This document shows positions 1 through 64,000 of a stretch of DNA of 64,000 bases, in pieces (positions within the stretch are counted from its first letter, which is position 1; the number at the start of each line of letters is the position of its first letter). The stretch comes from Pseudomonas asplenii (GTDB lineage Bacteria; Pseudomonadota; Gammaproteobacteria; Pseudomonadales; Pseudomonadaceae). Made by a program: the position numbers and the translations under genes. The stretch lies in contig NZ_LT629777.1 of the NCBI RefSeq assembly GCF_900105475.1, positions 62,001-126,000 of the forward strand, read 5' to 3'. The notes beneath the pieces are model-generated. The model searched no databases, was not told where the DNA came from, and saw only the letters and a program-made list of their open reading frames with translations.

Positions 1-268
1 GGTCCGCCAGCGGGCCGGAACCGAGCGCACCGAAGACCATGCCGATCAGCGCCGCGCTCATCACCGGGCCGAGGCTGGCGCGATCGATGCCCCAGTCCTG
101 GGACAGCGCGGGTGCGATGAAGCCCATGGCCGCAGTGTCCAGGCCATCGAGGAAAACGATCAGAAAACACAGGATCACCACCCGCCACTGGTAGCTCGAC
201 AGCGGTTGGCTATTGATAAGGGACTGCACATCAAGGCAGTGACCGACAGCGGATTGAGGTTGGTTCAT
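1..268 (-). CDS. pcaK: PcaK-type aromatic acid:H+ symporter, N-terminal part (partial)
   Basis: Only the first 89 codons lie in the window; the 3' end is cut off. The translation from the ATG at 268 has a short cytoplasmic N-terminus and then transmembrane segment 1 with the motif FLDGLDTAAMGFIAPAL, typical of the AAHS branch of the major facilitator superfamily. That branch contains the 4-hydroxybenzoate/protocatechuate carrier PcaK. The family imports aromatic acids with protons across the inner membrane for the beta-ketoadipate pathway. The pcaR-like gene upstream on the same strand supports the assignment. A PcaR-box-like sequence lies at 510-524. Another AAHS carrier cannot be excluded from this fragment alone. 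Confidence 0.8.
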   Translation of the reverse strand, partial: MNQPQSAVGHCLDVQSLINSQPLSSYQWRVVILCFLIVFLDGLDTAAMGFIAPALSQDWGIDRASLGPVMSAALIGMVFGALGSGPLAD

Positions 269-509
269 TATTTTTATTTCCACACAAGCGCGCAGACGAA
301 CAGGCGCCGACCGGGCCGGCGACGTGGGATACAACAGGTTGGATCAGACGCGCCGTGTCAGGACGGCAGGCGCGTGGGAGAGGGATCGGCAGAGATGCTC
401 ATGGCGGTTTGGCCTCTTCATTATTATTAGGGCTGCCCGGAGCGGGGCCTTGCAGGCACTTCAACTCAGGGCGCTGCCGCGACATTAATAAGCGCTAGCC
501 AACCGCGCA

Positions 510-524
510 ATTCGATAAACGCGT
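510..524. promoter_or_regulatory. possible PcaR operator upstream of pcaK
   Basis: ATTCGATAAACGCGT matches 11 of 15 positions of GTTCGATAATCGCAC, the PcaR site as I remember it from P. putida. It lies in the 298-base gap between pcaR and pcaK, about 240 bases before the pcaK start. I see no gene in that gap (269-566). The functional assignment is inference. Confidence 0.35.
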
Positions 525-566
525 AATTGGGCGGTTACCGAACAGCTTTGCCGGAAGAACAAGGGC

Positions 567-1409
567 TCAGGCGAACAGTTGGGCACTCAGATCGCGACTG
601 GCCGCAAGCATGTTCGGCAGGAAACGCTGCTCCAGCTCGCTGCGACTGACGCTCCCGGCATGGGTGCTGACGTTCAGGGCCGCAAGCACCTGGCCCGAGG
701 CGTCATAGACCGGCACGGCAATCGAGCGCAGCCCCTGCTCCAGTTCCTGGTCGACGATGCACCAGCCCTGCCGGCGTACCTGCTGCAGACATTCGAGCAG
801 GGCCTCGCGGGTATGCAGGGTACGACTGGTCTTGGGCTGCAGGTCGGCATGTTCGAGATAGTCATGCAGCGACGCATCGTCCAGCGCCGCCAGCAGAATC
901 CGACCCATCGAGGTGCAATAGGCCGGCAAGCGACCGCCGACGGACAGATCGACCGAGATCAGCCGCTGGGGTGTGGCCGAACGGGCGATGTAGAGAATGT
1001 CGTCACCCTCGAGAGTGGCCATGTTGCAGGCTTCGTGAAGCTGCTCGCTCATGCGGTCCAGATACGGCTGGGCGGACACCGCCAAGGGTGTCGAGGACAG
1101 GTAGGCATGGCCCAGGGTCAGCACCTTGGGCAGCAGCGAATAAGTACGCCCGTCGGTCGTGGCGTAGCCGAGCTTGATCAGCGTATGCAGGCAACGCCGT
1201 ACGGCCGCCCGGGGAATTTCCGTTCGATGGCTGATCTGCGCGATGGTCAGGTGCCGCTTACGCTCCTGGAATGCCTGCACCACCGCCAGGCCACGGGCGA
1301 GCGAGGTCATGAAATCCGGATCACCGGTAAAGGCCTGGATCCGCTTGGCGGGCGAAGCGACGATAGGCGGCGCGACGGAATTGAAGGCAGTACGCAGTGG
1401 GTCGTTCAT
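567..1409 (-). CDS. pcaR: IclR-family regulator of the beta-ketoadipate pathway, PcaR
   Basis: This 280-residue protein has an N-terminal winged helix (about residues 33-95; SLARGLAVVQAF then ISHRTEIPRAAVRRCLHTL) and a C-terminal IclR effector domain (about 110-280; DLSVGGRLPAYCTSMGRILLAAL and QELEQGLRSIAVPVYD). PcaR activates the pca genes of protocatechuate degradation in response to beta-ketoadipate. The sequence is very close to what I know of P. putida PcaR over the whole length except the extreme N-terminus. It precedes pcaK on the same strand. An inverted pair of PcaR-like boxes lies 80-110 bases upstream, consistent with autoregulation. The start could also be one of the internal Met codons, but this one gives the usual family length. 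Confidence 0.9.
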   Translation of the reverse strand: MNDPLRTAFNSVAPPIVASPAKRIQAFTGDPDFMTSLARGLAVVQAFQERKRHLTIAQISHRTEIPRAAVRRCLHTLIKLGYATTDGRTYSLLPKVLTLGHAYLSSTPLAVSAQPYLDRMSEQLHEACNMATLEGDDILYIARSATPQRLISVDLSVGGRLPAYCTSMGRILLAALDDASLHDYLEHADLQPKTSRTLHTREALLECLQQVRRQGWCIVDQELEQGLRSIAVPVYDASGQVLAALNVSTHAGSVSRSELEQRFLPNMLAASRDLSAQLFA

Positions 1410-1487
1410 TCCAGATCCTCGTTCACACTGTCAGGCGCTATTACAGGCTGCTGTCAGCCGATAGACAAGCCAGGCAGACGCCACACT

Positions 1488-1521
1488 GTGCGATTATCGA
1501 ACGGACGGCCGATAATCGCAA
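1488..1521. promoter_or_regulatory. inverted pair of PcaR-like boxes
   Basis: The minus strand at 1488-1502 reads exactly GTTCGATAATCGCAC, and the plus strand at 1507-1521 carries a second, partial copy. Together TGCGATTATCG (1489-1499) and CGATAATCGCA (1510-1520) form a perfect 11-base inverted repeat with a 10-base spacer. The position upstream of pcaR suggests an autoregulatory operator. The operator consensus is recalled from P. putida work, not searched. Confidence 0.6.
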
Positions 1522-1522
1522 T

Positions 1523-2035
1523 TGACCGCCGCGAGAGTCAGGCTTATAACGTGGTCTTGCCGCTCTGCGATTCCCGGCATACTGGTCAGGTACCCACCGG
1601 GGAACTCACCGGCACGGCCTTACCCACGAAGTAAGGCCGTTCTCTCCTCCCCTCTCTTTTTGCGCCCCTATCAATATCCACTTCAATATGAAACCGGTAT
1701 TACCAGGTCAATGAACCTCGATACAAACTTGCAGTAATAATTTGTCATCAGGAAACAGAGCGTACTTACCCACGTCCTCAAGTTGCAGTTCACAACTCCT
1801 ACACAACAAAACCCCGAGGCAAAGTTGACGGACGCTCCCCTCTTCGCGGTAATATTGATCAAACCGACCGCCCTATTCGCCCAAGACATTCAGCACTGTC
1901 CGCTGCCATCGTGGCTACGGGCCCTGGCGCCTCCTCAAGGGCTCCCTGTCAAGGGCCACGTGTGCAATACGGGTGTATCCGCGCGGTCGTGTTTGTAGAA
2001 ACGGAAAAATCTTTCAATTCAAATTAGGAAACACT
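1523..2035. other. gene-free stretch between pcaR and a small hypothetical gene
   Basis: Short open frames exist here (for example 1783-1998 on the plus strand), but they lack a convincing ribosome binding site and have no recognisable sequence. No tRNA-like or strong terminator structure was recognised. Confidence 0.4.
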
Positions 2036-2236
2036 GTGACGAAAGAAGAACTGCGCGCGGAACTTGAGCGCCAGGAACAACGTTACAAGGATGTTTACGG
2101 CGGGGCAGTCACCACCTACGCCGCGCAACCCGAACCGGAACGCAAACCCTGGCGCAAACGAGCCAGCCTTCTGGATCAGGCCTTTACCCAGGAACTGCAA
2201 AAGATGGAACAGGAACTCAAGCCTCAGGAATCCTAG
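2036..2236 (+). CDS. small conserved hypothetical protein
   Basis: This 66-residue, charged, mostly helical protein starts at a GTG preceded by AGGA at 2026-2029. The open frame extends further upstream, but this start has the Shine-Dalgarno sequence and begins with [18 protein letters not shown], a short soluble Pseudomonas hypothetical sequence that I recognise. It has no signal peptide or membrane segment. The region around residues 22-45 is basic and contains Pro/Trp (ERKPWRKR). The function is unknown. It stands alone between pcaR and the phosphate transporter. Confidence 0.7.
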
Positions 2237-2621
2237 ATTATTGGGACTTGAACCCTGTGAGACTGCCTGGGCAGCCTGTTCACCCTATCCGGATCGTATC
2301 AGGCGCCTGGACGTCGACGGCTTGCGTTACCCGCGATGAGCCCTTTGACCTGCGTGCCCATCGGGCTGATTGACGCCAGGCAAGTCCTCACGCAGAAATT
2401 TCATACGGCCGTTTCGGTCATCCGATGCTCTGCCGAGACCCTGCGCTCGGCCGACATTTTCAATGAAATCAGAAGCTTGCCATACCCCCTGAAAGCCTTG
2501 GTTTTGGCGGGTTCCTACATTTTTTTTCATTGAAGAATGTTACCGATAGGCAGCTAGTGCATCGATTAGCGGGCTTTTCTGGCATAATCGCGCCCCCTTA
2601 TGACCGGGTCAGAAAACCTAA
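2237..2621. other. gene-free stretch upstream of the phosphate transporter
   Basis: No gene could be supported in these 385 bases; the short frames at 2336-2533 have no family resemblance. There is a small hairpin (CTGCCTGGGCAG, about 2266-2277). A CATAAT at 2583-2588, about 34 bases before the pit start, could be its -10 element; no good -35 is visible. Confidence 0.4.
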
Positions 2622-4097
2622 ATGATCGATTTATTCAGCGGACTGGATGCCTGGGTCCTCGTGAGCCTGGTGCTCGCCCTGGCCTTTGTCCTCAGCTTCG
2701 AGTTCATCAACGGATTTCATGACACCGCTAACGCGGTGGCGACAGTTATCTACACCAAGGCCATGCCACCCCATCTTGCGGTGTTCTTTTCCGGTGTATT
2801 CAATTTCTTCGGGGTCCTGCTCGGCGGGGTTGGCGTTGCCTATGCCATCGTCCACCTGCTGCCGGTCGAACTGCTGATCAACGTCAACACCGGCCATGGC
2901 CTGGCGATGGTGTTCTCGTTGCTGGCCGCAGCCATCACCTGGAACCTGGGGACCTGGTACTTCGGTATACCGGCGTCGAGTTCACACACCCTGATCGGTT
3001 CGATCCTCGGTGTGGGTCTGGCCAACGCCTTACTCAACGATATTCCGCTGGGCGACGGGGTCAATTGGCAAAAAGCGATCGATATCGGTGCCTCGCTGGT
3101 GTTCTCGCCGCTGGCCGGCATGCTGGTGGCGGGCCTGATTCTGGTCGCCCTGAAGTGGTGGCGTCCGCAGTCGAAGATGCACAAGACCCCGGAACAGCGC
3201 CGCAAGCTCGACGACAAGAAACATCCGCCGTTCTGGAATCGCCTGGTGCTGGTGGTTTCGGCCATGGCGGTCAGCTTCGTGCACGGCTCCAACGATGGCC
3301 AGAAAGGTATCGGCCTGATCATGCTGGTACTGATCGGCATCGTGCCGGCGCAGTTCGTGCTCGACTTGAGCACCACCACCTACCAGATCGAACGTACCCG
3401 TGACGCGACGTTGCACCTGAGCCAGTTCTACCAGCGTAACAGCGCGACCCTGAGCGACTTCCTGGCCCTGGGCAAGAGCGTGCAGGACGACCTGCCGGGC
3501 AAGTTCCGCTGCAACCCGCAGCAGACCGAACCGACCATCGCGACCCTGCTGAACGACCTCAAGGGGGTCAACGACTATCATTCGCTGACGCCTGAAAAGC
3601 GCATCGAAGTGCGTCGCTACCTGCTCTGCCTGGACGACACCGCGAAAAAGGTCGGCAAGTTGCCAGGCCTGGACGCGCGTGAGAAAGCGGACCTGGAAAA
3701 ACTGCGCAAGGACCTGACCACCACCACCGAGTACGCACCGTTCTGGGTGATCCTGGCAGTGGCCCTGGCGCTTGGCCTGGGTACCATGGTCGGCTGGAAA
3801 CGCGTGGTACTGACCATTGGCGAGAAGATCGGCAAGCAGGGCATGACCTACGCCCAGGGCATGTCGGCCCAGATCACCACGGCCGGGATGATTGGCCTGG
3901 CGAACATCTTTGCCCTGCCGGTATCGACGACCCATGTGCTGTCGTCGGGTGTGGCGGGGACCATGCTGGCGAACAAGAGTGGGCTGCAGAGCAGCACCAT
4001 CAAGACCATTCTGCTGGCTTGGGTGCTGACGTTGCCAGCGACCATCGGGTTGTCTGCCGGGCTGTTCTGGATTGCTTCGAAGATTATTGGCAGTTGA
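2622..4097 (+). CDS. pit: low-affinity inorganic phosphate transporter, Pit family
   Basis: At 491 residues it is close to E. coli PitA (499). It has about ten hydrophobic segments. The N-terminal and C-terminal halves carry the duplicated PHO4 signature: EFINGFHDTANAVATVIYT near residue 28 with IPASSSHTLIGSILG near 116, and VSFVHGSNDGQKGIGLIM near 215 with LPVSTTHVLSSGVAGTM near 435. A soluble insert of about 130 residues (250-380) separates the halves. The family exchanges metal-phosphate complexes with protons at the inner membrane. It is monocistronic, with a strong terminator directly downstream. Confidence 0.93.
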   Translation: MIDLFSGLDAWVLVSLVLALAFVLSFEFINGFHDTANAVATVIYTKAMPPHLAVFFSGVFNFFGVLLGGVGVAYAIVHLLPVELLINVNTGHGLAMVFSLLAAAITWNLGTWYFGIPASSSHTLIGSILGVGLANALLNDIPLGDGVNWQKAIDIGASLVFSPLAGMLVAGLILVALKWWRPQSKMHKTPEQRRKLDDKKHPPFWNRLVLVVSAMAVSFVHGSNDGQKGIGLIMLVLIGIVPAQFVLDLSTTTYQIERTRDATLHLSQFYQRNSATLSDFLALGKSVQDDLPGKFRCNPQQTEPTIATLLNDLKGVNDYHSLTPEKRIEVRRYLLCLDDTAKKVGKLPGLDAREKADLEKLRKDLTTTTEYAPFWVILAVALALGLGTMVGWKRVVLTIGEKIGKQGMTYAQGMSAQITTAGMIGLANIFALPVSTTHVLSSGVAGTMLANKSGLQSSTIKTILLAWVLTLPATIGLSAGLFWIASKIIGS

Positions 4098-4115
4098 GTT
4101 GACTGCTTCGGTCTG

Positions 4116-4152
4116 AAAAAAAGGTGCAGCCTTCGGGCTGCACCTTTTTTTT
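4116..4152 (+). terminator. rho-independent terminator of pit
   Basis: There is a perfect 9-bp stem (GGTGCAGCC / GGCTGCACC) with a TTCG tetraloop, flanked by seven A and eight T residues. It can work in both directions. Confidence 0.92.
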
Positions 4153-4280
4153 CGTCTCAATGTTTAATGCTGGCGTTTGGCAAAAGGGACTCACCCGCAA
4201 GGGGCGAAACCCTGAAATCATCAAAACGCGCAAACGCATATACACACCCGATAACAGCCAACCCTCCCCAAAAAGCAGGC

Positions 4281-4306
4281 AAAAAAAAAGGCGACCGAAG
4301 TCGCCC
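4281..4306 (-). terminator. rho-independent terminator of ccoM
   Basis: Read on the minus strand, the stem GGCGAC / GTCGCC with a TTCG loop is followed by nine T residues. It lies 34 bases after the ccoM stop codon. Confidence 0.88.
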
Positions 4307-4339
4307 AAAATGCCTTGCGTGCTCGTTCTCTGAAAAGAC

Positions 4340-4456
4340 CTAGGGTTTCTTCCTCTTATGTGAGTCTTTCCAGATAAAAAATCCAAATCCGCCGAGAAAC
4401 ACCACCATGAGACCTACGGTCAACACTCCAGCGATCACCACGTTATCGAAAAACAT
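4340..4456 (-). CDS. ccoM: cbb3-type cytochrome c oxidase small subunit CcoM
   Basis: This 38-residue single-span membrane protein is too short for ordinary ORF listing. Residues 1-20 read MFFDNVVIAGVLTVGLMVVF. Then comes a Gly/Phe-rich end of the helix (LGGFGFFIWKD) and a basic tail, HKRKKP. This matches the CcoM subunit first described in the P. stutzeri cbb3 oxidase, which sits beside CcoN and CcoP and stabilises the complex. The ATG at 4456 follows GGAGG at 5-6 bases. A terminator follows. Two FNR/Anr-type boxes lie upstream, which fits low-oxygen control of a terminal oxidase. The ccoNOQP genes are not in the window. Confidence 0.85.
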   Translation of the reverse strand: MFFDNVVIAGVLTVGLMVVFLGGFGFFIWKDSHKRKKP

Positions 4457-4521
4457 GACTGGCCTCCTGCACTCGCCCTGTTGCGATGGAGCTAAGTTAC
4501 CCAAATGGGCGCGGAGGAAAA

Positions 4522-4535
4522 TTGACCGGCGTCAA
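4522..4535. promoter_or_regulatory. Anr/FNR box upstream of ccoM
   Basis: TTGACCGGCGTCAA keeps both half-sites of TTGA-N6-TCAA, the FNR/Anr/Dnr consensus core. It lies 66 bases upstream of the ccoM start codon, a plausible distance for a class II activator site at about -41. Confidence 0.7.
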
Positions 4536-4571
4536 TGCCGCCCGGAACCGGGCGCTGGGAAAGGAAATTAA

Positions 4572-4585
4572 CTGACTTGCATCAA
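4572..4585. promoter_or_regulatory. second Anr/FNR-like box upstream of ccoM
   Basis: On the minus strand it reads TTGATGCAAGTCAG, a full TTGAT half-site with one mismatch in the other half. Its centre is 50 bases from the first box. Confidence 0.5.
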
Positions 4586-4600
4586 GTTTCAACGCCGATA

Positions 4601-4762
4601 TCAGCGCTTTTTCGGCTTGTTCTTCGACTTTTTCTTGGCCTTGCCCAATGGCATCGCCTGCTCGAAGGCCTGACGCACTTCATTCAGGCGTTTCTCGTTC
4701 AGGTCATGGACACGTTTGGCTCGCTCGGCATTCAGGTCGATCAGTTTGTCATCTTGGCTCAT
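4601..4762 (-). CDS. small conserved basic hypothetical protein
   Basis: This protein has 53 residues. It begins MSQDDKLIDLNAERAKRVHDL and ends in a lysine-rich tail (AKKKSKNKPKKR). It is predicted to be a helical, soluble, possibly nucleic-acid-binding protein, but this is inference from composition only. The open frame runs further upstream; the ATG at 4762 was chosen because the upstream part has no coding character and I recognise this short form in pseudomonads. The Shine-Dalgarno sequence is weak. The function is unknown. Confidence 0.65.
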   Translation of the reverse strand: MSQDDKLIDLNAERAKRVHDLNEKRLNEVRQAFEQAMPLGKAKKKSKNKPKKR

Positions 4763-4951
4763 GGTCACTACATCGCTATCGGTCGAATTCAGCCGAGGTC
4801 GTGTGCCCCGGCTCGGGCAATACCCCAATAATGCGGGCAAGCGCCAACGCTGACCAGTCGGGAAATTCGCCAACACTTCATTAAAGTGTATCAGCGCCAT
4901 CGATTTACCCGCAAAATCGCCCACTCAGCATGGCCGCCCAGGATCGTTGAA

Positions 4952-5830
4952 GTGACATTGCCCAAGGACCTCCCGCCCCTGATGGCCCTGCGCGCCTTCG
5001 AATCAGTGGCTCGCCACCTGAGTTTCAGCAAGGCCGCTGACGAACTGTCCGTCAGCCAGAGCGCTGTCAGCCACCAGATCCAGAAGCTCGAACAGCATCT
5101 GAACCAGCGCCTGTTCATCCGCCGCACCCGCGCCATCGACCTCAGCGAAGCCGGCAGTCGTTACTACCAGCAGATCCGCCCGGCGCTGGAGCAAATCGCC
5201 GAAGCCAGCCGACAACTGCGCGCGCCCACTGCCCCCAAAGTCGTGCGGATCGGCCTGCTGGCCTCCTTCGCCACCTTATGGCTGGCACCACGCCTGACCG
5301 ACTTCATTACCCGCCATCCGCATATCCAGGTCGCCCTGGAGCCCTCGATCCAACTGGCCGATGTCGCCGGAGCCCAGGTCGACCTCGCCATCCGCTACGG
5401 CAAGGGTGGCTGGCCGGACGTCGATGCCCGGCGCCTGATGACAGAACGCCTGCTACCCGTCTGCAGCCCGGCGTTCAAGGCCCGTTCCGAAGGCACCGGC
5501 CCCCTGCTGATGGCCCAGGCACGACAGCCCTTCGAATGGATCGACTGGGCTCGGTATCATCAGGTCGACCTGCAGCCCTACCCCACGGTCATGCTCCATG
5601 ACTACAACATCGTGGTCGAGGCCGCCGTGGCCGGCCAGGGCATCGCCATGGGCCGCCAGCGCCTGATCGACCGCCGGCTCAAGGACGGCTCGCTGGTACC
5701 GGCCTTCGACACCCCGCCCTATGAAGGCGAGATTGGCTATTGGCTGATCAAGCCCAACGCAATGCTTTCCCCTGAAGCCGAGTGCTTCTGTGACTGGCTG
5801 ACGGAACAATGCAACCAGGTGCACACATGA
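4952..5830 (+). CDS. LysR-family transcriptional regulator (GcvA-like)
   Basis: The protein has 292 residues from a GTG (VTLPKDLPPLMALRAFESVA). The N-terminal winged helix covers about residues 10-68 (ADELSVSQSAVSHQIQKLEQHL). The substrate-binding domain covers about 98-290, with GcvA-type features (DLAIRYGKGGWPDVDARRLM). The frame is open from 4886, so a longer start is possible, but GTG 4952 gives the start usual for this subgroup. It precedes a RidA protein and a class V aminotransferase on the same strand, after a gap of 89 bases. It may control that pair, although LysR targets are usually divergent. The ligand is unknown. Confidence 0.8.
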   Translation: MTLPKDLPPLMALRAFESVARHLSFSKAADELSVSQSAVSHQIQKLEQHLNQRLFIRRTRAIDLSEAGSRYYQQIRPALEQIAEASRQLRAPTAPKVVRIGLLASFATLWLAPRLTDFITRHPHIQVALEPSIQLADVAGAQVDLAIRYGKGGWPDVDARRLMTERLLPVCSPAFKARSEGTGPLLMAQARQPFEWIDWARYHQVDLQPYPTVMLHDYNIVVEAAVAGQGIAMGRQRLIDRRLKDGSLVPAFDTPPYEGEIGYWLIKPNAMLSPEAECFCDWLTEQCNQVHT

Positions 5831-5919
5831 GCCAATCAGATACGTTCGATTGAATCTATCCGTTTGTCAGCCAACTTCGCGCCGAACATGCTGGAACCTT
5901 CTTCCAGGAGATTCCAGCC

Positions 5920-6390
5920 ATGCGCCATTCCCTGTCCGACCGCGTCAGCCAATTGGGCTTGAGCTTGCCGCCCCCCAGTCAGCCGGTTGCCAACTATGTG
6001 AATCACGTCACCAGCCACAAACAGCTGTTCATCTCCGGGCAGATCCCGTTGCAGGACGGTAAACCCGCTTATCAGGGGCGTCTGGGCGATACCCTGAGCG
6101 ACGAGGACGGTGCCAGGGCGGCAGAGCTGGCAGCCCTCGGCCTGTTGGCGCAACTGGGCCAGGCTGTCGATGACGACCTGTCGAAAGTGGTGCGTATCAT
6201 CCGTCTCGGGGTGTTCGTCGCCGCCAGCCCGGACTTTCAACGCCAGGGCCTCGTCGCCAACGGCGCGTCCAATCTGCTGGTCAACGTATTGGGCGAAAAA
6301 GGTTGTCACGCCCGCACCGCCATCGGCGTGTCCAGCCTGCCCAGCGGCGTCGCCGTGGAAATCGACGCGATCTTCGAGTTACAGCCATGA
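5920..6390 (+). CDS. RidA/YjgF-family protein
   Basis: The protein has 156 residues. It belongs to the longer YjgF subfamily (YjgF_endoribonc type), with LSLPPPSQPVANYVNHV near the N-terminus, ISGQIPLQDGKP near 45 and a C-terminal CHARTAIGVSSLPSGVAVEIDAIFEL. RidA proteins hydrolyse reactive enamine/imine intermediates made by PLP enzymes. The catalytic Arg of true RidA is probably the Arg in CHARTAIG. It overlaps the next gene by four bases (ATGA), so it is translationally coupled to a PLP enzyme. That fits a role in clearing that enzyme's intermediates. Confidence 0.85.
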   Translation: MRHSLSDRVSQLGLSLPPPSQPVANYVNHVTSHKQLFISGQIPLQDGKPAYQGRLGDTLSDEDGARAAELAALGLLAQLGQAVDDDLSKVVRIIRLGVFVAASPDFQRQGLVANGASNLLVNVLGEKGCHARTAIGVSSLPSGVAVEIDAIFELQP

Positions 6391-7622
6391 GCGTCGACGA
6401 TTGGTCAGAAAGCGAAATAGCCAACCTGCGCGCCGCGACTCCCGGTTGCTCGCAGGTGATTCATTTCAATCACGCTGGTGCCTCACTGCCAAGCCAGGCC
6501 ACCCTGGACGCCATGACGGCACAGTTGCAACTCGAAGCGAGCATCGGCCCGATGGAAGCCGGCCTACAGGGCGCAAGACTGGAGGATGAAGCCCGCCAGG
6601 CGGCTGCCGACCTGCTCAACACCCAGACCCGGAACATCGCCTTCGCCAGCAGCGGGTCTGCGGCCTGGGGTCAGGCATTCGCGGCGCTGGGCCCCTGGCA
6701 CGCCGGCGAGCGAATTCTGGTCGGGCGTCATGAATGGGCAGGCAACCTGGCCTGCATGGCCGGTGCGATCAAGGCCGGGGCTCGCCTGGAAGTGATCCCC
6801 TGCGATGAAACCGGCGCGGTATCGGTCACCGCCCTCGAACAGATGATCGACGCCCGCGTACGCCTGATCGCCCTGACCTGGCTACCGGCCAATGGTGGCC
6901 TGATCAATCCGGCCGAAGCCATCGGCCAGATCGCGCGACGTCATGACATCGCCTACTTTATCGATGCCGGCCAGGCGCTCGGGCAACTGCCGTGCGATGT
7001 CCAGGCCCTGGCCTGCGACGTGCTCAAGGGCGCCGCCCGCAAGTTTCTCCGCGGGCCCAGGGGCACCGCGCTGCTGTATGTACGCGAAGGTTTTCTCGAA
7101 CGCCTGATCCCCAGCCATCTCGATGTGCTGTCAGCACCTTGGGACGACCGGGCGTTCGTCCTGCGCGACGATGCCCGCCGCTTCGAAACCAGCGAGCGCT
7201 CGCTGGTGCTGATGGCCGGCCTGAACAACGCGTTGAAGGAGGCCAATCAGCTCGGTATCGCGCGTATTCGCCGCAGAATCCAGGGATTGTCGACAAAATT
7301 ACGGGATGATCTGCGCAAGATCCCCGGCCTTGAATTGCAGGACCTGGGGCGGCCCGAACAACAGTCGGGACTGATTGCGTTCACCTTGGCGGGATGGGAT
7401 GTGTTTGCGCTGAAACAACGGCTGGCCGAAAAGCATATCAACATCGGCGCCAACGGTACGGCCTATACCCCGTTGGACATGCAGGCCCGCAAACTGCCGG
7501 CGGTGGCGCGTATCGCAGTGAGCTATCTCACTACCACGCAAGAGATCGAACGACTGCTCGAAACCCTTGAGCGACTGGCTCCGGAGCCTCGTCAGACCTC
7601 GACGTCGACCAACAGCCCCTGA
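6387..7622 (+). CDS. class V aminotransferase family PLP enzyme
   Basis: The protein has 411 residues and a fold-type I PLP architecture like cysteine desulfurase/isopenicillin epimerase relatives. HFNHAGASLPS near the N-terminus is the small-domain signature. TWLPANGGLINP, YFIDAGQALGQ (the Asp that contacts the pyridine nitrogen) and KGAARKFLRGPRGTALLYV (Schiff-base Lys just before FLRGPRG) are all present. The substrate is unknown. The ATGA overlap with the RidA gene indicates one operon. The last 31 bases overlap the 3' end of the convergent gene at 7592. Confidence 0.83.
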   Translation: MSVDDWSESEIANLRAATPGCSQVIHFNHAGASLPSQATLDAMTAQLQLEASIGPMEAGLQGARLEDEARQAAADLLNTQTRNIAFASSGSAAWGQAFAALGPWHAGERILVGRHEWAGNLACMAGAIKAGARLEVIPCDETGAVSVTALEQMIDARVRLIALTWLPANGGLINPAEAIGQIARRHDIAYFIDAGQALGQLPCDVQALACDVLKGAARKFLRGPRGTALLYVREGFLERLIPSHLDVLSAPWDDRAFVLRDDARRFETSERSLVLMAGLNNALKEANQLGIARIRRRIQGLSTKLRDDLRKIPGLELQDLGRPEQQSGLIAFTLAGWDVFALKQRLAEKHINIGANGTAYTPLDMQARKLPAVARIAVSYLTTTQEIERLLETLERLAPEPRQTSTSTNSP

Positions 7623-7936
7623 CGCGGCTGATCTTCCATCAGTGCGACCACCGGGACAGTGTTGTCGGCGTTCAACTCATCACCCGGCACCGCCAGGTGA
7701 AGCTCCGGATCGTCGTCAGCCTCGCGCTGACGCTGGCGCTGTTGTTCCTGCTGGCGCCGCTGTTCTTCGCGCAACAGCCACGCGGACTCTTCCGGGTCGC
7801 GTTTCTGCAGATCGATGGTGCTTTCGTTGGAGCTTTCCTGCACGGGCACTACAGGTGGAATATCCGGTCGCGGTCGGATCGGATCCTGTTGTGAAGTGAC
7901 CGGCACGACACTCAGGGGTAGCATCGGTGGCAGCAT
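7592..7936 (-). CDS. conserved Pseudomonas hypothetical protein, low complexity
   Basis: The protein has 114 residues from an ATG preceded by AGGAGA. The N-terminus is rich in Pro/Val. Then comes a Gln/Arg-rich helical stretch (LLREEQRRQQEQQRQRQREADDD, about residues 54-77) and a valine-rich end. It has no enzyme motif; such genes are sometimes labelled aspartate-semialdehyde dehydrogenase, and nothing here supports that name. The 3' end overlaps the convergent aminotransferase gene by 31 bases. Confidence 0.65.
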   Translation of the reverse strand: MLPPMLPLSVVPVTSQQDPIRPRPDIPPVVPVQESSNESTIDLQKRDPEESAWLLREEQRRQQEQQRQRQREADDDPELHLAVPGDELNADNTVPVVALMEDQPRQGLLVDVEV

Positions 7937-8176
7937 GATTTGTTCTCCTGTCGGCAGGCTGTCGGCTGCGATTCGGGTGACTTGAGGCGTCAGTCGCGAA
8001 ACTGTGACCCGGTTATCGCTTGATGGTGCAATACGTTCCGACGAACGTCACAGTGAACTACCGTTAGGCTGGGTCGGTGCACTTTCTTGAAATGCGTCCT
8101 TTCGATCAAGAGCTTTGGCCTGCAAGCATCGATTCCGTTAAGATAGTCGGCTTTTTCAAGGCGGGAGTCAGGCAGC

Positions 8177-11023
8177 ATGGCGCAGCAGTATCAACCGGGG
8201 CAACGCTGGATCAGTGACAGCGAAGCCGAGCTGGGTTTGGGCACCGTTCTGGCACAGGATGGCCGCTTGTTGACCGTGCTCTACCCGGCCACTGGCGACA
8301 CCCGCCAGTACGCGCTAAGGAATGCGCCCCTGACCCGCGTGCGGTTCTCGCCCGGGGACAGCATCACCCACTTCGAAGGGTGGAAGATGACCGTGCGCGA
8401 AGTCGAGGATGTCGACGGACTGCTGGTCTACCACGGCCTCAATGGGCAGAACGAAGGCGTCACGCTGCCGGAAACCCAGCTGTCGAACTTCATCCAGTTC
8501 CGTCTGGCCAGCGACCGCCTGTTCGCCGGACAGATCGACCCACTGTCCTGGTTCTCGCTGCGCTACCACACGCTGGAACACACCAGCCGCCAACTGCAAT
8601 CCTCGCTCTGGGGTCTGGGTGGTGTGCGTGCACAACCTATCGCCCATCAGTTGCACATCGCCCGGGAAGTGGCTGATCGCATCGCGCCACGGGTACTGCT
8701 GGCGGACGAAGTGGGCCTGGGCAAGACCATCGAAGCCGGCCTGGTGATCCATCGCCAACTGCTGTCCGGCCGCGCCAGCCGCGTGCTGATCCTGGTCCCG
8801 GAAAACCTCCAGCACCAGTGGCTGGTGGAAATGCGCCGGCGCTTCAACCTGCAGGTCGCGCTGTTCGACGCCGAACGCTTCATCGAGAGCGATGCGAGCA
8901 ACCCGTTCGAAGACACCCAGTTGGCGCTGGTAGCGCTGGAGTGGCTGGTCGAGGACGAAAAAGCCCAGGATGCGCTGTTCGCCGCCGGCTGGGATCTGAT
9001 GGTGGTCGACGAAGCACATCACCTGGTCTGGCATGAAGACAAGGTCAGCCCGGAATACGCGCTGGTCGAGCAACTGGCCGAGACCATCCCCGGCGTCCTG
9101 CTGCTTACCGCGACCCCGGAACAACTGGGCCAGGACAGCCACTTCGCGCGCCTGCGCCTGCTCGATCCGAATCGTTTCCACGATCTGGCCGCCTTCCGCG
9201 CCGAGAGCGAAAACTATCGCCCGGTGGCAGAAGCCGTGCAGGAGCTGCTGGACAAGGGCCGCCTGTCCCCGGCTGCGCACAAGACCATCAAGGGTTTTCT
9301 CGGTAACGAAGGCGAGGCCCTGCTCACCGCAGTCAACGATGGCGACGCCGAAGCCAGCGCCCGCCTGGTGCGCGAACTGCTCGACCGCCACGGTACCGGC
9401 CGCGTGCTGTTTCGCAACACCCGTGCCGCCGTACAAGGCTTCCCGGAGCGCAAACTGCACGCTTACCCACTGCCGAACCCGGACGAATACCTGGAATTGC
9501 CGCTGGGCGAACACGCCGAGCTGTACCCGGAGGTCAGCTTCCAGGCCCAGGCCGAAGGCGGCGACGAAGAGCGCTGGTGGCGTTTCGACCCTCGGGTCGA
9601 GTGGCTGATCGATCAGTTGAAAATGCTCAAGCGCACCAAGGTGCTGGTGATCTGCGCCCACGCGGAAACCGCCATGGACCTGGAAGACGCCCTGCGCGTG
9701 CGCTCCGGTATCCCGGCCACGGTGTTCCACGAAGGCATGAACATTCTCGAGCGTGACCGCGCCGCCGCCTACTTCGCCGATGAGGAATTCGGCGCCCAGG
9801 TGCTGATCTGCTCGGAAATCGGCAGCGAAGGCCGCAACTTCCAGTTCTCTCATCACCTGGTACTGTTCGACCTGCCGTCGCACCCGGATCTGCTCGAACA
9901 GCGGATCGGCCGCCTCGACCGGATCGGCCAGAAACACGTGATCGAACTGCACGTGCCGTATCTGGAAACCAGCCCGCAGGAACGTCTCTTCCAGTGGTAC
10001 CACGAAGCGCTGAATGCGTTCCTCAATACCTGCCCGACCGGCAACGCCATGCAGCATCAGTTCGGCCCACGCCTGCTGCCGCTGCTCGAAGGCGGCGACG
10101 ACGGCGAATGGCAGCAGTTGGTGGACGAAGCGCGTGCCGAACGCGAGCGCCTGGAAGCCGAACTGCACACCGGTCGCGACCGTCTGCTGGAACTCAACTC
10201 CGGCGGCGCCGGCGAGGGCGAGGCGCTGGTCGAGGCGATCCTTGAGCAGGACGACCAGTTCGCCCTGCCGATCTACATGGAAACCCTGTTCGACGCCTTC
10301 GGCATCGACAGCGAGGACCACTCGGAAAACGCCCTGATCCTCAAACCGAGCGAGAAGATGCTCGACGCCAGCTTCCCGCTGGGCGACGACGAAGGCGTGA
10401 CCATCACCTACGATCGCAATCAGGCGCTGTCGCGCGAGGACATGCAGTTCATCACCTGGGAGCACCCGATGGTGCAGGGAGGCATGGATCTGGTACTGTC
10501 CGGCTCGATGGGCAACACCGCCGTGGCGCTGATCAAGAACAAGGCACTCAAGCCGGGTACCGTGCTGCTGGAACTGCTGTATGTCAGCGAAGTGGTCGCG
10601 CCGCGCTCACTGCAACTGGGCCGCTACCTGCCGCCGGCGGCCCTGCGCTGCCTGCTTGACGCCAATGGCAACGACCTGTCGCCACGCGTCGCCTTCGAGA
10701 CCCTGAACGACCAGTTGGAAAGCGTGCCCAAGGCCAGCGCCAACAAGTTCATCCAGGCCCAGCGCGACAGCCTGGCGCCGAAGATCAACGCTGGCGAAAC
10801 GAAGATCGCGCCACGTCACGCCGAACGCGTGGCGGAAGCGCAACGTCGTCTGGCAGCAGATATCGACGAAGAGCTGGCGCGCCTGACCGCACTGCAAGCG
10901 GTCAACCCGAGCGTGCGCGACAGTGAACTGGAGGCATTGCGCAAACAGCGTGAGCAGGGTCTGGCGATGCTGGAAAAAGCCGCGCTGCGCCTGGAAGCGA
11001 TCCGGGTGCTGGTCGCCGGTTGA
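8177..11023 (+). CDS. rapA: RNA polymerase-associated ATPase RapA (HepA)
   Basis: At 948 residues it has the usual length of RapA (E. coli 968). There are two N-terminal Tudor-like domains (about 1-110), then a Swi2/Snf2 ATPase. The Walker A region is [15 protein letters not shown] (DEVGLGKT 177-184), the DEAH box is at 278-281, and motif III is [12 protein letters not shown]. The C-terminal helicase lobe has [23 protein letters not shown] and [12 protein letters not shown] (about 555-585). RapA binds RNA polymerase and recycles it after termination. It is a single gene with GGGAG ahead of the ATG. Confidence 0.96.
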
Positions 11024-11035
11024 GGTGACGACACA

Positions 11036-11101
11036 CTGTGGGAGGCGGGATTCGCGTAGGGCTTCAGAGCCTCTTCGTGGAAGAATCCGACTCCCACAGT
11101 G
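11036..11101. repeat. imperfect inverted repeat, REP-like
   Basis: CTGTGGGAGGCGGGATTCGCG and its inverted partner GAATCCGACTCCCACAG flank a 25-base centre between rapA and the convergent MFS gene. The outer arms resemble the GTGGGAG core of P. fluorescens REP elements but are diverged. It may also act as a transcription barrier. Confidence 0.55.
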
Positions 11102-11120
11102 TCAGCGTCATGCGCAAGAC

Positions 11121-12467
11121 TCATGCCGGGGCAGGCGCCCCACCCACCTGATCCTGCTCCATTCCCTCGCGCATCCGCGCCGCATCCCGACTGAAGCAAC
11201 GCGCTGCCTGGAACAGGAACAGCAACGTCAGCAACAACGCCACCGGAATCAGATACATCGCGTCATGCAGCCCCACGGCCTTGAACGCCTCGGTCATTTG
11301 CTGCGCGCCCGCCGCCAGCATCGCCGTATGGGCGAAATGATCGGACAGCAAGCCCACCACCACCGGTCCCAAGCCTCCACCGAGCAAATACAGCCCGGCA
11401 AAATAGACCGCCATCGCCATCGCTCGCAGCCGTGGCTCGACCACATCCTGGATCGCGGTATAAACGCAGGTGTAGAAGTTATAGGCAAACAGCCAGCCGA
11501 CGCTGAACACCGCCACGAACACACCGATCTCGATCCGCCCGGCCTGTAGCGCCCAGGCGGTAGCGAGGGTCGAAACCACCAGGCTTGCGGCCGCGAACAA
11601 CAGGCGCCCGTTGGCGATACGCTGGTGAATCTTGTCCGCCACCCAGCCGCCCAGCGTCAGACCGACCAGTCCGGTCAAGCCGACGATCACGCCGGTGGCC
11701 ACCGCCGCTTCCTGCAAGGGCATCTGGAAGTAGCGCTGCAGCATCGGCACCAGGAAGGAGTTGCAGGCATAGGTGGCGAAGTTGAACGTCAGCCCCGCCA
11801 ATACCAACCAGAGAAAAGTCGGGATCGCCAACAGGCGGCGCACCGGACGCTCGATCCGCACCTGGGCCACCTGCACGCTCTCCGCCGCACCGCGCTTGGG
11901 CTCCTTGATGAAGAACATGAACAGCGCCAGCACCAGCCCCGGCACCGCCGCAATGAAAAACGGCGCCCGCCAGCTGTCGAATGCCTTGACCATGGCTCCG
12001 ATGGTGAAAAACGCCAGCAGCAAGCCCAACGGCAGACCGAGCATGAAGATGCCCATGGCCCGCGCCCGCCGATGGGCCGGGAACAGGTCGCCGATCAGCG
12101 AGTTGGCCGCTGGCGCATAACTGGCTTCGCCGATACCAACGCCCATGCGTACCAGCAGGAAGCCCCAGAAACTGCCCACCAGGCCGTTCACCGCCGTCAA
12201 CCCGCTCCAGACCGCCAACCCCCAGCCCATCAGCTTGCTGCGCGAACCATTATCGGCCATGCGCCCCAGGGGCAGGCCGGCAATCGCATAGACGATCGTG
12301 AACGCGGTACCGATGAAGCCGATCTGGAAATCGCTGAGATGCCACTCCATCCGGATCGGCTCGATGATGATCGCCGGAATGGTCCGATCGAAGAAATTGA
12401 ACAGGTTGGCGAGGAACAACAGGAACAGAATGCGCCAGGCATTCGCCGCTTGGGTCGAGTTCTGCAT
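11121..12467 (-). CDS. MFS transporter (spinster-like/ACS-type)
   Basis: The protein has 448 residues and about 12 transmembrane segments. The first helix contains LANLFNFFDRTIPAIIIEPIR, the loop 2-3 motif is GLPLGRMADNGSRSKLM (MFS motif A), and helix 4 is VRMGVGIGEASYAPAANSLIGD. The FDR...I and GEA motifs are common in the Spinster/phthalate-type branch. The substrate cannot be told. It is a single gene, convergent with rapA across a REP-like repeat. Confidence 0.82.
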   Translation of the reverse strand: MQNSTQAANAWRILFLLFLANLFNFFDRTIPAIIIEPIRMEWHLSDFQIGFIGTAFTIVYAIAGLPLGRMADNGSRSKLMGWGLAVWSGLTAVNGLVGSFWGFLLVRMGVGIGEASYAPAANSLIGDLFPAHRRARAMGIFMLGLPLGLLLAFFTIGAMVKAFDSWRAPFFIAAVPGLVLALFMFFIKEPKRGAAESVQVAQVRIERPVRRLLAIPTFLWLVLAGLTFNFATYACNSFLVPMLQRYFQMPLQEAAVATGVIVGLTGLVGLTLGGWVADKIHQRIANGRLLFAAASLVVSTLATAWALQAGRIEIGVFVAVFSVGWLFAYNFYTCVYTAIQDVVEPRLRAMAMAVYFAGLYLLGGGLGPVVVGLLSDHFAHTAMLAAGAQQMTEAFKAVGLHDAMYLIPVALLLTLLFLFQAARCFSRDAARMREGMEQDQVGGAPAPA

Positions 12468-12680
12468 GGGGGCCGTCTCTTTATTGTTATAGGGCTTTGC
12501 TGCTACTCAATCTAGTCAGCCGAATAACACCTGTCTGCCACCATTCGCGGCGCTGATACCGGCCAATGGGGGCTCTATCGAGCCCGCTAAAAATACTTGT
12601 AACACCCCCTTACAAAGCGCTGGGCGAAGCCTAGAATAGTGACAAACTCCCTCCTTCCTTTCTTTCTCCGTTGACCTTCC

Positions 12681-13049
12681 ATGCCTGATGCTAATCCGTG
12701 TCTGAATTGCGGTGCCTGCTGTTCGTATTTCCGTGTCTCGTTCTACTGGGGAGAGTGCGTTTCGGGCGGCGGCCTGGTGCCCGACGAACTGGTCAGCCAG
12801 ATCAGCCCGAGCCGCGTGGCCATGAACGGCACCGAGGGGAAAAAACCCCGTTGCACCGCACTGGAGGGCGAAGTCGGCAAAGCGGTCAGTTGCTCGATCT
12901 ACCATGAGCGCTCCAGCCCCTGCCGCGAGTTCGATGCCGCCTGGGTCAACAATGAGCCCAACGAACGCTGCGATGCGGCCCGCGCCGCCTTCGGCCTGCC
13001 ACCGCTGGAGCCGGAACAGCCAGTTGCCTTAGTACCAATCGCTATTTAG
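12681..13049 (+). CDS. YkgJ-family cysteine cluster protein
   Basis: The protein has 122 residues. [11 protein letters not shown] near the N-terminus and later Cys residues ([21 protein letters not shown]) form the YkgJ/CxxCxxCC signature, thought to bind zinc or an iron-sulfur cluster. The function is unknown. Its position just before the MHYT-GGDEF-EAL gene matches the P. aeruginosa PA3310-PA3311 order, with rapA (PA3308) nearby. A long antisense frame (12516-12905) is a shadow. Confidence 0.85.
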
Positions 13050-13177
13050 GTCATTGCCAAATCATTGGGAGCACTCTGCCCTCAGGGCTCCCGTCTCCAG
13101 ACGAGCTTCTATACTCCTCACCATTGGGCGGTGCACTCAGCGCCGGTAGTCCCGGGTGATCGGGTATAGGACGAGCT

Positions 13178-15457
13178 ATGGAGTGGCTGGGGTTGCATTT
13201 TGTCGACAAATTGCCCGATGAAGGGCAGTTGCTACTCGAGTGCAGTCATAATCCGTTGCTGGTGATGCTGGCCTACATGGTCGCCTGCGCGGCGGCCTTT
13301 GCCACGCTCGACATGGCCGAACGCGTCGGCCATGTCGAGAAACCGGCGCAACAGCGGCTCTGGCGCTGGGTCGGAGCCTGCTGCCTGGCTGGCGGCATCT
13401 GGGCCATGCACTTCATCGGCATGCTCGCCTTCCAGACGCCCATTCAGGTGAGCTACGACCTGCCCACCACCATGATCTCGCTACTGATCGCCCTGTTTGC
13501 CTCGTTCCTCGCCATGCACACCCTGGGTCGCCCGCAATTACGCCCGTCGCAGACCGTTCGCGCGGCACTGTCGATGGGACTGGGCATCGCCGCCATGCAT
13601 TACGTGGGCATGTCCGCCGTCCGCTCGAGCGCGCAGCAGTATTATCAGCCCACTCTCGTCGGCCTGTCGGTACTGATCGCCATCCTCGCCAGCCTGGCGG
13701 CGCTGTTGCTGGCCAGGCATTTTCGCAGCGGCAGCGGGACGTTCCATCAGTTGCTCAAATACAGCGCCAGCCTGGTCATGGGCGCCGGCATCGTCAGCAT
13801 GCACCTTACCGGCATGTGGTCATTGAGCCTGGTGCTGCCGGCAGGCACCAGCCTGCCCTCCGCAGTGGAGAACAATCACCTGCAACTGGGCATGACCATC
13901 GCCCTGATCGCCCTTCTGATCATTGGCAGCAGTATCAGCGCCGCCCTCGCCGACAAGAAGCTGCAGTACAAGGAACAGGACCTGCGCCGGGTCAACGCCC
14001 TGCTCAGCCAGTTGGACCAGGCCCGCATGTCCCTCGCCCAGGTCGCGCACTACGATGCCCTGACCAACCTGATCAACCGCCGCGGTTTCAACCAGATCTT
14101 CGCCGAACGGCTGATTGAACGCACTAACAATGGCGGCATGCTCGCGGTGATGTTCCTCGATATCGATCATTTCAAGCGGATCAACGACAGCCTCGGCCAC
14201 GACGCCGGCGACGAACTGCTCAAAGTCATCGCCGCGCACATCAAGAGTGCCACGCGCAGCCATGACGACGTAGTCGCGCGCTTTGGCGGCGATGAGTTCT
14301 GTATTCTCATCAGCCTGCACAAACGCGATGAAGCGCGGCACATGGCCTTGCGCATCATGCAAAAAATGAAGGAGCCCATCGAGCTGGCCGGGCGGCGTAT
14401 GGTGATGACCACCAGCATCGGCATCGCCGTATTCCCCGAGGATGGCAAGTCCTGCGAGGAACTGCTGAAAAATGCCGATCTGGCGCTCTACCAGTCCAAG
14501 GACGCAGGGCGCAACAGCCTGCATTTCTTCAATACCAACCTCAAGACCCGCGCCACCCTGGAACTGCAACTGGAGGAGGAACTGCGCCAGGCTTTGCGCG
14601 AAGGCAAGGAGTTGCAACTGATCTACCAGCCCATCTGCGAAGTCAAGACCGGCCAGGTTGCCAAGCTTGAAGCGCTGGTGCGCTGGAACCATCCGCAACA
14701 CGGGCTGCTGACACCGGACCGCTTCATCCGCATCGCCGAAGCCAACGGGCTGATCGCCGATCTGGACAAGTGGGTGCTGCGCACCGCCTGTCAGGACCTC
14801 GCGACGCTGGACGGACAGGGTTATGGCGAACTGATGGTCACCGTGAACTGCTCGTCGCTGAATCTGGCACGTGAGGAACTGGCCGACGATATCGAAAGCG
14901 CGCTGCGCGCCACTGGTATTTCAGCCAGCCGGCTGGAGCTGGAGGTCACGGAAAACGCCTTGATGGGCAATATCACCAATACCCTGCAACTGCTACGACA
15001 GATGCGCAGCCTTGGCGTCTCGTTGTCCATCGACGACTTCGGCACGGGCTATTCCTCACTGGCCTACCTCAAGCGCCTGCCGCTCAATACCCTGAAGATC
15101 GATCGATCGTTCATCCTCGATATCCCCAAGTCGGCCCCGGACATGGAGATCATCCAGGCGATCATCGTCATGGCCCATACCCTGCACCTGCAAGTGGTCA
15201 CCGAAGGTGTCGAGACCCAGCAGCAATACGACTTCCTCGCCGAGTACGACTGCGACTATATCCAGGGCCACCTGTTCAGCCGACCAGTCCTGCTGGAAGA
15301 ACTGCCAGCGGTGCTCCAACAGCTCAACCAGCATCGCCCGCCATCCTCCGCGCTCCTCACGCCGGGCCAGGACACGGACCCAGCGCCGTCACGTCCGCCC
15401 TTTGCGGATAACCCCGGCTACCAGGCTGGCGCATCGACTGTGCGTCCCATCCGCTGA
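13178..15457 (+). CDS. nbdA: MHYT-GGDEF-EAL c-di-GMP protein, NbdA-like
   Basis: The protein has 759 residues. The seven-helix MHYT sensor (about 25-260) has three MHYT-type motifs: AMHFIGM (76-82), AMHYVGM (139-145) and SMHLTGM (208-214). The family proposes these bind copper and sense a diatomic gas such as NO. The GGDEF domain (about 290-450) has intact RFGGDEF (371-375). The EAL domain (about 465-715) has LEALVRWN (EAL 499-501) and DDFGTGYSSL. The locus order (rapA, ykgJ, this gene) is that of P. aeruginosa nbdA, an NO-linked biofilm dispersal phosphodiesterase. P. aeruginosa NbdA is reported to have a degenerate AGDEF, so the intact motif here suggests possible dual activity. Ribosome site: AGGACGAG. 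Confidence 0.85.
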   Translation: MEWLGLHFVDKLPDEGQLLLECSHNPLLVMLAYMVACAAAFATLDMAERVGHVEKPAQQRLWRWVGACCLAGGIWAMHFIGMLAFQTPIQVSYDLPTTMISLLIALFASFLAMHTLGRPQLRPSQTVRAALSMGLGIAAMHYVGMSAVRSSAQQYYQPTLVGLSVLIAILASLAALLLARHFRSGSGTFHQLLKYSASLVMGAGIVSMHLTGMWSLSLVLPAGTSLPSAVENNHLQLGMTIALIALLIIGSSISAALADKKLQYKEQDLRRVNALLSQLDQARMSLAQVAHYDALTNLINRRGFNQIFAERLIERTNNGGMLAVMFLDIDHFKRINDSLGHDAGDELLKVIAAHIKSATRSHDDVVARFGGDEFCILISLHKRDEARHMALRIMQKMKEPIELAGRRMVMTTSIGIAVFPEDGKSCEELLKNADLALYQSKDAGRNSLHFFNTNLKTRATLELQLEEELRQALREGKELQLIYQPICEVKTGQVAKLEALVRWNHPQHGLLTPDRFIRIAEANGLIADLDKWVLRTACQDLATLDGQGYGELMVTVNCSSLNLAREELADDIESALRATGISASRLELEVTENALMGNITNTLQLLRQMRSLGVSLSIDDFGTGYSSLAYLKRLPLNTLKIDRSFILDIPKSAPDMEIIQAIIVMAHTLHLQVVTEGVETQQQYDFLAEYDCDYIQGHLFSRPVLLEELPAVLQQLNQHRPPSSALLTPGQDTDPAPSRPPFADNPGYQAGASTVRPIR

Positions 15458-15720
15458 TCGGCATCGACAATGCCCTCGCAGGCCGATCCCAGCGAGGCTC
15501 GGGGGAATGTAATACACACTTCACAAAAAGTTCCCTGTCAATTAAAGAACGCCAATTATTGGCCGATTCAACGATACCAAAAGCAAGGATCGCCCCAGGC
15601 AAGCCTAGGGCCAAACCCTATCGCTCAAGCCGATATCGCGCGTTAGCGTCGCGATTTCTCACCGTGATGGCGCGTTGACATCATTTCGACCGCCCAACCA
15701 GACCAGGCATATGGCGCACA

Positions 15721-17895
15721 ATGACTTCCAAAAATAACCCAGCCAACCCAGTATCCGATCTGATGTCACCCGCGGTCGTGGAAAAAACCTACAAGGCCTA
15801 CTCGACGCCCCGTCCACTGGCGACGCAGCAGTACCTTTATTTCACCGAAACCAATACGGATCGTATCCTCGATAACCTCGACGGCCTGCGCGACATGGTA
15901 TTTCCGCGTCCGCCGCACCTGGAGATGGAAAACGAAGCCCGCCGCGAGCAGGAATTTCCTTCGGTCTGCCTGATCGGCCTGGGCCGCTGCGGCTCGAACA
16001 TCGCGCTGGATGTCGCCGAACTGGTCTACAACGCCCGCAAGTTCTACCTCAACGAATTCAACAACGACGACAAATCCGCCGACAAGGGCTACCGCCCAGC
16101 ACAGTGGATTCGCAACAACCTGCGCCTGGTCCAGAACAAATCTGCCAAGCCGGTGTTCCTGGTGGAACCATTGGTGATGCTCGGCGACCTGGACAAGGAC
16201 ATTGCCGGGCGTATCCGTTTTTCGCGTAAAGGCGAGAAAAGCGGTTTTATCCGCGACTACAGCAAGATGAAGATCATGGACCTGTCGGAAGTCCACGCCG
16301 GTGGTGCGGGTAACGCACCGATCCTCGGCCAGTACCTGGCCAAGATCATCCTGAACAAGGACACCCAGCGCTTCTCCAGCCCCGACTGGAAGATGATCCA
16401 TTCGTACCTGATCGACTCCTGCGGCATCAAGGCCAACCAGTCGCGCCTGTACTTTTCGATTTTCAGTGCCGGCGGCGGTACGGGCTCGGGCATGGCCTCG
16501 GAATTCGGCCTGGCCCAGCAGTACTCGTATATGAACAAGACGTTCGACACCAAGCCGATGGACGAGCACGACAGCAAAAGCGGTCATTCCTTCGTCTTCG
16601 AGCCGATCTTCACCAGCGGCATCTGCGTGCTGCCGAATATTTCCGACCATCGCAGCGAGATGTCCGAGGCACTGCACATCAATGCCGGCCGCCTGCTCTG
16701 CAAGTACCTATCGGAGGAATGGGACTTCTCGTACAACTTCGACAATGAAGACAGCAGCGAAGCCAGCGTCATGGGCCGTATCCGCCCCTGGAACGCGATG
16801 ATGCTGATCTCCAACGACATCATGCGCTATGCCGAAGAGAACGATGACGGCAACATCCAGAACATCGATGTCAATGCCATGGAGAAGCACGCCAACCAGT
16901 ACATCTCCCAGCAGATCTTCAACATCCTGACAGCCCAGGCCGTCACCACCGATTACGACCAGAACTATTTCCGTCGTGCCGGCATCGACATCGGCGAGAC
17001 TATCCGCCTGGATGCCAACGATCTGTTCATGAGCCTGGCCGGCCCGGTGGCGATTGCCTATGCCGAATCCGTGGTACCGGAACAGCCGGCACCCAGCAGC
17101 GATAAATTCAAAGTGTTCGAGAAAGAGCAGCCGCGACTGAACATCGACGACCTGTTCTTCCGTTCCATCGATCTGCCGCACTTCAACAAGGTCACCCAGG
17201 CCATCGAAGGCATCAGCCTGCTGCCGATCGAGTCCAAGCGCTACCGCGCCGCCCTGGAGCAGTACAAGGCTTCGGGTTACGACGCAGCAGCGCTGCACGA
17301 CCTGCATTTCTTCAAGAACTGTTCGTCGGTGGTCTCGATCGTTTCGCTGCCCAAGGACTACAAACTGTCCTACATGGACCTGAACCGGCTCAAGACCCAC
17401 CTCAACAGCCTGTTCCCCAACACCACGCTCAAGCGTTATGCGCTGGTGATCGGCGCCTCGGCCAACCTGTCGCTGACCACGCTGATCGCCAAGAGCCCGT
17501 GCCTGTCGGACGATTTCCTGACCCTGATCGTGGCCTTCATCAAGCGCTGCTTCGCCCGCAACCCGTACCGCTTCGACGAGACGCTGGACAACTCGATGCT
17601 CGAGTTCATCACCCGTGACGAGTTCGACGAAGGGCATATCGACGAATTGCTCAACGAGTTCGAAAACCCGGCGAAAATCCTCGATACCAACTGGTACGCG
17701 ATCAAGCCCATGTACGAAAAGAAGTACCGCGAGCTGATCAACGACAAGGACAAGTTCGTCTCGATCAACGATATCCGCCTGTCCCGCGACTGCGTGAAGA
17801 AGGCCATCAAGTATCTGCGCGAGATCTACCGCCACCGCATCGGCAAGACCAAGGTCATTTCGCTGAACAGTCACACCGGTCGGACCGAGTACTGA
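15721..17895 (+). CDS. large tubulin/FtsZ-like protein of unknown role
   Basis: The protein has 724 residues with no signal peptide or membrane span. The segments seen match the tubulin/FtsZ GTP site in order: T1-like IGLGRCGSNIALD (85-97), T3-like GGAGNAPILGQYLA (194-207), the tubulin signature SAGGGTGSGMASEFG (249-263) and a candidate T7 loop NIDVNAME (381-388) followed by a helix. It resembles the Tubulin-like family (PF13809, Tubulin_2) rather than cell-division FtsZ, which is about 390 residues. The remaining 300 C-terminal residues are not recognised and are rich in charged residues. Filament formation and GTPase activity are inference. It is a single gene between nbdA and a REP pair, with core-like GC and codon use. 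The Shine-Dalgarno sequence is poor. Confidence 0.72.
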   Translation: MTSKNNPANPVSDLMSPAVVEKTYKAYSTPRPLATQQYLYFTETNTDRILDNLDGLRDMVFPRPPHLEMENEARREQEFPSVCLIGLGRCGSNIALDVAELVYNARKFYLNEFNNDDKSADKGYRPAQWIRNNLRLVQNKSAKPVFLVEPLVMLGDLDKDIAGRIRFSRKGEKSGFIRDYSKMKIMDLSEVHAGGAGNAPILGQYLAKIILNKDTQRFSSPDWKMIHSYLIDSCGIKANQSRLYFSIFSAGGGTGSGMASEFGLAQQYSYMNKTFDTKPMDEHDSKSGHSFVFEPIFTSGICVLPNISDHRSEMSEALHINAGRLLCKYLSEEWDFSYNFDNEDSSEASVMGRIRPWNAMMLISNDIMRYAEENDDGNIQNIDVNAMEKHANQYISQQIFNILTAQAVTTDYDQNYFRRAGIDIGETIRLDANDLFMSLAGPVAIAYAESVVPEQPAPSSDKFKVFEKEQPRLNIDDLFFRSIDLPHFNKVTQAIEGISLLPIESKRYRAALEQYKASGYDAAALHDLHFFKNCSSVVSIVSLPKDYKLSYMDLNRLKTHLNSLFPNTTLKRYALVIGASANLSLTTLIAKSPCLSDDFLTLIVAFIKRCFARNPYRFDETLDNSMLEFITRDEFDEGHIDELLNEFENPAKILDTNWYAIKPMYEKKYRELINDKDKFVSINDIRLSRDCVKKAIKYLREIYRHRIGKTKVISLNSHTGRTEY

Positions 17896-17900
17896 TGCCC

Positions 17901-17976
17901 CTGTAGGAGCCCGACTTGCCGGCGAAGAGGCCCTTCAGGCCGCCAGAAGCTTCGCCGGCAAGCCGGGCTCCTACGG
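17901..17976. repeat. inverted REP pair
   Basis: TGTAGGAGCCCGACTTGCCGGCGAA on one side and the inverse TTCGCCGGCAAGCCGGGCTCCTACG on the other form a long imperfect stem with about 25 bases between. It is a P. fluorescens-type REP doublet after the tubulin-like gene and may stabilise or terminate its mRNA. Confidence 0.8.
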
Positions 17977-18107
17977 GATCATGGTCCTACAGCGAGACTG
18001 TGGATTTTCTCCACGAGCAACAGCCACTACGGCGTTGCGCGGTTACTGGCCTACCCACTTACAGGCCATAAATGCATAACGCACATGCACCATTACGATA
18101 CACAGAC

Positions 18108-18413
18108 TTACTGCAGTGCCCTTTCCTGGATCATTACCCAAGGCGATACGACTACCGCCCACAGGCTCGGATCACGCTCGAAAAGATCCTGGGCCCGCGT
18201 TTCAGACACCTTGCTCAGCGCTCCGGTGGCCAGCCAATCCGCCACTTTTTCGGCCTGATTCTCGGCCATGGCCTCGGCAGCCGCGACCAGATCCAGCGAC
18301 GGCTCGACCCACAATAGGGCGCCCCGGGCAAAGAACGGTTGCAACTCCTCCCAGCGAATAGATGCAGTTTCACCAAGCAGCTTGGCATAGAGGGTGCTAG
18401 GTTCTTGAGTCAT
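18108..18413 (-). CDS. DUF2288 family protein
   Basis: This small soluble protein of 101 residues begins MTQEPSTLYAKLLGETASIRW and contains LLWVEPSLDLVAAAEAMAEN and VSPWVMIQERALQ, as in the DUF2288 family. It has no signal peptide. The same gene lies beside braC in P. aeruginosa (PA1075 next to PA1074), so the neighbourhood is conserved. The function is unknown. Confidence 0.82.
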   Translation of the reverse strand: MTQEPSTLYAKLLGETASIRWEELQPFFARGALLWVEPSLDLVAAAEAMAENQAEKVADWLATGALSKVSETRAQDLFERDPSLWAVVVSPWVMIQERALQ

Positions 18414-18758
18414 GGGGTTCTACCTGAGAAAAAAACGGCGCAATCATAACGTCGCAACCCAGGTAGAAAAACCCGTATGTAAACGTGGGGGTGAAAGAGG
18501 GAGCAGGGAGTCAAGGATTGCCGTGCAGGTCAGCAACATTCGGTTAACAATCCGCATGGCCACTTGCCGCCATTCTGTCTCTTTCTTTCATTTAAGCGAC
18601 ACATCCCGATTTTGTCCTTGGCTGCCCGCTATCCAAGCGATAAACGAGCACTCTAAACTGTATCGGTACAGTTGCCGGGTAAAATCGGGCTCTAAAACCC
18701 GGTTCTGCCGCCCTGGCGTCAGAACTATAAAAACTACAACAGCAAGAGTGGAGCACTA
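18414..18758. promoter_or_regulatory. regulatory gap upstream of braC, with a short palindrome
   Basis: There is no gene in these 345 bases. CTGTATCGGTACAG at 18658-18671 is a perfect inverted repeat (CTGTA / TACAG, 4-base spacer) about 90 bases before braC. It is followed by TTGCCGGGTAAAAT, which may contain promoter elements. The binding protein is unknown. The half-sites resemble LexA half-sites, but the spacing is too short for LexA. Confidence 0.35.
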
Positions 18759-19877
18759 ATGACTAAGCAGATTTCCAAACTGTTCGCCGCTATGGTTCTG
18801 GCCGGTATTGCCAGCCATTCTTTCGCTGCAGACACCATCAAGATCGGCATCGCCGGCCCCAAGACCGGCCCGGTGACCCAGTACGGTGACATGCAGTTCA
18901 CTGGCGCGAAACAGGCCATCAAGGACATCAACGCCAAGGGCGGCGTCGATGGCAAGAAACTCGAAGCCGTTGAATACGACGATGCCTGCGATCCGAAACA
19001 AGCCGTGGCCGTAGCCAACAAGGTAGTCAACGACGGCGTCAAGTTCGTCATCGGCCACCTCTGCTCCAGCTCCACCCAGCCAGCTTCGGACATCTACGAA
19101 GACGAAGGCGTGATCATGATCACCCCGGCTGCCACCAGCCCGGAAATCACCGCCCGTGGCTACAAGCTGGTGTTCCGCACCATCGGCCTGGACAGCGCCC
19201 AGGGCCCTGCCGCCGGTAACTACATCGCCGACCACGTGAAACCGAAAGTGGTTGCCGTACTGCACGACAAGCAGCAATACGGTGAAGGCATCGCTACCGC
19301 GGTCAAGCAGACCCTGGAGAAGAAAGGCGTGAAAGTCGCCGTCTTCGAAGGCCTGAACGCTGGTGACAAGGACTTCTCCTCGATCATCCAGAAACTCAAG
19401 CAGAACAACGTCGACTTCGTCTACTACGGCGGCTACCACCCGGAGCTGGGCCTGATCCTGCGCCAGTCCAAGGAAAAAGGCCTGAACGCCAAGTTCATGG
19501 GTCCGGAAGGCGTCGGCAACGACTCGATTTCGCAGATCGCCCAGGACGCTTCCGAAGGCCTGCTGGTCACCCTGCCGAAGTCGTTCGATGCCGAGCCTGA
19601 AAACAAGGCCATCGTCGACGCCATCAAGGCTGACGGCAAGGATCCAAGCGGTCCGTTCGTGTTCCCGGCCTACTCGGCTGTCGAGCTGATCGCCGACGGC
19701 ATCAAGAACGCCAAGAGCGAAGACACCGCCAAGGTGGCAGCGGCCATCCACGCCGGTACCTTCAAGACTCCGACTGGCGATCTGTCCTTCGACGAGAAGG
19801 GCGACCTGAAGAACTTCAAGTTCGTGGTCTACGAATGGCACTTCGGCAAGCCGAAGACCGAAGTATCCCCTCAGTAA
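18759..19877 (+). CDS. braC: branched-chain amino acid-binding periplasmic protein BraC
   Basis: The protein has 372 residues with a Sec signal peptide (MTKQISKLFAAMVLAGIASHSFA, cut before ADTIKIG). The mature part is a periplasmic-binding type I fold: IGIAGPKTGPVTQYGDMQF at the start, IGHLCSSSTQPASDIY and YYGGYHPELGLILRQ. It binds Leu/Ile/Val/Ala in the periplasm and delivers them to BraDEFG. GGAG lies ahead of the ATG. A terminator hairpin follows the gene, so braC is probably made in excess over the membrane components. Confidence 0.95.
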   Translation: MTKQISKLFAAMVLAGIASHSFAADTIKIGIAGPKTGPVTQYGDMQFTGAKQAIKDINAKGGVDGKKLEAVEYDDACDPKQAVAVANKVVNDGVKFVIGHLCSSSTQPASDIYEDEGVIMITPAATSPEITARGYKLVFRTIGLDSAQGPAAGNYIADHVKPKVVAVLHDKQQYGEGIATAVKQTLEKKGVKVAVFEGLNAGDKDFSSIIQKLKQNNVDFVYYGGYHPELGLILRQSKEKGLNAKFMGPEGVGNDSISQIAQDASEGLLVTLPKSFDAEPENKAIVDAIKADGKDPSGPFVFPAYSAVELIADGIKNAKSEDTAKVAAAIHAGTFKTPTGDLSFDEKGDLKNFKFVVYEWHFGKPKTEVSPQ

Positions 19878-19897
19878 GTCGGACCTGACCGGTCAAC

Positions 19898-19930
19898 AAG
19901 CCCACTGTTTACACAGTGGGCTTTGTTTTA
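19898..19930 (+). terminator. intra-operon terminator/attenuator between braC and braD
   Basis: There is a perfect 11-bp stem (AAGCCCACTGT / ACAGTGGGCTT) with a TTAC loop, followed by TTTGTTTTA. It probably limits readthrough into braDEFG and sets the ratio of binding protein to permease. Confidence 0.85.
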
Positions 19931-20105
19931 CGAGGTTTATGGGCCTGACACCCGCGATCCGGGAGCTGGCTCACCTGAAAATCTTAAAACCGTCACCAGC
20001 GGTTCGCTGGCAAACGCTCGTACCAACGTGGCGAAAGACCACGCCCAACGAGCCGGAACATGACTCCACCAGTGAAATGCGTATCGGGTTTTTAGGAGCG
20101 CTGTA

Positions 20106-21029
20106 ATGCCTGAGATCTATCACTTCTTCCAACAGCTGGTTAATGGCCTGACCATTGGCAGCACCTATGCCTTGATAGCCATTGGCTACACAATGGTTTA
20201 CGGCATCATTGGAATGATCAACTTCGCCCATGGCGAGGTCTACATGATTGGTTCCTACGTGGCCTTCATCGTCCTTGCCGGGCTGGCCATGCTGGGTATC
20301 CACTCCCTGCCGCTGTTGATGACCGCCGCGTTCATCGCGACGATCGTCGTGACAAGTGCCTATGGTTACAGTATCGAGCGCGTTGCCTACCGCCCATTGC
20401 GCGGCAGCAACCGTCTGATCCCGCTGATTTCCGCCATCGGCATGTCGATTTTCCTGCAGAACACCGTACTGCTGTCCCAGGACTCCAAGGACAAGTCCAT
20501 TCCCAACCTGATCCCGGGGAGCTTTTCCTTCGGTCCGGGGGGCGCAGAAGAAGTCATGATTTCCTACATGCAGATCCTGGTTTTCGTGATCACTCTGATC
20601 GCCATGACCGGGCTGACCCTGTTCATCTCCCGTTCACGCCTGGGCCGCGCCTGCCGCGCCTGCGCCGAAGACATCAAGATGGCCAACCTGCTGGGGATCA
20701 ACACCAACAACATCATCGCCCTGACCTTCGTCATCGGTGCCGCTCTCGCGGCGGTGGCGGCCGTGCTGCTGAGCATGCAATACGGCGTGATCAACCCCAA
20801 CGCCGGGTTCCTGGTGGGCCTGAAGGCCTTTACCGCGGCAGTCCTGGGTGGCATCGGCAGCATTCCGGGCGCCATGCTCGGCGGGCTGGTGCTGGGGGTG
20901 TCCGAAGCCTTTGGTGCCGACGTGTTCGGCGACCAGTACAAGGATGTGGTGGCGTTCGGTCTTCTGGTTCTGGTGTTGTTGTTCCGTCCGACCGGCATCC
21001 TCGGCCGTCCGGAGGTTGAGAAAGTATGA
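20106..21029 (+). CDS. braD: branched-chain amino acid ABC permease BraD (LivH)
   Basis: The protein has 307 residues with about eight hydrophobic segments. [39 protein letters not shown] at the N-terminus is the LivH signature, and [20 protein letters not shown] near 250 is the second conserved block. It pairs with BraE to form the inner-membrane channel. AGGAG precedes the ATG. It overlaps braE by four bases. Confidence 0.95.
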
Positions 21030-22279
21030 ACAGATATCTCAAACAGGCGCTGTTCAGCGCCCTGCTGGTCTGGGCCGTGGCCTTTCCGGTGCTCGGCCTG
21101 AAGCTGAGCATCGTCGGGATCAACCTCGAAGTACAGGGTACCGGTCCGGTGACCCTGACCGTCATCGCCCTGTCCTCGGTGCTGATGTTTCTGCGCGTGC
21201 TGTTCAGCCAGCAGGTCAGCGCGATGTTCAAGACCTCCCGTGGCCCGCTGGTTTCGCCCAAGGTCGGTCAGTTCCTGACCCTGCCACGGACCCAGCGCTG
21301 GATCATCATCGGCCTGATCGTGGCCGCGCTGATCTGGCCGTTCTTCGGCTCGCGCGGCGCGGTCGACATCGCCACCCTGATCCTGATCTACGTGCTGCTG
21401 GGCCTGGGCCTGAACATCGTGGTGGGCCTGGCTGGCCTGCTCGACCTGGGCTACGTCGGCTTCTATGCCGTGGGTGCCTACACCTACGCGCTGCTCTCGC
21501 ATTACCTGGGCTGGAGCTTCTGGATCTGCCTGCCACTGGCGGGTATGGCGGCGGCAACGTTCGGCTTCCTGCTGGGCTTCCCGGTATTGCGCCTGCGTGG
21601 TGACTACCTGGCGATCGTGACCCTGGGTTTCGGGGAAATCATCCGCCTGTTCCTGCGTAACCTGACCGACATCACCGGCGGCCCCAACGGCATCAGCAAC
21701 ATTCCCAAGCCAACCTTCTTTGGGCTGTCGTTCGACCGCAGTGCCGCCGAGGGCATGCAGACCTTCCACGAGTACTTCGGGATCGCCTACAACCCGGTGA
21801 GCAAAGTGGTGTTCCTGTACCTGGTGGCGCTGTTGCTGGCACTGGCCGCCCTGTTCGTGATCAACCGCCTGCTGCGCATGCCGATCGGCCGTGCGTGGGA
21901 AGCTCTGCGCGAAGACGAGATCGCCTGCCGCGCCCTGGGCCTCAACCCGACCATCATCAAGCTGTCCGCGTTCACCCTGGGGGCTGCGTTCGCCGGTTTC
22001 GCCGGCAGCTTCTTCGCCGCTCGCCAAGGCCTGGTGACACCGGAGTCGTTCACCTTCATCGAGTCGGCAATCATTCTCGCCATCGTCGTGCTCGGCGGCA
22101 TGGGTTCGCAACTGGGCGTGATCCTCGCGGCCATCGTGATGATCCTGTTGCCGGAACTGATGCGTGAATTCAGCGACTACCGCATGTTGATGTTCGGCGC
22201 CATGATGGTGCTGATGATGATCTGGCGTCCTCAGGGCCTGCTGCCAATGCAACGTCCACACATGGAGCTGCGCAAATGA
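21026..22279 (+). CDS. braE: branched-chain amino acid ABC permease BraE (LivM)
   Basis: The protein has 417 residues with an N-terminal extension typical of Pseudomonas BraE. The LivM core has [32 protein letters not shown] (about 130-160), [21 protein letters not shown] (about 190-210) and the EAA-like [19 protein letters not shown]. It partners BraD. ATGA overlaps join it to braD and braF, so the four genes are translationally coupled. Confidence 0.95.
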
Positions 22280-23043
22280 GCCGCGAGATCCTTAAAGTCG
22301 AAAACTTGAGCATGCGCTTCGGCGGCCTGCTGGCGGTCAACGGCGTGGCCCTGACCGTGAAAGAAAAACAGGTCGTGGCGCTGATCGGCCCCAACGGTGC
22401 CGGCAAGACCACGGTGTTCAACTGCCTGACCGGTTTCTACAAGCCGAGCGCCGGCAGCATCATCCTCGACGGTCAGCCGATCCAGGGCCTGGCCGGCCAC
22501 GAGATCGCCCGCAAGGGCGTGGTGCGGACCTTTCAGAACGTGCGTCTGTTCAAGGAAATGACCGCGGTGGAGAACCTGCTGATCGCCCAGCATCGCCACC
22601 TGAACACCAACTTCCTCGCCGGGCTGTTCAAGACCCCCTCGTTCCGCAAGAGCGAGAAGGAAGCCATGGAGTACGCCGCGTATTGGCTGGACAAGGTCAA
22701 CCTGACCGAGTTCGCCAACCGCCCGGCCGGCACCCTGGCCTACGGTCAGCAACGTCGCCTGGAAATCGCCCGCTGCATGATGACCCGCCCGCGGATCCTC
22801 ATGCTCGACGAACCGGCAGCCGGCCTGAACCCCAAGGAAACCGACGACCTCAAGGCGCTGATCAGCGTGCTGCGCGAGGAGCATGACGTCACGGTGCTGC
22901 TGATCGAGCACGACATGAAGCTGGTCATGAGCATTTCCGACCATATCGTCGTGATCAACCAGGGCACGCCGCTGGCCGATGGCACGCCACAACAGATCCG
23001 CGACAATCCCGATGTGATCAAAGCCTACCTGGGGGAAGCGTAA
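22276..23043 (+). CDS. braF: branched-chain amino acid ABC ATPase BraF (LivG)
   Basis: The protein has 255 residues. Walker A is GPNGAGKTT (about 37-45), the Q-loop lies around FQNVRLF, the signature is [13 protein letters not shown], Walker B is [13 protein letters not shown] and the switch His is in [11 protein letters not shown]. It is one of the two ATPases that power BraDE import from the cytoplasmic face. It overlaps braE by four bases; braG begins one base after its TAA. Confidence 0.95.
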
Positions 23044-23745
23044 ATGCTGCAGTTCGAAAACGTTTCCACCTTCTACGGCAAGATCCAGGCCCTGCATAGC
23101 GTCAACGTCGAGGTTCGCCAAGGCGAGATCGTCACCCTGATCGGCGCCAACGGCGCGGGCAAGTCGACCCTGTTGATGACCCTCTGCGGTTCGCCACAGG
23201 CTCACAGTGGCAGTATTCGCTACATGGGTGAAGAGCTGGTGGGGCAGGAATCCTCGCAGATCATGCGCAAGAGCATCGCGGTGGTGCCGGAAGGCCGCCG
23301 GGTGTTCTCACGCCTGACCGTCGAAGAAAACCTCGCCATGGGCGGTTTTTTCACCGACAAGGGCGATTACCAGGAGCAGATGGACAAGGTCCTGGAACTG
23401 TTTCCCCGGCTCAAGGAGCGCTTCAGCCAGCGCGGCGGCACCATGTCCGGTGGCGAGCAGCAGATGCTCGCGATCGGCCGGGCGCTGATGAGCAAGCCCA
23501 AGCTGCTGCTGCTCGACGAGCCGTCGCTGGGCCTGGCACCGATCATCATCCAGCAGATCTTCGATATCATCGAACAACTGCGCAAGGACGGTGTGACGGT
23601 GTTCCTGGTGGAGCAGAACGCCAACCAGGCGCTGAAGATCGCCGACCGTGCCTATGTGCTGGAAAACGGCCGGGTGGTGATGCAAGGCAGCGGCCATGAC
23701 CTGCTGACCGACCCGAAGGTCCGCGAGGCGTACCTGGGCGGTTGA
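23044..23745 (+). CDS. braG: branched-chain amino acid ABC ATPase BraG (LivF)
   Basis: The protein has 233 residues. Walker A is GANGAGKST (about 34-42), the signature is TMSGGEQQMLAIGRAL, Walker B is LLLLDEPSLGLAP and the switch region is FLVEQNANQALKIADRAYVLENG. It is the last gene of the bra operon and is followed by a strong terminator. Confidence 0.95.
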   Translation: MLQFENVSTFYGKIQALHSVNVEVRQGEIVTLIGANGAGKSTLLMTLCGSPQAHSGSIRYMGEELVGQESSQIMRKSIAVVPEGRRVFSRLTVEENLAMGGFFTDKGDYQEQMDKVLELFPRLKERFSQRGGTMSGGEQQMLAIGRALMSKPKLLLLDEPSLGLAPIIIQQIFDIIEQLRKDGVTVFLVEQNANQALKIADRAYVLENGRVVMQGSGHDLLTDPKVREAYLGG

Positions 23746-23777
23746 TTCAAGCGCTGCGCAACGACAACGCCTCGACT

Positions 23778-23806
23778 GAAAAGCCCCGATTCATCGGGGC
23801 TTTTCT
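23778..23806 (+). terminator. terminator of the bra operon
   Basis: There is a 13-bp perfect stem (GAAAAGCCCCGAT / ATCGGGGCTTTTC) with a 2-base loop and flanking A/T runs, so it is probably active in both directions. Confidence 0.9.
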
Positions 23807-23814
23807 TTGCCCCT

Positions 23815-23837
23815 GAACAATGTGTCTGTACCCTCGT
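23815..23837 (+). promoter_or_regulatory. possible ECF-sigma-type promoter of the bufferin operon
   Basis: GAAC (AAC at 23816-23818) and CGT (23835-23837) are separated by 16 bases, the spacing of RpoE-like ECF promoters. It lies about 60 bases upstream of the DUF2282 gene. Such operons are often controlled by ECF sigma factors. The match is short and could be chance. Confidence 0.3.
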
Positions 23838-23893
23838 TTCGAATAATCGATTATTTTGGCCGCACCCAGCCTGGCCATCACCGGAGATCGACC

Positions 23894-24199
23894 ATGAGCA
23901 ACACTACCCGCCGCACGCTGTCCGCCGCCTCTCTCGCCCTGACCCTCGGTTCCGCCCTGAACATCGCCGCCGTGCCGATGACCGCCCAGGCCGCCGACAC
24001 CGAGAAATGCTTCGGCGTCGCCGCCAAGGGCCAGAACGATTGCGCCGCCGGTGCCGGCACCAGCTGCGCCGGCAGCTCGACCAAGGACAACCAGGGCAGC
24101 GCCTGGAAACTCGTGCCCAAGGGCACCTGCGAGAAAACCGCCAGCAGCACCTCGCCAACCGGCTTCGGTCAGTTGCAGGCTTTCGACGAAAAAGGCTGA
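23894..24199 (+). CDS. bufA1: bufferin-type precursor peptide (DUF2282)
   Basis: The protein has 101 residues from the ATG with GGAG ahead. The frame is open from 23807, but only this start gives a normal signal peptide (residues 1-33, ending AQA before ADTEKC). The mature part has four Cys at 39, 50, 58 and 79 in the DUF2282 pattern [15 protein letters not shown]...GTSCAG...KGTCEK. In the described bufferins an MNIO enzyme converts Cys into thiooxazole, and the exported peptide binds copper. It is the first gene of a three-gene operon with the MNIO enzyme and its partner. Modification here is inferred from the family and context. Confidence 0.88.
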
Positions 24200-24225
24200 T
24201 CGCCAGTCCCGTTCGAGAACCGAAG

Positions 24226-25119
24226 ATGTCGCCGTCAGCGCAATCCGAGCCGGCTGTTTGTGCTCGCGCCAACGCCCCAGGCCTGCTCCCACCCCGTGCA
24301 GGCCTGGGGCTCAAGGCCGAGCACTTCCAGATAATCGTGGAAAGCCGTCCCGACCTCGGTTTCTTCGAGGTGCATGCCGAGAACTACATGGTTGCCGGCG
24401 GCCCGTTCCATCACTACCTGGGACGGATTCGCGAAGACTATCCGCTGTCGCTGCATGGCGTCGGACTGTCCATCGGCAGTGAAGGCCCACTGGATCGAGA
24501 GCATCTCCAGCGCTTGGCCGCGCTGATCGAGCGTTACCAGCCACAGTCTTTTTCCGAACACCTGGCCTGGTCGAGCCACGGCCCGGTGTTTCTCAACGAC
24601 CTGCTGCCGCTGGCCTATGACCCGGCCACCCTGCAACGGGTCTGCGAACATGTCGACCAGGTGCAAAACACACTGAAGCGCCCGATGCTGCTGGAGAACC
24701 CGGCGACCTACCTGCAGTTCCAGCGTTCGACCCTGGACGAGACGGACTTCATCAGCGAAGTCGTCCACCGTACGGGCTGCGGCCTGCTGCTGGACGTAAA
24801 CAACGTGCATGTCTCCTGCATCAACCATCAGCGCGATGCCCTGGCCTATATCGAAGGCCTGCCGCTGCACGCGGTCAGCGAGATTCACCTGGCAGGTTTT
24901 GCCGAAGACCGTGACAACTTAGGCGACCGGCTGCTGATCGACGATCACGGCGCGCCCATCGACGCGGATGTCTGGGCGCTGTACCAGCAGGTCCTGACCC
25001 GGACCGGAGCGCAACCCACACTGATCGAACGCGACAACCACCTTCCCGCCTTCAGCGAACTGCTCGCCGAAGCCGCACAGGCCCAGGCCTTGCTCGATCT
25101 TGCCGAGGCCCGCCGATGA
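24226..25119 (+). CDS. bufB: MNIO (DUF692) multinuclear iron oxidase, BufB-type
   Basis: The protein has 297 residues from the ATG at 24226 ([19 protein letters not shown]); the open frame continues upstream inside the precursor gene but in another reading frame. It has a TIM-barrel fold with probable iron ligands in [35 protein letters not shown] and EIHLAGF. The family oxidises Cys residues of precursor peptides. It is 26 bases after the precursor gene and overlaps bufC by four bases (ATGA). Confidence 0.9.
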
Positions 25120-25877
25120 GCGACCAGGACACCTTCGGCGCGGCGCTGCTCGACCCGCAACAGCCCTGCCCGCCGGGTCTGTACAGCACCAACGGAGCCG
25201 ACCCGGCCAGCCGTTTCGCGGTGTATCGCAACAACGTCCAGAGTTCGCTGATCAATGCCCTGGCCGACAGCTATCCGGTGGTCCAGGCACTGGTCGGGGA
25301 AGAGTTCTTTCGGGCCATGGCCGCCGTGCATGTCCGCCAGAGCCCACCCGGCAGCCCGGTCCTCAACGCCTACGGGCAGGACTTCGACGCGTTCATCCGC
25401 ACCTTCGCCCCCGCCGCCAGCGTGCCCTACCTGGCCGATGTTGCCCGCCTGGAACGCTTGCGGATCAATGCCTGTCACGCCGCCGATGCAACGCCCCTGA
25501 GCCCGGAACAGATCGGCCGGCACCTGGCGGATCCCGAGTCCCTGGGCAGCCTGCGGGTCGGCTTGCAGCCCAGCGTCGCGGTACTGGAATCACCCTACGC
25601 GATGCTGTCGATCTGGCTGGCCCACCAGGGCGTCGGCCAACTGGAGCTGATCGACCCGAACTGCGCAGAAGCGGCCCTGATCCTGCGCTGTCAGTGGCAG
25701 GTCGAAGTGTTCAGGATCGATCATGCCAGCCAGGTATTCATCCGGCTTCTGCTGGATGGCCAGCGGCTGGAAACAGCCCTGGACAGTGCCCATGCGGCCA
25801 GTTGCACATTCGATCCGGCACAGACGCTGGGCCTGCTGATTCGCCACGGCGCCATCACCCGCATGCAGGCCGCGTGA
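25116..25877 (+). CDS. bufC: DUF2063 protein, BufC-type precursor-recognition partner
   Basis: The protein has 253 residues. The N-terminal DUF2063 domain has [34 protein letters not shown] (about 33-66) and [16 protein letters not shown] (about 105-120). The family partners the MNIO enzyme and helps bind the precursor. It is the last gene of the operon. A DoxX-type membrane gene, found after these genes in some organisms, is absent; the next gene is a convergent LysR regulator. Confidence 0.88.
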
Positions 25878-26792
25878 CTAAAGCTTGAGCCGCTCCAGCG
25901 CCTCGCTGCTGCGCTTGAACCAACCGACCAGATAATCGGCCAGCACCTGGGTGCGTCGGGGCAGCCCGCCCTGGTACGGATGCACCAGGTAGGCCGGCAT
26001 ATCGCGGGTGCGATAATCACGCAGCAACCAGCGCAAACGCCCATCAGCCAGCTCTGCGGCCAGGGCATAGGACGGCAAGCGGGCGATACCGGCACCGGCC
26101 AGCGCGGCTTTTTTCAGCAGGCTGTAGTGATTGCTGGCAAAGGGGCCGCCGACCCGCACCCGCACCAATTCATGCTGGCGATGGTATTGCCACTCCTCGC
26201 GACCGCTGTAGTGACTGTTGAGCAGGCAGCGGTGCTGGGCCAGTTCCTGGGGTGTCCGGGGCTCGCCGTAACGCTCGAGGTAGGCCGGACTGGCGCAGGT
26301 CATTTCGTTCATTACCAGCAGCGGGCGGGCCACCAGCCGTTCATCGTTGCCGACCTCGGTGCGAATCGCCAGGTCGAAACCTTCGCGCAGCAGATCGCGG
26401 AAATTGTTGCTCAGGTCCAGCTCGATCTGCACATCGGGATAATCCCGAGAGAACTCCAGCAGCAGGCCATCGAAGAAGGTTTCACCCAACGACACCGGCA
26501 CCGTCATCCGTACCGGGCCGGCGATATCGTCCTTGAGCCGGGCCAGGGCCTGACGCGCCCGCTCCACCTGCACCACCAACGCCTGGGCCTGTGGCAACAG
26601 GGCCGCACCGGCGGCGGTGAGACTCAGGCGTCGAGTGGTACGGTGCAGCAACACCACCGCGAACTGTGCCTCCAGATGGCTGATGCGCTTGGACAACTGG
26701 CCCTTGCTGCAACCCAGTTGCTGGGCAGCCAGGGTGAAGCTGCCCGCATCGACCAGCACGGCAAAGGCGGCCAGATCATCCATTTCACTCAC
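25878..26792 (-). CDS. LysR-family transcriptional regulator
   Basis: The protein has 304 residues. The winged helix is at about 5-62 (FTLAAQQLGCSKGQLSKRISHLEAQF) and the CrgA-type effector domain at about 90-295 (DGLLLEFSRDYPDVQIELDLSN, LNSHYSGREEWQY). It is divergent from the short-chain dehydrogenase gene at 26899, with a 106-base gap, the usual arrangement for a regulator and its target. The stop lies immediately after bufC on the other strand. Confidence 0.87.
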   Translation of the reverse strand: MSEMDDLAAFAVLVDAGSFTLAAQQLGCSKGQLSKRISHLEAQFAVVLLHRTTRRLSLTAAGAALLPQAQALVVQVERARQALARLKDDIAGPVRMTVPVSLGETFFDGLLLEFSRDYPDVQIELDLSNNFRDLLREGFDLAIRTEVGNDERLVARPLLVMNEMTCASPAYLERYGEPRTPQELAQHRCLLNSHYSGREEWQYHRQHELVRVRVGGPFASNHYSLLKKAALAGAGIARLPSYALAAELADGRLRWLLRDYRTRDMPAYLVHPYQGGLPRRTQVLADYLVGWFKRSSEALERLKL

Positions 26793-26898
26793 GGCATTGT
26801 TTCCAAAAGAAAACCAAAGGTTGCCTATTAGCAGGCTTATTCAGGGAAAAATCCAGCCTAGACTGACGACTCAATCCCCCTACAGGAGCAAGCGCAGG

Positions 26899-27498
26899 AT
26901 GAAAATTCTCTTGATTGGCGCCAACGGCACCATCGGTTCGGCCATCGACAAGGAACTGGCCCCGCGACATGAAATCGTCAAGATCGGCCGCACCCGTGGC
27001 GACCTGCACGTGGATATCAGCGACAGCGCGTCGATTCGCAAGCTGTTCGAACAGACCGGCCAGTTCGATGCCCTGATCTGCGCTGCCGGCAACGTCAAGT
27101 TCGCTGCACTGGGTGAACTGAGCGAAGAGGATTTCGCCGTGGGCCTGCAGGACAAGCTGATGGGCCAGGTCAACCTGGTACGGATCGGCAGCGAGTACGC
27201 CAACGATAGCGCCTCGTTCACGTTGACCACCGGCATCCTCAGCCATGACCCGATCCGTTTCGGCGCCTCGGCCAGCCTGGTCAACGGTGCCATCGACAGC
27301 TTTGTCAAAGCCGCAGCCATCGAACTGCCGAGGGGCCTGCGGATCAACTCGGTGAGCCCGACCGTGCTGGTCGAGGCGATGGACAAGTACGCGCCGTACT
27401 TCCGTGGTTTCAAGCCCGTGCCGGCGGTGGACGTGGCCCTGGCCTACGCCAAAAGCGTGGAAGGCCTGCAGACCGGCCAGACCTATCGCGTCGGCTGA
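26899..27498 (+). CDS. short-chain dehydrogenase/reductase
   Basis: The protein has 199 residues. The Rossmann start is ILLIGANGTIGSAI (about 3-16), with CAAGNVKFA near 68. The usual YxxxK catalytic pair is not obvious: around the expected place there is RFGASASLVNGAIDSFVKAAAIELPRGLRINSVSP, where the Tyr seems replaced. This resembles the YbjS/atypical SDR group. GGAG-like AGGAGC lies 14 bases ahead. It is divergent from a LysR regulator that may control it. The substrate is unknown. Confidence 0.82.
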   Translation: MKILLIGANGTIGSAIDKELAPRHEIVKIGRTRGDLHVDISDSASIRKLFEQTGQFDALICAAGNVKFAALGELSEEDFAVGLQDKLMGQVNLVRIGSEYANDSASFTLTTGILSHDPIRFGASASLVNGAIDSFVKAAAIELPRGLRINSVSPTVLVEAMDKYAPYFRGFKPVPAVDVALAYAKSVEGLQTGQTYRVG

Positions 27499-27539
27499 GC
27501 CCACTGGGTGGATGGGGTTGCCTGGTGCACCGCGTTGGC

Positions 27540-27625
27540 CGGTCTTGGGCTGCTGCGCAGTCCAGCGCGGGCAAGCCCGCTCGCCAGGATGGGCATGGCC
27601 TGGCAGTCGAGTCGATAGCGGGCTT
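27540..27625. repeat. degenerate REP-like stretch
   Basis: GCGGGCAAGCCCGCTCGCC and a more diverged inverse, GATAGCGGGCTTGTGATGC, lie between the SDR and lipoprotein genes. The core resembles P. fluorescens REP elements, but much of it is eroded. Confidence 0.45.
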
Positions 27626-27675
27626 GTGATGCGGGGCCAGGCTGGGTAACGTGGCGGCACTTGCCAGGAGACCCG

Positions 27676-28350
27676 ATGATGCGTGCCGCCCGTTCCTTGA
27701 TGATTTTCGCCCTGCCCCTGTTCGCCGCCGGTTGCCAGATGCTCGCCCCCTCCGGTCCGCATCCCACGGCCGGGCTGAACCGCATGCAGGGCGAACTGAG
27801 CAGCGTCGATGGCAAGCTGCTGTTCCAGCCCTGCCAGGAACAGCGCCGCTTCGTCGTCAACGACAGCGGTAACACCAGCATCGCCCAGGAAGCCGCCAGC
27901 TTCGCCGGCAAGCCCGGCAAATTGTTCGTCGACCTGCGCGGCAGCTTTTCCTCGAGCAAGGCCGATGGCTCCGATGGCCAACTGAACCTGCAACAACTCT
28001 ATCGCCTGGAACGTGATACCGGCGGCTGCAGCGACCCCGATTTCCGCCGCCAGACCGTCATCGCCAGCGGCCACACGCCGGACTGGTCGTTCAAGGCCAC
28101 CGGCAACGGCATGGTGCTCGAACGCGACAAACAGCCGCCACTGGTCCTGCCCTACCTGGAAGAACAACTGGGTGATGGGCGCTTCAGCCTCAGCACCGAA
28201 GCCAACAACCAGCACATCGAACTGTGGGTGGCTCCCCAGCGCTGTATCGACAGCACCACCGGCAGCCTGCGCAACCTGAGCGCGGAACTGCGGGTCAACG
28301 GCCAGGTGCAGCGCGGTTGCGCCACGTTCGGCGGCGCGCGCAACGACTGA
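27676..28350 (+). CDS. putative lipoprotein (COG3650-like)
   Basis: The protein has 224 residues from an ATG preceded by CAGGAG; the Met directly after it is an alternative. The signal peptide ends in a lipobox, LFAAGC, so the protein should be lipid-anchored. The mature domain starts near GLNRMQGELSSVDGKLLFQPCQEQRRF and has further Cys in GGCSDPDF, PQRCIDS and QRGCATF. It resembles the family named COG3650. The role is unknown, probably envelope-related. Confidence 0.72.
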   Translation: MMRAARSLMIFALPLFAAGCQMLAPSGPHPTAGLNRMQGELSSVDGKLLFQPCQEQRRFVVNDSGNTSIAQEAASFAGKPGKLFVDLRGSFSSSKADGSDGQLNLQQLYRLERDTGGCSDPDFRRQTVIASGHTPDWSFKATGNGMVLERDKQPPLVLPYLEEQLGDGRFSLSTEANNQHIELWVAPQRCIDSTTGSLRNLSAELRVNGQVQRGCATFGGARND

Positions 28351-28459
28351 TTCGGACCAGCAGTCATTCAAGCCTCACGGAAAACCGTCGTTGGGGCTTA
28401 TAATCTCCGGTTTGTTGTAAAGCCGGCGCGCCCGCGTGGCCCGCATACTGGACCCTGTC

Positions 28460-30073
28460 ATGTTACGAATCACCGAACTCAAGCTGCCGCTCGACCACGC
28501 CGATGAAGACCTGCGGTCAGCCATCGTCCAGCGCCTGGGCATCGCCAGCGATGACCTGCTGGACTTCACCCTGTTCAAGCGCAGCTACGACGCCCGCAAG
28601 AAGTCGTCCGAAATGCTGTTCATCTACACCATCGACCTATCGGCACGGAACGAAGAAGCCCTGCTGAAAAAGTTCGCCGACGACCACAACGTCAATGTGG
28701 CCCCGGATGTCAGCTACAAGGTGGTCGGCCAAGCGCCGGCCGACCTGCGTGAGCGGCCGATCGTGGTCGGCTTCGGCCCCTGCGGCATCTTCGCCGGTCT
28801 GCTGCTGGCACAGATGGGCTTCAAACCGATCATCCTCGAACGCGGCAAGGAAGTTCGTGAGCGCACCAAGGATACCTGGGGCCTGTGGCGCAAGAACGTG
28901 CTCAACCCCGAGTCGAACGTGCAGTTCGGTGAAGGCGGTGCCGGAACCTTCTCCGACGGCAAGCTCTACAGCCAGATCAAGGACCCGCACCACCATGGTC
29001 GCAAAGTCTTGCACGAGTTCGTCAAGGCCGGCGCGCCGCAAGAGATTCTCTACGTCAGCAAGCCGCACATCGGTACCTTCCGCCTGACCGGCATGGTCGA
29101 GAACATGCGCAAGGAAATCGAGGCCCTGGGCGGTGAAGTGCGCTTCCAGCAGCGCGTTACCGACCTGCTGATCGACGACGGCCAACTGACCGGCGTGATC
29201 CTCGACAGTGGCGAACAACTCGACTCGCAGCATGTGGTTCTGGCCCTCGGGCACAGTGCCCGCGATACCTTCCGCATGCTTAACGGCCGCGGGGTGTTCA
29301 TGGAGGCCAAGCCGTTCTCCATCGGTTTCCGTATCGAACACCCACAGTCGCTGATCGACAGCGCGCGTCTTGGCAAGTATGCCGGGCACCCGAAACTCGG
29401 CGCCGCCGACTACAAGCTGGTGCACCACGCCAAGAACGGCCGCTCGGTCTACAGTTTCTGCATGTGCCCGGGCGGCACCGTGGTGGCGGCGACCTCCGAG
29501 CCGAACCGGGTGGTGACCAATGGCATGAGCCAGTACTCGCGTAACGAGCGCAACGCCAACTCCGGCATCGTCGTCGGCATCACCCCGGAAGTGGATTATC
29601 CGGGCGGTCCACTGGCCGGCATCGAGCTGCAGGAGCGCCTGGAATCCCTCGCGTTCGTACTGGGCGGCAGCAACTATGAAGCCCCGGCGCAACTGGTCGG
29701 CGACTTCATCGCCGGCAAACCGTCGACTGCCGTCGGCAGCGTCGAACCCTCCTACAAACCGGGCGTAGCCCTCGGTGACCTGGCGCTGGCCTTGCCGGAC
29801 TTCGCCATCGAGGCCATCCGCGAAGCACTGCCGGCCTTCGAGCGGCAGATCAAGGGCTACTCGCTGCACGATGCAGTCCTGACCGGGATTGAGACCCGTA
29901 CTTCGTCGCCGCTCCGGATCACCCGCGACGCGTCGCTGCAGAGCCTGAACGTCAAGGGCCTGTTCCCGGCGGGCGAAGGCGCCGGTTATGCCGGCGGGAT
30001 TCTCTCGGCCGGTGTCGACGGTATCCGTATCGCCGAAGCGGTGGCGCGCAATATCCTCGGGATCGAGGCCTGA
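28460..30073 (+). CDS. FAD-dependent NAD(P)-type oxidoreductase (uncharacterised)
   Basis: The protein has 537 residues from ATG 28460 (MLRITELKLPLDHADEDL). The N-terminal domain of about 95 residues has a ferredoxin-like character. The FAD-binding Rossmann motif is VVGFGPCGIFAGLLLAQMG (about 99-117), then QFGEGGAGTFSDGKLYSQ, and a C-terminal FAD motif, GLFPAGEGAGYAGGILSAGVDG. This protein family is widespread and of unknown substrate. It is followed after 11 bases by trmO. Confidence 0.85.
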   Translation: MLRITELKLPLDHADEDLRSAIVQRLGIASDDLLDFTLFKRSYDARKKSSEMLFIYTIDLSARNEEALLKKFADDHNVNVAPDVSYKVVGQAPADLRERPIVVGFGPCGIFAGLLLAQMGFKPIILERGKEVRERTKDTWGLWRKNVLNPESNVQFGEGGAGTFSDGKLYSQIKDPHHHGRKVLHEFVKAGAPQEILYVSKPHIGTFRLTGMVENMRKEIEALGGEVRFQQRVTDLLIDDGQLTGVILDSGEQLDSQHVVLALGHSARDTFRMLNGRGVFMEAKPFSIGFRIEHPQSLIDSARLGKYAGHPKLGAADYKLVHHAKNGRSVYSFCMCPGGTVVAATSEPNRVVTNGMSQYSRNERNANSGIVVGITPEVDYPGGPLAGIELQERLESLAFVLGGSNYEAPAQLVGDFIAGKPSTAVGSVEPSYKPGVALGDLALALPDFAIEAIREALPAFERQIKGYSLHDAVLTGIETRTSSPLRITRDASLQSLNVKGLFPAGEGAGYAGGILSAGVDGIRIAEAVARNILGIEA

Positions 30074-30084
30074 GGTTCGCCGCC

Positions 30085-30780
30085 ATGAGCTACAGCGTCT
30101 CGCCCATCGGTTTCGTACGCTCCTGCTTCAAGGAGAAGTTCGCCATCCCCCGCCAGCCGCAACTGGCGCCGGCGGCACGGGGTGTACTGGAACTGGTGGC
30201 ACCGTTCGACCAGGGCGATGCCGTCCAGGGGCTGGAGCAGGTCAGCCATGTCTGGCTGCTGTTCCTGTTCCACCAGGCCCTGGAGGACAAGCCGCGGCTC
30301 AAGGTCCGGCCACCGCGCCTGGGGGGCAACAAATCCATCGGTGTGTTTGCCACGCGCGCGACGCATCGGCCCAACGGCATCGGTCAGTCGGTGGTCCGGC
30401 TGGACAAGGTCGAAGGCCATCGGCTGTGGATCTCGGGTATCGACCTGCTGGACGGCACGCCGATCCTCGATATCAAGCCCTACGTGCCCTATGCCGACAG
30501 CGTGGCCACGGCCGTCAACGACATCGCCAGCGCGGCACCACAGCTGATTCCCGTACAGTGGACGGATAACGCCCTACAACAGGCCCAAACGCACGCCCAG
30601 CGCCTTGGCGAGCCACTGGTCGAGCTGATCGAGCAGTGTCTGGCCCAGGACCCGCGCCCGGCTTACCAGACACCCACGCCCGAACGTGAATACGGCGCGC
30701 AGTTCTGGGACCTGGATGTGCGCTGGCACTACCCGCAGGCAGGTGTGATCCGCGTGCTGGAAGTCGTCCCCGCCGAATAG
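30085..30780 (+). CDS. trmO: tRNA m6t6A37 methyltransferase TrmO
   Basis: The protein has 231 residues. The N-terminal TsaA domain (about 5-140) has IGFVRSCFKEKFAIPRQP, LEQVSHVWLLFLFH, IGVFATRATHRPNGIG and ISGIDLLDGTPILDIKPYVPY. The C-terminal domain has the family's YGAQFWDLDVRWHY-type end. The enzyme methylates N6-threonylcarbamoyladenosine 37 of tRNA-Thr using SAM. It follows the FAD oxidoreductase gene by 11 bases, so the two probably share a transcript. Confidence 0.93.
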   Translation: MSYSVSPIGFVRSCFKEKFAIPRQPQLAPAARGVLELVAPFDQGDAVQGLEQVSHVWLLFLFHQALEDKPRLKVRPPRLGGNKSIGVFATRATHRPNGIGQSVVRLDKVEGHRLWISGIDLLDGTPILDIKPYVPYADSVATAVNDIASAAPQLIPVQWTDNALQQAQTHAQRLGEPLVELIEQCLAQDPRPAYQTPTPEREYGAQFWDLDVRWHYPQAGVIRVLEVVPAE

Positions 30781-30794
30781 AAACGCCAGAAACG

Positions 30795-30833
30795 AAAAAG
30801 CCCGCGCTGCCTTTCGGCAACGCGGGCTTTTTC
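30795..30833. terminator. bidirectional terminator between trmO and fpr
   Basis: There is a long stem, AAAAAGCCCGCG...CGCGGGCTTTTT, with an inner CTGCC/GGCA part. The A and T tracts on both sides serve both convergent genes. Confidence 0.9.
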
Positions 30834-30843
30834 TGTGGGACGC

Positions 30844-31623
30844 TTACTTCTCGACGAACGCACGCTCGATCAGGTAGTCGCCCGGCTCGCGCATGCGTGG
30901 CGAAACGGTCAGGCCGAAGCTGTTGAGCACTTCGCTGGTCTCGTCGAGCATGCTCGGGCTGCCACACAGCATCGCGCGGTCATCCTGCGGGTTGATCGGC
31001 GGCAGGCCGATGTCGCGGAACAGTTTACCGCTGCGCATCAGGTCGGTCAGACGACCTTCGTTCTCGAACGGCTCGCGGGTCACGGTCGGGTAGTAGATCA
31101 GCTTCTCACGCAGCGCTTCACCAAAGAATTCGTTCTGTGGCAGGTGCTCGGTGATGAATTCGCGGTAGGCGACTTCGTTGACGTAACGCACGCCGTGGCA
31201 CAGGATGACCTTCTCGAAACGCTCGTAGGTTTCCGGGTCCTGAATCACGCTCATGAAGGGCGCGAGACCAGTGCCGGTGCTCAGCAGGTACAGATGCTTG
31301 CCCGGCTTGAGGTCGTCGAGGACCAGTGTGCCGGTAGGCTTCTTGCTGATGATGATCTCATCGCCTTCCTTCAGGTGCTGCAATTGCGAGGTCAGTGGAC
31401 CATCCGGCACCTTGATGCTGAAGAACTCGAGATGCTCTTCCCAGTTCGGGCTGGCAATCGAGTAGGCGCGCATCAGTGGCCGGCCGTTGGGCTGCTGCAG
31501 GCCGATCATCACGAACTGACCGTTTTCGAAGCGCAGCCCAGGGTCGCGGGTGCACTTGAAGCTGAACAGAGTGTCGTTCCAGTGGTGAACACTGAGGACA
31601 CGCTCGTGATTCATGTTGCTCAT
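30844..31623 (-). CDS. fpr: ferredoxin-NADP+ reductase Fpr
   Basis: The protein has 259 residues from ATG 31623 (MSNMNHERVLSVHHWNDTLF), the usual start and length of Pseudomonas Fpr. The FAD motif is RAYSIASPNWEEHLEFF (RxYS), the NADP-binding part is LSTGTGLAPFMSVI, and the sequence ends AFVEK. It moves electrons between NADPH and ferredoxin/flavodoxin and helps in oxidative stress and iron release. It is divergent from finR, whose product activates fpr in P. putida. Confidence 0.95.
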   Translation of the reverse strand: MSNMNHERVLSVHHWNDTLFSFKCTRDPGLRFENGQFVMIGLQQPNGRPLMRAYSIASPNWEEHLEFFSIKVPDGPLTSQLQHLKEGDEIIISKKPTGTLVLDDLKPGKHLYLLSTGTGLAPFMSVIQDPETYERFEKVILCHGVRYVNEVAYREFITEHLPQNEFFGEALREKLIYYPTVTREPFENEGRLTDLMRSGKLFRDIGLPPINPQDDRAMLCGSPSMLDETSEVLNSFGLTVSPRMREPGDYLIERAFVEK

Positions 31624-31745
31624 TGGGATGGGGCTCCTGGAGATTTGGCCTGCGCTATCAATGAGCGCAATTGCATAGCATTCTAATGGCGGCGACAATA
31701 TCTGTTAAATGCATTATCAAGATAAGGGTTATCGGTTATATCGAT

Positions 31746-32672
31746 ATGCGATTTACTCTCCGTCAACTACAAGTATTCGTCGCCGTCGCCCAGCAGGAAA
31801 GCGTATCACGCGCCGCTGGCCTGCTGGCGCTTTCCCAGTCCGCCGCGAGCACCTCGATCACCGAGCTGGAACGCCAATCGAGCTGCCAATTGTTCGACCG
31901 TGCCGGCAAGCGCCTGAGCCTCAACGCCCTGGGCAAGCAACTGCTGCCGCAGGCCGTGGCACTGCTGGACCAGGCCAAGGAAATCGAGGATCTGCTCAAC
32001 GGCAAGTCCGGCTTCGGTTCCCTCGCCGTGGGCGCCACCCTGACCATCGGCAACTACCTGGCAACCCTGCTGATCGGCAGCTTCATGCAACTGCACCCGG
32101 AGAGCCAGGTGAAGCTGCATGTGCAGAACACCGCGAACATTGTGCAACAGGTGGCGCACTACGAAATTGACCTGGGTCTGATCGAAGGCGACTGCAGCCA
32201 CCCCGATATCGAGGTGCAGAGCTGGGTCGAGGATGATCTGGTGGTGTTCTGCGCGCCTCAGCACCCATTGGCCCAACGCGGTCGCGCGAGCATGGAGGAG
32301 CTGACCCGTGAAGCCTGGATCCTGCGTGAACAGGGTTCCGGCACCCGCTTGACCTTTGACCAGGCCATGCGTCATCACCGCAGTGCGCTGAACGTCCGCC
32401 TGGAACTGGAGCACACCGAGGCCATCAAGCGTGCGGTGGAATCGGGACTGGGGATCGGCTGCATCTCGCGCCTGGCCCTGCGCGACGCGTTCCGCCGCGG
32501 CAGCCTGGTGGCAGTGGAGACCCCGGAGCTGGACCTGGCGCGGCAGTTCTACTTCATCTGGCACAAGCAGAAATACCAAACCTCGGCGATGCGCGAGTTC
32601 CTCGAGCTGTGCCGCAACCTCACCGCCGGCGTACGCCGCAGCGATGAGATCGTGCTGCCCATTCTGGTCTAG
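31746..32672 (+). CDS. finR: LysR-family regulator FinR
   Basis: The protein has 308 residues from ATG 31746 (MRFTLRQLQVFVAVAQQESVSRAAG). The winged helix is at about 1-60 (ASTSITELERQSSCQLFDR) and the effector domain at about 88-295 (LAVGATLTIGNYLATLLIG). It is divergent from fpr over 122 bases, as in P. putida and P. aeruginosa, where FinR activates fpr under superoxide and other stress. The intergenic region is AT-rich with repeated TTATC/GATA elements and should hold the operator. Confidence 0.9.
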   Translation: MRFTLRQLQVFVAVAQQESVSRAAGLLALSQSAASTSITELERQSSCQLFDRAGKRLSLNALGKQLLPQAVALLDQAKEIEDLLNGKSGFGSLAVGATLTIGNYLATLLIGSFMQLHPESQVKLHVQNTANIVQQVAHYEIDLGLIEGDCSHPDIEVQSWVEDDLVVFCAPQHPLAQRGRASMEELTREAWILREQGSGTRLTFDQAMRHHRSALNVRLELEHTEAIKRAVESGLGIGCISRLALRDAFRRGSLVAVETPELDLARQFYFIWHKQKYQTSAMREFLELCRNLTAGVRRSDEIVLPILV

Positions 32673-32725
32673 TCGCCTGCGTGGCTCATTCGCTGGTTCA
32701 ACGTCGAATCGGCCACTAGCGCGGG

Positions 32726-33091
32726 TTAGAGCAGGATCACCGCCCAGACCAGGGCAATCATGCTCAAGGCCACGAACTGCGCAGCGCTGCCCATGTCCTT
32801 GGCGTTTTTCGACAAGGGGTGACGGTCGAGGGAGATCCGGTCGATCGCCGCTTCCACCGCCGAGTTGAGCAACTCGACGATCAGCGCCAACAGGCACACG
32901 GCGATCAACAGCGCACGCTCGACCCGACTGACGTTCAGAAAGAACGCCAACGGAACCAGGATCACATTCAACAGGACCAGTTGGCGGAACGCCGCTTCGC
33001 CCGTGAAGGCGGCGCGCAGGCCATCCAGGGAATATCCCGATGCATTGAGGATACGTTTTAAACCGGTTTGACCTTTAAAAGGCGACGACAT
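32726..33091 (-). CDS. dgkA: diacylglycerol kinase DgkA
   Basis: The protein has 121 residues and three transmembrane helices. It has the catalytic signature ELLNSAVEAAIDRIS, with Glu and Asn near residues 73-82, and a cytosolic amphipathic N-terminus. It phosphorylates diacylglycerol left over from membrane glycan synthesis in the inner membrane. It lies next to erdR, as in P. aeruginosa (PA3603-PA3604). Confidence 0.95.
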   Translation of the reverse strand: MSSPFKGQTGLKRILNASGYSLDGLRAAFTGEAAFRQLVLLNVILVPLAFFLNVSRVERALLIAVCLLALIVELLNSAVEAAIDRISLDRHPLSKNAKDMGSAAQFVALSMIALVWAVILL

Positions 33092-33165
33092 AGATAGGCA
33101 ACTGACAGAAATAGTGTAGGAAAGCTAGTTCAACAAAAGTCAAAAAAGCGTGAATGCCCGGCGCT

Positions 33166-33816
33166 TTACTGGCTCGAAATTGACTCAAGTTGTTGCAGAA
33201 GCAGTGCCGCCTGAGTCCGAGTGCGAACGCCCAGCTTGCGGAAGATCGCCGTCACATGCGCCTTGATGGTCGCCTCGGAAACGCTCAACTCGTAGGCGAT
33301 CTGTTTGTTCAGCAAACCTTCGCAGACCATGGTCAAGACGCGGAACTGCTGCGGCGTCAGGCTCGATAGCCCGGCACTCGCTGCCTTGGCCTCGTCGGAA
33401 ACGCTGACCGCCTCGAACGCCTGGGGCGGCCACCAGACCTCGCCATCGAGCACAGTGCGCACGGCTTGCTGAATCACTTCCAGGGAACTGGACTTGGGAA
33501 TGAAACCGCTGGCGCCGAACTCGCGAGAGCGCACCACCACTGCAGCCTCTTCCTGAGCCGAGACCATCACCACCGGAATCTGCGGATATTGGCCACGCAA
33601 CAGCACCAGGCCGGAGAAGCCATAGGCACCAGGCATGTTCAGGTCCAGCAGGACCAGGTCCCAGTCAGCCTTCTCGGTCAGGCGGGTTTCCAGCTCGGCG
33701 ATGCTCGCCACCTCCACCAGTCGTACGTCAGGGCCAAGCCCAAGGGTCAAGGCCTGGCGCAGCGCACTGCGAAAAAGAGGATGGTCATCGGCGATCAGGA
33801 TTTCGTATGTGGTCAT
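33166..33816 (-). CDS. erdR: LuxR/NarL-type response regulator ErdR
   Basis: The protein has 216 residues. The receiver domain is at 1-125, with acidic residues DD 10-11, phospho-acceptor Asp 58 in LVLLDLNMPG and Lys in FIPKSS. The LuxR HTH is at about 150-212 (LTPQQFRVLTMVCEGLLNKQIAYELSVSEATIKAHV). It is the ErdR orthologue by sequence and by linkage to dgkA. ErdR governs ethanol/acetate metabolism genes such as acsA in P. aeruginosa. No histidine kinase gene is adjacent. Confidence 0.9.
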   Translation of the reverse strand: MTTYEILIADDHPLFRSALRQALTLGLGPDVRLVEVASIAELETRLTEKADWDLVLLDLNMPGAYGFSGLVLLRGQYPQIPVVMVSAQEEAAVVVRSREFGASGFIPKSSSLEVIQQAVRTVLDGEVWWPPQAFEAVSVSDEAKAASAGLSSLTPQQFRVLTMVCEGLLNKQIAYELSVSEATIKAHVTAIFRKLGVRTRTQAALLLQQLESISSQ

Positions 33817-34057
33817 TTTTCAAATGATCCTGTTTTTAGGCGAGTACCGAACAGGTCGATACACGCCGAGGCATCTCGAAGCGACAGCCCGAAAAGGCCA
33901 TGCGCCAAAGGGCACGTTACACGCCTGGAGCCCTGAAGAGCCGGCGTTTGAACATTCTGCCGCACCCGAATCGGCGCCCAGCATGCCCAGCGCAGCCGGG
34001 GTGGTCAAGTTCGATGCTTTACGGCAAAGTCACCGGCTACCTGACAAGAGTGCCATT

Positions 34058-34960
34058 ATGCGAAGCCAAGCCCTGCGCGCCGATATCCTGATGCTGCTGA
34101 CCGCCATGATCTGGGGCTCCGGTTTTGTCGCACAAACGTCGGGGATGGAACATATCGGCCCCTTCCTCTTTTCCGGCCTGCGCTTCGCCCTCGGCTCACT
34201 GTGCCTGTTACCGTTGGTATTGCGCCGCAATCCCCGGCAGATCCGTCCCGAGCCTTTTCTCACCCGTAGCCTGCTGCTTGGCGGCCTATTGATGGGGCTG
34301 GCTCTGGCGGTGGGTATCAACCTGCAACAGGTCGGTCTGCTGTTCACCACCGTGACCAATGCCGGTTTCATCACCGGCCTCTATGTCATTGTCGTGCCGC
34401 TGCTGGGACTGCTCATCGGCCACAAGACGGGCCTGGGCACCTGGCTCGGAGCGGTGCTCGCGGTGGTCGGCATGTTCCTGCTGAGCGTCGGCGAGCAGTT
34501 CCAGGTGTCGCCGGGAGACTGGCTGCAACTGATCGGTGCCTTTGTCTGGGGCGGGCATGTGATTCTGGTCGGCGTGTTCGCCAAGCGCCACGACGTGATC
34601 CGCCTGGCGTTCCTGCAGTTCGCCACCTGTGCCGTGGTCAGCCTGCTGCTGGCCCTGTGCCTTGAACCGATCCAGTGGTCGGCCATCGTCGCGGCCGGTC
34701 CGGCGATCCTCTATGGCGGCATCGTTGCGGTCGCCATCGGCTATACCCTGCAGGTCATCGCGCAGAAGGATGCGATTGCCTCCCACGCAGCGATCATTTT
34801 CTCGCTGGAGGCGGTGTTTGCTGCCATTGCCGGGGCCTGGTTGCTCAACGAGTCTCTGCACCTGCGTGGCTATATTGGCTGCACACTGATGCTCGCCGGC
34901 ATGCTGATCGCTCAGCTCTGGCCGCGAGCAGAAGCTACGGCGTCGGCAGAAAGGGCCTGA
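34058..34960 (+). CDS. EamA/DMT-family transporter
   Basis: The protein has 300 residues from ATG 34058 (MRSQALRADILMLLTAMIWGSGF), with ten hydrophobic segments in two EamA halves (about 8-140 and 150-290). The frame is open upstream to 33635, but that part antisenses erdR and has no membrane character. The substrate is unknown. The last 26 bases overlap the convergent DTW gene. The neighbour order dgkA-erdR-DMT-DTW matches P. aeruginosa. Confidence 0.88.
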   Translation: MRSQALRADILMLLTAMIWGSGFVAQTSGMEHIGPFLFSGLRFALGSLCLLPLVLRRNPRQIRPEPFLTRSLLLGGLLMGLALAVGINLQQVGLLFTTVTNAGFITGLYVIVVPLLGLLIGHKTGLGTWLGAVLAVVGMFLLSVGEQFQVSPGDWLQLIGAFVWGGHVILVGVFAKRHDVIRLAFLQFATCAVVSLLLALCLEPIQWSAIVAAGPAILYGGIVAVAIGYTLQVIAQKDAIASHAAIIFSLEAVFAAIAGAWLLNESLHLRGYIGCTLMLAGMLIAQLWPRAEATASAERA

Positions 34961-35654
34961 GTTGCCGGTGCACTTCATCGTCCAGATCAAGCGGCAGCTG
35001 GAACTTGGCGCCCAGATAATGAGTGGTGAAGACCTCCAGCAAGGCGCTGACCGCCTCGCCGGCACGGGTATCTCCGGCCAACTCCAGACAGAGCGCGCCG
35101 ACTTCCGCCGTGCAGAAATGGTCATCACGCTTGGAACGACGCAGCTTGTAGCGTGACAACTGTTCCGACTCCAGGCTCAGCACCGGAAAGCGCTCCAGGT
35201 ACGGGCTCTTGCGAAACATCTTGCGGGCTTCAGTCCAGGTCGCATCCAGCAGAATGAACAACGGCCGCTTACCCTCGACAGGCAGCACCTCGGTCACCAC
35301 CCGCTGCGGCGCGACGAACTCACCAGGGAACACGATAAACGGCTGCCATTGCGGATCGTCCAGCAGCGCCAGCAATTGCGGGTCGACTTCCGTGCGCGAC
35401 CAACTGAAAGCCGTGGTATCGCCCAGCACGTCAGCAATCAACCAGCCGGTGTTGCTCGGTTTCATCGGCTCGACATCGTGCATCAACAGGCACACCGCCG
35501 AACGTGCGTCGACCCGCGGGAGCCAGTCACACAGGCAATACTGTGGAATCACACGACAGCCCTCACAACGCTCGGCTCGCGAGCCACGGGCAGTGAACGG
35601 CGCTTTCGCGCGGGCCAGACGTTCGGTGCGCAGGCGGGAAACGGCGTGGCTCAT
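34935..35654 (-). CDS. tRNA-uridine aminocarboxypropyltransferase (DTW domain)
   Basis: The protein has 239 residues. The Cys pattern RCEGCRVIPQYCLCDW (about 29-43) is followed by the SPOUT-like DTW motif LLDATWTEARKMF (about 138-150) and LRRSKRDDHFCTAEVGA. Members (TapT/YfiP) attach the aminocarboxypropyl group of SAM to uridine in the tRNA variable loop. It is convergent and overlapping with the DMT transporter gene. The next 229 bases up to 35883 carry no gene and should hold the promoters of this gene and of the gene at 35884. Confidence 0.88.
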   Translation of the reverse strand: MSHAVSRLRTERLARAKAPFTARGSRAERCEGCRVIPQYCLCDWLPRVDARSAVCLLMHDVEPMKPSNTGWLIADVLGDTTAFSWSRTEVDPQLLALLDDPQWQPFIVFPGEFVAPQRVVTEVLPVEGKRPLFILLDATWTEARKMFRKSPYLERFPVLSLESEQLSRYKLRRSKRDDHFCTAEVGALCLELAGDTRAGEAVSALLEVFTTHYLGAKFQLPLDLDDEVHRQLRPFLPTP

Positions 35655-35883
35655 AGCAGGCTACACCGGCAGGAAGAACGGTTGAACACGAAAGATACGA
35701 CCCACTGCGGTAAAAAGTCTGCGCAGTCTAACAGAGGCAGTAGTCGGGTTTGGTTCGCGAGATGTCGACATTTCCTTCAATCATCAGCTAGTAGGTCTTA
35801 CAAGCGACCTCTATACTTCGCGACCACTGAACGCACAGCCCGGTAACGGGTCGAAGCAACAGTCACTGAACCAGGAGAGTTGC

Positions 35884-36309
35884 ATGCTGCGCCTTACCGT
35901 ACCGTCCATCGCCCTTTTGCTGGCGTTGCCTTTCAGTGCCCAGGCGGCCTCGCTGAAGGATTTCGAACTGAACAATATGCTCAAGGACGTCGCGCAGAAG
36001 AGCAACGAAAGCCTGCCCCGCGAACTCAACGAACACATCCTGGAAGTTGCCTACACGGTCGAAGACAATCAGTTGATCGACCACCTCAGCGTGCAATCGG
36101 ACTACGCCCAAAGCATGCGGGACAACGCCAAGGCGGTCTACCTGCAGTTGGGTGCCAGCGTCTGCCGCAACACCAACTACCGCAAGCTGATGGCCAAGGG
36201 CGCAGTGATGCGCTACGAGTTCACCGAGAACAAGAGCAATCGCCCCGTCGCATCCGCCCGTTTCGTGGAAAGCGACTGCCCGAAAGAAACCCCAGCGAAG
36301 AAAAAATGA
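35884..36309 (+). CDS. PA3611-family secreted protein (QSregVF)
   Basis: The protein has 141 residues with a signal peptide (residues 1-21, ending SAQA before ASLKDFEL). The mature protein is small and mixed alpha/beta, with two Cys (SVCRNTNYRKLM and VESDCPKE) that could form a disulfide, and a lysine-rich end. It belongs to the family of P. aeruginosa PA3611, annotated as a quorum-sensing-regulated virulence factor. The molecular role is unknown. AGGAG lies ahead of the ATG. Confidence 0.85.
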   Translation: MLRLTVPSIALLLALPFSAQAASLKDFELNNMLKDVAQKSNESLPRELNEHILEVAYTVEDNQLIDHLSVQSDYAQSMRDNAKAVYLQLGASVCRNTNYRKLMAKGAVMRYEFTENKSNRPVASARFVESDCPKETPAKKK

Positions 36310-36501
36310 TCACTGCCGGGCCTGGCGCCGCTGTTCATCATCGGCGCGCAGTTCCGCCACCAGCGCCTGCAGATAACGCGAGCGCCGCTGCCCACCGTCC
36401 AGGCGCCGCAGACATTCGTCTTCAAGGCTGAGCTGATTCAGTTGGGCGGCTATCTGCAACAGCTGATACAGCTCGTTCTCGACCTCCAGTACCATCCTCA
36501 T
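36310..36501 (-). CDS. small conserved hypothetical protein
   Basis: This 63-residue protein is predicted to be an all-helical soluble protein (MRMVLEVENELYQLLQIAAQL, then LSLEDECLRRLDGG and a basic Arg-rich end). ATG 36501 was chosen for the AGGGGG ahead; the frame is open to 36597. It is convergent with the PA3611-like gene, with no gap. The function is unknown. Confidence 0.6.
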   Translation of the reverse strand: MRMVLEVENELYQLLQIAAQLNQLSLEDECLRRLDGGQRRSRYLQALVAELRADDEQRRQARQ

Positions 36502-36801
36502 TAGCCCCCCTACTCCCTCTCCGAAACACGGCCTGAAACTGCCTGGGCAGCAAAGCGCATCCGCCCCACTCCACATCAAGTAAATCAGAGCGGGCACTCG
36601 GGGACAGCACTTCTGACGAGCGGCGACAATCGCCTAAGGCATGACAACAAGCGGTTGCCAGACCAGACTTCATGGGCCCATGATCAATTCGCCAGTTGTC
36701 ATGCAAAGTCATCAGACTGGGCATACAGCGACACATGCAGTGTCGCGGCGGCGACGATGATTTCGATGCCGCCAGAGGGTCTGCGTAGAAGGAGAATATG
36801 A
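36502..36801. other. gap upstream of the LOG gene with a hairpin
   Basis: No gene is supported here. A perfect 7-bp hairpin (GCGACAC 36728-36734, GTGTCGC 36740-36746, 5-base loop) lies 56 bases before the LOG start codon and may be a mRNA leader structure or operator. Confidence 0.35.
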
Positions 36802-37920
36802 ATGCCTTACGAACCGGATGATTTCCTGTCCCGTCATTTCCAGAATAACGGCGTCGACCTCACAAGCCAGGTCGAAGAACAACTCAAACAGATTGCCCCC
36901 GACAGCCCCAACCTTACGCTTTACCGCGACATGATGCTGACCGTCCTGCGCATGGCCCAGGACGACCGCAATCGCTGGAACGCCAAGATCGTCCTGCAGG
37001 CCTTGCGCGAACTGGAGAACGCCTTCCGAGTGCTGGATCAGTTCAAGGGGCGCCGCAAGGTGACCGTGTTCGGCTCCGCCCGTACGCCCATCGAGCATCC
37101 CTTGTATGCTCAGGCCCGCGAGCTGGGAGCTGCACTGGCCAAGTCCGACCTGATGGTCATTACCGGCGCCGGTGGCGGTATCATGGCCGCCGCCCATGCA
37201 GGGGCCGGCCTGGATCACAGCCTCGGGTTCAACATCACCCTGCCCTTCGAGCAACATGCGAACCCGACCGTCGACGGTACCGTCAATCTGCTGTCGTTCC
37301 ACTTTTTCTTTACCCGCAAACTGTTCTTCGTCAAGGAGGCCAACGCACTGGTCTTGTGCCCGGGCGGATTCGGCACCCTCGATGAAGCGCTGGAAGTGCT
37401 GACCCTGATCCAGACCGGCAAGAGCCCGCTGGTGCCGGTGGTGCTCCTGGATACGCCCGGCGGTAACTTCTGGCAAAGCGCCATCGACTTTATCCGCAAC
37501 CAGTTGGAGGACAATCGCTACATCCTGCCCAACGACCTGAAACTGGTCCGCCTGGTCTACAGCGCTGACGAGGCCGTGGCGCAAATCAACCAGTTCTACA
37601 GCAACTTCCACTCCAGCCGCTGGCTGAAGAACCAGTTCGTGATTCGCATGAACCATCCGCTGAACGAACAGGCACTGGCACAACTCGACACGTCGTTCGC
37701 CGATCTGTGTGTCAGTGGTGGTTTCCATCAGCATGGCTACGCTGGCGAGGAACACGATGAAGCGCAATTCAGCCATTTATCGCGGCTGGCGTTTCACTTC
37801 ACGGCGCGGGATCAGGGGCGTCTGCGGGAACTGGTGGATTTCATCAACCAGCCGGAAAACTGGAGCAAGCCCACGACAACGGCGCAACCGCGCGTACGGG
37901 AACCGATCAAGGTAACCTGA
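36802..37920 (+). CDS. LOG-family protein
   Basis: The protein has 372 residues. A helical N-terminal extension of about 80 residues precedes the LOG Rossmann domain: VTVFGSARTP (88-97), TGAGGGIMAA (121-130) and PGGFGTLDE (187-195), the nucleotide-binding motif. LOG proteins cleave the N-glycosidic bond of nucleoside monophosphates (cytokinin-type or general nucleotide hydrolysis). The longer form resembles the so-called lysine decarboxylase-like group, a name not supported by motifs. GGAG lies ahead of the ATG. It is convergent with recX. Confidence 0.85.
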   Translation: MPYEPDDFLSRHFQNNGVDLTSQVEEQLKQIAPDSPNLTLYRDMMLTVLRMAQDDRNRWNAKIVLQALRELENAFRVLDQFKGRRKVTVFGSARTPIEHPLYAQARELGAALAKSDLMVITGAGGGIMAAAHAGAGLDHSLGFNITLPFEQHANPTVDGTVNLLSFHFFFTRKLFFVKEANALVLCPGGFGTLDEALEVLTLIQTGKSPLVPVVLLDTPGGNFWQSAIDFIRNQLEDNRYILPNDLKLVRLVYSADEAVAQINQFYSNFHSSRWLKNQFVIRMNHPLNEQALAQLDTSFADLCVSGGFHQHGYAGEEHDEAQFSHLSRLAFHFTARDQGRLRELVDFINQPENWSKPTTTAQPRVREPIKVT

Positions 37921-38388
37921 TCAGTCATCCAGCCCTCGGCCGATCAACAAGCGGCCGATCATGTCCATGGAATAACCCCGATAACTGAGAAAGCGTCCCT
38001 GCTGGGCACGCTCGCGGGCGTCTGCTGGCAGGCGCCCGGCAAACTTGCGTCGCCAGGTGTCTTCCAACTGCGCCTGCCAGTCGAAACCGCTTTCGCGTAG
38101 AGCCAACTCGATATCGGTGCGCTGCAGGCCACGCTGGCTCAACTCTTCGCGAATACGCAGAGGGCCATAGCCGGAACGGGCACGGTAGGAAACGAAGCTT
38201 TCGAGGTAACGGGACTCTGACAGCAAGCCCTCTTCCGTCAAGCGGTCGAGTTCAGTGTCGATCAGTTCAGGCGGGGCACCTCGCTGACGCAACTTGCGCG
38301 TCAGCTCGACTCGACCATGCTCGCGTCGCGCGAGCAGGTCCATTGCAGCACGCCGTACGGCGACCGGGGTATCCAGTACGGCACTCAT
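37921..38388 (-). CDS. recX: RecA regulator RecX
   Basis: The protein has 155 residues with three helical repeats of the RecX fold: [52 protein letters not shown] and [32 protein letters not shown]. RecX binds RecA filaments and limits their extension. It lies 8 bases after recA on the same strand, the standard recA-recX operon. Confidence 0.94.
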
Positions 38389-38396
38389 CGGCTCAC

Positions 38397-39461
38397 TCAG
38401 ATGTCGGCGTCAGCCAGATCGTCTTCGGTTTCGTCGGCGGTTGCAGCGCCTTTGCTGGCCTCGGCCACTGCGCCGGCATTGAGCAGCTTGTCACGCAGTT
38501 GCTTTTCGAGGGTCGCCGCGACTTCCGGGTTTTCCGCCAGGAACTTGGCCGAGTTGGCCTTGCCTTGACCGATCTTGCTACCGTTGTAGCTGTACCAGGC
38601 ACCCGACTTTTCAACGAAACCGTGCAGCACGCCCAAGTCGATCATCTCGCCATTGAGGTAGATGCCCTTGCCGTAGAGAATCTGGAACTCGGCCTGACGG
38701 AACGGCGAAGCCACCTTGTTCTTCACGACCTTGACGCGGGTTTCGCTACCCACCACTTCATCGCCTTCCTTCACCGCGCCGGTACGGCGGATGTCCAGAC
38801 GAACCGAGGCGTAGAACTTCAGCGCGTTACCACCGGTGGTGGTTTCAGGGCTGCCGAACATCACGCCGATCTTCATGCGGATCTGGTTGATGAAGATGAC
38901 CAGGCAGTTGGCGTTCTTGATGTTGCCGGTGATCTTGCGCAGCGCCTGGGACATCAGGCGAGCCTGCAGACCGACGTGCATGTCGCCCATCTCGCCTTCG
39001 ATTTCAGCCTTGGGTACCAGGGCCGCCACGGAGTCGACGATGATGACGTCGACCGCGTTGGAGCGCACCAGCATGTCGGTGATTTCAAGGGCCTGTTCGC
39101 CGGTATCCGGCTGGGAAACCAACAGGTCGTCGACATTGACGCCCAGCTTGCCGGCGTATTCCGGGTCCAGGGCGTGTTCGGCGTCGACGAAGGCGCACGT
39201 GGCGCCAGCTTTCTGGGCCTGAGCGATGACGGAAAGCGTCAGGGTAGTCTTACCCGAGGATTCCGGACCGTAGATTTCCACGATACGGCCCTTTGGCAGG
39301 CCGCCGATGCCGAGAGCGATGTCCAGGCCCAGGGAACCGGTGGAGATCGAAGGGATCGCCTGACGGTCATGATCGCCCATACGCATCACGGCACCCTTGC
39401 CGAATTGACGTTCGATCTGACCCAAGGCCGCAGCCAAGGCTTTCTTCTTGTTGTCGTCCAT
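38397..39461 (-). CDS. recA: recombinase RecA
   Basis: The protein has 354 residues from ATG 39461 ([21 protein letters not shown]), the standard start. Walker A is GPESSGKT (65-72) and Walker B is [10 protein letters not shown]. The DNA-binding loops lie around [23 protein letters not shown] and the region [15 protein letters not shown]. It catalyses strand exchange and triggers LexA and phage-repressor cleavage. A LexA box lies 43 bases upstream. Confidence 0.97.
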
Positions 39462-39503
39462 TAAAGTCCTCACGTAATCAATAAGGCCTGTGACGGCCAA
39501 CAC

Positions 39504-39519
39504 CTGTATAAGTAGCCAG
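39504..39519. promoter_or_regulatory. LexA (SOS) box of recA
   Basis: CTGTATAAGTAGCCAG keeps CTG-N10-CAG, the LexA consensus, in the recA promoter region. Confidence 0.82.
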
Positions 39520-39546
39520 TATTATTCCACAGCCTTGGCGACTCGC

Positions 39547-40047
39547 CTACCCCCGATTTGCGATTTCTGCTTCCGCCCGTCGCAACAGCCCTTCCAGCGC
39601 GGCCTTTACGGTCTGGCGCCGGACCGCGTCGCGATCGCCAGGGAACTGCCGACGCTCGCTGCTCAGCTCATCGCCGACAGCCCAGGCCAGCCAGACGGTG
39701 CCCACCGGTTTCTCGGCGGAACCGCCGTCCGGCCCGGCCACGCCACTGACCGCCACGGCAAAACGCGCCGCACTGTGCGTCTGGGCGCCACGGACCATGG
39801 CCTCGACCACCTCGCGGCTGACCGCGCCGACCTGGCCGAACAACGCCTCGGGCACCTGCAACTGGCGGGTCTTCTGCTGGTTGGAGTAGGTCACGTAGCC
39901 GGCCTCGAACCAGGCCGAACTGCCGGGAATCCGCGTGATCGCCTCGGCGATGCCGCCGCCGGTGCAGGACTCGGCGGTAGTGACCTGCGCCTTGAGGGTC
40001 TGCAGGCGCTTGCCGAGTTCGGCGGCAAGCTGGGTGATATCGTCCAC
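39547..40047 (-). CDS. cinA: CinA-family nicotinamide-nucleotide amidohydrolase (PncC)
   Basis: The protein has 166 residues from GTG 40047, with AGGAG ahead; the open frame upstream runs through a REP element and is not coding. It contains only the C-terminal CinA domain: TTAESCTGGGIAEAITRIPGSS (about 28-49), VSGVAGPDGGSAEKPVGTVWLAW (about 108-130). It deamidates NMN to nicotinate mononucleotide. It is followed by recA. Its upstream side is the classic insertion point of tailocins in the P. fluorescens group. Confidence 0.92.
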   Translation of the reverse strand: MDDITQLAAELGKRLQTLKAQVTTAESCTGGGIAEAITRIPGSSAWFEAGYVTYSNQQKTRQLQVPEALFGQVGAVSREVVEAMVRGAQTHSAARFAVAVSGVAGPDGGSAEKPVGTVWLAWAVGDELSSERRQFPGDRDAVRRQTVKAALEGLLRRAEAEIANRG

Positions 40048-40089
40048 GTTGCTCTCCTGTCTGAAGATAAACCGCGCCCTGCTTTTTTC

Positions 40090-40186
40090 TGTGGGGGCCG
40101 GCTTGCTGGCGATAGCGATCTTACGGAAGCCATAGGCATCAGTGGCTGGCCGCCTTTGGCGGATCGCCAGCAAGCCGGCTCCCACA
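40090..40186. repeat. inverted REP pair between the tailocin and cinA
   Basis: TGTGGGGGCCGGCTTGCTGGCGAT and its inverse ATCGCCAGCAAGCCGGCTCCCACA form a long hairpin with about 50 bases between arms. It is the same REP family as at 47928 and 17901. Confidence 0.88.
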
Positions 40187-40276
40187 AGGGTCGCGCCTGC
40201 ACCCTGAGGCGGTTTCGCAAAATGAATACCCTACACGAGCCCCTCGGGCTTTCAAGCCGCGCTTTGCATCAGGATG

Positions 40277-40813
40277 TCAGTGCGAGACCTTGGCGGCATA
40301 CACCTGGCAGGCCTGCAGGGCAATCAGGGCGCGGTCGCCGTCGTCGGTGATGGCGATAATTCGTTGAGCATGCGCCGGGTCAAGTCGGGCGCGTGGGGCT
40401 GCATGAACCACGCCGACGGTGGCGGAGGTGGCAGGCAGTGCACAACCGCTGGCGGGGTCGCTGCTATCGAGGAGGACTGACAGCCGCAGATCGGCAGTAG
40501 CCAGGCGATCACGCAGGCGAGCCTGATCCTGTTGCACATCGTTCAGCTCCTTGGAATGGGTTTGATCGCTGACCTGGAGCTGCTGCTCCAGCGCCAGACG
40601 TTTATCCTGCTCGGTACGCTGTTGCGTCACCGCGGCAAGGGAAATCTGCTTGAGCGCATCAGCCTGCAACCGGGCTTGATGCTCCAGTTGCAGGCCGTAA
40701 CGCAAGCCTTGAATCCGCCAGGCCAATGCCGCCGAACCACCGGCCACCAGGGCCAGCAGCACGACGACAGCGAACAGACGGTAAGGCGCCGGGATCAGGT
40801 CGAGGAGGCGCAT
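40277..40813 (-). CDS. Rz: i-spanin Rz-like lysis protein
   Basis: The protein has 178 residues, with an N-terminal transmembrane anchor (about 12-32, LFAVVVLLALVAGGSAALAW) and a long periplasmic helical domain rich in Gln/Asp (about 45-110). This is the architecture of lambda Rz-type inner-membrane spanins, which span the periplasm and fuse inner with outer membrane at lysis. It overlaps the endolysin gene by 19 bases and contains the o-spanin gene in another frame. Confidence 0.85.
   Translation of the reverse strand: MRLLDLIPAPYRLFAVVVLLALVAGGSAALAWRIQGLRYGLQLEHQARLQADALKQISLAAVTQQRTEQDKRLALEQQLQVSDQTHSKELNDVQQDQARLRDRLATADLRLSVLLDSSDPASGCALPATSATVGVVHAAPRARLDPAHAQRIIAITDDGDRALIALQACQVYAAKVSH
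40324..40539 (-). CDS. Rz1: o-spanin Rz1-like lipoprotein, embedded in Rz
   Basis: The protein has 71 residues in a shifted frame wholly inside the Rz gene. The signal peptide ends in a lipobox, PICGC (Cys about residue 20). The short mature part is Pro-rich (CLPPPPPSAW), as in Rz1 proteins. It should be anchored in the outer membrane and bind the Rz periplasmic domain. Confidence 0.8.
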   Translation of the reverse strand: MCNRIRLACVIAWLLPICGCQSSSIAATPPAVVHCLPPPPPSAWFMQPHAPDLTRRMLNELSPSPTTATAP

Positions 40814-41358
40814 AACACCGCCCTCGCCCGCGCCCAGAGCTGCAGGCGGTCATCGAGGCCGTTCAGGCCGCCGTTGGTCCTGCGGGTGATGCTGTTGAAC
40901 TGGTCGGCATCGGCCAACCCGTTCAACCCTTGCTGTTCCCAGAACCAGGCCGCCGATTCGGCGGCCCATTGTGGCTGTTCCAGCAGCTCCGGCTGTTGCA
41001 ACAGACGCTCGTCGCCGAACAGCGCAAGGCTGCATTGACGATAGTTGCTGCGACCGGTGATCTGGATCAGCCCGCGACCGCGATAGCGTTGGCCATCGCC
41101 GTCGGCGTCCGGGGTGTTGCCCAGGCGAATCGCCAGGGTGCCCGTGTCGTACTTGCTCAGGTACTGGTCACTGCCCAGCTCACGCACGTAGCGCAGTTGC
41201 GCGGATTCATGGCCCACTTGGGCCAGAAAGGCGGCGATGCGCTTGGGGGTGGTGATGTCGTGCCGGGACATGGCGGTGTTGAGAGCGGGTACGAAAACGC
41301 CGGCTTTGGGGCCGGCGTTGGGCATGATTTGCAGCAATTGCTGCTCGGTAACGGGCAT
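40795..41358 (-). CDS. GH19-type endolysin (chitinase-like lysozyme)
   Basis: The protein has 187 residues from ATG 41358, with GGAGAAAG ahead; six codons further upstream are open but lie before the ribosome site. The GH19 fold has RIAAFLAQVGHESAQLRYVREL (catalytic Glu about residue 50) and YRGRGLIQITGRSNYRQC (about 92-109). It cleaves peptidoglycan for release of the tail particles. There is no signal peptide, so it depends on the holin at 56034. Confidence 0.9.
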   Translation of the reverse strand: MPVTEQQLLQIMPNAGPKAGVFVPALNTAMSRHDITTPKRIAAFLAQVGHESAQLRYVRELGSDQYLSKYDTGTLAIRLGNTPDADGDGQRYRGRGLIQITGRSNYRQCSLALFGDERLLQQPELLEQPQWAAESAAWFWEQQGLNGLADADQFNSITRRTNGGLNGLDDRLQLWARARAVLCASST

Positions 41359-41446
41359 GGCTTTCTCCGGGCCCAAAAAAACCGCTCGAGGGCGGCAGAT
41401 AAGATCTGGGTACTGATCAAACTGATGGTGCAGTCGATGCCTTCAC

Positions 41447-41872
41447 CTATACTTGATCGTTGGCCGAACCGATCCAGACAGGTCCGCCAGGACGGTGCCC
41501 GGGCGCCGGAAAATCAACTGACTGAGGCCAATCGCGCAGCGCTTGCATGTACATCAGCAGTTCATTGAACTGTTCATCTGAAAGCGTGGTGGGCACGTTG
41601 ATTTCCTTTTGGTCCCGGTGCCGGTCGCGAATCCCCATGACTGCCGACAGTGCCTGATCCCGCCATGCCCGCTCCCGGGCGGCAGACTGCTCTGCCGTAG
41701 GACTTGGGGCAACGACAACAGGCAGTCCGTTTGCATCCGGCATGATCACCTTGCCAGCAGCTTCCTCAGAAAGCAGTGCATCCCGCATGCTCGCGGTGAT
41801 CTGCTGCCCACCATTGTCGGCGAGCGAGAAAGCAAATCGGGCGTCAGCCTCGATCCATTTTGCGTAGATCAT
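41447..41872 (-). CDS. tail fibre assembly/tail chaperone-like protein
   Basis: The protein has 141 residues. The N-terminal half (MIYAKWIEADARFAFSLADNGG) is unusual, and the C-terminal half (AARERAWRDQALSAVMGIRDRHRDQ...QFNELLMYMQALRDWPQ) has the AWRDxxL...Y.QALRDWP pattern of phage tail chaperones (XkdW/Tfa type). It lies 14 bases after the tail fibre gene at 41887 and probably helps fold that fibre. AAGGA lies ahead. Confidence 0.75.
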   Translation of the reverse strand: MIYAKWIEADARFAFSLADNGGQQITASMRDALLSEEAAGKVIMPDANGLPVVVAPSPTAEQSAARERAWRDQALSAVMGIRDRHRDQKEINVPTTLSDEQFNELLMYMQALRDWPQSVDFPAPGHRPGGPVWIGSANDQV

Positions 41873-41886
41873 AGTTATTCCTTAAT

Positions 41887-43110
41887 TTAGTTTCCGATAG
41901 CGAACCATTTCATCGCGCCCGGAGCAGAAAGCACAGCTGCGGCTGTAAAACCGGTGGTCGAAGCCGATCGATAGGACTGATATTGGCCCGCGAATGCCGA
42001 GGTGCTGTCGAAGTTGGCAGCGACCAGTGACAGATAGTGAAGGTTCGCCGGAAACTGCAAGGGAAACGTCACGCTCGTGGCGTTGGTCGTGCCCCACTGA
42101 ATAACCAGACCACCCAGCCAGGCAGGAAACGCCACGAAACCACTCGGAGCAAGACTCATTGCGAAACCAAGCCGGAGTTTTTTCGAGGTCACGAACGACT
42201 CGTTGTCCACACCAGCGACAACCTGCTCCTGAGTTGCAACCTTCGCGGTTCCTGGCCGAGCCTCAGTGGCAGGAACCACTAATTGTGCCAATGCCGAAAT
42301 GTCTATGTTTGCCTGGTTGATCGGTGCGCTCCATGCCTTGATGCACCACATCACCGCAAGATTTCGAGGACGAGTTTCAGCGGCAACACTTGGTGCTCCA
42401 TTGACACCGTCTGAAACTATGGTTGCAGCCTGTATCGTATTGGCATTTGTAACGGCCAACGCGATATTGGGTCCCCCAGCCAGGCCAAATGGACCTACAG
42501 AAGCCCCTGAATAACTAAGGACATGATTATGCCCTTGCATGGAATTGACCTGATAGGTGCCCACAGCACGACCAGTATCCACTCCTCGCCCGTGATCCCA
42601 ACCCCGCAGAAACTCCCCACGCGACTCCGGCAAACGGAAATAGCCGGCAGGCTCCGTACCATCGTTGAACGTCGTTCCCAGGTACGCATAAAGATCCGGA
42701 TAGACCGCGATGCTTTGCACGCTATGGTCGGCTTCGAGAAAACCTGCCGGTACCGTGCCTTTCGGAAACGGCACCATGGAACCCACGGGGAGCGACGAAG
42801 CCTTTCTCACCAGCGCTTCGACCTCATCCTTGGTATAGGCGTTGGTAATGCCATACTCAGCCAGCGTCGTGCGAACCTTCTCGGGCGGCAACGAGCTTTG
42901 AATAATCGTCCGAATGGCGACCAGCAACTGGTCATGAGCCGCTTCGGACGGTTCAAGTCCACCGGCCTGGACAATACTCAGCAACTCGTCCGTCACCAGG
43001 TTCCCCCAACTCGCCGGAATCAGCGAACCGGGAGCGCCGGTAATCGGATTATCATCAACAAACTTGCCATTCGACAGCCCGACACCGGGCACACTTTTCG
43101 GATAATCCAT
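41887..43110 (-). CDS. tail fibre protein (collar domain), distal copy
   Basis: The protein has 407 residues. The N-terminal about 110 residues (MDYPKSVPGVGLSNGKFVDDNPITG, SLIPASWGNLVTDELL) attach to the baseplate. The phage collar domain has PVGSMVPFPKGTVPAGFLEAD and ESRGEFLRGWDHGRGVDTGR (about 105-190). The C-terminal about 75 residues are a gp53-like receptor-binding domain (AWLGGLVIQWGTT...FPANLHYLSLVAANF). It is a diverged duplicate of the gene at 43740 over the first about 250 residues. AGAGGAGA lies ahead of the ATG. Confidence 0.9.
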   Translation of the reverse strand: MDYPKSVPGVGLSNGKFVDDNPITGAPGSLIPASWGNLVTDELLSIVQAGGLEPSEAAHDQLLVAIRTIIQSSLPPEKVRTTLAEYGITNAYTKDEVEALVRKASSLPVGSMVPFPKGTVPAGFLEADHSVQSIAVYPDLYAYLGTTFNDGTEPAGYFRLPESRGEFLRGWDHGRGVDTGRAVGTYQVNSMQGHNHVLSYSGASVGPFGLAGGPNIALAVTNANTIQAATIVSDGVNGAPSVAAETRPRNLAVMWCIKAWSAPINQANIDISALAQLVVPATEARPGTAKVATQEQVVAGVDNESFVTSKKLRLGFAMSLAPSGFVAFPAWLGGLVIQWGTTNATSVTFPLQFPANLHYLSLVAANFDSTSAFAGQYQSYRSASTTGFTAAAVLSAPGAMKWFAIGN

Positions 43111-43395
43111 TTACATCTCCTCTAACCATCATTGACATGCACCTTCCATTTGAAAAAACGGGTGCGTTGTTCAGAGCATCTCTGCCCCCATTTTTTTGAG
43201 CCAAACACTTCACAATTCAAAGCGACCCCCTAACTTTCGAAAACATGTAAAATAGAAGATTCAAAACTACCAGATTACTACTACGACAAAGGTAGAATCC
43301 CCAACAAGGTCAGGCACATTTAATAAAACCAAAAGGAGTAACTCACGTCACCCAGAGGGCTGACGTATCAGAAAATTACCTTTATCTCTTTCAAA
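43111..43395. other. AT-richer gap between the two fibre modules
   Basis: No gene is supported in these 285 bases. An inverted repeat, ACGTCA (43345-43350) / TGACGT (43361-43366), with an inner CCC/GGG, can form a hairpin 50 bases after the upstream chaperone gene's stop. It may be a terminator-like or recombination scar. Confidence 0.35.
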
Positions 43396-43743
43396 TTATT
43401 TTGGGAGCTCCGGCCAAACCACATCGATTGGAAAACCTGCTTGCTGCGCTACACGATTCAAGGCAACACGATACTGCTTCCAGGCTTTGAGCAGCGAAAC
43501 CTCATCCGAGGTTGCCTCATCAAGGTCCACGGCGTCCTGCAAGGGCCCCATGCGATTAGCTGCAGTTACCAGGAGGCTGTCTCTCTTTGTATTGGCCTGC
43601 TCAATCAACTCCTCACGAGTAGGAGGAAGCAGAACTGGATCAGGTGGGTTTTCCTTCGTATACCACTCGTCCGGAGAAACATCTTCCGAACCATTCACAG
43701 AGCGCCATCCCTGACCATCATTTCTTACTGCATAACCACTCAT
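43396..43743 (-). CDS. tail fibre assembly protein (proximal copy)
   Basis: The protein has 115 residues from ATG 43743 (MSGYAVRNDGQGWRSVNG). The C-terminal part KRDSLLVTAANRMGPLQDAVDLDEATSDEVSLLKAWKQYRVALNRV is the Tfa/gpG-type assembly domain. The ATG overlaps the stop of the fibre gene at 43740 (TCAT on the plus strand), so it is translationally coupled to its probable client. It is unlike the chaperone at 41447. Confidence 0.88.
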   Translation of the reverse strand: MSGYAVRNDGQGWRSVNGSEDVSPDEWYTKENPPDPVLLPPTREELIEQANTKRDSLLVTAANRMGPLQDAVDLDEATSDEVSLLKAWKQYRVALNRVAQQAGFPIDVVWPELPK

Positions 43744-45335
43744 AGAGAGTCCTCCCAACCTGCACAATAAACCGTCATCGAGCCGCCAGAAGAAGTAGCG
43801 CTCGCCCAATAAATCGAACTACTTTCCAGTTGAAGCATCGTACGGGCTCCAGTCGCCGTCTGATAAGACCCAGCAGCAAGTGCAACAGGACTATTGATCG
43901 AGACAGTCGTCGAGTACGAATTACTGGGTACAACATATACCCAGGAAATTTGACCAGCCAGTGGCAGCACCTGGATGCCGACATCGATCACAGGCGCTGT
44001 TGGAGGTAGATAACTAGTCACTGATATGGCTGTCCACAGCGCTACAGAGGCAGTGGTAGTCGCCATGACCGGAAGGTTGGCGACGTTGCTTCCAGCGACA
44101 ACCTTATACTGGACACGTTTTCCAACCTGGGTAAAGGAAAGTGGGTACTTGTTGGCAGTGGAATCAGTTCTGATCCAGCCAACTCTTGCCTTGAGAGTGT
44201 ACCCCGAAGGAAGAACCGGGGATGTGGTGCTCAGTGAGAGCAAACCTGCCGTTCCGGCAGTTCCCGAAACAACCCAGATGCTATACCAGGTCGACGCAGC
44301 CAAAGCACCGGTATCCAGACCGTTCACACCCACAACAGCGGCGTTGATGTTCAGACTGACAGCACTCAGGTTTTTGAATGTAGCGTCGCTACCGACCACC
44401 AATTGATCTGCGGCAACACTCACCAGCGAACTCAATCCAGATGTCGAAACCGCGAGCCCCTTGTACGAGCCAACGACCGCGAGTTTCTGCGTGCCCTGAA
44501 CTTGAGCAGCCAGCGCTGCAACATCGATATTTCCCTGATTGATCGGTGCGTTCCAGGCCTTGATGCACCACATGACCGAAACGTTTCGCGGGCGTACTTC
44601 TGAGGCAGTTCTAACAACTTTCGATGCGTCAAAGCTCACGTTCGAGAGCTGTCCGCCACCACTCGTGAAGTTCCCCGCGTTACCGAGCGCAGTGAAAGGA
44701 CCACTCGGCGCTATGGATGAGATATCGTTGCGTACACCGCCGACAGAACCGGTGATGTTCTGCTGTGCATCCAACTGGACGGTGCCGAGTTCTCGCCCGG
44801 TATCAACCCCGCGCCCGTGATCCCACCCACGCAGAAACTCCCCACGCGACTCAGGCAAACGGAAATTCCCTGCCCCCTCATCACCCTTGTTGAACGTCGT
44901 ACCCAGATACGCCGCCAAATCCGGATAGGTCGCAATGTTCTGCACACTGCCATCGACCTCCAAGAACCCTGCCGGCACAGTCCCCTTGGGAAACGCCATC
45001 ATCGCCCCGACCGGCAACGCAGTGGCGTTCTTGAACAGCGCCTCGACCTCCGCCTTGGTATACGCATCGGTAATCCCATACGCCGCCAGCGTCGTGCGAA
45101 TCTGCTCCGGCGGCAACGAACTCTGGATGATGGTCCTGATGGCCTTGAGCAACTGATCGTGCTCCGCCTCCATCGGCTCCAGCCCGCCAGCCTGAACCAC
45201 ATTGAGCAGTTCCTCGGTCACTGCATTCCCCCATGCCGCCGGGATCAGCGAACCGGGCGAACCATTGACCGGATTTTCATCGACAAACTTGCCATTGACC
45301 AACCCAATGCTGGGCGTGCTTTTTGGATAATCCAC
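43740..45335 (-). CDS. tail fibre protein (collar domain), proximal copy
   Basis: The protein has 531 residues from a GTG with AGAGGACGG ahead. The first about 250 residues are closely related to the fibre at 41887 (MDYPKSTPSIGLVNGKFVDENPVNG, PVGAMMAFPKGTVPAGFLEVDGS, ESRGEFLRGWDHGRGVDTGR). The C-terminal about 250 residues (AVVGSYKGLAVSTSGLSSL to VYCAGWEDSL) are different, beta-rich and Ser/Thr/Val-rich, and should be the receptor-binding tip. Having two fibres suggests two target specificities or a module replacement. Confidence 0.9.
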   Translation of the reverse strand: MDYPKSTPSIGLVNGKFVDENPVNGSPGSLIPAAWGNAVTEELLNVVQAGGLEPMEAEHDQLLKAIRTIIQSSLPPEQIRTTLAAYGITDAYTKAEVEALFKNATALPVGAMMAFPKGTVPAGFLEVDGSVQNIATYPDLAAYLGTTFNKGDEGAGNFRLPESRGEFLRGWDHGRGVDTGRELGTVQLDAQQNITGSVGGVRNDISSIAPSGPFTALGNAGNFTSGGGQLSNVSFDASKVVRTASEVRPRNVSVMWCIKAWNAPINQGNIDVAALAAQVQGTQKLAVVGSYKGLAVSTSGLSSLVSVAADQLVVGSDATFKNLSAVSLNINAAVVGVNGLDTGALAASTWYSIWVVSGTAGTAGLLSLSTTSPVLPSGYTLKARVGWIRTDSTANKYPLSFTQVGKRVQYKVVAGSNVANLPVMATTTASVALWTAISVTSYLPPTAPVIDVGIQVLPLAGQISWVYVVPSNSYSTTVSINSPVALAAGSYQTATGARTMLQLESSSIYWASATSSGGSMTVYCAGWEDSL

Positions 45336-45348
45336 GTATCCGTCCTCT

Positions 45349-45948
45349 TCAGTCGTAATTGATGTGCACCAGCGTGTGCGCCGGGGCTGTGCGGTGAATC
45401 AGGCATTCCAGGGCGCTGCCCGGGTTGGCGCCGAAGCGCTCGCCCCAGTAGCTGGCGCCGAAACGACGGCCCAGCAGCAGGCGGCCGCCGGTGTTGAGCG
45501 TCCACATGAACTGCGCCGTCCAGGTACCGAAGCGCGCCTGGCCAAAGCGGGCGCGGCCCATGCGCGGGGTCTGCTGTTCGGTAATGGTGGCGTTGGGATA
45601 ACCCTGGCTGCGGGCGATATCCAGGAAGTAGCCGATGCTCTGGTCGCCCACCGCCAGCAGGCGCCGACGCACTGCCAGGCGGCGGTCGTCGAACAGCGGC
45701 TTGGGGCCCAGGCACGGGTCGGGCAGGTTCATCACCCGCTCCCAGTCCGGCACCAGTTCGCTGACGGTCACCGGGTCCACTTCGTTGAGCAGGTCCACCG
45801 CCCGGGCATCGACCCGGGCCAGTTCCTGGGCAATCCCCAGCAGCACCTGCTGGATCTCCGGAACCAGCTCCGGGTCCCAGGCGGGACCAGCCGGCAGCAG
45901 GCTGCGCAGTTGCTCCTGGTATTGCGCGGCAGTTCTTATTCCAGCCAT
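45349..45948 (-). CDS. Mu gp48-like/YmfQ (DUF2313) tail protein
   Basis: The protein has 199 residues. It has YQEQLRSLLPAGPAWD at the N-terminus, VSELVPDWERVMNLPDPCLG in the middle and a C-terminal fibre-contact region. The family lies between the baseplate wedge (gp47) and the fibres and probably connects them. It overlaps the gp47 gene by 13 bases. Confidence 0.9.
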   Translation of the reverse strand: MAGIRTAAQYQEQLRSLLPAGPAWDPELVPEIQQVLLGIAQELARVDARAVDLLNEVDPVTVSELVPDWERVMNLPDPCLGPKPLFDDRRLAVRRRLLAVGDQSIGYFLDIARSQGYPNATITEQQTPRMGRARFGQARFGTWTAQFMWTLNTGGRLLLGRRFGASYWGERFGANPGSALECLIHRTAPAHTLVHINYD

Positions 45949-46976
45949 ACGCAGCCTCCGAAGGTCAGCAACTGGTTGGTGGTTGCTGGCACATCGGCGG
46001 ACGGGGTGACCAGCAAGTGGTCGTTCTCGCCCGTGGCACTGCTGATGGACTCGGCGATATGGGTCAGCAGCAAGGTCTCGCCGAGGCCGCCCTCACGCTT
46101 GTGCAGGTCGCGCAGTTGCGCTTCGACAGCGGCACGGGTGGCCGAGGTGTCCGGCACCAGGCGCAGGGTATAGGTCACCGGCACCTGTACCGGCGCCAGT
46201 ACATGCAGCTCGGCAGTCACTGGGCGCAGCGGCTCGATATAGGCCTGGACCAGGGCCAGTTGAGTCGCATCAGGGATCGGCACCGGATCGTCGTCACGCA
46301 TGACGAACAGGCCGACGGTGCCTGGCCCGAGGTAATTGCCGCGACACCAGGCACGGGTGATGCCCGGACACTCCAGCGCCCAGGTTTCGTAGTCGGCCGC
46401 CGAACCGCCATGGGGCGTGACACGGTACGAGCGGATGACCCGGGAACGCAGGGACTCGAGACTTTCCGCCGCCACGCCACCGCTCAACCCGGGGGCGAGC
46501 ACCGTGAAGGTGTTGCCGATGCCCTGCACCGGCTGGATCGGAAACAGCGTCAGGCCGGCATCGGCATTGCCCAGGCTGCCGGCATCCAGCGCCTGGATCT
46601 GCGCGGTATTGCTACCCGCGCTGGTGGTGCCTCCCTGGGTCACCTTGTAGCTGCGGCCGTCATTGCTCTGCAGCAGGGTGTCGACGTCCAGCACCGCACC
46701 GGCGGCAGCGGTAAAACTCACGCTGCCGGTGGCCGCCTGGGCGGCCTTGCGCGGTTGGTGCAGACGCAGTGCGGCGATGCGCTCCAGGGTGGATTCATCG
46801 GCGGTGTCGGGCAGGATCTGCTCGGCAATCCAGTCGAGGTATCCATACAGGCCAAAGGCCGCGCCGCTGAGGGTGCGGGCCAGGACCTGGGCATCGGACT
46901 GGCGCAGCGCATCGCTGGCCAGGTCGCTTTGGGTGCGGTTGATCAGCACCGGCAGCGAAGGGGTTTCAAACGGCAT
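45936..46976 (-). CDS. baseplate J/Mu gp47-family protein
   Basis: The protein has 346 residues and a typical baseplate J domain (LSGAAFGLYGYLDWIAEQILPDTADESTLERIAALR near the N-terminus, GGVAAESLESLRSRVIRSYRVTPHGGSAADYETWALE about 165-205). It forms the baseplate wedge that triggers sheath contraction. It overlaps both neighbouring genes by 11-13 bases. Confidence 0.93.
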   Translation of the reverse strand: MPFETPSLPVLINRTQSDLASDALRQSDAQVLARTLSGAAFGLYGYLDWIAEQILPDTADESTLERIAALRLHQPRKAAQAATGSVSFTAAAGAVLDVDTLLQSNDGRSYKVTQGGTTSAGSNTAQIQALDAGSLGNADAGLTLFPIQPVQGIGNTFTVLAPGLSGGVAAESLESLRSRVIRSYRVTPHGGSAADYETWALECPGITRAWCRGNYLGPGTVGLFVMRDDDPVPIPDATQLALVQAYIEPLRPVTAELHVLAPVQVPVTYTLRLVPDTSATRAAVEAQLRDLHKREGGLGETLLLTHIAESISSATGENDHLLVTPSADVPATTNQLLTFGGCVWLE

Positions 46977-47364
46977 AAGTCACCTGCCAACTGTGGTTCG
47001 GGTTGATATCCAGGCGCTCGCCGCCGGCCAGGGTCAGAACCGTTCGCAGGTTCAGCCGCTGGGCGTCGAGCCGTTCGGTTTGAATCTCGATGGCGCTGCA
47101 ATGGCCGTCGTCGATCAGCCATTGCAAGGCTTCACGGGCATAGAATTCGGCATCGAGCTGGGTCTGCGCGGTCAGCTTGACCCGTCGCAGCAGCCACAGC
47201 CGCGAGCCGATACGATCGTTGGCGACCATGGGGAAACTGTCGCCCCACCAGCCGTAACGCTCATCGTCGTCAATCGGGTCGTCGCTGCTGGCGCGACGCC
47301 AGGTGAACAGGCTGATCAGCACCGAACGGGTCAGCGCCGCCTTGAGGTTGTTGGAAACGAACAT
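46966..47364 (-). CDS. Mu gp46-family baseplate protein
   Basis: The protein has 132 residues of the gp46/gpW-gp25 type: RRASSDDPIDDDERYGWWGDSFP (about 24-46), SRLWLLRRVKLTAQT and AREALQWLIDDG. It is a wedge component next to gp47. It starts one base before the end of the gp45 gene. Confidence 0.92.
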   Translation of the reverse strand: MFVSNNLKAALTRSVLISLFTWRRASSDDPIDDDERYGWWGDSFPMVANDRIGSRLWLLRRVKLTAQTQLDAEFYAREALQWLIDDGHCSAIEIQTERLDAQRLNLRTVLTLAGGERLDINPNHSWQVTYAV

Positions 47365-47873
47365 CAGGCACCTCCCGCCGGTACGCCAGTCTGGCCACCG
47401 CCTGGCTGGATGCCGCCGTGCACGTGCTGCATCTGGCTGATACCGCCGGCGACCTGATCGCCCTGGGAGACGATCTTGCCGGTCTGGGTCAGGGTCGGGC
47501 TGTCGAGGTGGATGGCCGTGCTGGCGCGGATGTTCAGGGTGCCGGTGTCGATATCGATGATCCGGCCACGCTTGAAGTGGATGCGGTCGCCTTCGTCGGT
47601 GTAGAGGGCGATTTCGCCGGGGGCGAGGTTCTGCAGGCGGTAACGACGGTCGGCGACCACCAGCACGATGCCGTGGGAACGGTCGCCACCGAGGAAAGTC
47701 GCGATGCCTTCGGCGCCGGCCAGCGGGTTGCTGGTGAAACCGTAGGGTTCGAAGTGCTCCACGTCGTCGTTCACTTCACCGGCGGTCAGGCGCATTTGCA
47801 GCGATTGCAGTTTGTTGGCCGAGTTGGCAAGCACGACGGTGCCGCGCGCCAGCAGGCGGGTCAGTAGGCTCAT
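47364..47873 (-). CDS. baseplate assembly protein V (Mu gp45)
   Basis: The protein has 169 residues: an OB-fold at about 30-100 (EPYGFTSNPLAGAEGIATFLGGDRSHGIVLVVAD), then a beta-helical spike repeat (NIRASTAIHLDSPTLTQTGKIVSQGD) and a Gly-rich end. It is the tail spike that pierces the outer membrane. The gap to the next gene upstream holds a REP pair. Confidence 0.93.
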   Translation of the reverse strand: MSLLTRLLARGTVVLANSANKLQSLQMRLTAGEVNDDVEHFEPYGFTSNPLAGAEGIATFLGGDRSHGIVLVVADRRYRLQNLAPGEIALYTDEGDRIHFKRGRIIDIDTGTLNIRASTAIHLDSPTLTQTGKIVSQGDQVAGGISQMQHVHGGIQPGGGQTGVPAGGA

Positions 47874-47927
47874 GAGGGTTCCTTGGGCGAGCGGTGTGTC
47901 AGGAAATCTTGGGTGTTTGGGAGATGG

Positions 47928-48021
47928 CTATCGCCAGCAAGCCGGCTCCCACAAGGTGCGTGGCAGCACACAAAAACCAGGCTCGCCTCGCCCCTTGTGG
48001 GAGCCGGCTTGCTGGCGATAG
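47928..48021. repeat. inverted REP pair inside the tailocin operon
   Basis: The arms CTATCGCCAGCAAGCCGGCT... (47928-47956) and ...AGCCGGCTTGCTGGCGATAG (47993-48021) are near-perfect inverses with a 36-base centre. It is the same host REP family as at 40090. It separates the gp44-like and gp45-like genes. Confidence 0.92.
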
Positions 48022-48050
48022 CGGCAGAACCGGCACCGCAGATGACGTGG

Positions 48051-49094
48051 TTAACTGGTCCTGGCCTTCGTCGGCGTGGCCTCGAAGACCTCCGGCGGCG
48101 CCACTTCCAGGGTGGTGATCGAACCCTGTGCGGACAGCGAATAGGTGATCCTGGAGATCAGCATGTCCTGGTCCACGTCCAGCACCGGGTCCTTCACCCG
48201 CACCAGCAGGTTGTGCCGCCACAGGTCACCGTTGGACTGTCGCCAGCCCTGTACGCTGTAGGTAGTAGCCAGGGCCTTGCCGACGCGGGTCTCCCGTTCC
48301 CAGTCGGCCCGTTGCTGGGCCAGTTCCGGGGTGAGCTGGACACTTTCGCTGATCACCGTGACCCGCTTGCGCAGCGGGTTGGCCTCACTGGACACGCCGC
48401 TGACTTCGCTCACCGCGCTACCGCTTTTCTGGTCGCTGCCCTTGTGCTGGCCGATCACCCGGTACTCGGAGAACACCGCGCTGTAGTCCCGCGCGGTGCT
48501 GGCCGAGAGGATGTTCTTGCCCAACTCCAGCACATCGCTGGCGCGCCCGGCACTGCCGGGTTTGGCCAGCACCAGGTTGCCGTTCGCATCATCGGTGGAG
48601 AACACCCGATACAAGGTCAGCAAACGGTCAATGGACTTGAACACCGTCTCCCCTGGCACGATGCTGTGGGTCTGCAGCTTGGTGGTTTGCGCGATCTCGC
48701 TGCGCACGTTGACCTGGTAGGGTTTGGCGAGTGCCTCGACGATCGTCAGCAGGCCCTGCTGACGCCATTGGCTCGGCTGGTTGATCGCCGCGCAATCGAC
48801 CAGGTCGCGGGTCAGCGAACTGCCCTCGATGGTCAGGCTGATCTGCTTGCCGTCATAGCTGATGGGCGCCTTGTAGACATGCCCGGTGAGCACCAGATCG
48901 CAGCCGATCAGCACCTGGCAGCGGGCGCCGGCCTTGATCGGCACGGCCAGGGTCTGCCCCGGCCATTGCCAGGTGATGCCCAGCTTGAAGGTGCGGAACT
49001 GGCGCTCGAGATCGGCACTGATCTCGATGGCCTTCCAGCCTTCGTAGCTCAGACCGTCGACCAACAGGACGACGGCGTTGTCGATATCGTTCAT
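48051..49094 (-). CDS. Mu gp44/gpP-family baseplate hub protein
   Basis: The protein has 347 residues related to late control gene D/gp27: SYEGWKAIEISADLERQFRTFKL at the N-terminus, AGARCQVLIGCDLVLTGHVYKAPISYDGKQISLTIEGSSLTRDLVDC (about 55-100). It forms the trimeric hub on which the spike (gp45-like protein) sits. It follows the gp43 gene after 3 bases. Confidence 0.9.
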   Translation of the reverse strand: MNDIDNAVVLLVDGLSYEGWKAIEISADLERQFRTFKLGITWQWPGQTLAVPIKAGARCQVLIGCDLVLTGHVYKAPISYDGKQISLTIEGSSLTRDLVDCAAINQPSQWRQQGLLTIVEALAKPYQVNVRSEIAQTTKLQTHSIVPGETVFKSIDRLLTLYRVFSTDDANGNLVLAKPGSAGRASDVLELGKNILSASTARDYSAVFSEYRVIGQHKGSDQKSGSAVSEVSGVSSEANPLRKRVTVISESVQLTPELAQQRADWERETRVGKALATTYSVQGWRQSNGDLWRHNLLVRVKDPVLDVDQDMLISRITYSLSAQGSITTLEVAPPEVFEATPTKARTS

Positions 49095-49097
49095 GGC

Positions 49098-50396
49098 TTA
49101 CTCCCGGGAGATCTGCAACGGTGCTGGCGGGACGAAACCGGGGTGGGCAATGCGATTGCGCTGCACCACTTCCCCGACCCGCGTGGCATCGCCGAAGTTC
49201 TTGTAGGCGACGACCAGCGCCGGCAGGTTGCTCTTGGGCACCAGATCAATCAGTCGCACACCGTTGGAGGCCACCGCGTTGAGATGCTGCACCAGCGCCT
49301 GGCGCACGGTATTGAGCGCCTGGTAATGCACCGAATCGGCCTTGAGCGCCGCCTGCCAGATCGCCTCGTTGAGGTTGTCGCGCAGCGCCAGCACGTCATC
49401 GACCACCGGCACATCGGCGCGCTGCACCGGCTGCTGGGCCTGTTGCGCCAGCGACGGGGTGACGGCCAGCTTCACCGCCTGGGTCGCCGCCGGGATCACC
49501 GACACCAACTGGGCGATCTGCACCAGCAGGGCATCCTGGATCAGGTTCACCGTGGCCTGCGAGGCCGCAGCGGTGTCCTTGCCAATCGCCAGTTGCGAGG
49601 CGTCGAGGGACTTGGCTTCCTCGACCTGTTTCGACAGATCGGCCAGCATCCCGTGATAGCCCTGGACCGCAAAGTCCTTCAAGCCGCGAACTTCGCCGAC
49701 CAGGCCACGGACCTCGCCGACCAGTCCATTGAACTCGGCCTTGACCTCCCCGAGCACGCCCTTGACCGCCGCGCTCACCTGATGGGGAAACTCCTTGACC
49801 GTACGGACCAGGGCATAGACATTCGCGTAGGTTTCGATCAGCGGCTGCAACTCCCGTTCGATCACCTGATACGCCTGGGTGATGCCCTTGCGCAGGTTCT
49901 CCACGCCGACCCGCGCCTGGTTGACCAGTTTCATCGCCTCATCGAAACGGCCCACCGAGGCGTCGAGCAACTTGCTCGACGCCACCTGCAGTTGCTCCTG
50001 GGTGTTGACGATGGGCTTGGGGAACTGCAGCGGCTGGTCCGGGTAGAACTTCAGGTTGAAGGTCACCAGTCCGCCATCCTGGCGGGTCTGGGTCATGTCG
50101 CATTCGCCGACCTTGACCTGCATCCGTCCCAGCCATGGGTGGACCAGTTCGCCGCTGCCCTCCTCCAGCGCCTTGAGCAGGTTGTCACGTTGCTCCAGGC
50201 AATCGGCGCCGACGATAAAGGCGGTCAGGTCATGGATTTTCGCCTGCTGGCCAAGCCGCTCGAAGAACGGCTGGTCGCGCTGGGGATATTCATGCAACTG
50301 GCCTTTCTGGCCGACCGGGGTCTTCGCCTGGTCGACCCAGAACGGCACGCCGCGAAACGACGCCGGCAACAGGCGATCACGCCAGTTAGTCGCCAT
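49098..50396 (-). CDS. Mu gp43/gpN (DNA circularisation N-terminal domain) tail protein
   Basis: The protein has 432 residues from ATG 50396, with GGAGGT ahead. The N-terminal domain (WRDRLLPASFRGVPFWVDQ, HEYPQRDQPFFERLGQQAKIHDLTAFIVG) is the DNA_circ_N family found in Mu N protein, here a baseplate/tail-tip component despite its family name. The rest is helical. Its start overlaps the tape-measure stop by 11 bases. Confidence 0.9.
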   Translation of the reverse strand: MATNWRDRLLPASFRGVPFWVDQAKTPVGQKGQLHEYPQRDQPFFERLGQQAKIHDLTAFIVGADCLEQRDNLLKALEEGSGELVHPWLGRMQVKVGECDMTQTRQDGGLVTFNLKFYPDQPLQFPKPIVNTQEQLQVASSKLLDASVGRFDEAMKLVNQARVGVENLRKGITQAYQVIERELQPLIETYANVYALVRTVKEFPHQVSAAVKGVLGEVKAEFNGLVGEVRGLVGEVRGLKDFAVQGYHGMLADLSKQVEEAKSLDASQLAIGKDTAAASQATVNLIQDALLVQIAQLVSVIPAATQAVKLAVTPSLAQQAQQPVQRADVPVVDDVLALRDNLNEAIWQAALKADSVHYQALNTVRQALVQHLNAVASNGVRLIDLVPKSNLPALVVAYKNFGDATRVGEVVQRNRIAHPGFVPPAPLQISRE

Positions 50397-51858
50397 AGGC
50401 ACCTCCGAGGGAAAGCGAGCGGTAGCCGACGGCAGACGTCAGGTTCAGGCCCGGTTGGTTGGTTTGGGGTTGGTCGACACGCAGGCCCTGAGGCGCGTTT
50501 TCGAAACGCACGGTCAGTCCGCCTTCGAGTTGGGTACGGTTGTTGGTGGCGGTTTGCTGGACGAGCAGGTTGGCGTTCTGCGTCAGGCTGCTGCCTGCCC
50601 CAGTGCTTTCGTCACGCTCCCAGAAGAACGAATGACGTCCATCTGCGGTTGTCACGGCATTGCGCTGTTGCTGCTGCTCGGTCCAGTCCTCCACCTTGCC
50701 CGTAATCTGGGTGACGAAGCCTCCGACATGGCCACCGAGCCACTCCCGGATCGGCTCAAACAGTTCCTTCAACTTCTGCACCCAGCCAAAGAACCAGCCG
50801 ATGATCGGCTCCCAGTTCTTGATGATCAGGTCCAGCGGTAGCCAGTCGAATATTCCCTTGAGAAAATCCATGACCGGTAGGGCCAACGCTTTCAGCAATC
50901 CCCACATTGCGCTGAAGAAGTCGGCCAAAGGTCCCCAGTTGTTGATGACTATTCCCATCGGAGTCCAGGAAAACACCGTCAGGATAAAGTCGAGATACGC
51001 TGCAAGACCGGTTTTGATCGTGTCCCAATGACTCGAGAAATAGTCACTGATCGCCCCCCAGATCCCCATGAAAAATCCCGAGAGGGGTTTCCAGAAAGTG
51101 ACAATCAAGGTAGCCGCGGCCGCTATACCTGCTGCCACCAGCCCAACAGGCGAGGACAGTGCAATAAACCCGGCAGCTGCTCCGGCAATCGCAGTGAATG
51201 CCAGAGCGCCAGCTGCCAAGCCTTGTACCAAGGCTGGATTGTTCGCGACGAATTGTCCGAACTGGGTAGCCAGAGGTATCAACGCGGTCACGATACTGTC
51301 GAAGGCTGGTAGCAACGCCTGACCGATCTTCAGGGAGATTTGATCCAGGGCCTTGCTGAGCGCCGCCACATGCTGTGCAGTTTCTCCCAGTACCTGCGCA
51401 GATGACTTCTGGGCAATCGGTACCTTGGACACGGTTCCGATTGAAGGCGTTACAGGGGACACAGCTCCTGAACCGTTTGAGACTTCGCCCGCCTTCGGTA
51501 TCACCTGCAGCTGCGACGCTTTACGTGCGAAATCCGCCTGGGCCTGGCGATCCTGCTCGTTGATAGCGGCCTTGAGTCCATTGGTAAAGGGCGCCAACAA
51601 ACCACCGCCCTCCAGATCCACCTTATCAAGACCGCTGTCTGTGAATCCCGTTTTCAGGTCACCGATCTTGAAGTTGAACCCTCTGGTTTTTTCGTCAGGA
51701 CTTTTATCCTTGTCAGTGCCTTGGTCCTTGTCAGTGATTTTTTCCTGATGAGTGCTTTTATCTTTGAGAGCCGCACTGACCGTCTCCACCAAAGCCTTCA
51801 AGTCCTTCACGTGGACGAAGTCCTTCAAGCGGACATTACCTGGTTTCTTCTTAGCCAT
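50386..51858 (-). CDS. tail tape measure protein (Mu gp42-like)
   Basis: The protein has 490 residues from ATG 51858, which overlaps the stop of the frameshift frame (TGATG). A charged N-terminus of about 70 residues is followed by a helical part, then a hydrophobic region (about 215-265, AAGALAFTAIAGAAAGFIALSSPVGLVAAGIAAAATLIV) and a Trp-rich repeat part with IGAIWGAISDYF-like units (about 270-400). Its length sets tail length; 490 residues is short for the family and predicts a short tail tube. Confidence 0.87.
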   Translation of the reverse strand: MAKKKPGNVRLKDFVHVKDLKALVETVSAALKDKSTHQEKITDKDQGTDKDKSPDEKTRGFNFKIGDLKTGFTDSGLDKVDLEGGGLLAPFTNGLKAAINEQDRQAQADFARKASQLQVIPKAGEVSNGSGAVSPVTPSIGTVSKVPIAQKSSAQVLGETAQHVAALSKALDQISLKIGQALLPAFDSIVTALIPLATQFGQFVANNPALVQGLAAGALAFTAIAGAAAGFIALSSPVGLVAAGIAAAATLIVTFWKPLSGFFMGIWGAISDYFSSHWDTIKTGLAAYLDFILTVFSWTPMGIVINNWGPLADFFSAMWGLLKALALPVMDFLKGIFDWLPLDLIIKNWEPIIGWFFGWVQKLKELFEPIREWLGGHVGGFVTQITGKVEDWTEQQQQRNAVTTADGRHSFFWERDESTGAGSSLTQNANLLVQQTATNNRTQLEGGLTVRFENAPQGLRVDQPQTNQPGLNLTSAVGYRSLSLGGAYGD

Positions 51859-52043
51859 CACTGCACCTGCTGCATCGCATTGATCCGTTGCGCGTGCTCC
51901 AGGGACTCCCGGAGCACATCCAGTGGCCTTGCCATCATCTGTTCGGGGTCAACCTTCCAGAACCAGGCCAGGTCATAGGCGACCGCAATCAGTTCGCCGA
52001 TGGCTGCGATGCCGCACTCATGAAAAAACCCGCCACCGCCCAA
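51858..52043 (-). CDS. tail chaperone frameshift extension (gpE-like frame)
   Basis: This 61-codon open frame overlaps the 3' end of the gp41-like gene. It has no ribosome site of its own at the nominal start. After the shift the joined protein continues GFF-HECGIAAIGELIAVAYDLAWFWKVDPEQMMARPLDVLRESLEHAQR. The WFWKVDPEQMMARPL part is the short GpE-type tail protein common in P2/Mu-like phages. It is therefore most likely made as a -1 frameshift fusion with gp41. Confidence 0.82.
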   Translation of the reverse strand: MGGGGFFHECGIAAIGELIAVAYDLAWFWKVDPEQMMARPLDVLRESLEHAQRINAMQQVQ

Positions 52044-52285
52044 CTCAAGGTATTGAGGTCGGACAGATCCAGCTGGTTGACCGACGACGGCGGGATGCCG
52101 GCGCAGACCGCGATGTACTTGGCCGCGACATCCATGTCGAGGCTGACCTCTTCGCTCTTGTCGATCTTGTACGGCAGCGCCTTGATCGCCCGCACTTCCT
52201 GCACCGTCGGACGGCGCAGGGTGAGTTCGTCGAGGGTTGCGCCGTGGGCTTCGATGGGCACCTGCAGCTTCATCGGCTCGCTCAT
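51989..52285 (-). CDS. tail assembly chaperone gp41-like protein
   Basis: The protein has 98 residues (MSEPMKLQVPIEAHGATLDELTLRRPTVQEVRAIKALPYK) and belongs to the Phage_TAC_7 family of Mu gp41. It lies directly before the tape measure gene, the standard place for tail chaperones, and near its end contains a slippery heptamer that leads into the next frame. Confidence 0.9.
   Translation of the reverse strand: MSEPMKLQVPIEAHGATLDELTLRRPTVQEVRAIKALPYKIDKSEEVSLDMDVAAKYIAVCAGIPPSSVNQLDLSDLNTLSWAVAGFFMSAASQPSAN
52022..52028 (-). other. -1 programmed frameshift slippery site T TTT TTC
   Basis: On the coding strand the zero-frame codons are GGT TTT TTC, so the heptamer T TTT TTC has the X XXY YYZ form with correct phase. 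A -1 slip moves from ...AGFF-MSAAS to ...AGFF-HECGI and into the open frame that ends at 51858. Confidence 0.82.
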
Positions 52286-52629
52286 TGCCAGGTCCCCTTG
52301 ATGCCTTCGAATTTCAGTTCGATGGCCGCGTCATCACCCTTGATGACCGGCTCCTCGACCAGGTAGGCACCGGCCAGGACGTAGACCTTGCCGTTGCTGA
52401 ATTCGCAGGTAACGGTCATGTCGGAACCGGCGATCAGTTGCTTGAGGGGGAAGTCCGCGGTGTGCAGTGCGGTAACCTTGAAGGAGGGAGCGATGTCGGT
52501 TTCCTTGTAGAAACCCGGCACCACCGTTTCCCGTTTGACGGCCATCAGGGGCGCTTCGCAGCCGCCGTTGATGGTCAGTTGAGCGCCGTCCACTTTGACG
52601 TAGCAGGTGCCCGCAATCAGTTGTCCCAT
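52282..52629 (-). CDS. tail tube protein (Mu gpM/gp40-like)
   Basis: The protein has 115 residues from ATG 52629 (MGQLIAGTCYVKVDGAQLTINGG). It contains VIPGFYKETDIAPSFKVTALHTADFPLKQLIAGSDMTVTCEFSNGK-type beta structure of contractile-tail tubes. It overlaps the gp41 gene by four bases. It forms the inner tube inside the sheath. Confidence 0.9.
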   Translation of the reverse strand: MGQLIAGTCYVKVDGAQLTINGGCEAPLMAVKRETVVPGFYKETDIAPSFKVTALHTADFPLKQLIAGSDMTVTCEFSNGKVYVLAGAYLVEEPVIKGDDAAIELKFEGIKGTWQ

Positions 52630-52694
52630 GGTGTATCTCCAAAAAATAAGCCCGCTCATGGCGGGCTGAAATGAAACCGTGAAGAGGACGCGGC

Positions 52695-54191
52695 TCAGGC
52701 CGCCGCGTCGTACTGCAGACGGAACTGGTTGAGCAGCGCGAATACGCGCAGGCCGTTGACGTAGTCAGGCGGGAACAGCACGTTGACCCGGCTCGGGTCC
52801 TGGCTGTCGCGCTCGACGATCAGGTGCTCGGCGAACAGTTCGGCGTTTTCCACGTGGCCTTCCAGTTCGAGCTTGGCGTACTGGGCGATCAGCTCACCGC
52901 GGATGGTGCTCGGGGTGACGATCGGCTGGCCGGCGCCGAAGCGGGTGCCATCGGCAGCCAGTTTGTGGCGGCCGTACTTGCTGGTGATCACGCTTTGCAG
53001 ACGGCGCACGATGAAAGCCGACTGGTGCATGGTTTCGCTGTCCAGGTAGGAGTTGTCCGCCTGACCATAGGCATTCTTCTGGTAGGTGGTGATCGCCCGC
53101 TGGATGCGTACGTAGCCGCCTTCGTAGTAGGCGGTGGCGACACCGTAGCTGAGCAGCGACTGGCGCTCGGTCAGGGTGAAACGCTCGCTGGCCGCGGCCG
53201 GATCGACGCCCGGCAGGCTGCCGCTCTGCGTCGGACGGCTGGCGTCAGCCGAGATGAACACCGAAGTGCGTGCAGCCAGTGCGGCGGCCTGAACCCAGAC
53301 CGGTTGCGGTACGCCCTGCTCCATCGCCAGGATGGTGACGTGCTGGTCGTTGCGGGTCTGACCGGCAGCGACCAGCGTGCCCACGGTGCCACGCTTGGCG
53401 GTGTAGACATGTCCGAACAGTTGCTTGGACCAGGACCAGCGACCGACGCTGTCATCCATTGCCGCCTGCCAGGCATTCAGCGAGGCCACGTCGGACCAGG
53501 GCTGGCAGATGAACTCGAAAGGCTCGTCGCCCAGTGCCGCGAGGGCCGCGACCTGATCCGGAATACCGGCACCACCGGCCATCTTCGCGCTGACGATGGT
53601 CAGGCCGGCCGGGGTTTCCTCGCCGTTGCTCTTGCCCAGGCGGTTGAATTGCAGGCTGATGTCGTTACCGCTGTCACCGGTCCATTTGCAGCTCAGGGTG
53701 ACGGTACCATCAGTGGCCACGGCGCTGACCGGCAGGTCGGCGGCGGCATTCACTTGCAGCGCCAGGGTGCTGGCGACCTGGGCGGCGGTCTGGCCGCTGA
53801 CCACGGCGGCCTGTACGCGGACACCGCCGACATACAGATTGAGCACACCGCTTTCGGTGGCGGCGCCGGTCAGTTTCAGGTCGGCCTTGGCAATCGCGCC
53901 GGTGGTGTTGCGCAGCGGCAGGCACCAGATCTCGCCGACCGGGTCGGCCTTGCGCCAGGTGTCGTACATGGCGGCGAGCATCGAACCCTGACCGCCGATG
54001 CTCTTGGCCAGGGCGACGCTGGAGACCAGCACCAGGCTGCCGATTTCCGGGCTGGTGGCGTTGTCGTTGACCTGGGCGACGATCAGTCGACGCAGGGTCG
54101 ACGACGCGCTATTGGCCGCCGAGTTGTCCATCTCGGCGTAGAACAGCGGAACACGCAGGTCCGAAGGAATGTTGCTGAATCCGATAGCCAT
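52695..54191 (-). CDS. contractile tail sheath protein (Mu gpL/gp39)
   Basis: The protein has 498 residues from ATG 54191 (MAIGFSNIPSDLRVPLFYAEMDNS). It has LEIGSLVLVSSVALAKSIGGQGSMLAAMYDTWRKADP-type N-terminal and subtilisin-like sheath C-terminal parts (SFLDSETMHQSAFIVRRLQSVI near 400, VNVLFPPDYVNGLRVFALLNQF at the end). Its presence defines the particle as R-type, contractile. The start overlaps the DUF2635 stop by one base. Confidence 0.95.
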   Translation of the reverse strand: MAIGFSNIPSDLRVPLFYAEMDNSAANSASSTLRRLIVAQVNDNATSPEIGSLVLVSSVALAKSIGGQGSMLAAMYDTWRKADPVGEIWCLPLRNTTGAIAKADLKLTGAATESGVLNLYVGGVRVQAAVVSGQTAAQVASTLALQVNAAADLPVSAVATDGTVTLSCKWTGDSGNDISLQFNRLGKSNGEETPAGLTIVSAKMAGGAGIPDQVAALAALGDEPFEFICQPWSDVASLNAWQAAMDDSVGRWSWSKQLFGHVYTAKRGTVGTLVAAGQTRNDQHVTILAMEQGVPQPVWVQAAALAARTSVFISADASRPTQSGSLPGVDPAAASERFTLTERQSLLSYGVATAYYEGGYVRIQRAITTYQKNAYGQADNSYLDSETMHQSAFIVRRLQSVITSKYGRHKLAADGTRFGAGQPIVTPSTIRGELIAQYAKLELEGHVENAELFAEHLIVERDSQDPSRVNVLFPPDYVNGLRVFALLNQFRLQYDAAA

Positions 54192-54373
54192 TATTGGGCT
54201 TCCTGTGGTTGTGCCGCTTGCACGGCGGAAAGGGTGATATCGCCATCGGCCTGGCGGCGGCGCCACCAGGCGCTGTCAGCCACTTCGCGACCGGCGACCG
54301 GCAGCAGGTCGCCGGCTTCCGGATCCGGTACGGCGCGGCCGGCGGCCGGTACTACGTTGATGCGTTGAGTCAT
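54191..54373 (-). CDS. DUF2635 (Mu gp38-like) protein
   Basis: This 60-residue small protein begins MTQRINVVPAAGRAVPDPEAGD and has WWRRRQADGDI. It is a conserved neighbour of the sheath gene in Mu-like tails. The structural role is unclear. It overlaps gp37 by four bases and the sheath gene by one. Confidence 0.87.
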   Translation of the reverse strand: MTQRINVVPAAGRAVPDPEAGDLLPVAGREVADSAWWRRRQADGDITLSAVQAAQPQEAQ

Positions 54374-54954
54374 GGTTTTACGTTTCCTGAAAAAGCCAGC
54401 TCCAGGCGCCCATCGGGGCCAGGGCGATGCAGATTGGGGTCGGCGGGGTCGATGGCATCGACCCGCACCGTCACCCCGGTAAAGGACGGCAAGCCGTCCA
54501 GTTCACGCTCATGCCAGGTTTCCGCCGGGTCGGTGGCGCGGTTGCGCCCCAGTTGGAACTCGGCGAAGAAACGCAGGCGATACAGCAAGCGAGTGGCATT
54601 GATCGACACCAGCCGGCCGCCGCCGTATTGCAGGGGCGTGTAGAAGGTGTCGGGCTTGAACCCCACCAGCGCGCGCCAGAGTTCGGCGCGCAGGGCGTGG
54701 AGTTGATCGAAAGGGGCCTGGCCGTTGCTGGCGTCGAGCACCAGGGTCAGTTCCAGGCGGTCGCGGATGGTCTGCCGGGAAACGTTCTGCGCGGTGTTCT
54801 CGGCGGCCAGGTCGCAACGAACGGTGATAAAGGCTGACGGGGTCGGCAGCGTGGTGTTGCCTTGCAGCAGGTCCAGGTCGAGACCGGTGGAAATGTGCTG
54901 GGCAAGGCTGGGGCATTCAGCACGCAGTTGCGTGATGATCGGGGTGATGTTCAT
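54370..54954 (-). CDS. Mu gp37-like tail terminator/completion protein
   Basis: The protein has 194 residues (MNITPIITQLRAECPSLAQH; RLELTLVLDASNGQAPFDQLHALRAELW about 68-95). It lies just before DUF2635 and sheath, the place of gp37 in Mu. In a headless particle it should cap the end of the tube. Confidence 0.85.
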   Translation of the reverse strand: MNITPIITQLRAECPSLAQHISTGLDLDLLQGNTTLPTPSAFITVRCDLAAENTAQNVSRQTIRDRLELTLVLDASNGQAPFDQLHALRAELWRALVGFKPDTFYTPLQYGGGRLVSINATRLLYRLRFFAEFQLGRNRATDPAETWHERELDGLPSFTGVTVRVDAIDPADPNLHRPGPDGRLELAFSGNVKP

Positions 54955-55049
54955 GGGGGATACCGGACATTGAAAACCCGCCGCAAGACGGGTTCGACTG
55001 ACGATTGTTCGCCTTCGGAGAGCCTACATCCCAGCAGACCGGGCGCCGC

Positions 55050-55805
55050 TTACTGCCCGAGCAACTCCAGGCCGTAGGCCATGTTCAGCGACTTGGTCAG
55101 CGAAGTGCCCAGGGCGAATACTTCCGTTTCAAAAGTGAAGTAGGCGTTCTGCTGCGCCAGCGGCACCAACGACGGCGCCAGGGTATTGAGGGTGTACGAA
55201 CCCGAGCCGGTCAGCCCTTGTTTGCTCACCGTGGTGCGGGTGCCGTTCAGGTCGGCGGAGACGCGGATCACGTAGTTGAGGGTGCGCTCAGGGTTCTTCG
55301 GGTTGAGCGTGACCTTGATCGAGGCGAGAGTGCCTGCTGACTTGACGATATCGGTGATCACAATCTTGTAGTGGGTCAGGGCATTGTCCACAGAACCACC
55401 GCTGTTACCGCAGCCGCCGACACGACCGGCAGGCAGGGAGAAATAACCCGCCGGACGATAGGTGCCGGGGATCGCGCAAGCAACAATGCCATCTCGCGCC
55501 GCTGCGATACGATAGTTGGCATTCGCCCCCAGGCTGTCGTTGGCGGAAATCACCACCCACGGTTCGCTCAGGCTCGGCAGTTCCTGTGGCTTGATGATGG
55601 TCAGGTTCTCCTCCGGAGTACGGTAGCGAATGGACTTACGGGTCGGGCAGTTTCCGGAGAGAATATTGGCCTCGACCGTCAGGTAGCCGATGGGCCGGGA
55701 CATGTTTTCGCATTGCTGGATCTGCGCCGCCTGGGCGTTGATGGAGGCCAGCAGCGAGCTGGCGGCAATCGCCGCGAAAACGAACAGTTTTTGATGGAAC
55801 GTCAT
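55050..55805 (-). CDS. unknown secreted protein inside the tailocin cluster
   Basis: The protein has 251 residues. The signal peptide is clear (MTFHQKLFVFAAIAASSLLASINAQA before AQIQQC). The mature part is beta-rich with four Cys (QQCENM, SGNCPT, VACAIP, GGCGNS) and no motif I recognise. A GAGG Shine-Dalgarno lies at the very end of the com-like gene, 10 bases upstream, so translation may be coupled to it. It is not a normal tail component. It could be cargo, an immunity-like or host-modifying product; none of these is supported beyond location. Confidence 0.7.
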   Translation of the reverse strand: MTFHQKLFVFAAIAASSLLASINAQAAQIQQCENMSRPIGYLTVEANILSGNCPTRKSIRYRTPEENLTIIKPQELPSLSEPWVVISANDSLGANANYRIAAARDGIVACAIPGTYRPAGYFSLPAGRVGGCGNSGGSVDNALTHYKIVITDIVKSAGTLASIKVTLNPKNPERTLNYVIRVSADLNGTRTTVSKQGLTGSGSYTLNTLAPSLVPLAQQNAYFTFETEVFALGTSLTKSLNMAYGLELLGQ

Positions 55806-55815
55806 GGTAGTGACC

Positions 55816-56001
55816 TCAAGATCGAATGGATGAGGCGCGCACTGGCGCGCTGGACGATTCGCTCTGGGGCGATGGTTGGAGACGCTCGGTCTTCATGTGG
55901 TTGAGTGCCGCGCACCGCGAGCACTTGATCTGGATCTGGCTGAATTCGCCGATGCGGGCCAGCAGTCGATTGCATTTGCCGCAGCGAAAATCTTGCAACA
56001 T
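55816..56001 (-). CDS. com: Com-like zinc-finger translational regulator
   Basis: The protein has 61 residues from ATG 56001 (MLQDFRCGKCNRLLARIGEFS). Two CxxC pairs (FRCGKCNR and IKCSRCAAL) form a zinc finger as in phage Mu Com, which binds the mom mRNA leader and lets mom be translated. A mom gene is absent here; the gene after it is the secreted protein at 55050. The open frame extends upstream, but only this start gives the family length. Confidence 0.85.
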   Translation of the reverse strand: MLQDFRCGKCNRLLARIGEFSQIQIKCSRCAALNHMKTERLQPSPQSESSSAPVRASSIRS

Positions 56002-56033
56002 CGGTGGACCTCCCTGTTCAATTGGCAATGCGC

Positions 56034-56381
56034 TCACTGGCTGTTCCCGGGCTCCGGAGGAGGCACTTCGCCAACCCCCAATCGTCTGGCCGCCCAGCGC
56101 TCGTAAAGACCGATGGCGACATCCGCCCCGGCCATCGCGGTCAGGCAGCCGAAGGCGCCGGCGGTCCAGATCGACAGTCCGGCGGCGTACAGCAGCATGA
56201 TGGTCGACACGCCACAGACCATGCAGGCCCCGGAGCGCAGTACCAGCCGCCGCAACAGCGACCAGCCGCGGGCGCCTTCCTTGTCGGCGCGCCACATTTC
56301 GCCGGACACGCCGCCGATCACGGCCAGCACGATGACCAGCCAGATAGGCATGTCCGCCAACGCTTGTTGCTCGCTCGTCAT
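56034..56381 (-). CDS. holin
   Basis: The protein has 115 residues from ATG 56381, with GGAGG ahead. There is an N-terminal hydrophobic segment (WLVIVLAVIGGVSGEMW, about 13-29) and two further ones (about 52-72 and 74-90), then a charged Pro-rich tail (PPPEPG). This suits a class I holin. It is the first gene after the operator/leader region and should form the membrane hole that lets the GH19 enzyme reach the wall. Confidence 0.82.
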   Translation of the reverse strand: MTSEQQALADMPIWLVIVLAVIGGVSGEMWRADKEGARGWSLLRRLVLRSGACMVCGVSTIMLLYAAGLSIWTAGAFGCLTAMAGADVAIGLYERWAARRLGVGEVPPPEPGNSQ

Positions 56382-56398
56382 GTCACGCCTCCTGCAAT

Positions 56399-56420
56399 AA
56401 AAAAAGGCCACTCATTGGCC
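56399..56420 (-). terminator. terminator-like hairpin in the leader, before the holin gene
   Basis: On the minus strand it reads GGCCA ATGAG TGGCC followed by seven T residues. The hairpin lies only about 20 bases before the holin start codon, downstream of the putative promoter, so it would act as an attenuator or antitermination point. The stem is short (5 bp) but GC-rich. Confidence 0.6.
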
Positions 56421-56830
56421 GGTGATGGTTTGGCTTGTTTTTCAAGATAAGGGGTTCTCGACGAAGCCCATGTTCGGTGGGCATTCCAAAAAGCCCGGCT
56501 CATACCAGGCACTTTGGTAATGCCGGCGTCCGTTCCGGCCCCGCACGCCCTTGGGGCGAACATGGGATACGCGAAACGGACACCCGATCCTTCGGCGCGA
56601 CTGGCGCGGTACGAATCAATTCAAATTGTTCTTCCGACCGCGGTCCCTGCCCGCCGGATAACTGTTCACGGTGCTTTACGCTGCACACCCGGGTCAGTTG
56701 CCAACCCTCTGAACCGTCAAGGCCGGTTCATCGCTGCCTGTTCTTTGAAGCGGTACGACTAAAGAGCTTCGGGGTCATCCCCTGGCATCGCTGCCCTTGG
56801 CTGGCCTTTCCGGCCGGCTTGGAGCAAATA

Positions 56831-56870
56831 ATATGCATGTATGCATATACAGTCAATGCATAAATGCATT
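56831..56870. promoter_or_regulatory. twin operator palindromes of the tail operon
   Basis: ATATGCATGTATGCATAT (56831-56848) and AATGCATAAATGCATT (56855-56870) are both near-perfect palindromes of the form ATGCAT-N2-ATGCAT. Their centres are 23 bases apart, about two helical turns. They lie in the gap between the repressor gene and the tail genes. Binding by the S24 repressor at 56987 is inference. Confidence 0.7.
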
Positions 56871-56986
56871 TATTTTTGCACGACAAATGCACAAGCGCAT
56901 GGAAGCCGCGCCGATCAAGGGCTGGGGCTTTTTTGCAGGCGAAAAAAAACCCACATCGCTGTGGGTTTTTTCCGAGTCAGAGAGCG

Positions 56987-57730
56987 TTAACGGGCGTACA
57001 TGCCCCACCAGAAGACGTGGCCGAGGATGGTGATCTGCTCTTCCTGGATTTCCTGGAAGCTGTAGTCTTCATCCGGGTGCTCGTCGCGATTGAAGCTGCG
57101 CAGGCGAATACCGGTCGGCAGGCGATAGAGCTGCTTCACCCGCAGTTGGCCGTTATGGTTGATCGCGTAGAGATCGCCATCGACGATGTCGCCAATGGCA
57201 CTCTTGCCGGCGTTGACCCCGACCGTGGCGCCATCACGCAGCACCGGCAACATGCTGTTGCCACGCACGGTCACGCACTTGGCCTGGTCGAACTGCACGC
57301 CGTTGTGACGCAGGCTGCGCTTGCCGAAGCGCAGGCTGGCCTTCTCGCTTTCCTCGATGACGAATCTTCCTGATCCAGCAGCCAATTCAACCTCGCGAAG
57401 AAAGGGCACGGACACCTCGTCGTCATTGACGGGGGTGTCGTCGTCCCACAGGCTTATATCCTTGAGTTCAGAGTGCAGCGGGCCCTGTTCCTGGTCACGG
57501 GCGGCACCGATATCGGCACGGCCACGCAACTGGTCAGTACTGACCTGGAAATACTCGGCGATCTTCGAGATGTGTTTGTCCGAAGGGTCGACGATCTTCC
57601 CGCTGAGTATCCGCGACAAGGTGGATTGGGGCACGCCGGTGCGCCGGTGAAGCTCCGTGGGGGAGATCCCGTGGCGGTCGAGCAGTGCTCGGAGGACGGT
57701 AGAAACGTTGCGTATTTGCATAATGCGCAT
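56987..57730 (-). CDS. XRE/S24 LexA-like repressor of the tailocin
   Basis: The protein has 247 residues from ATG 57730 (MRIMQIRNVSTVLRALLDRHGISP); the Met three codons later is an equally possible start. The Cro/C1-type HTH is at about 4-70 (TELHRRTGVPQSTLSRILSG). The S24 peptidase domain is at about 110-240, with the Ser nucleophile in TVRGNSMLPVLRDG and the Lys in RVKQLYRLP. RecA filaments stimulate self-cleavage in this family, so DNA damage should induce the tail operon. No prtN-like activator is present. Confidence 0.9.
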   Translation of the reverse strand: MRIMQIRNVSTVLRALLDRHGISPTELHRRTGVPQSTLSRILSGKIVDPSDKHISKIAEYFQVSTDQLRGRADIGAARDQEQGPLHSELKDISLWDDDTPVNDDEVSVPFLREVELAAGSGRFVIEESEKASLRFGKRSLRHNGVQFDQAKCVTVRGNSMLPVLRDGATVGVNAGKSAIGDIVDGDLYAINHNGQLRVKQLYRLPTGIRLRSFNRDEHPDEDYSFQEIQEEQITILGHVFWWGMYAR

Positions 57731-57753
57731 ATTGATGGGGCTTTTCTTGAATA

Positions 57754-57769
57754 GCAAATGCTAATTTGC
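57754..57769. promoter_or_regulatory. operator-like palindrome upstream of the repressor gene
   Basis: GCAAATGCTAATTTGC is a perfect 6+4+6 palindrome 24 bases upstream of the chosen repressor start. It may be the autoregulatory operator. It differs from the ATGCAT sites but shares AATGC/GCATT-like halves. Confidence 0.5.
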
Positions 57770-57841
57770 ATACCCTACGCATAAAATTTCTCATCGACAA
57801 CAGGCTGCGATGCCTTCTGCCCTATCTCTTGAGCGACCTAA

Positions 57842-58600
57842 GGAAACTCTGAAAAACACTTCCAAATTTGGGGAAATACCCGTCTCATCCACACTGAACG
57901 GTTGATCCCAATGAAACAAATGCCATTCGCCAATGCTGAGTATGTCAGTAAACGCAAACAGACCTGGCGTGAGCGATTCCTGATTGAGATGGATCAGGTC
58001 GTGCGCTGGAAGGGCCTGATTGCCTTGATCGAACCATATTATCGAAAAGGTGAAGGCGGCAGTCCGGAGTACTCGCTGATGACGATGTTGCGGGTTCATC
58101 TAATGCAGAACTGGTTCGGCTACGGCGACCCGATGATGGAGGAAGCACTCTACGAAACAACAATCCTGCGCCAGTTTTCAAGGCTGCTCCTGGACCAGAT
58201 TCCCGATGAAACGACGATTCTCAACTTTCATCGGCTGCTGGAAAACCATTGAGTTTGCCAGTGGGATTTTACAGATCATCAACGGTTATCTGGGTGATAG
58301 TGGCCTGATGCTGCACCAAGGCACAATGGTCGATGCCACGATTATTCACGCGCCGAGCTTGACCAAGAACAAAGAGGGCAAGTACAACCCTGAGATGCAT
58401 CAGACGAAGAAAGGAAACCAGTATTCCTTTGGGATGAAAGCGCACATCCGCGTCGATGCAGACTCCGGCCTAGTCCCTAGCCTGGTGGGCACGGCGGCGA
58501 ATGTGGTAGATATGACGCAGGTCAATCAGTTGCTGCAGGGTAAAGCAACGAATACCGCATGCATAAATAGCCGAAAACAGGAGTTGCTCATAGCAGAGAT
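57842..58600 (+). mobile_element. remnant of an IS5-family insertion sequence
   Basis: The left end GGAAACTCTGAAAAACACTTCC at 57842 is preceded by CTAA, the usual IS5 target type. The transposase begins at 57911. The right end is not visible; similarity to the transposase fades after about 58560, so the 3' third of the element has been lost. Confidence 0.75.
57911..58600 (+). pseudogene. broken IS5-family transposase
   Basis: The first frame (57911-58252, MKQMPFANAEYVSKRKQTWRERF to LNFHRLLENH) and the second (from about 58256, EFASGILQIINGYLGDSGLML, through TMVDATIIHAPS and YSFGMKAHIRVDADSGLV) are consecutive pieces of one IS5 transposase. An extra T in CCATTGAG near 58251 causes the shift. 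The part with the last catalytic Glu is gone. It should be inactive. Confidence 0.85.
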
Positions 58601-58781
58601 AGAAACGAGAACACCGTTTTTCTGGCAGCATCCGAGAAAGGCTTGAGATAATCACTGCCAATAATGACTCTACTCAAAAACGTCCCAAAGCAGACACAGA
58701 ACTCGAAATCGCCCTCAAAACCAGAAACTTCCGAAAGATTATCACCTGATGCAAGTGCAACGAACACCTAAACCACGGACA

Positions 58782-58810
58782 TTGAGAAAAACACCATCTC
58801 ATGATATCAT
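58782..58810 (+). promoter_or_regulatory. sigma70-type promoter of the acyltransferase gene
   Basis: TTGAGA (58782-58787) and TATCAT (58805-58810) are 17 bases apart in AT-rich DNA, about 96 bases before the acyltransferase start. Confidence 0.5.
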
Positions 58811-58905
58811 TTAATAAATTTAACATAAAAATCAACCCCAAAAGTCAACGCCATAAACTTCGGCGAAAAACTTTAGAAAACATCATATAAAAGGACTAAA
58901 AATTC

Positions 58906-59984
58906 ATGGGACTACTGAGGACCCTACTAGCAATATCAGTCATATTTGCACATTCATACGGCTTTGTGCTTGTTGGCGGACAAATCGCAGTCCAGATATT
59001 TTACATGATATCCGGTTTCTTGATATCATTCATAATAGTAGAAAAAAAATCCTACTCGACACTTAAAGATTTCTACCTAAATCGATATCTTCGCATATTT
59101 CCAACCTATGCAATCATAGCAACACTGACGCTCCTTTGGTTCTTCCGCACAAAATACACTATTTTTTCGACGCATACCATTCAAGCTCTCTAAGCGCCTC
59201 ATTAATATTAGCAATATCAAATATTACAATTTTCTTCCAAGACTGGGTCCTTTTTCTCGGAATAAAAGACGGTTCCTTGGGTTTTGCCTCCCAATTCAAT
59301 AAAGACGGACTGAACCTATACCAGGGTCTATTATTACCTCAAGCTTGGACACTCGGGGTCGAATTGTCATTCTACCTTATAGCCCCGTTTATTCTGCCAC
59401 GAAAAAAAATCCTGATTGCGATACTACTTTCCTCATTAGCCCTACGGTACTACATAGTCTCGATAGGACTAGGATTTAAAGATCCTTGGACATACCGCTT
59501 CTTCCCTACTGAACTGGCGCTTTTTTTGATGGGCGCACTATCTCACCAAATACTAATGCCTCTATACAAAAGAAAAATAAAAAATATAAAACTTTACTCA
59601 AGCGCTTCCACTTGGCTGCTACTTTTATTGGTTTCAACATACTTCCTGATCCCCATTGAAAGCGAATTAGCGAAAGGCTGTGCACTCATTCTAATAGTTT
59701 TTGCCCTCATGCCTCTTGCATTTTTTTATCAAGGAACAAGCAAAATGGACCAATGGATTGGGGAGCTAAGCTATCCACTATACATAGTCCACATGTTCGT
59801 AATTTACGTCCTGTCATCATACAGACATAAAATAGGCTTTATGCATGACCAACTGTATTTTTCTTATACATGCATAGCACTGAGCATTGCCTGCTCAATC
59901 TTGATAAACAAAAAAATATCCACCCCTATGGAAAAAATAAGAACAAAACAACGCAAACAGGAAAACCCTCCAGACGCTGCCTAA
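58906..59984 (+). pseudogene. acyltransferase-3 family membrane protein, frameshifted
   Basis: Two overlapping frames together give a full-length family member of about 360 residues. Frame 1 (58906-59193) has LLRTLLAISVIFAHSYGF with the catalytic-type His, IAVQIFYMISGFLIS and FYLNRYLRIFP. Frame 2 (to 59984) has LLPQAWTLGVELSFYLIAPF and about eight membrane segments. The frames meet at the T6 run 59162-59167; one additional T would join them. The family transfers acetyl groups to surface polysaccharide such as O-antigen. It is AT-rich compared with the neighbours, so probably acquired. It is either a pseudogene or a slippage-switched gene. Confidence 0.8.
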
Positions 59985-60385
59985 TATTCGAAAAAATTAA
60001 GTGACCGATAAACCCTGCACAAATCAGAAAACCAAAATCGGTCACGAACACAAAAAATCAAATAAAAAACCATATCGACTGAAGCAGTCGACTTATAAAT
60101 TTATTAAAAAATTAATAAAACAATATACACCTCACAGCTTTAAACATATCACTTTTATTTCGCCGAAATCCTCAACCTAAAACATCCTACCTTTCCCCGT
60201 ACTCCATTCAGCGATCAGATGCAACAACCTTATCTTCTTAACGTTTAACCACGCTAAAAAACACTGTTGATTTAAGGGTCGTTGACCCCAGATTCTCTAT
60301 ACTGAAGAACAGCGACGGCGAAACCCCTGTAATCATCAGGATTGGTTCGCTGACAGAATCTTCATCCAAGACGGAGTGGAGGATC
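59985..60385. other. AT-rich gene-free stretch
   Basis: No gene is supported. There is an inverted repeat GTGACCGAT / ATCGGTCAC at about 60001-60046 and a 7-bp hairpin TCGACTG / CAGTCGA at 60075-60091. Either may terminate the acyltransferase transcript. Confidence 0.4.
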
Positions 60386-60589
60386 GTGAAAAATTTCCTG
60401 AATTTTGACACGCAGGATCTTGCCGTGATGATCGGATCTGCATCGCTGCTTGGTGCTGCCACAAACATGGCATTTAGCATGGCGCTCAGCTCGCCACCCC
60501 CAAAGGCCATTGCTGTAGCCCTGACTGCCGCAGGCTTCATAGGCGGCAGGATTATCTCGTCTCGACTGCGAAAGCAGCGCCATGGTTGA
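60386..60589 (+). CDS. small membrane protein, phage-like
   Basis: The protein has 67 residues from a GTG with a strong GGAGTGGAGG ahead. It has two hydrophobic stretches (LAVMIGSASLLGAATNMAFSMAL and AIAVALTAAGFIGG) and a basic C-terminus (RLRKQRHG). It is coupled by an 8-base overlap to the next gene. The location in a phage scrap region and the layout suggest a holin-type or superinfection-type protein, but I do not recognise a family. Confidence 0.55.
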   Translation: MKNFLNFDTQDLAVMIGSASLLGAATNMAFSMALSSPPPKAIAVALTAAGFIGGRIISSRLRKQRHG

Positions 60590-60890
60590 GATTGTCACTG
60601 CCTTCTTTGGCTACCTAGATCAAATTATCGTCGGGTCGGCAGTGCTTGGCTTTGTCTCTCATAATTTGATTTGTGCTGTGCGGCGTATCCCAGACGCTTT
60701 GAATAATGCTTTTTTGAAGAGTTTTTCGGCAGCTAGCATTCCAAATGGATTGGCTTTTTTGATGTGTGCTTTCTTCCCAGAATTTACCTCAAAAATTCAA
60801 GGTGCCACATTTGCTTTTGCATTGGCAGGAATGGCTCTCATAACCGTATCAGCTAAAGACTTGTTCAAGGCAGCATCTGCGGCAAACTGA
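60582..60890 (+). CDS. small membrane protein, phage-like
   Basis: The protein has 102 residues and three hydrophobic segments (about 10-30, 50-66 and 72-90). It begins MVEIVTAFFGYLDQIIVGSAVLG and ends AKDLFKAASAAN. It overlaps the gene before by 8 bases and is followed by a terminator, so the two form a little operon. The family is not recognised. Confidence 0.55.
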   Translation: MVEIVTAFFGYLDQIIVGSAVLGFVSHNLICAVRRIPDALNNAFLKSFSAASIPNGLAFLMCAFFPEFTSKIQGATFAFALAGMALITVSAKDLFKAASAAN

Positions 60891-60909
60891 GCTACATACA
60901 AACCTACAG

Positions 60910-60940
60910 AGAAGCCCGGCCTAGCGCCGGGCTTCTTGTT
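60910..60940 (+). terminator. rho-independent terminator
   Basis: There is an 11-bp stem, AGAAGCCCGGC / GCCGGGCTTCT, with a CTAGC loop, then TGTTTCT. It serves the small membrane gene pair and may also stop the convergent spanin transcript. Confidence 0.82.
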
Positions 60941-60946
60941 TCTGCC

Positions 60947-61474
60947 CTACTGACACACCTCTCGTACGTACGCCTGCAACGCCCTCAAGGCTGCTTGGTC
61001 TGCGATGATTCGGGCGCGGATATCGAAAACAGTCTGTCCAGCAGTTGGAGCGAGTTCGACGGAGGCTGCATCGCCCAGGCCGGAGGCGCTGGCGGCCTGG
61101 GGCACGACGCTGCCACTGGAAGCGACTGAACAGGCTGCCGCGATACGCAGCCGGCGCTGGCCAGAAGCAACATCAGCATGAAGCTTTTCATTATCAGTCT
61201 GCGAAACGCCGTACAGCCGGCGTAGCAAATCGTTTTTGGCCAGAGCATCGGCTTTCTCCTGGGTAGATTTTGCATCGAGGTCGGCCAGCGCCTTCTGCGC
61301 GACCTGTTGTTGCTCAACAGCCTGCCGGGCCTGGGCGGCGCCGGCTGTAGCGATCGAGGAAAGATCAGCCTGGTAGGCGGCGCCCTGCTCGGCCAAGCGC
61401 TTGCCGTAGGCGTTTGCCTGCCACTCCCATGCAGCACCAGCACCGGCGCCGATGAGCGCCAGAGCCAGTACCAT
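60947..61474 (-). CDS. second Rz-like i-spanin (phage remnant)
   Basis: The protein has 175 residues from ATG 61474 (MVLALALIGAGAGAAWEWQANAYG); the frame is open further upstream, but that part overlaps a phage gene fragment on the other strand. It has an N-terminal membrane anchor, then a helical Gln/Ala-rich domain (about 35-100). It contains a nested lipoprotein gene, as in Rz/Rz1 pairs. It is not part of the tailocin operon and is probably left from a deleted prophage. Whether it is expressed is unknown. Confidence 0.7.
   Translation of the reverse strand: MVLALALIGAGAGAAWEWQANAYGKRLAEQGAAYQADLSSIATAGAAQARQAVEQQQVAQKALADLDAKSTQEKADALAKNDLLRRLYGVSQTDNEKLHADVASGQRRLRIAAACSVASSGSVVPQAASASGLGDAASVELAPTAGQTVFDIRARIIADQAALRALQAYVREVCQ
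60985..61191 (-). CDS. second Rz1-like o-spanin, nested
   Basis: The protein has 68 residues in a shifted frame inside the i-spanin gene. MKSFMLMLLLASAGC gives a lipobox with Cys 15, then a Pro-rich mature part (CPRPPAPPAWAMQPP). Confidence 0.72.
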   Translation of the reverse strand: MKSFMLMLLLASAGCVSRQPVQSLPVAASCPRPPAPPAWAMQPPSNSLQLLDRLFSISAPESSQTKQP

Positions 61475-61477
61475 GTA

Positions 61478-61636
61478 TCCGGCTTGTTCAACGCGGTGGT
61501 CGACCTGCAGCAGCGTGTCACCACGCTCGAAGGCGGCGGCGGTCCTGTCGACCCTGGCACGGATGGCGCGCTGGTAGACGGCGCAGGAAACACACTGGTC
61601 GATGGCCAGGGAAACCACCTCATATCTGGAGCATGA
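61478..61636 (+). pseudogene. 3' fragment of a phage structural gene
   Basis: The C-terminal fragment reads GLFNAVVDLQQRVTTLEGGGG then ALVDGAGNTLVDGQGNHLISGA and a stop. The repeated LVDGxGN pattern is typical of phage tail-associated proteins. The 5' part is missing and is replaced by the antisense spanin gene, with the junction near 61475. Confidence 0.55.
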
Positions 61637-61638
61637 AA

Positions 61639-61735
61639 TGGCGAACATTCAGCACACAGTCACCGGTGCGGGCGCGCCGGCAACAAAGCCCCCGAGTATC
61701 GGGGCGCACTACACGGACATCACCACCGGCAAGCG
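61639..61735 (+). pseudogene. 5' fragment of a phage gene
   Basis: In its own frame the sequence starts MANIQHTVTGAGAPATKPPS, IGAHYTDITTGKRW, a beginning typical of phage structural proteins, and then breaks off where integrase sequence begins. The start overlaps the stop of the fragment before it, so the two were an original gene pair. Confidence 0.5.
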
Positions 61736-62181
61736 GTGGATACCTGACCGGTCAGCGCATTGGTGACATCCTGGCCATCCGGCTATCGGATATCAGCGCC
61801 GAGGGCATCGCATTCAAGCAGGAAAAGACCAGTGCAAAGCTGCTGGTGCAAATGACTCCAGACCTTGATGACCTGATCGCCAGGGTGAAGGCGCTACCAA
61901 GGAAAATCCGAGACCTGACCCTTTTTTGCTCCCCTCGCGGCGGAAAGCCCGTCCACTACAGCTCGGTCAAGGACGCCTTTGCGATCAGTTGCAAGAAAGC
62001 TGGCGTGGAGGATGCGAGCCTTCATGACCTGCGTGCCAAGTCGCTTTCCGATACCGATGATCAGGGCAATGACGCGCAAAAACTTGGCGGTCACACAGAC
62101 GCCAAGATGACGCAGCGATATCTGCGCCTGCGAAAAATCAACATTGGCCTGCCGCCAACAATGCCTAAAAAATCCCTGTAG
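61735..62181 (+). pseudogene. C-terminal fragment of a tyrosine recombinase (phage integrase)
   Basis: About 148 residues of the catalytic domain remain: Arg I in GQRIGDILAI, His-x-x-Arg in LHDLRAKSLSD, His in GGHTDAKMT and the nucleophile Tyr in TQRYLRLRKI. The N-terminal DNA-binding half is missing, and no start codon of its own is evident. It ends 51 bases before mutS, which suggests that a prophage once sat between mutS and the tailocin and was mostly deleted. Confidence 0.82.
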
Positions 62182-62232
62182 TATTAGACAGATGTGAATT
62201 GTCAAATAGACAGGCAGAGCCGAAAGCCCCGT

Positions 62233-64000
62233 ATGACAGACCTTTCAAGCCACACCCCGATGATGCAGCAATACTGGCGCCTGAAGAACCAGCACCCCGA
62301 TCAGCTGATGTTCTACCGCATGGGCGACTTCTACGAGATCTTCTATGAGGATGCAAAGAAGGCCGCCAAGCTGCTGGACATCACCCTGACCGCACGCGGG
62401 CAGTCAGCCGGGCAGTCGATTCCGATGTGCGGGATTCCGTTTCACTCCCTCGAAGGCTACCTGGCCAAGCTGGTGAAACTCGGCGAATCGGTGGTGATCT
62501 GCGAGCAGATCGGTGACCCGGCAACCAGCAAGGGCCCGGTGGAGCGTCAGGTGGTGCGGATCATCACTCCCGGCACCATCAGTGACGAAGCGCTGCTCGA
62601 CGAGCGCCGCGACAACCTGATCGCCGCGGTACTGGGCGACGAGCGCCTGTTCGGCCTGGCGGTACTGGATATCACCAGCGGCAACTTCAGCGTGCTGGAG
62701 ATCAAGGGCTGGGAAAACCTGCTGGCCGAGCTTGAGCGGATCAATCCGGTGGAGTTGCTGATCCCGGACGACTGGCCGCAAGGCCTGCCGGCGGAAAAAC
62801 GCCGTGGCACGCGTCGACGCGCACCGTGGGATTTCGAACACGACTCGGCCCATAAAAGCCTCTGCCAGCAATTCGCCGTGCAGGACCTCAAGGGCTTCGG
62901 CTGCGAAACCCTGACCCTGGCCATCGGCGCCGCCGGCTGTCTGCTCGGGTATGCCAAGGAAACCCAGCGCACCGCCCTGCCGCATTTGCGCAGCCTGCGC
63001 CACGAGCGCCTGGACGACACCGTGGTGCTCGATGCCGCCAGCCGGCGCAACCTGGAACTGGATACCAACCTTGCCGGCGGGCGCGACAACACCCTGCAGT
63101 CGGTGGTCGACCGTTGCCAGACCGCCATGGGCAGCCGCCTGCTGACCCGCTGGCTGAATCGTCCGCTGCGTGACCTGAAGATCCTCATCGCGCGCCAGAC
63201 CTCTATCGGCTGCCTGCTGGAAGGCTACCGTTTCGAACGGCTGCAACCACAGCTCAAGGAAATCGGTGATATCGAGCGGATTCTCGCCCGGATCGGCCTG
63301 CGTAACGCCCGGCCCCGTGACCTCGCGCGGCTGCGTGATGCCCTCGGGGCCCTGCCGCAGTTGCAGGATGCGATGCTCGAACTCGATGCCCCGCACCTCA
63401 AGCAACTGGCCACGACCACCAGCACCTACCCGGAACTGGCGATCCTGCTGGAGCGGGCCATTATCGACAACCCGCCCGCGGTCATCCGCGACGGTGGCGT
63501 GTTGAAGACCGGCTACGACGCAGAACTCGACGAACTGCTGTCGCTCAGCGAAAACGCCGGACAATTCCTGATCGATCTGGAAGCCCGGGAAAAGGCCCGC
63601 ACGGGCCTGGCCAACCTCAAGGTCGGCTACAACCGCGTGCACGGCTACTTCATCGAGCTGCCGAGCAAGCAGGCCGAGTCGGCACCGGCCGACTACATCC
63701 GCCGCCAGACCCTCAAGGGCGCCGAGCGCTTCATCACCCCGGAACTCAAGGAGTTCGAAGACAAGGCGCTGTCCGCCAAGAGCCGGGCGCTGGCTCGGGA
63801 GAAGATGCTCTACGAAGCCCTGCTGGAAATGCTCATCGGCGAATTGCCACCGCTGCAGGACACCGCCGCCGCGCTGGCCGAACTGGATGTGCTGAGCAAC
63901 CTCGCCGAACGTGCGCTGAACCTGGACCTCAATTGCCCACGGTTCGTCGACGAGCCATGCATGCGCATCGGCCAGGGTCGCCATCCGGTGGTCGAGCAGG
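62233..64000 (+). CDS. mutS: DNA mismatch repair protein MutS (partial)
   Basis: 589 codons are in the window; the C-terminal ATPase part lies beyond the end. Domain I has the mismatch-reading Phe-x-Glu at F33-Y-E35 in [25 protein letters not shown]. The connector, core ([32 protein letters not shown] level region) and clamp ([44 protein letters not shown]) follow in order. MutS recognises base mismatches and recruits MutL. The start [15 protein letters not shown] is the closest usable ATG; some relatives begin a few codons earlier. Confidence 0.96.

Follow-up and report, generated by a model that had tools for sequence, protein, structure and literature searches.

What a chromosomal tubulin/FtsZ-like protein of 724 residues does in Pseudomonas asplenii, and whether the c-di-GMP gene beside it is a clue to its role, was the question raised by this locus. 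The window, meaning the whole analysed stretch of DNA of 64,000 nucleotides (contig NZ_LT629777.1, positions 62,001 to 126,000), was examined for the gene itself, for its relatives in other genomes and for the genes that surround them.

The gene and its conserved loops

The gene (15721..17895, + strand) comprised a single open frame, and its 724 aa product was assigned to the FtsZl2 family from its PF00091 and PF13809 matches and its fit to the family described in a 2010 survey, as excerpted (PMC2875224). As the initial annotation had stated, composition was host-like (codon-position GC 0.53/0.36/0.83), and the protein is nearly twice the size of FtsZ: the one ordinary FtsZ of the same genome (170 bits) has 398 aa. 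A terminator-like hairpin lies 3' of the gene (17987..18003, + strand), as a consensus match only.

Conservation was measured over 275 sequences, comprising the window protein and 274 homologues. The T1 loop GLGRCGSN (residues 86-93; 15976..15999), the T3 loop GGAGNAP (residues 194-200; 16300..16320) and the T4 signature GGGTGSG (residues 251-257; 16471..16491, within the PF00091 match) were all found on the + strand in the order first reported for them, that of tubulin/FtsZ GTPases. All three were nearly invariant, with substitutions at only three positions: 87 (L 272, F 3), 196 (A 253, S 22) and 257 (G 274, R 1). Binding of GTP is predicted from these loops. The N-terminal tail (residues 1-38; 15721..15834, + strand) was variable, with a mean identity of 0.20 over residues 1-25 and 0.40 over residues 26-50. 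The C-terminal region (residues 470-724; 17128..17892, + strand) had been described as unrecognised, and no Pfam, NCBIfam or PADLOC match was obtained there; it formed the better-scored part of a low-confidence structure model.

Superfamily assignment

An HMM search against PF00091 (Tubulin) and PF13809 (Tubulin_2) had been suggested as a check. Among 24,736 Pfam models, PF00091 ranked first for the window protein (18.2 bits, E 0.0031) and PF13809 was the sole other family listed at E<=0.1 (14.7 bits, E 0.019). Both were therefore the top matches, and both fell below their curated cut-offs of 33 and 27 bits, respectively. NCBIfam and PADLOC scans of the protein listed no family. When family members were scanned singly against Pfam, PF00091 was matched at E<=0.1 by 63 of 63 (best 3.1e-5) and PF13809 by 52 of 63 (best 0.0012); an unrelated family, DUF6562, was matched by 31 of 63 (best E 0.0026). 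Individually the proteins carry a weak tubulin signal, but one that is consistent across the family, and homology above chance is supported at the level of sequence profiles. A published HHpred comparison of PFL_1302 with PF00091 gave an E-value of 0.0033, as excerpted (PMC2875224).

Profile comparison with 28 FtsZ sequences supported only the T3-T4 piece, which aligned in order and scored 25.3, above the highest of 25 shuffles (22.7). For the whole protein the score was 32.0, scarcely more than that of a reversed alignment (31.2) or the top value among 60 shuffles (29.6). Two AlphaFold2 runs gave low-confidence models (pLDDT 43 and 48), and fold searches returned no usable match. Searches of the PDB by sequence gave no match with the single protein as query; profile queries (full length, T1-T4, H5-H8 and C-domain) gave either none or weak matches to ribosomal protein L23, a terpene synthase and FabV. 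Residues 533-593 had been read by eye as S7-H9-S8-S10 of FtsZ, the C-terminal activation domain. The profile score of this piece (10.5) was below the shuffle maximum (15.2), and the domain is therefore not claimed.

Assignment to the superfamily thus rests on the loop order, the family-wide Pfam ranking and the published HHpred match. Low-confidence models and weak scores are also what would be expected if the glycine-rich loops were convergent and the protein had no tubulin fold. This is most improbable given three loops in the right order, two tubulin models that lead the Pfam ranking across 63 members and an independent HHpred match in the excerpted survey (PMC2875224).

Family identity

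FtsZl2 was described as a family of the FtsZ/tubulin superfamily by Makarova and Koonin in 2010, with PFL_1302 of P. fluorescens Pf-5 as its type (PMC2875224), and the window protein fits the family through the published description of that type. The excerpted survey lists as traits GGGTG(S/T)G with loops T1-T4, T6, H7 and T7, and no coiled-coil domain; its excerpted text gives no gene association and no functional clue for FtsZl2. Common to that description and the window protein are the Pseudomonas origin, the T1 and GGGTGSG loops, an unrecognised C-terminal region of ~300 aa, an ordinary FtsZ in the same genome and a distribution within Proteobacteria only. The two accounts differ in that c-di-GMP genes recur alongside FtsZl2 here and none is reported there. 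The novelty implied by the initial annotation falls, as the family was already described in 2010 with the same C-terminal region (PMC2875224).

Among the best 80 loci, the closest named ones were from P. fuscovaginae (99% and 98% identical) and P. protegens FD6 (93%). Two Marinomonas proteins were 69% and 70% identical to the window protein. FtsZl2 from ten other sources was 58-80% identical to it, and FtsZ from seven other genomes was 50-84% identical to the FtsZ of the window genome, a rough comparison because the two sets came from different genomes.

The window protein resembles FtsZ (PF00091) in having T1, T3 and T4 in order, and differs from it in length (724 versus 398 aa), in scoring below the Pfam cut-off, in extra sequence between the loops and in its C-terminal region. 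Like FtsZl1/Tubulin_2 (PF13809; weak match, 14.7 bits) it is a divergent member of the superfamily. FtsZl1 has a coiled coil and an operon with vWA and GTPase genes according to the excerpted survey (PMC2875224); no such operon was seen beside the window gene. A 2023 survey of the superfamily, as excerpted, set divergent Tubulin_2 proteins aside (PMC9871819). In open-licence PMC papers, neither functional work on FtsZl2 nor a link between it and c-di-GMP was found. An FtsZl-type string in PMC7327170 proved to be an FtsZ point mutant and not FtsZl2.

Assignment of T6, H7 and T7

The T7 loop expected in FtsZ has the form DxxD. It had initially been placed at NIDVNAME (residues 381-388; 16861..16884, + strand). 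Over the 275 sequences, residue 381 was N in 114, H in 106, D in 28, Y in 12 and S in 12, with a few others, and the residue three past D383 was A (212), T (41), S (18), R (3) or L (1), never acidic. D383 lies only 17 residues beyond the near-invariant ISND. Because the N is variable, the second acid is absent and too few residues are left for helix H7, NIDVNAME is unlikely to be T7.

The elements were reassigned by hand. The nearly invariant LISND (residues 362-366; 16804..16818, + strand) was proposed as S6/T6, from its likeness to that element of FtsZ. Helix H7 was proposed at residues 384-411 (16870..16953, + strand) from its conservation, including an invariant A391-N392, and from a helix in the low-confidence model. 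On spacing and invariance T7 was proposed at IRLDANDL (residues 428-435; 17002..17025, + strand), where D431 and D434 are both present in 275/275 sequences; this hand placement fits better than residues 381-388. A second near-invariant acid pair, D423xxE426, is an alternative candidate. The piece at residues 415-460 scored 10.2 against the FtsZ profile versus a shuffle maximum of 19.8, so that the hand assignment was not recovered by this comparison.

If assembly is GTP-dependent, the pair D431/D434 (or D423/E426) would act on the GTP of the next subunit. The protein could instead bind GTP as a switch or regulator within the tubulin superfamily and form no polymers, in keeping with its large extra C-terminal region, the additional sequence between its loops relative to FtsZ, and a T7 and C-terminal polymer contacts that lack profile support. 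The very high conservation across 700 residues would suit a protein with many fixed contacts, and a non-polymerising role is considered unlikely.

Distribution

Among Pseudomonas, a match was found in 130 of 199 genomes (own included), at one chromosomal locus each. FtsZl2 was in two pieces in one of these (G076), and another (G068) matched residues 378-724 only. A class-wide draw gave 2 of 369 genomes (own included), the order 16 of 293 genomes (4 of 118 genera) and the phylum 9 of 398 genomes (3 of 212 genera, including the broken copy of genome G1186). In the order of G1186, 24 of 217 genomes and 9 of 82 genera were positive, including that broken copy and the fragments of genome G1311. Carriers outside Pseudomonas include Marinomonas, Agarivorans, Aliagarivorans, Celerinatantimonas, Corallincola and Neiella. 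The gene is common in Pseudomonas, patchy in other Gammaproteobacteria and no oddity of one strain.

No relative was found in 50,697 phage records, 72,556 plasmid records or IMG/VR contigs. This agrees with the initial view that neither a phage nor a plasmid surrounds the gene, and sets FtsZl2 apart from PhuZ and TubZ.

Broken copies comprised pieces with in-frame stops in G1186 (locus L129), two C-terminal fragments in G1311 (contig C55) and residues 378-724 in G068 (locus L189). The gene seems dispensable in some lineages. A patchy distribution (130/199 Pseudomonas genomes, 16/293 in the order) and degraded copies in a few genomes would also suit an accessory defence or conflict gene. Such a role is very unlikely: PADLOC gave no match for FtsZl2, no fitting defence set was found among the scanned neighbours, the gene keeps, in most Pseudomonas, to one stable position flanked by metabolic genes, and it was not found on phages or plasmids.

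Genes neighbouring FtsZl2

The upstream neighbour of FtsZl2 in the window, co-directional with it and separated by 263 bp, encodes a membrane c-di-GMP protein of 759 aa (MHYT-GGDEF-EAL; 13178..15457, + strand). This protein was identified by Pfam MHYT, GGDEF and EAL matches and by the GGDEF and EAL letters in its translation. The gap is unlike that of a tight operon. The remark that FtsZl2 "sits alone" holds in so far as the upstream gene is 263 bp away here; it does not hold for other genomes, in which a c-di-GMP neighbour recurs. Just upstream of the MHYT-GGDEF-EAL gene, 12681-13049 (+ strand) encodes a small CxxCxxCC protein, putatively zinc- or iron-chelating. Further along the window, downstream of a liv operon, are genes for an MbnB/TglH/ChrH-type RiPP precursor modification enzyme (24007-25119, + strand) and a DUF2063 protein (25116-25877, + strand).

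Gene calling covered 160 related loci, of which 158 had an FtsZl2 of nearly full length and were used; all surveyed loci carry FtsZl2. A GGDEF/EAL gene was immediately adjacent (±1) in 45 of the 158: 37 of 122 in Pseudomonas and 8 of 36 elsewhere (Marinomonas 7 of 10, Corallincola 1). An MHYT-GGDEF-EAL gene was second upstream in 66 further Pseudomonas loci, where the intervening gene was a 3-hydroxyisobutyrate-dehydrogenase-like reductase (two examples scanned). A neighbourhood survey across Pseudomonas had been suggested at the outset, and in its light the c-di-GMP gene, which appeared in the title of the initial annotation only, is the most informative part of that observation. A point against a functional link, in this survey of FtsZl2-bearing loci, is that the Pseudomonas locus may have contained the c-di-GMP gene ancestrally.

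By GGDEF family and side there were seven arrangements at ±1, with four unrelated GGDEF families (MHYT, NMT1, ammonium transporter and TPR). MHYT-GGDEF-EAL was upstream in the P. fluorescens-type clade and downstream in loci L140 and L188; NMT1-GGDEF was upstream in L135 and L139 and downstream in L187; Amt-PAS-GGDEF-EAL of Marinomonas was downstream in L117, L118, L120 and L122 and upstream in L124-L126; TPR-GGDEF of Corallincola was upstream in L167. The same partner was thus found on both sides of FtsZl2 in three GGDEF families. The Marinomonas protein, which lies on one side or the other in the seven loci named, joins a full ammonium transporter to PAS, GGDEF and EAL domains in one polypeptide. 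In locus L114 a PAS/GAF-GGDEF-EAL gene is second downstream of FtsZl2, and the gene between them (L114:5001-6923, - strand) encodes a 640-aa protein that gave no Pfam match.

On a quick FtsZl2 tree of 68 dereplicated rows, which carried a long-branch warning, the arrangements fell on different branches. Most c-di-GMP-adjacent loci are from close Pseudomonas relatives and are not independent, and part of the variation in the fluorescens-type clade is gene-caller noise. No c-di-GMP neighbour was present in 33 of the 68 rows or in 28 of the 36 loci outside Pseudomonas.

Other neighbours (rapA, braC/liv, and pfkA-, sucD- and topA-like genes) were common within lineages only, and were set aside as functional clues because their sharing was confined to single lineages. 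The rapA, liv and receptor labels are family matches; the pfkA-, sucD- and topA-like and substrate-binding-protein labels come from reading the sequences by eye. In a Neiella-like genome (G1229) the gene directly after FtsZl2 encodes a dCache methyl-accepting chemotaxis receptor (L170:6712-8631, - strand), and in one group (L171, L172) FtsZl2 is followed by a gene for a substrate-binding protein.

In P. putida, FleQ activates the promoter of the GGDEF/EAL gene PP1144 about threefold according to an excerpted study (PMC5026340); excerpts of two others give PP1145 as hepA (PMC4211546) and list PP_1143 as '3-hydroxyisobutyrate' (PMC3621253). Judging by gene order, PP1143-PP1145 is apparently the same locus as the FtsZl2 neighbourhood.

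Strength of the c-di-GMP association

Four GGDEF families were found in 308 slots at ±1, versus three further families in 1564 slots at ±2 to ±8. The binomial p was 0.017 by GGDEF family and 2.5e-4 by arrangement. Merging loci by common immediate neighbour gave 16 contexts, 3 of them with a c-di-GMP neighbour, and p of 0.004-0.024 on the assumption that GGDEF genes have frequencies of 1-2%. In eight genomes GGDEF density was 0.006-0.014 per kb, with 40-62 matches per genome, or roughly 1% of genes. Every GGDEF gene near FtsZl2 was co-oriented with it; since this includes the background genes, orientation adds no support. All association tests were framed after the pattern was seen. The association is read as real, not universal, and modest above the local background by strict counts. 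It is absent from the excerpted text of the 2010 survey (PMC2875224) and is new here.

FtsZl2 might instead form GTP-dependent filaments with no involvement in c-di-GMP, GGDEF genes being adjacent by chance or co-collected in the same variable regions. The 33 of 68 dereplicated loci without such a neighbour, the conservative p-values (0.004-0.024 for 3 of 16 contexts, 0.017 by family), the frequency of GGDEF genes (roughly 1% of genes) and the silence of the excerpted 2010 survey on any gene association (PMC2875224) are all consistent with this. Chance accounts less readily for four unrelated families in 308 adjacent slots versus three in the 1564 beyond, and for partners that, in three families, recur both before and after FtsZl2. 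We regard a protein unconnected with c-di-GMP as a serious possibility, nearly as likely as the linked reading.

Discussion

The initial annotation was largely right in its observation; its T7 was probably wrong and its claim of novelty falls. The family itself was already known, and what is added here is that c-di-GMP genes recur around it, together with a new proposal for its active site.

The reading preferred here is that FtsZl2, predicted to bind GTP, forms filaments and works with the adjoining membrane c-di-GMP enzymes. It is put forward tentatively, from gene and neighbourhood sequences, as plausible and somewhat short of an even chance. The FtsZl2 filament would be a scaffold at the inner membrane, accessory to FtsZ, and the adjoining GGDEF/EAL protein would set filament assembly or partner binding. 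A condition sensed by the MHYT, ammonium-transporter, NMT1 or TPR module would in this way lead to a changed cell organisation. Because varied sensors occur on the same kind of partner, the arrangement suggests that what counts is the output of the partner, either c-di-GMP or the protein as such, and no one particular signal. The FleQ response of PP1144 in P. putida fits this reading.

A possible precedent, by analogy, in which a membrane cyclase acts on a filament of the tubulin family is the E. coli cyclase YfiN, which localises to the Z ring and halts division in the excerpted account (PMC4992967). The filament in that case, as described there, is the division FtsZ; FtsZl2 would be a second, candidate case. 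A bolder and rather unlikely extension is that FtsZl2 constitutes a c-di-GMP cytoskeleton, a filament dedicated to signalling that would cluster, or be steered by, a co-located cyclase/phosphodiesterase with sensors interchangeable from lineage to lineage.

FtsZl2 has been without a functional clue since 2010, yet it is found in about two thirds of the sampled Pseudomonas genomes. The recurrent c-di-GMP neighbour would be a first such clue and provides a concrete candidate partner. If the proposal is true, a second tubulin-type filament would be connected with the signal by which these bacteria change between swimming and biofilm life.
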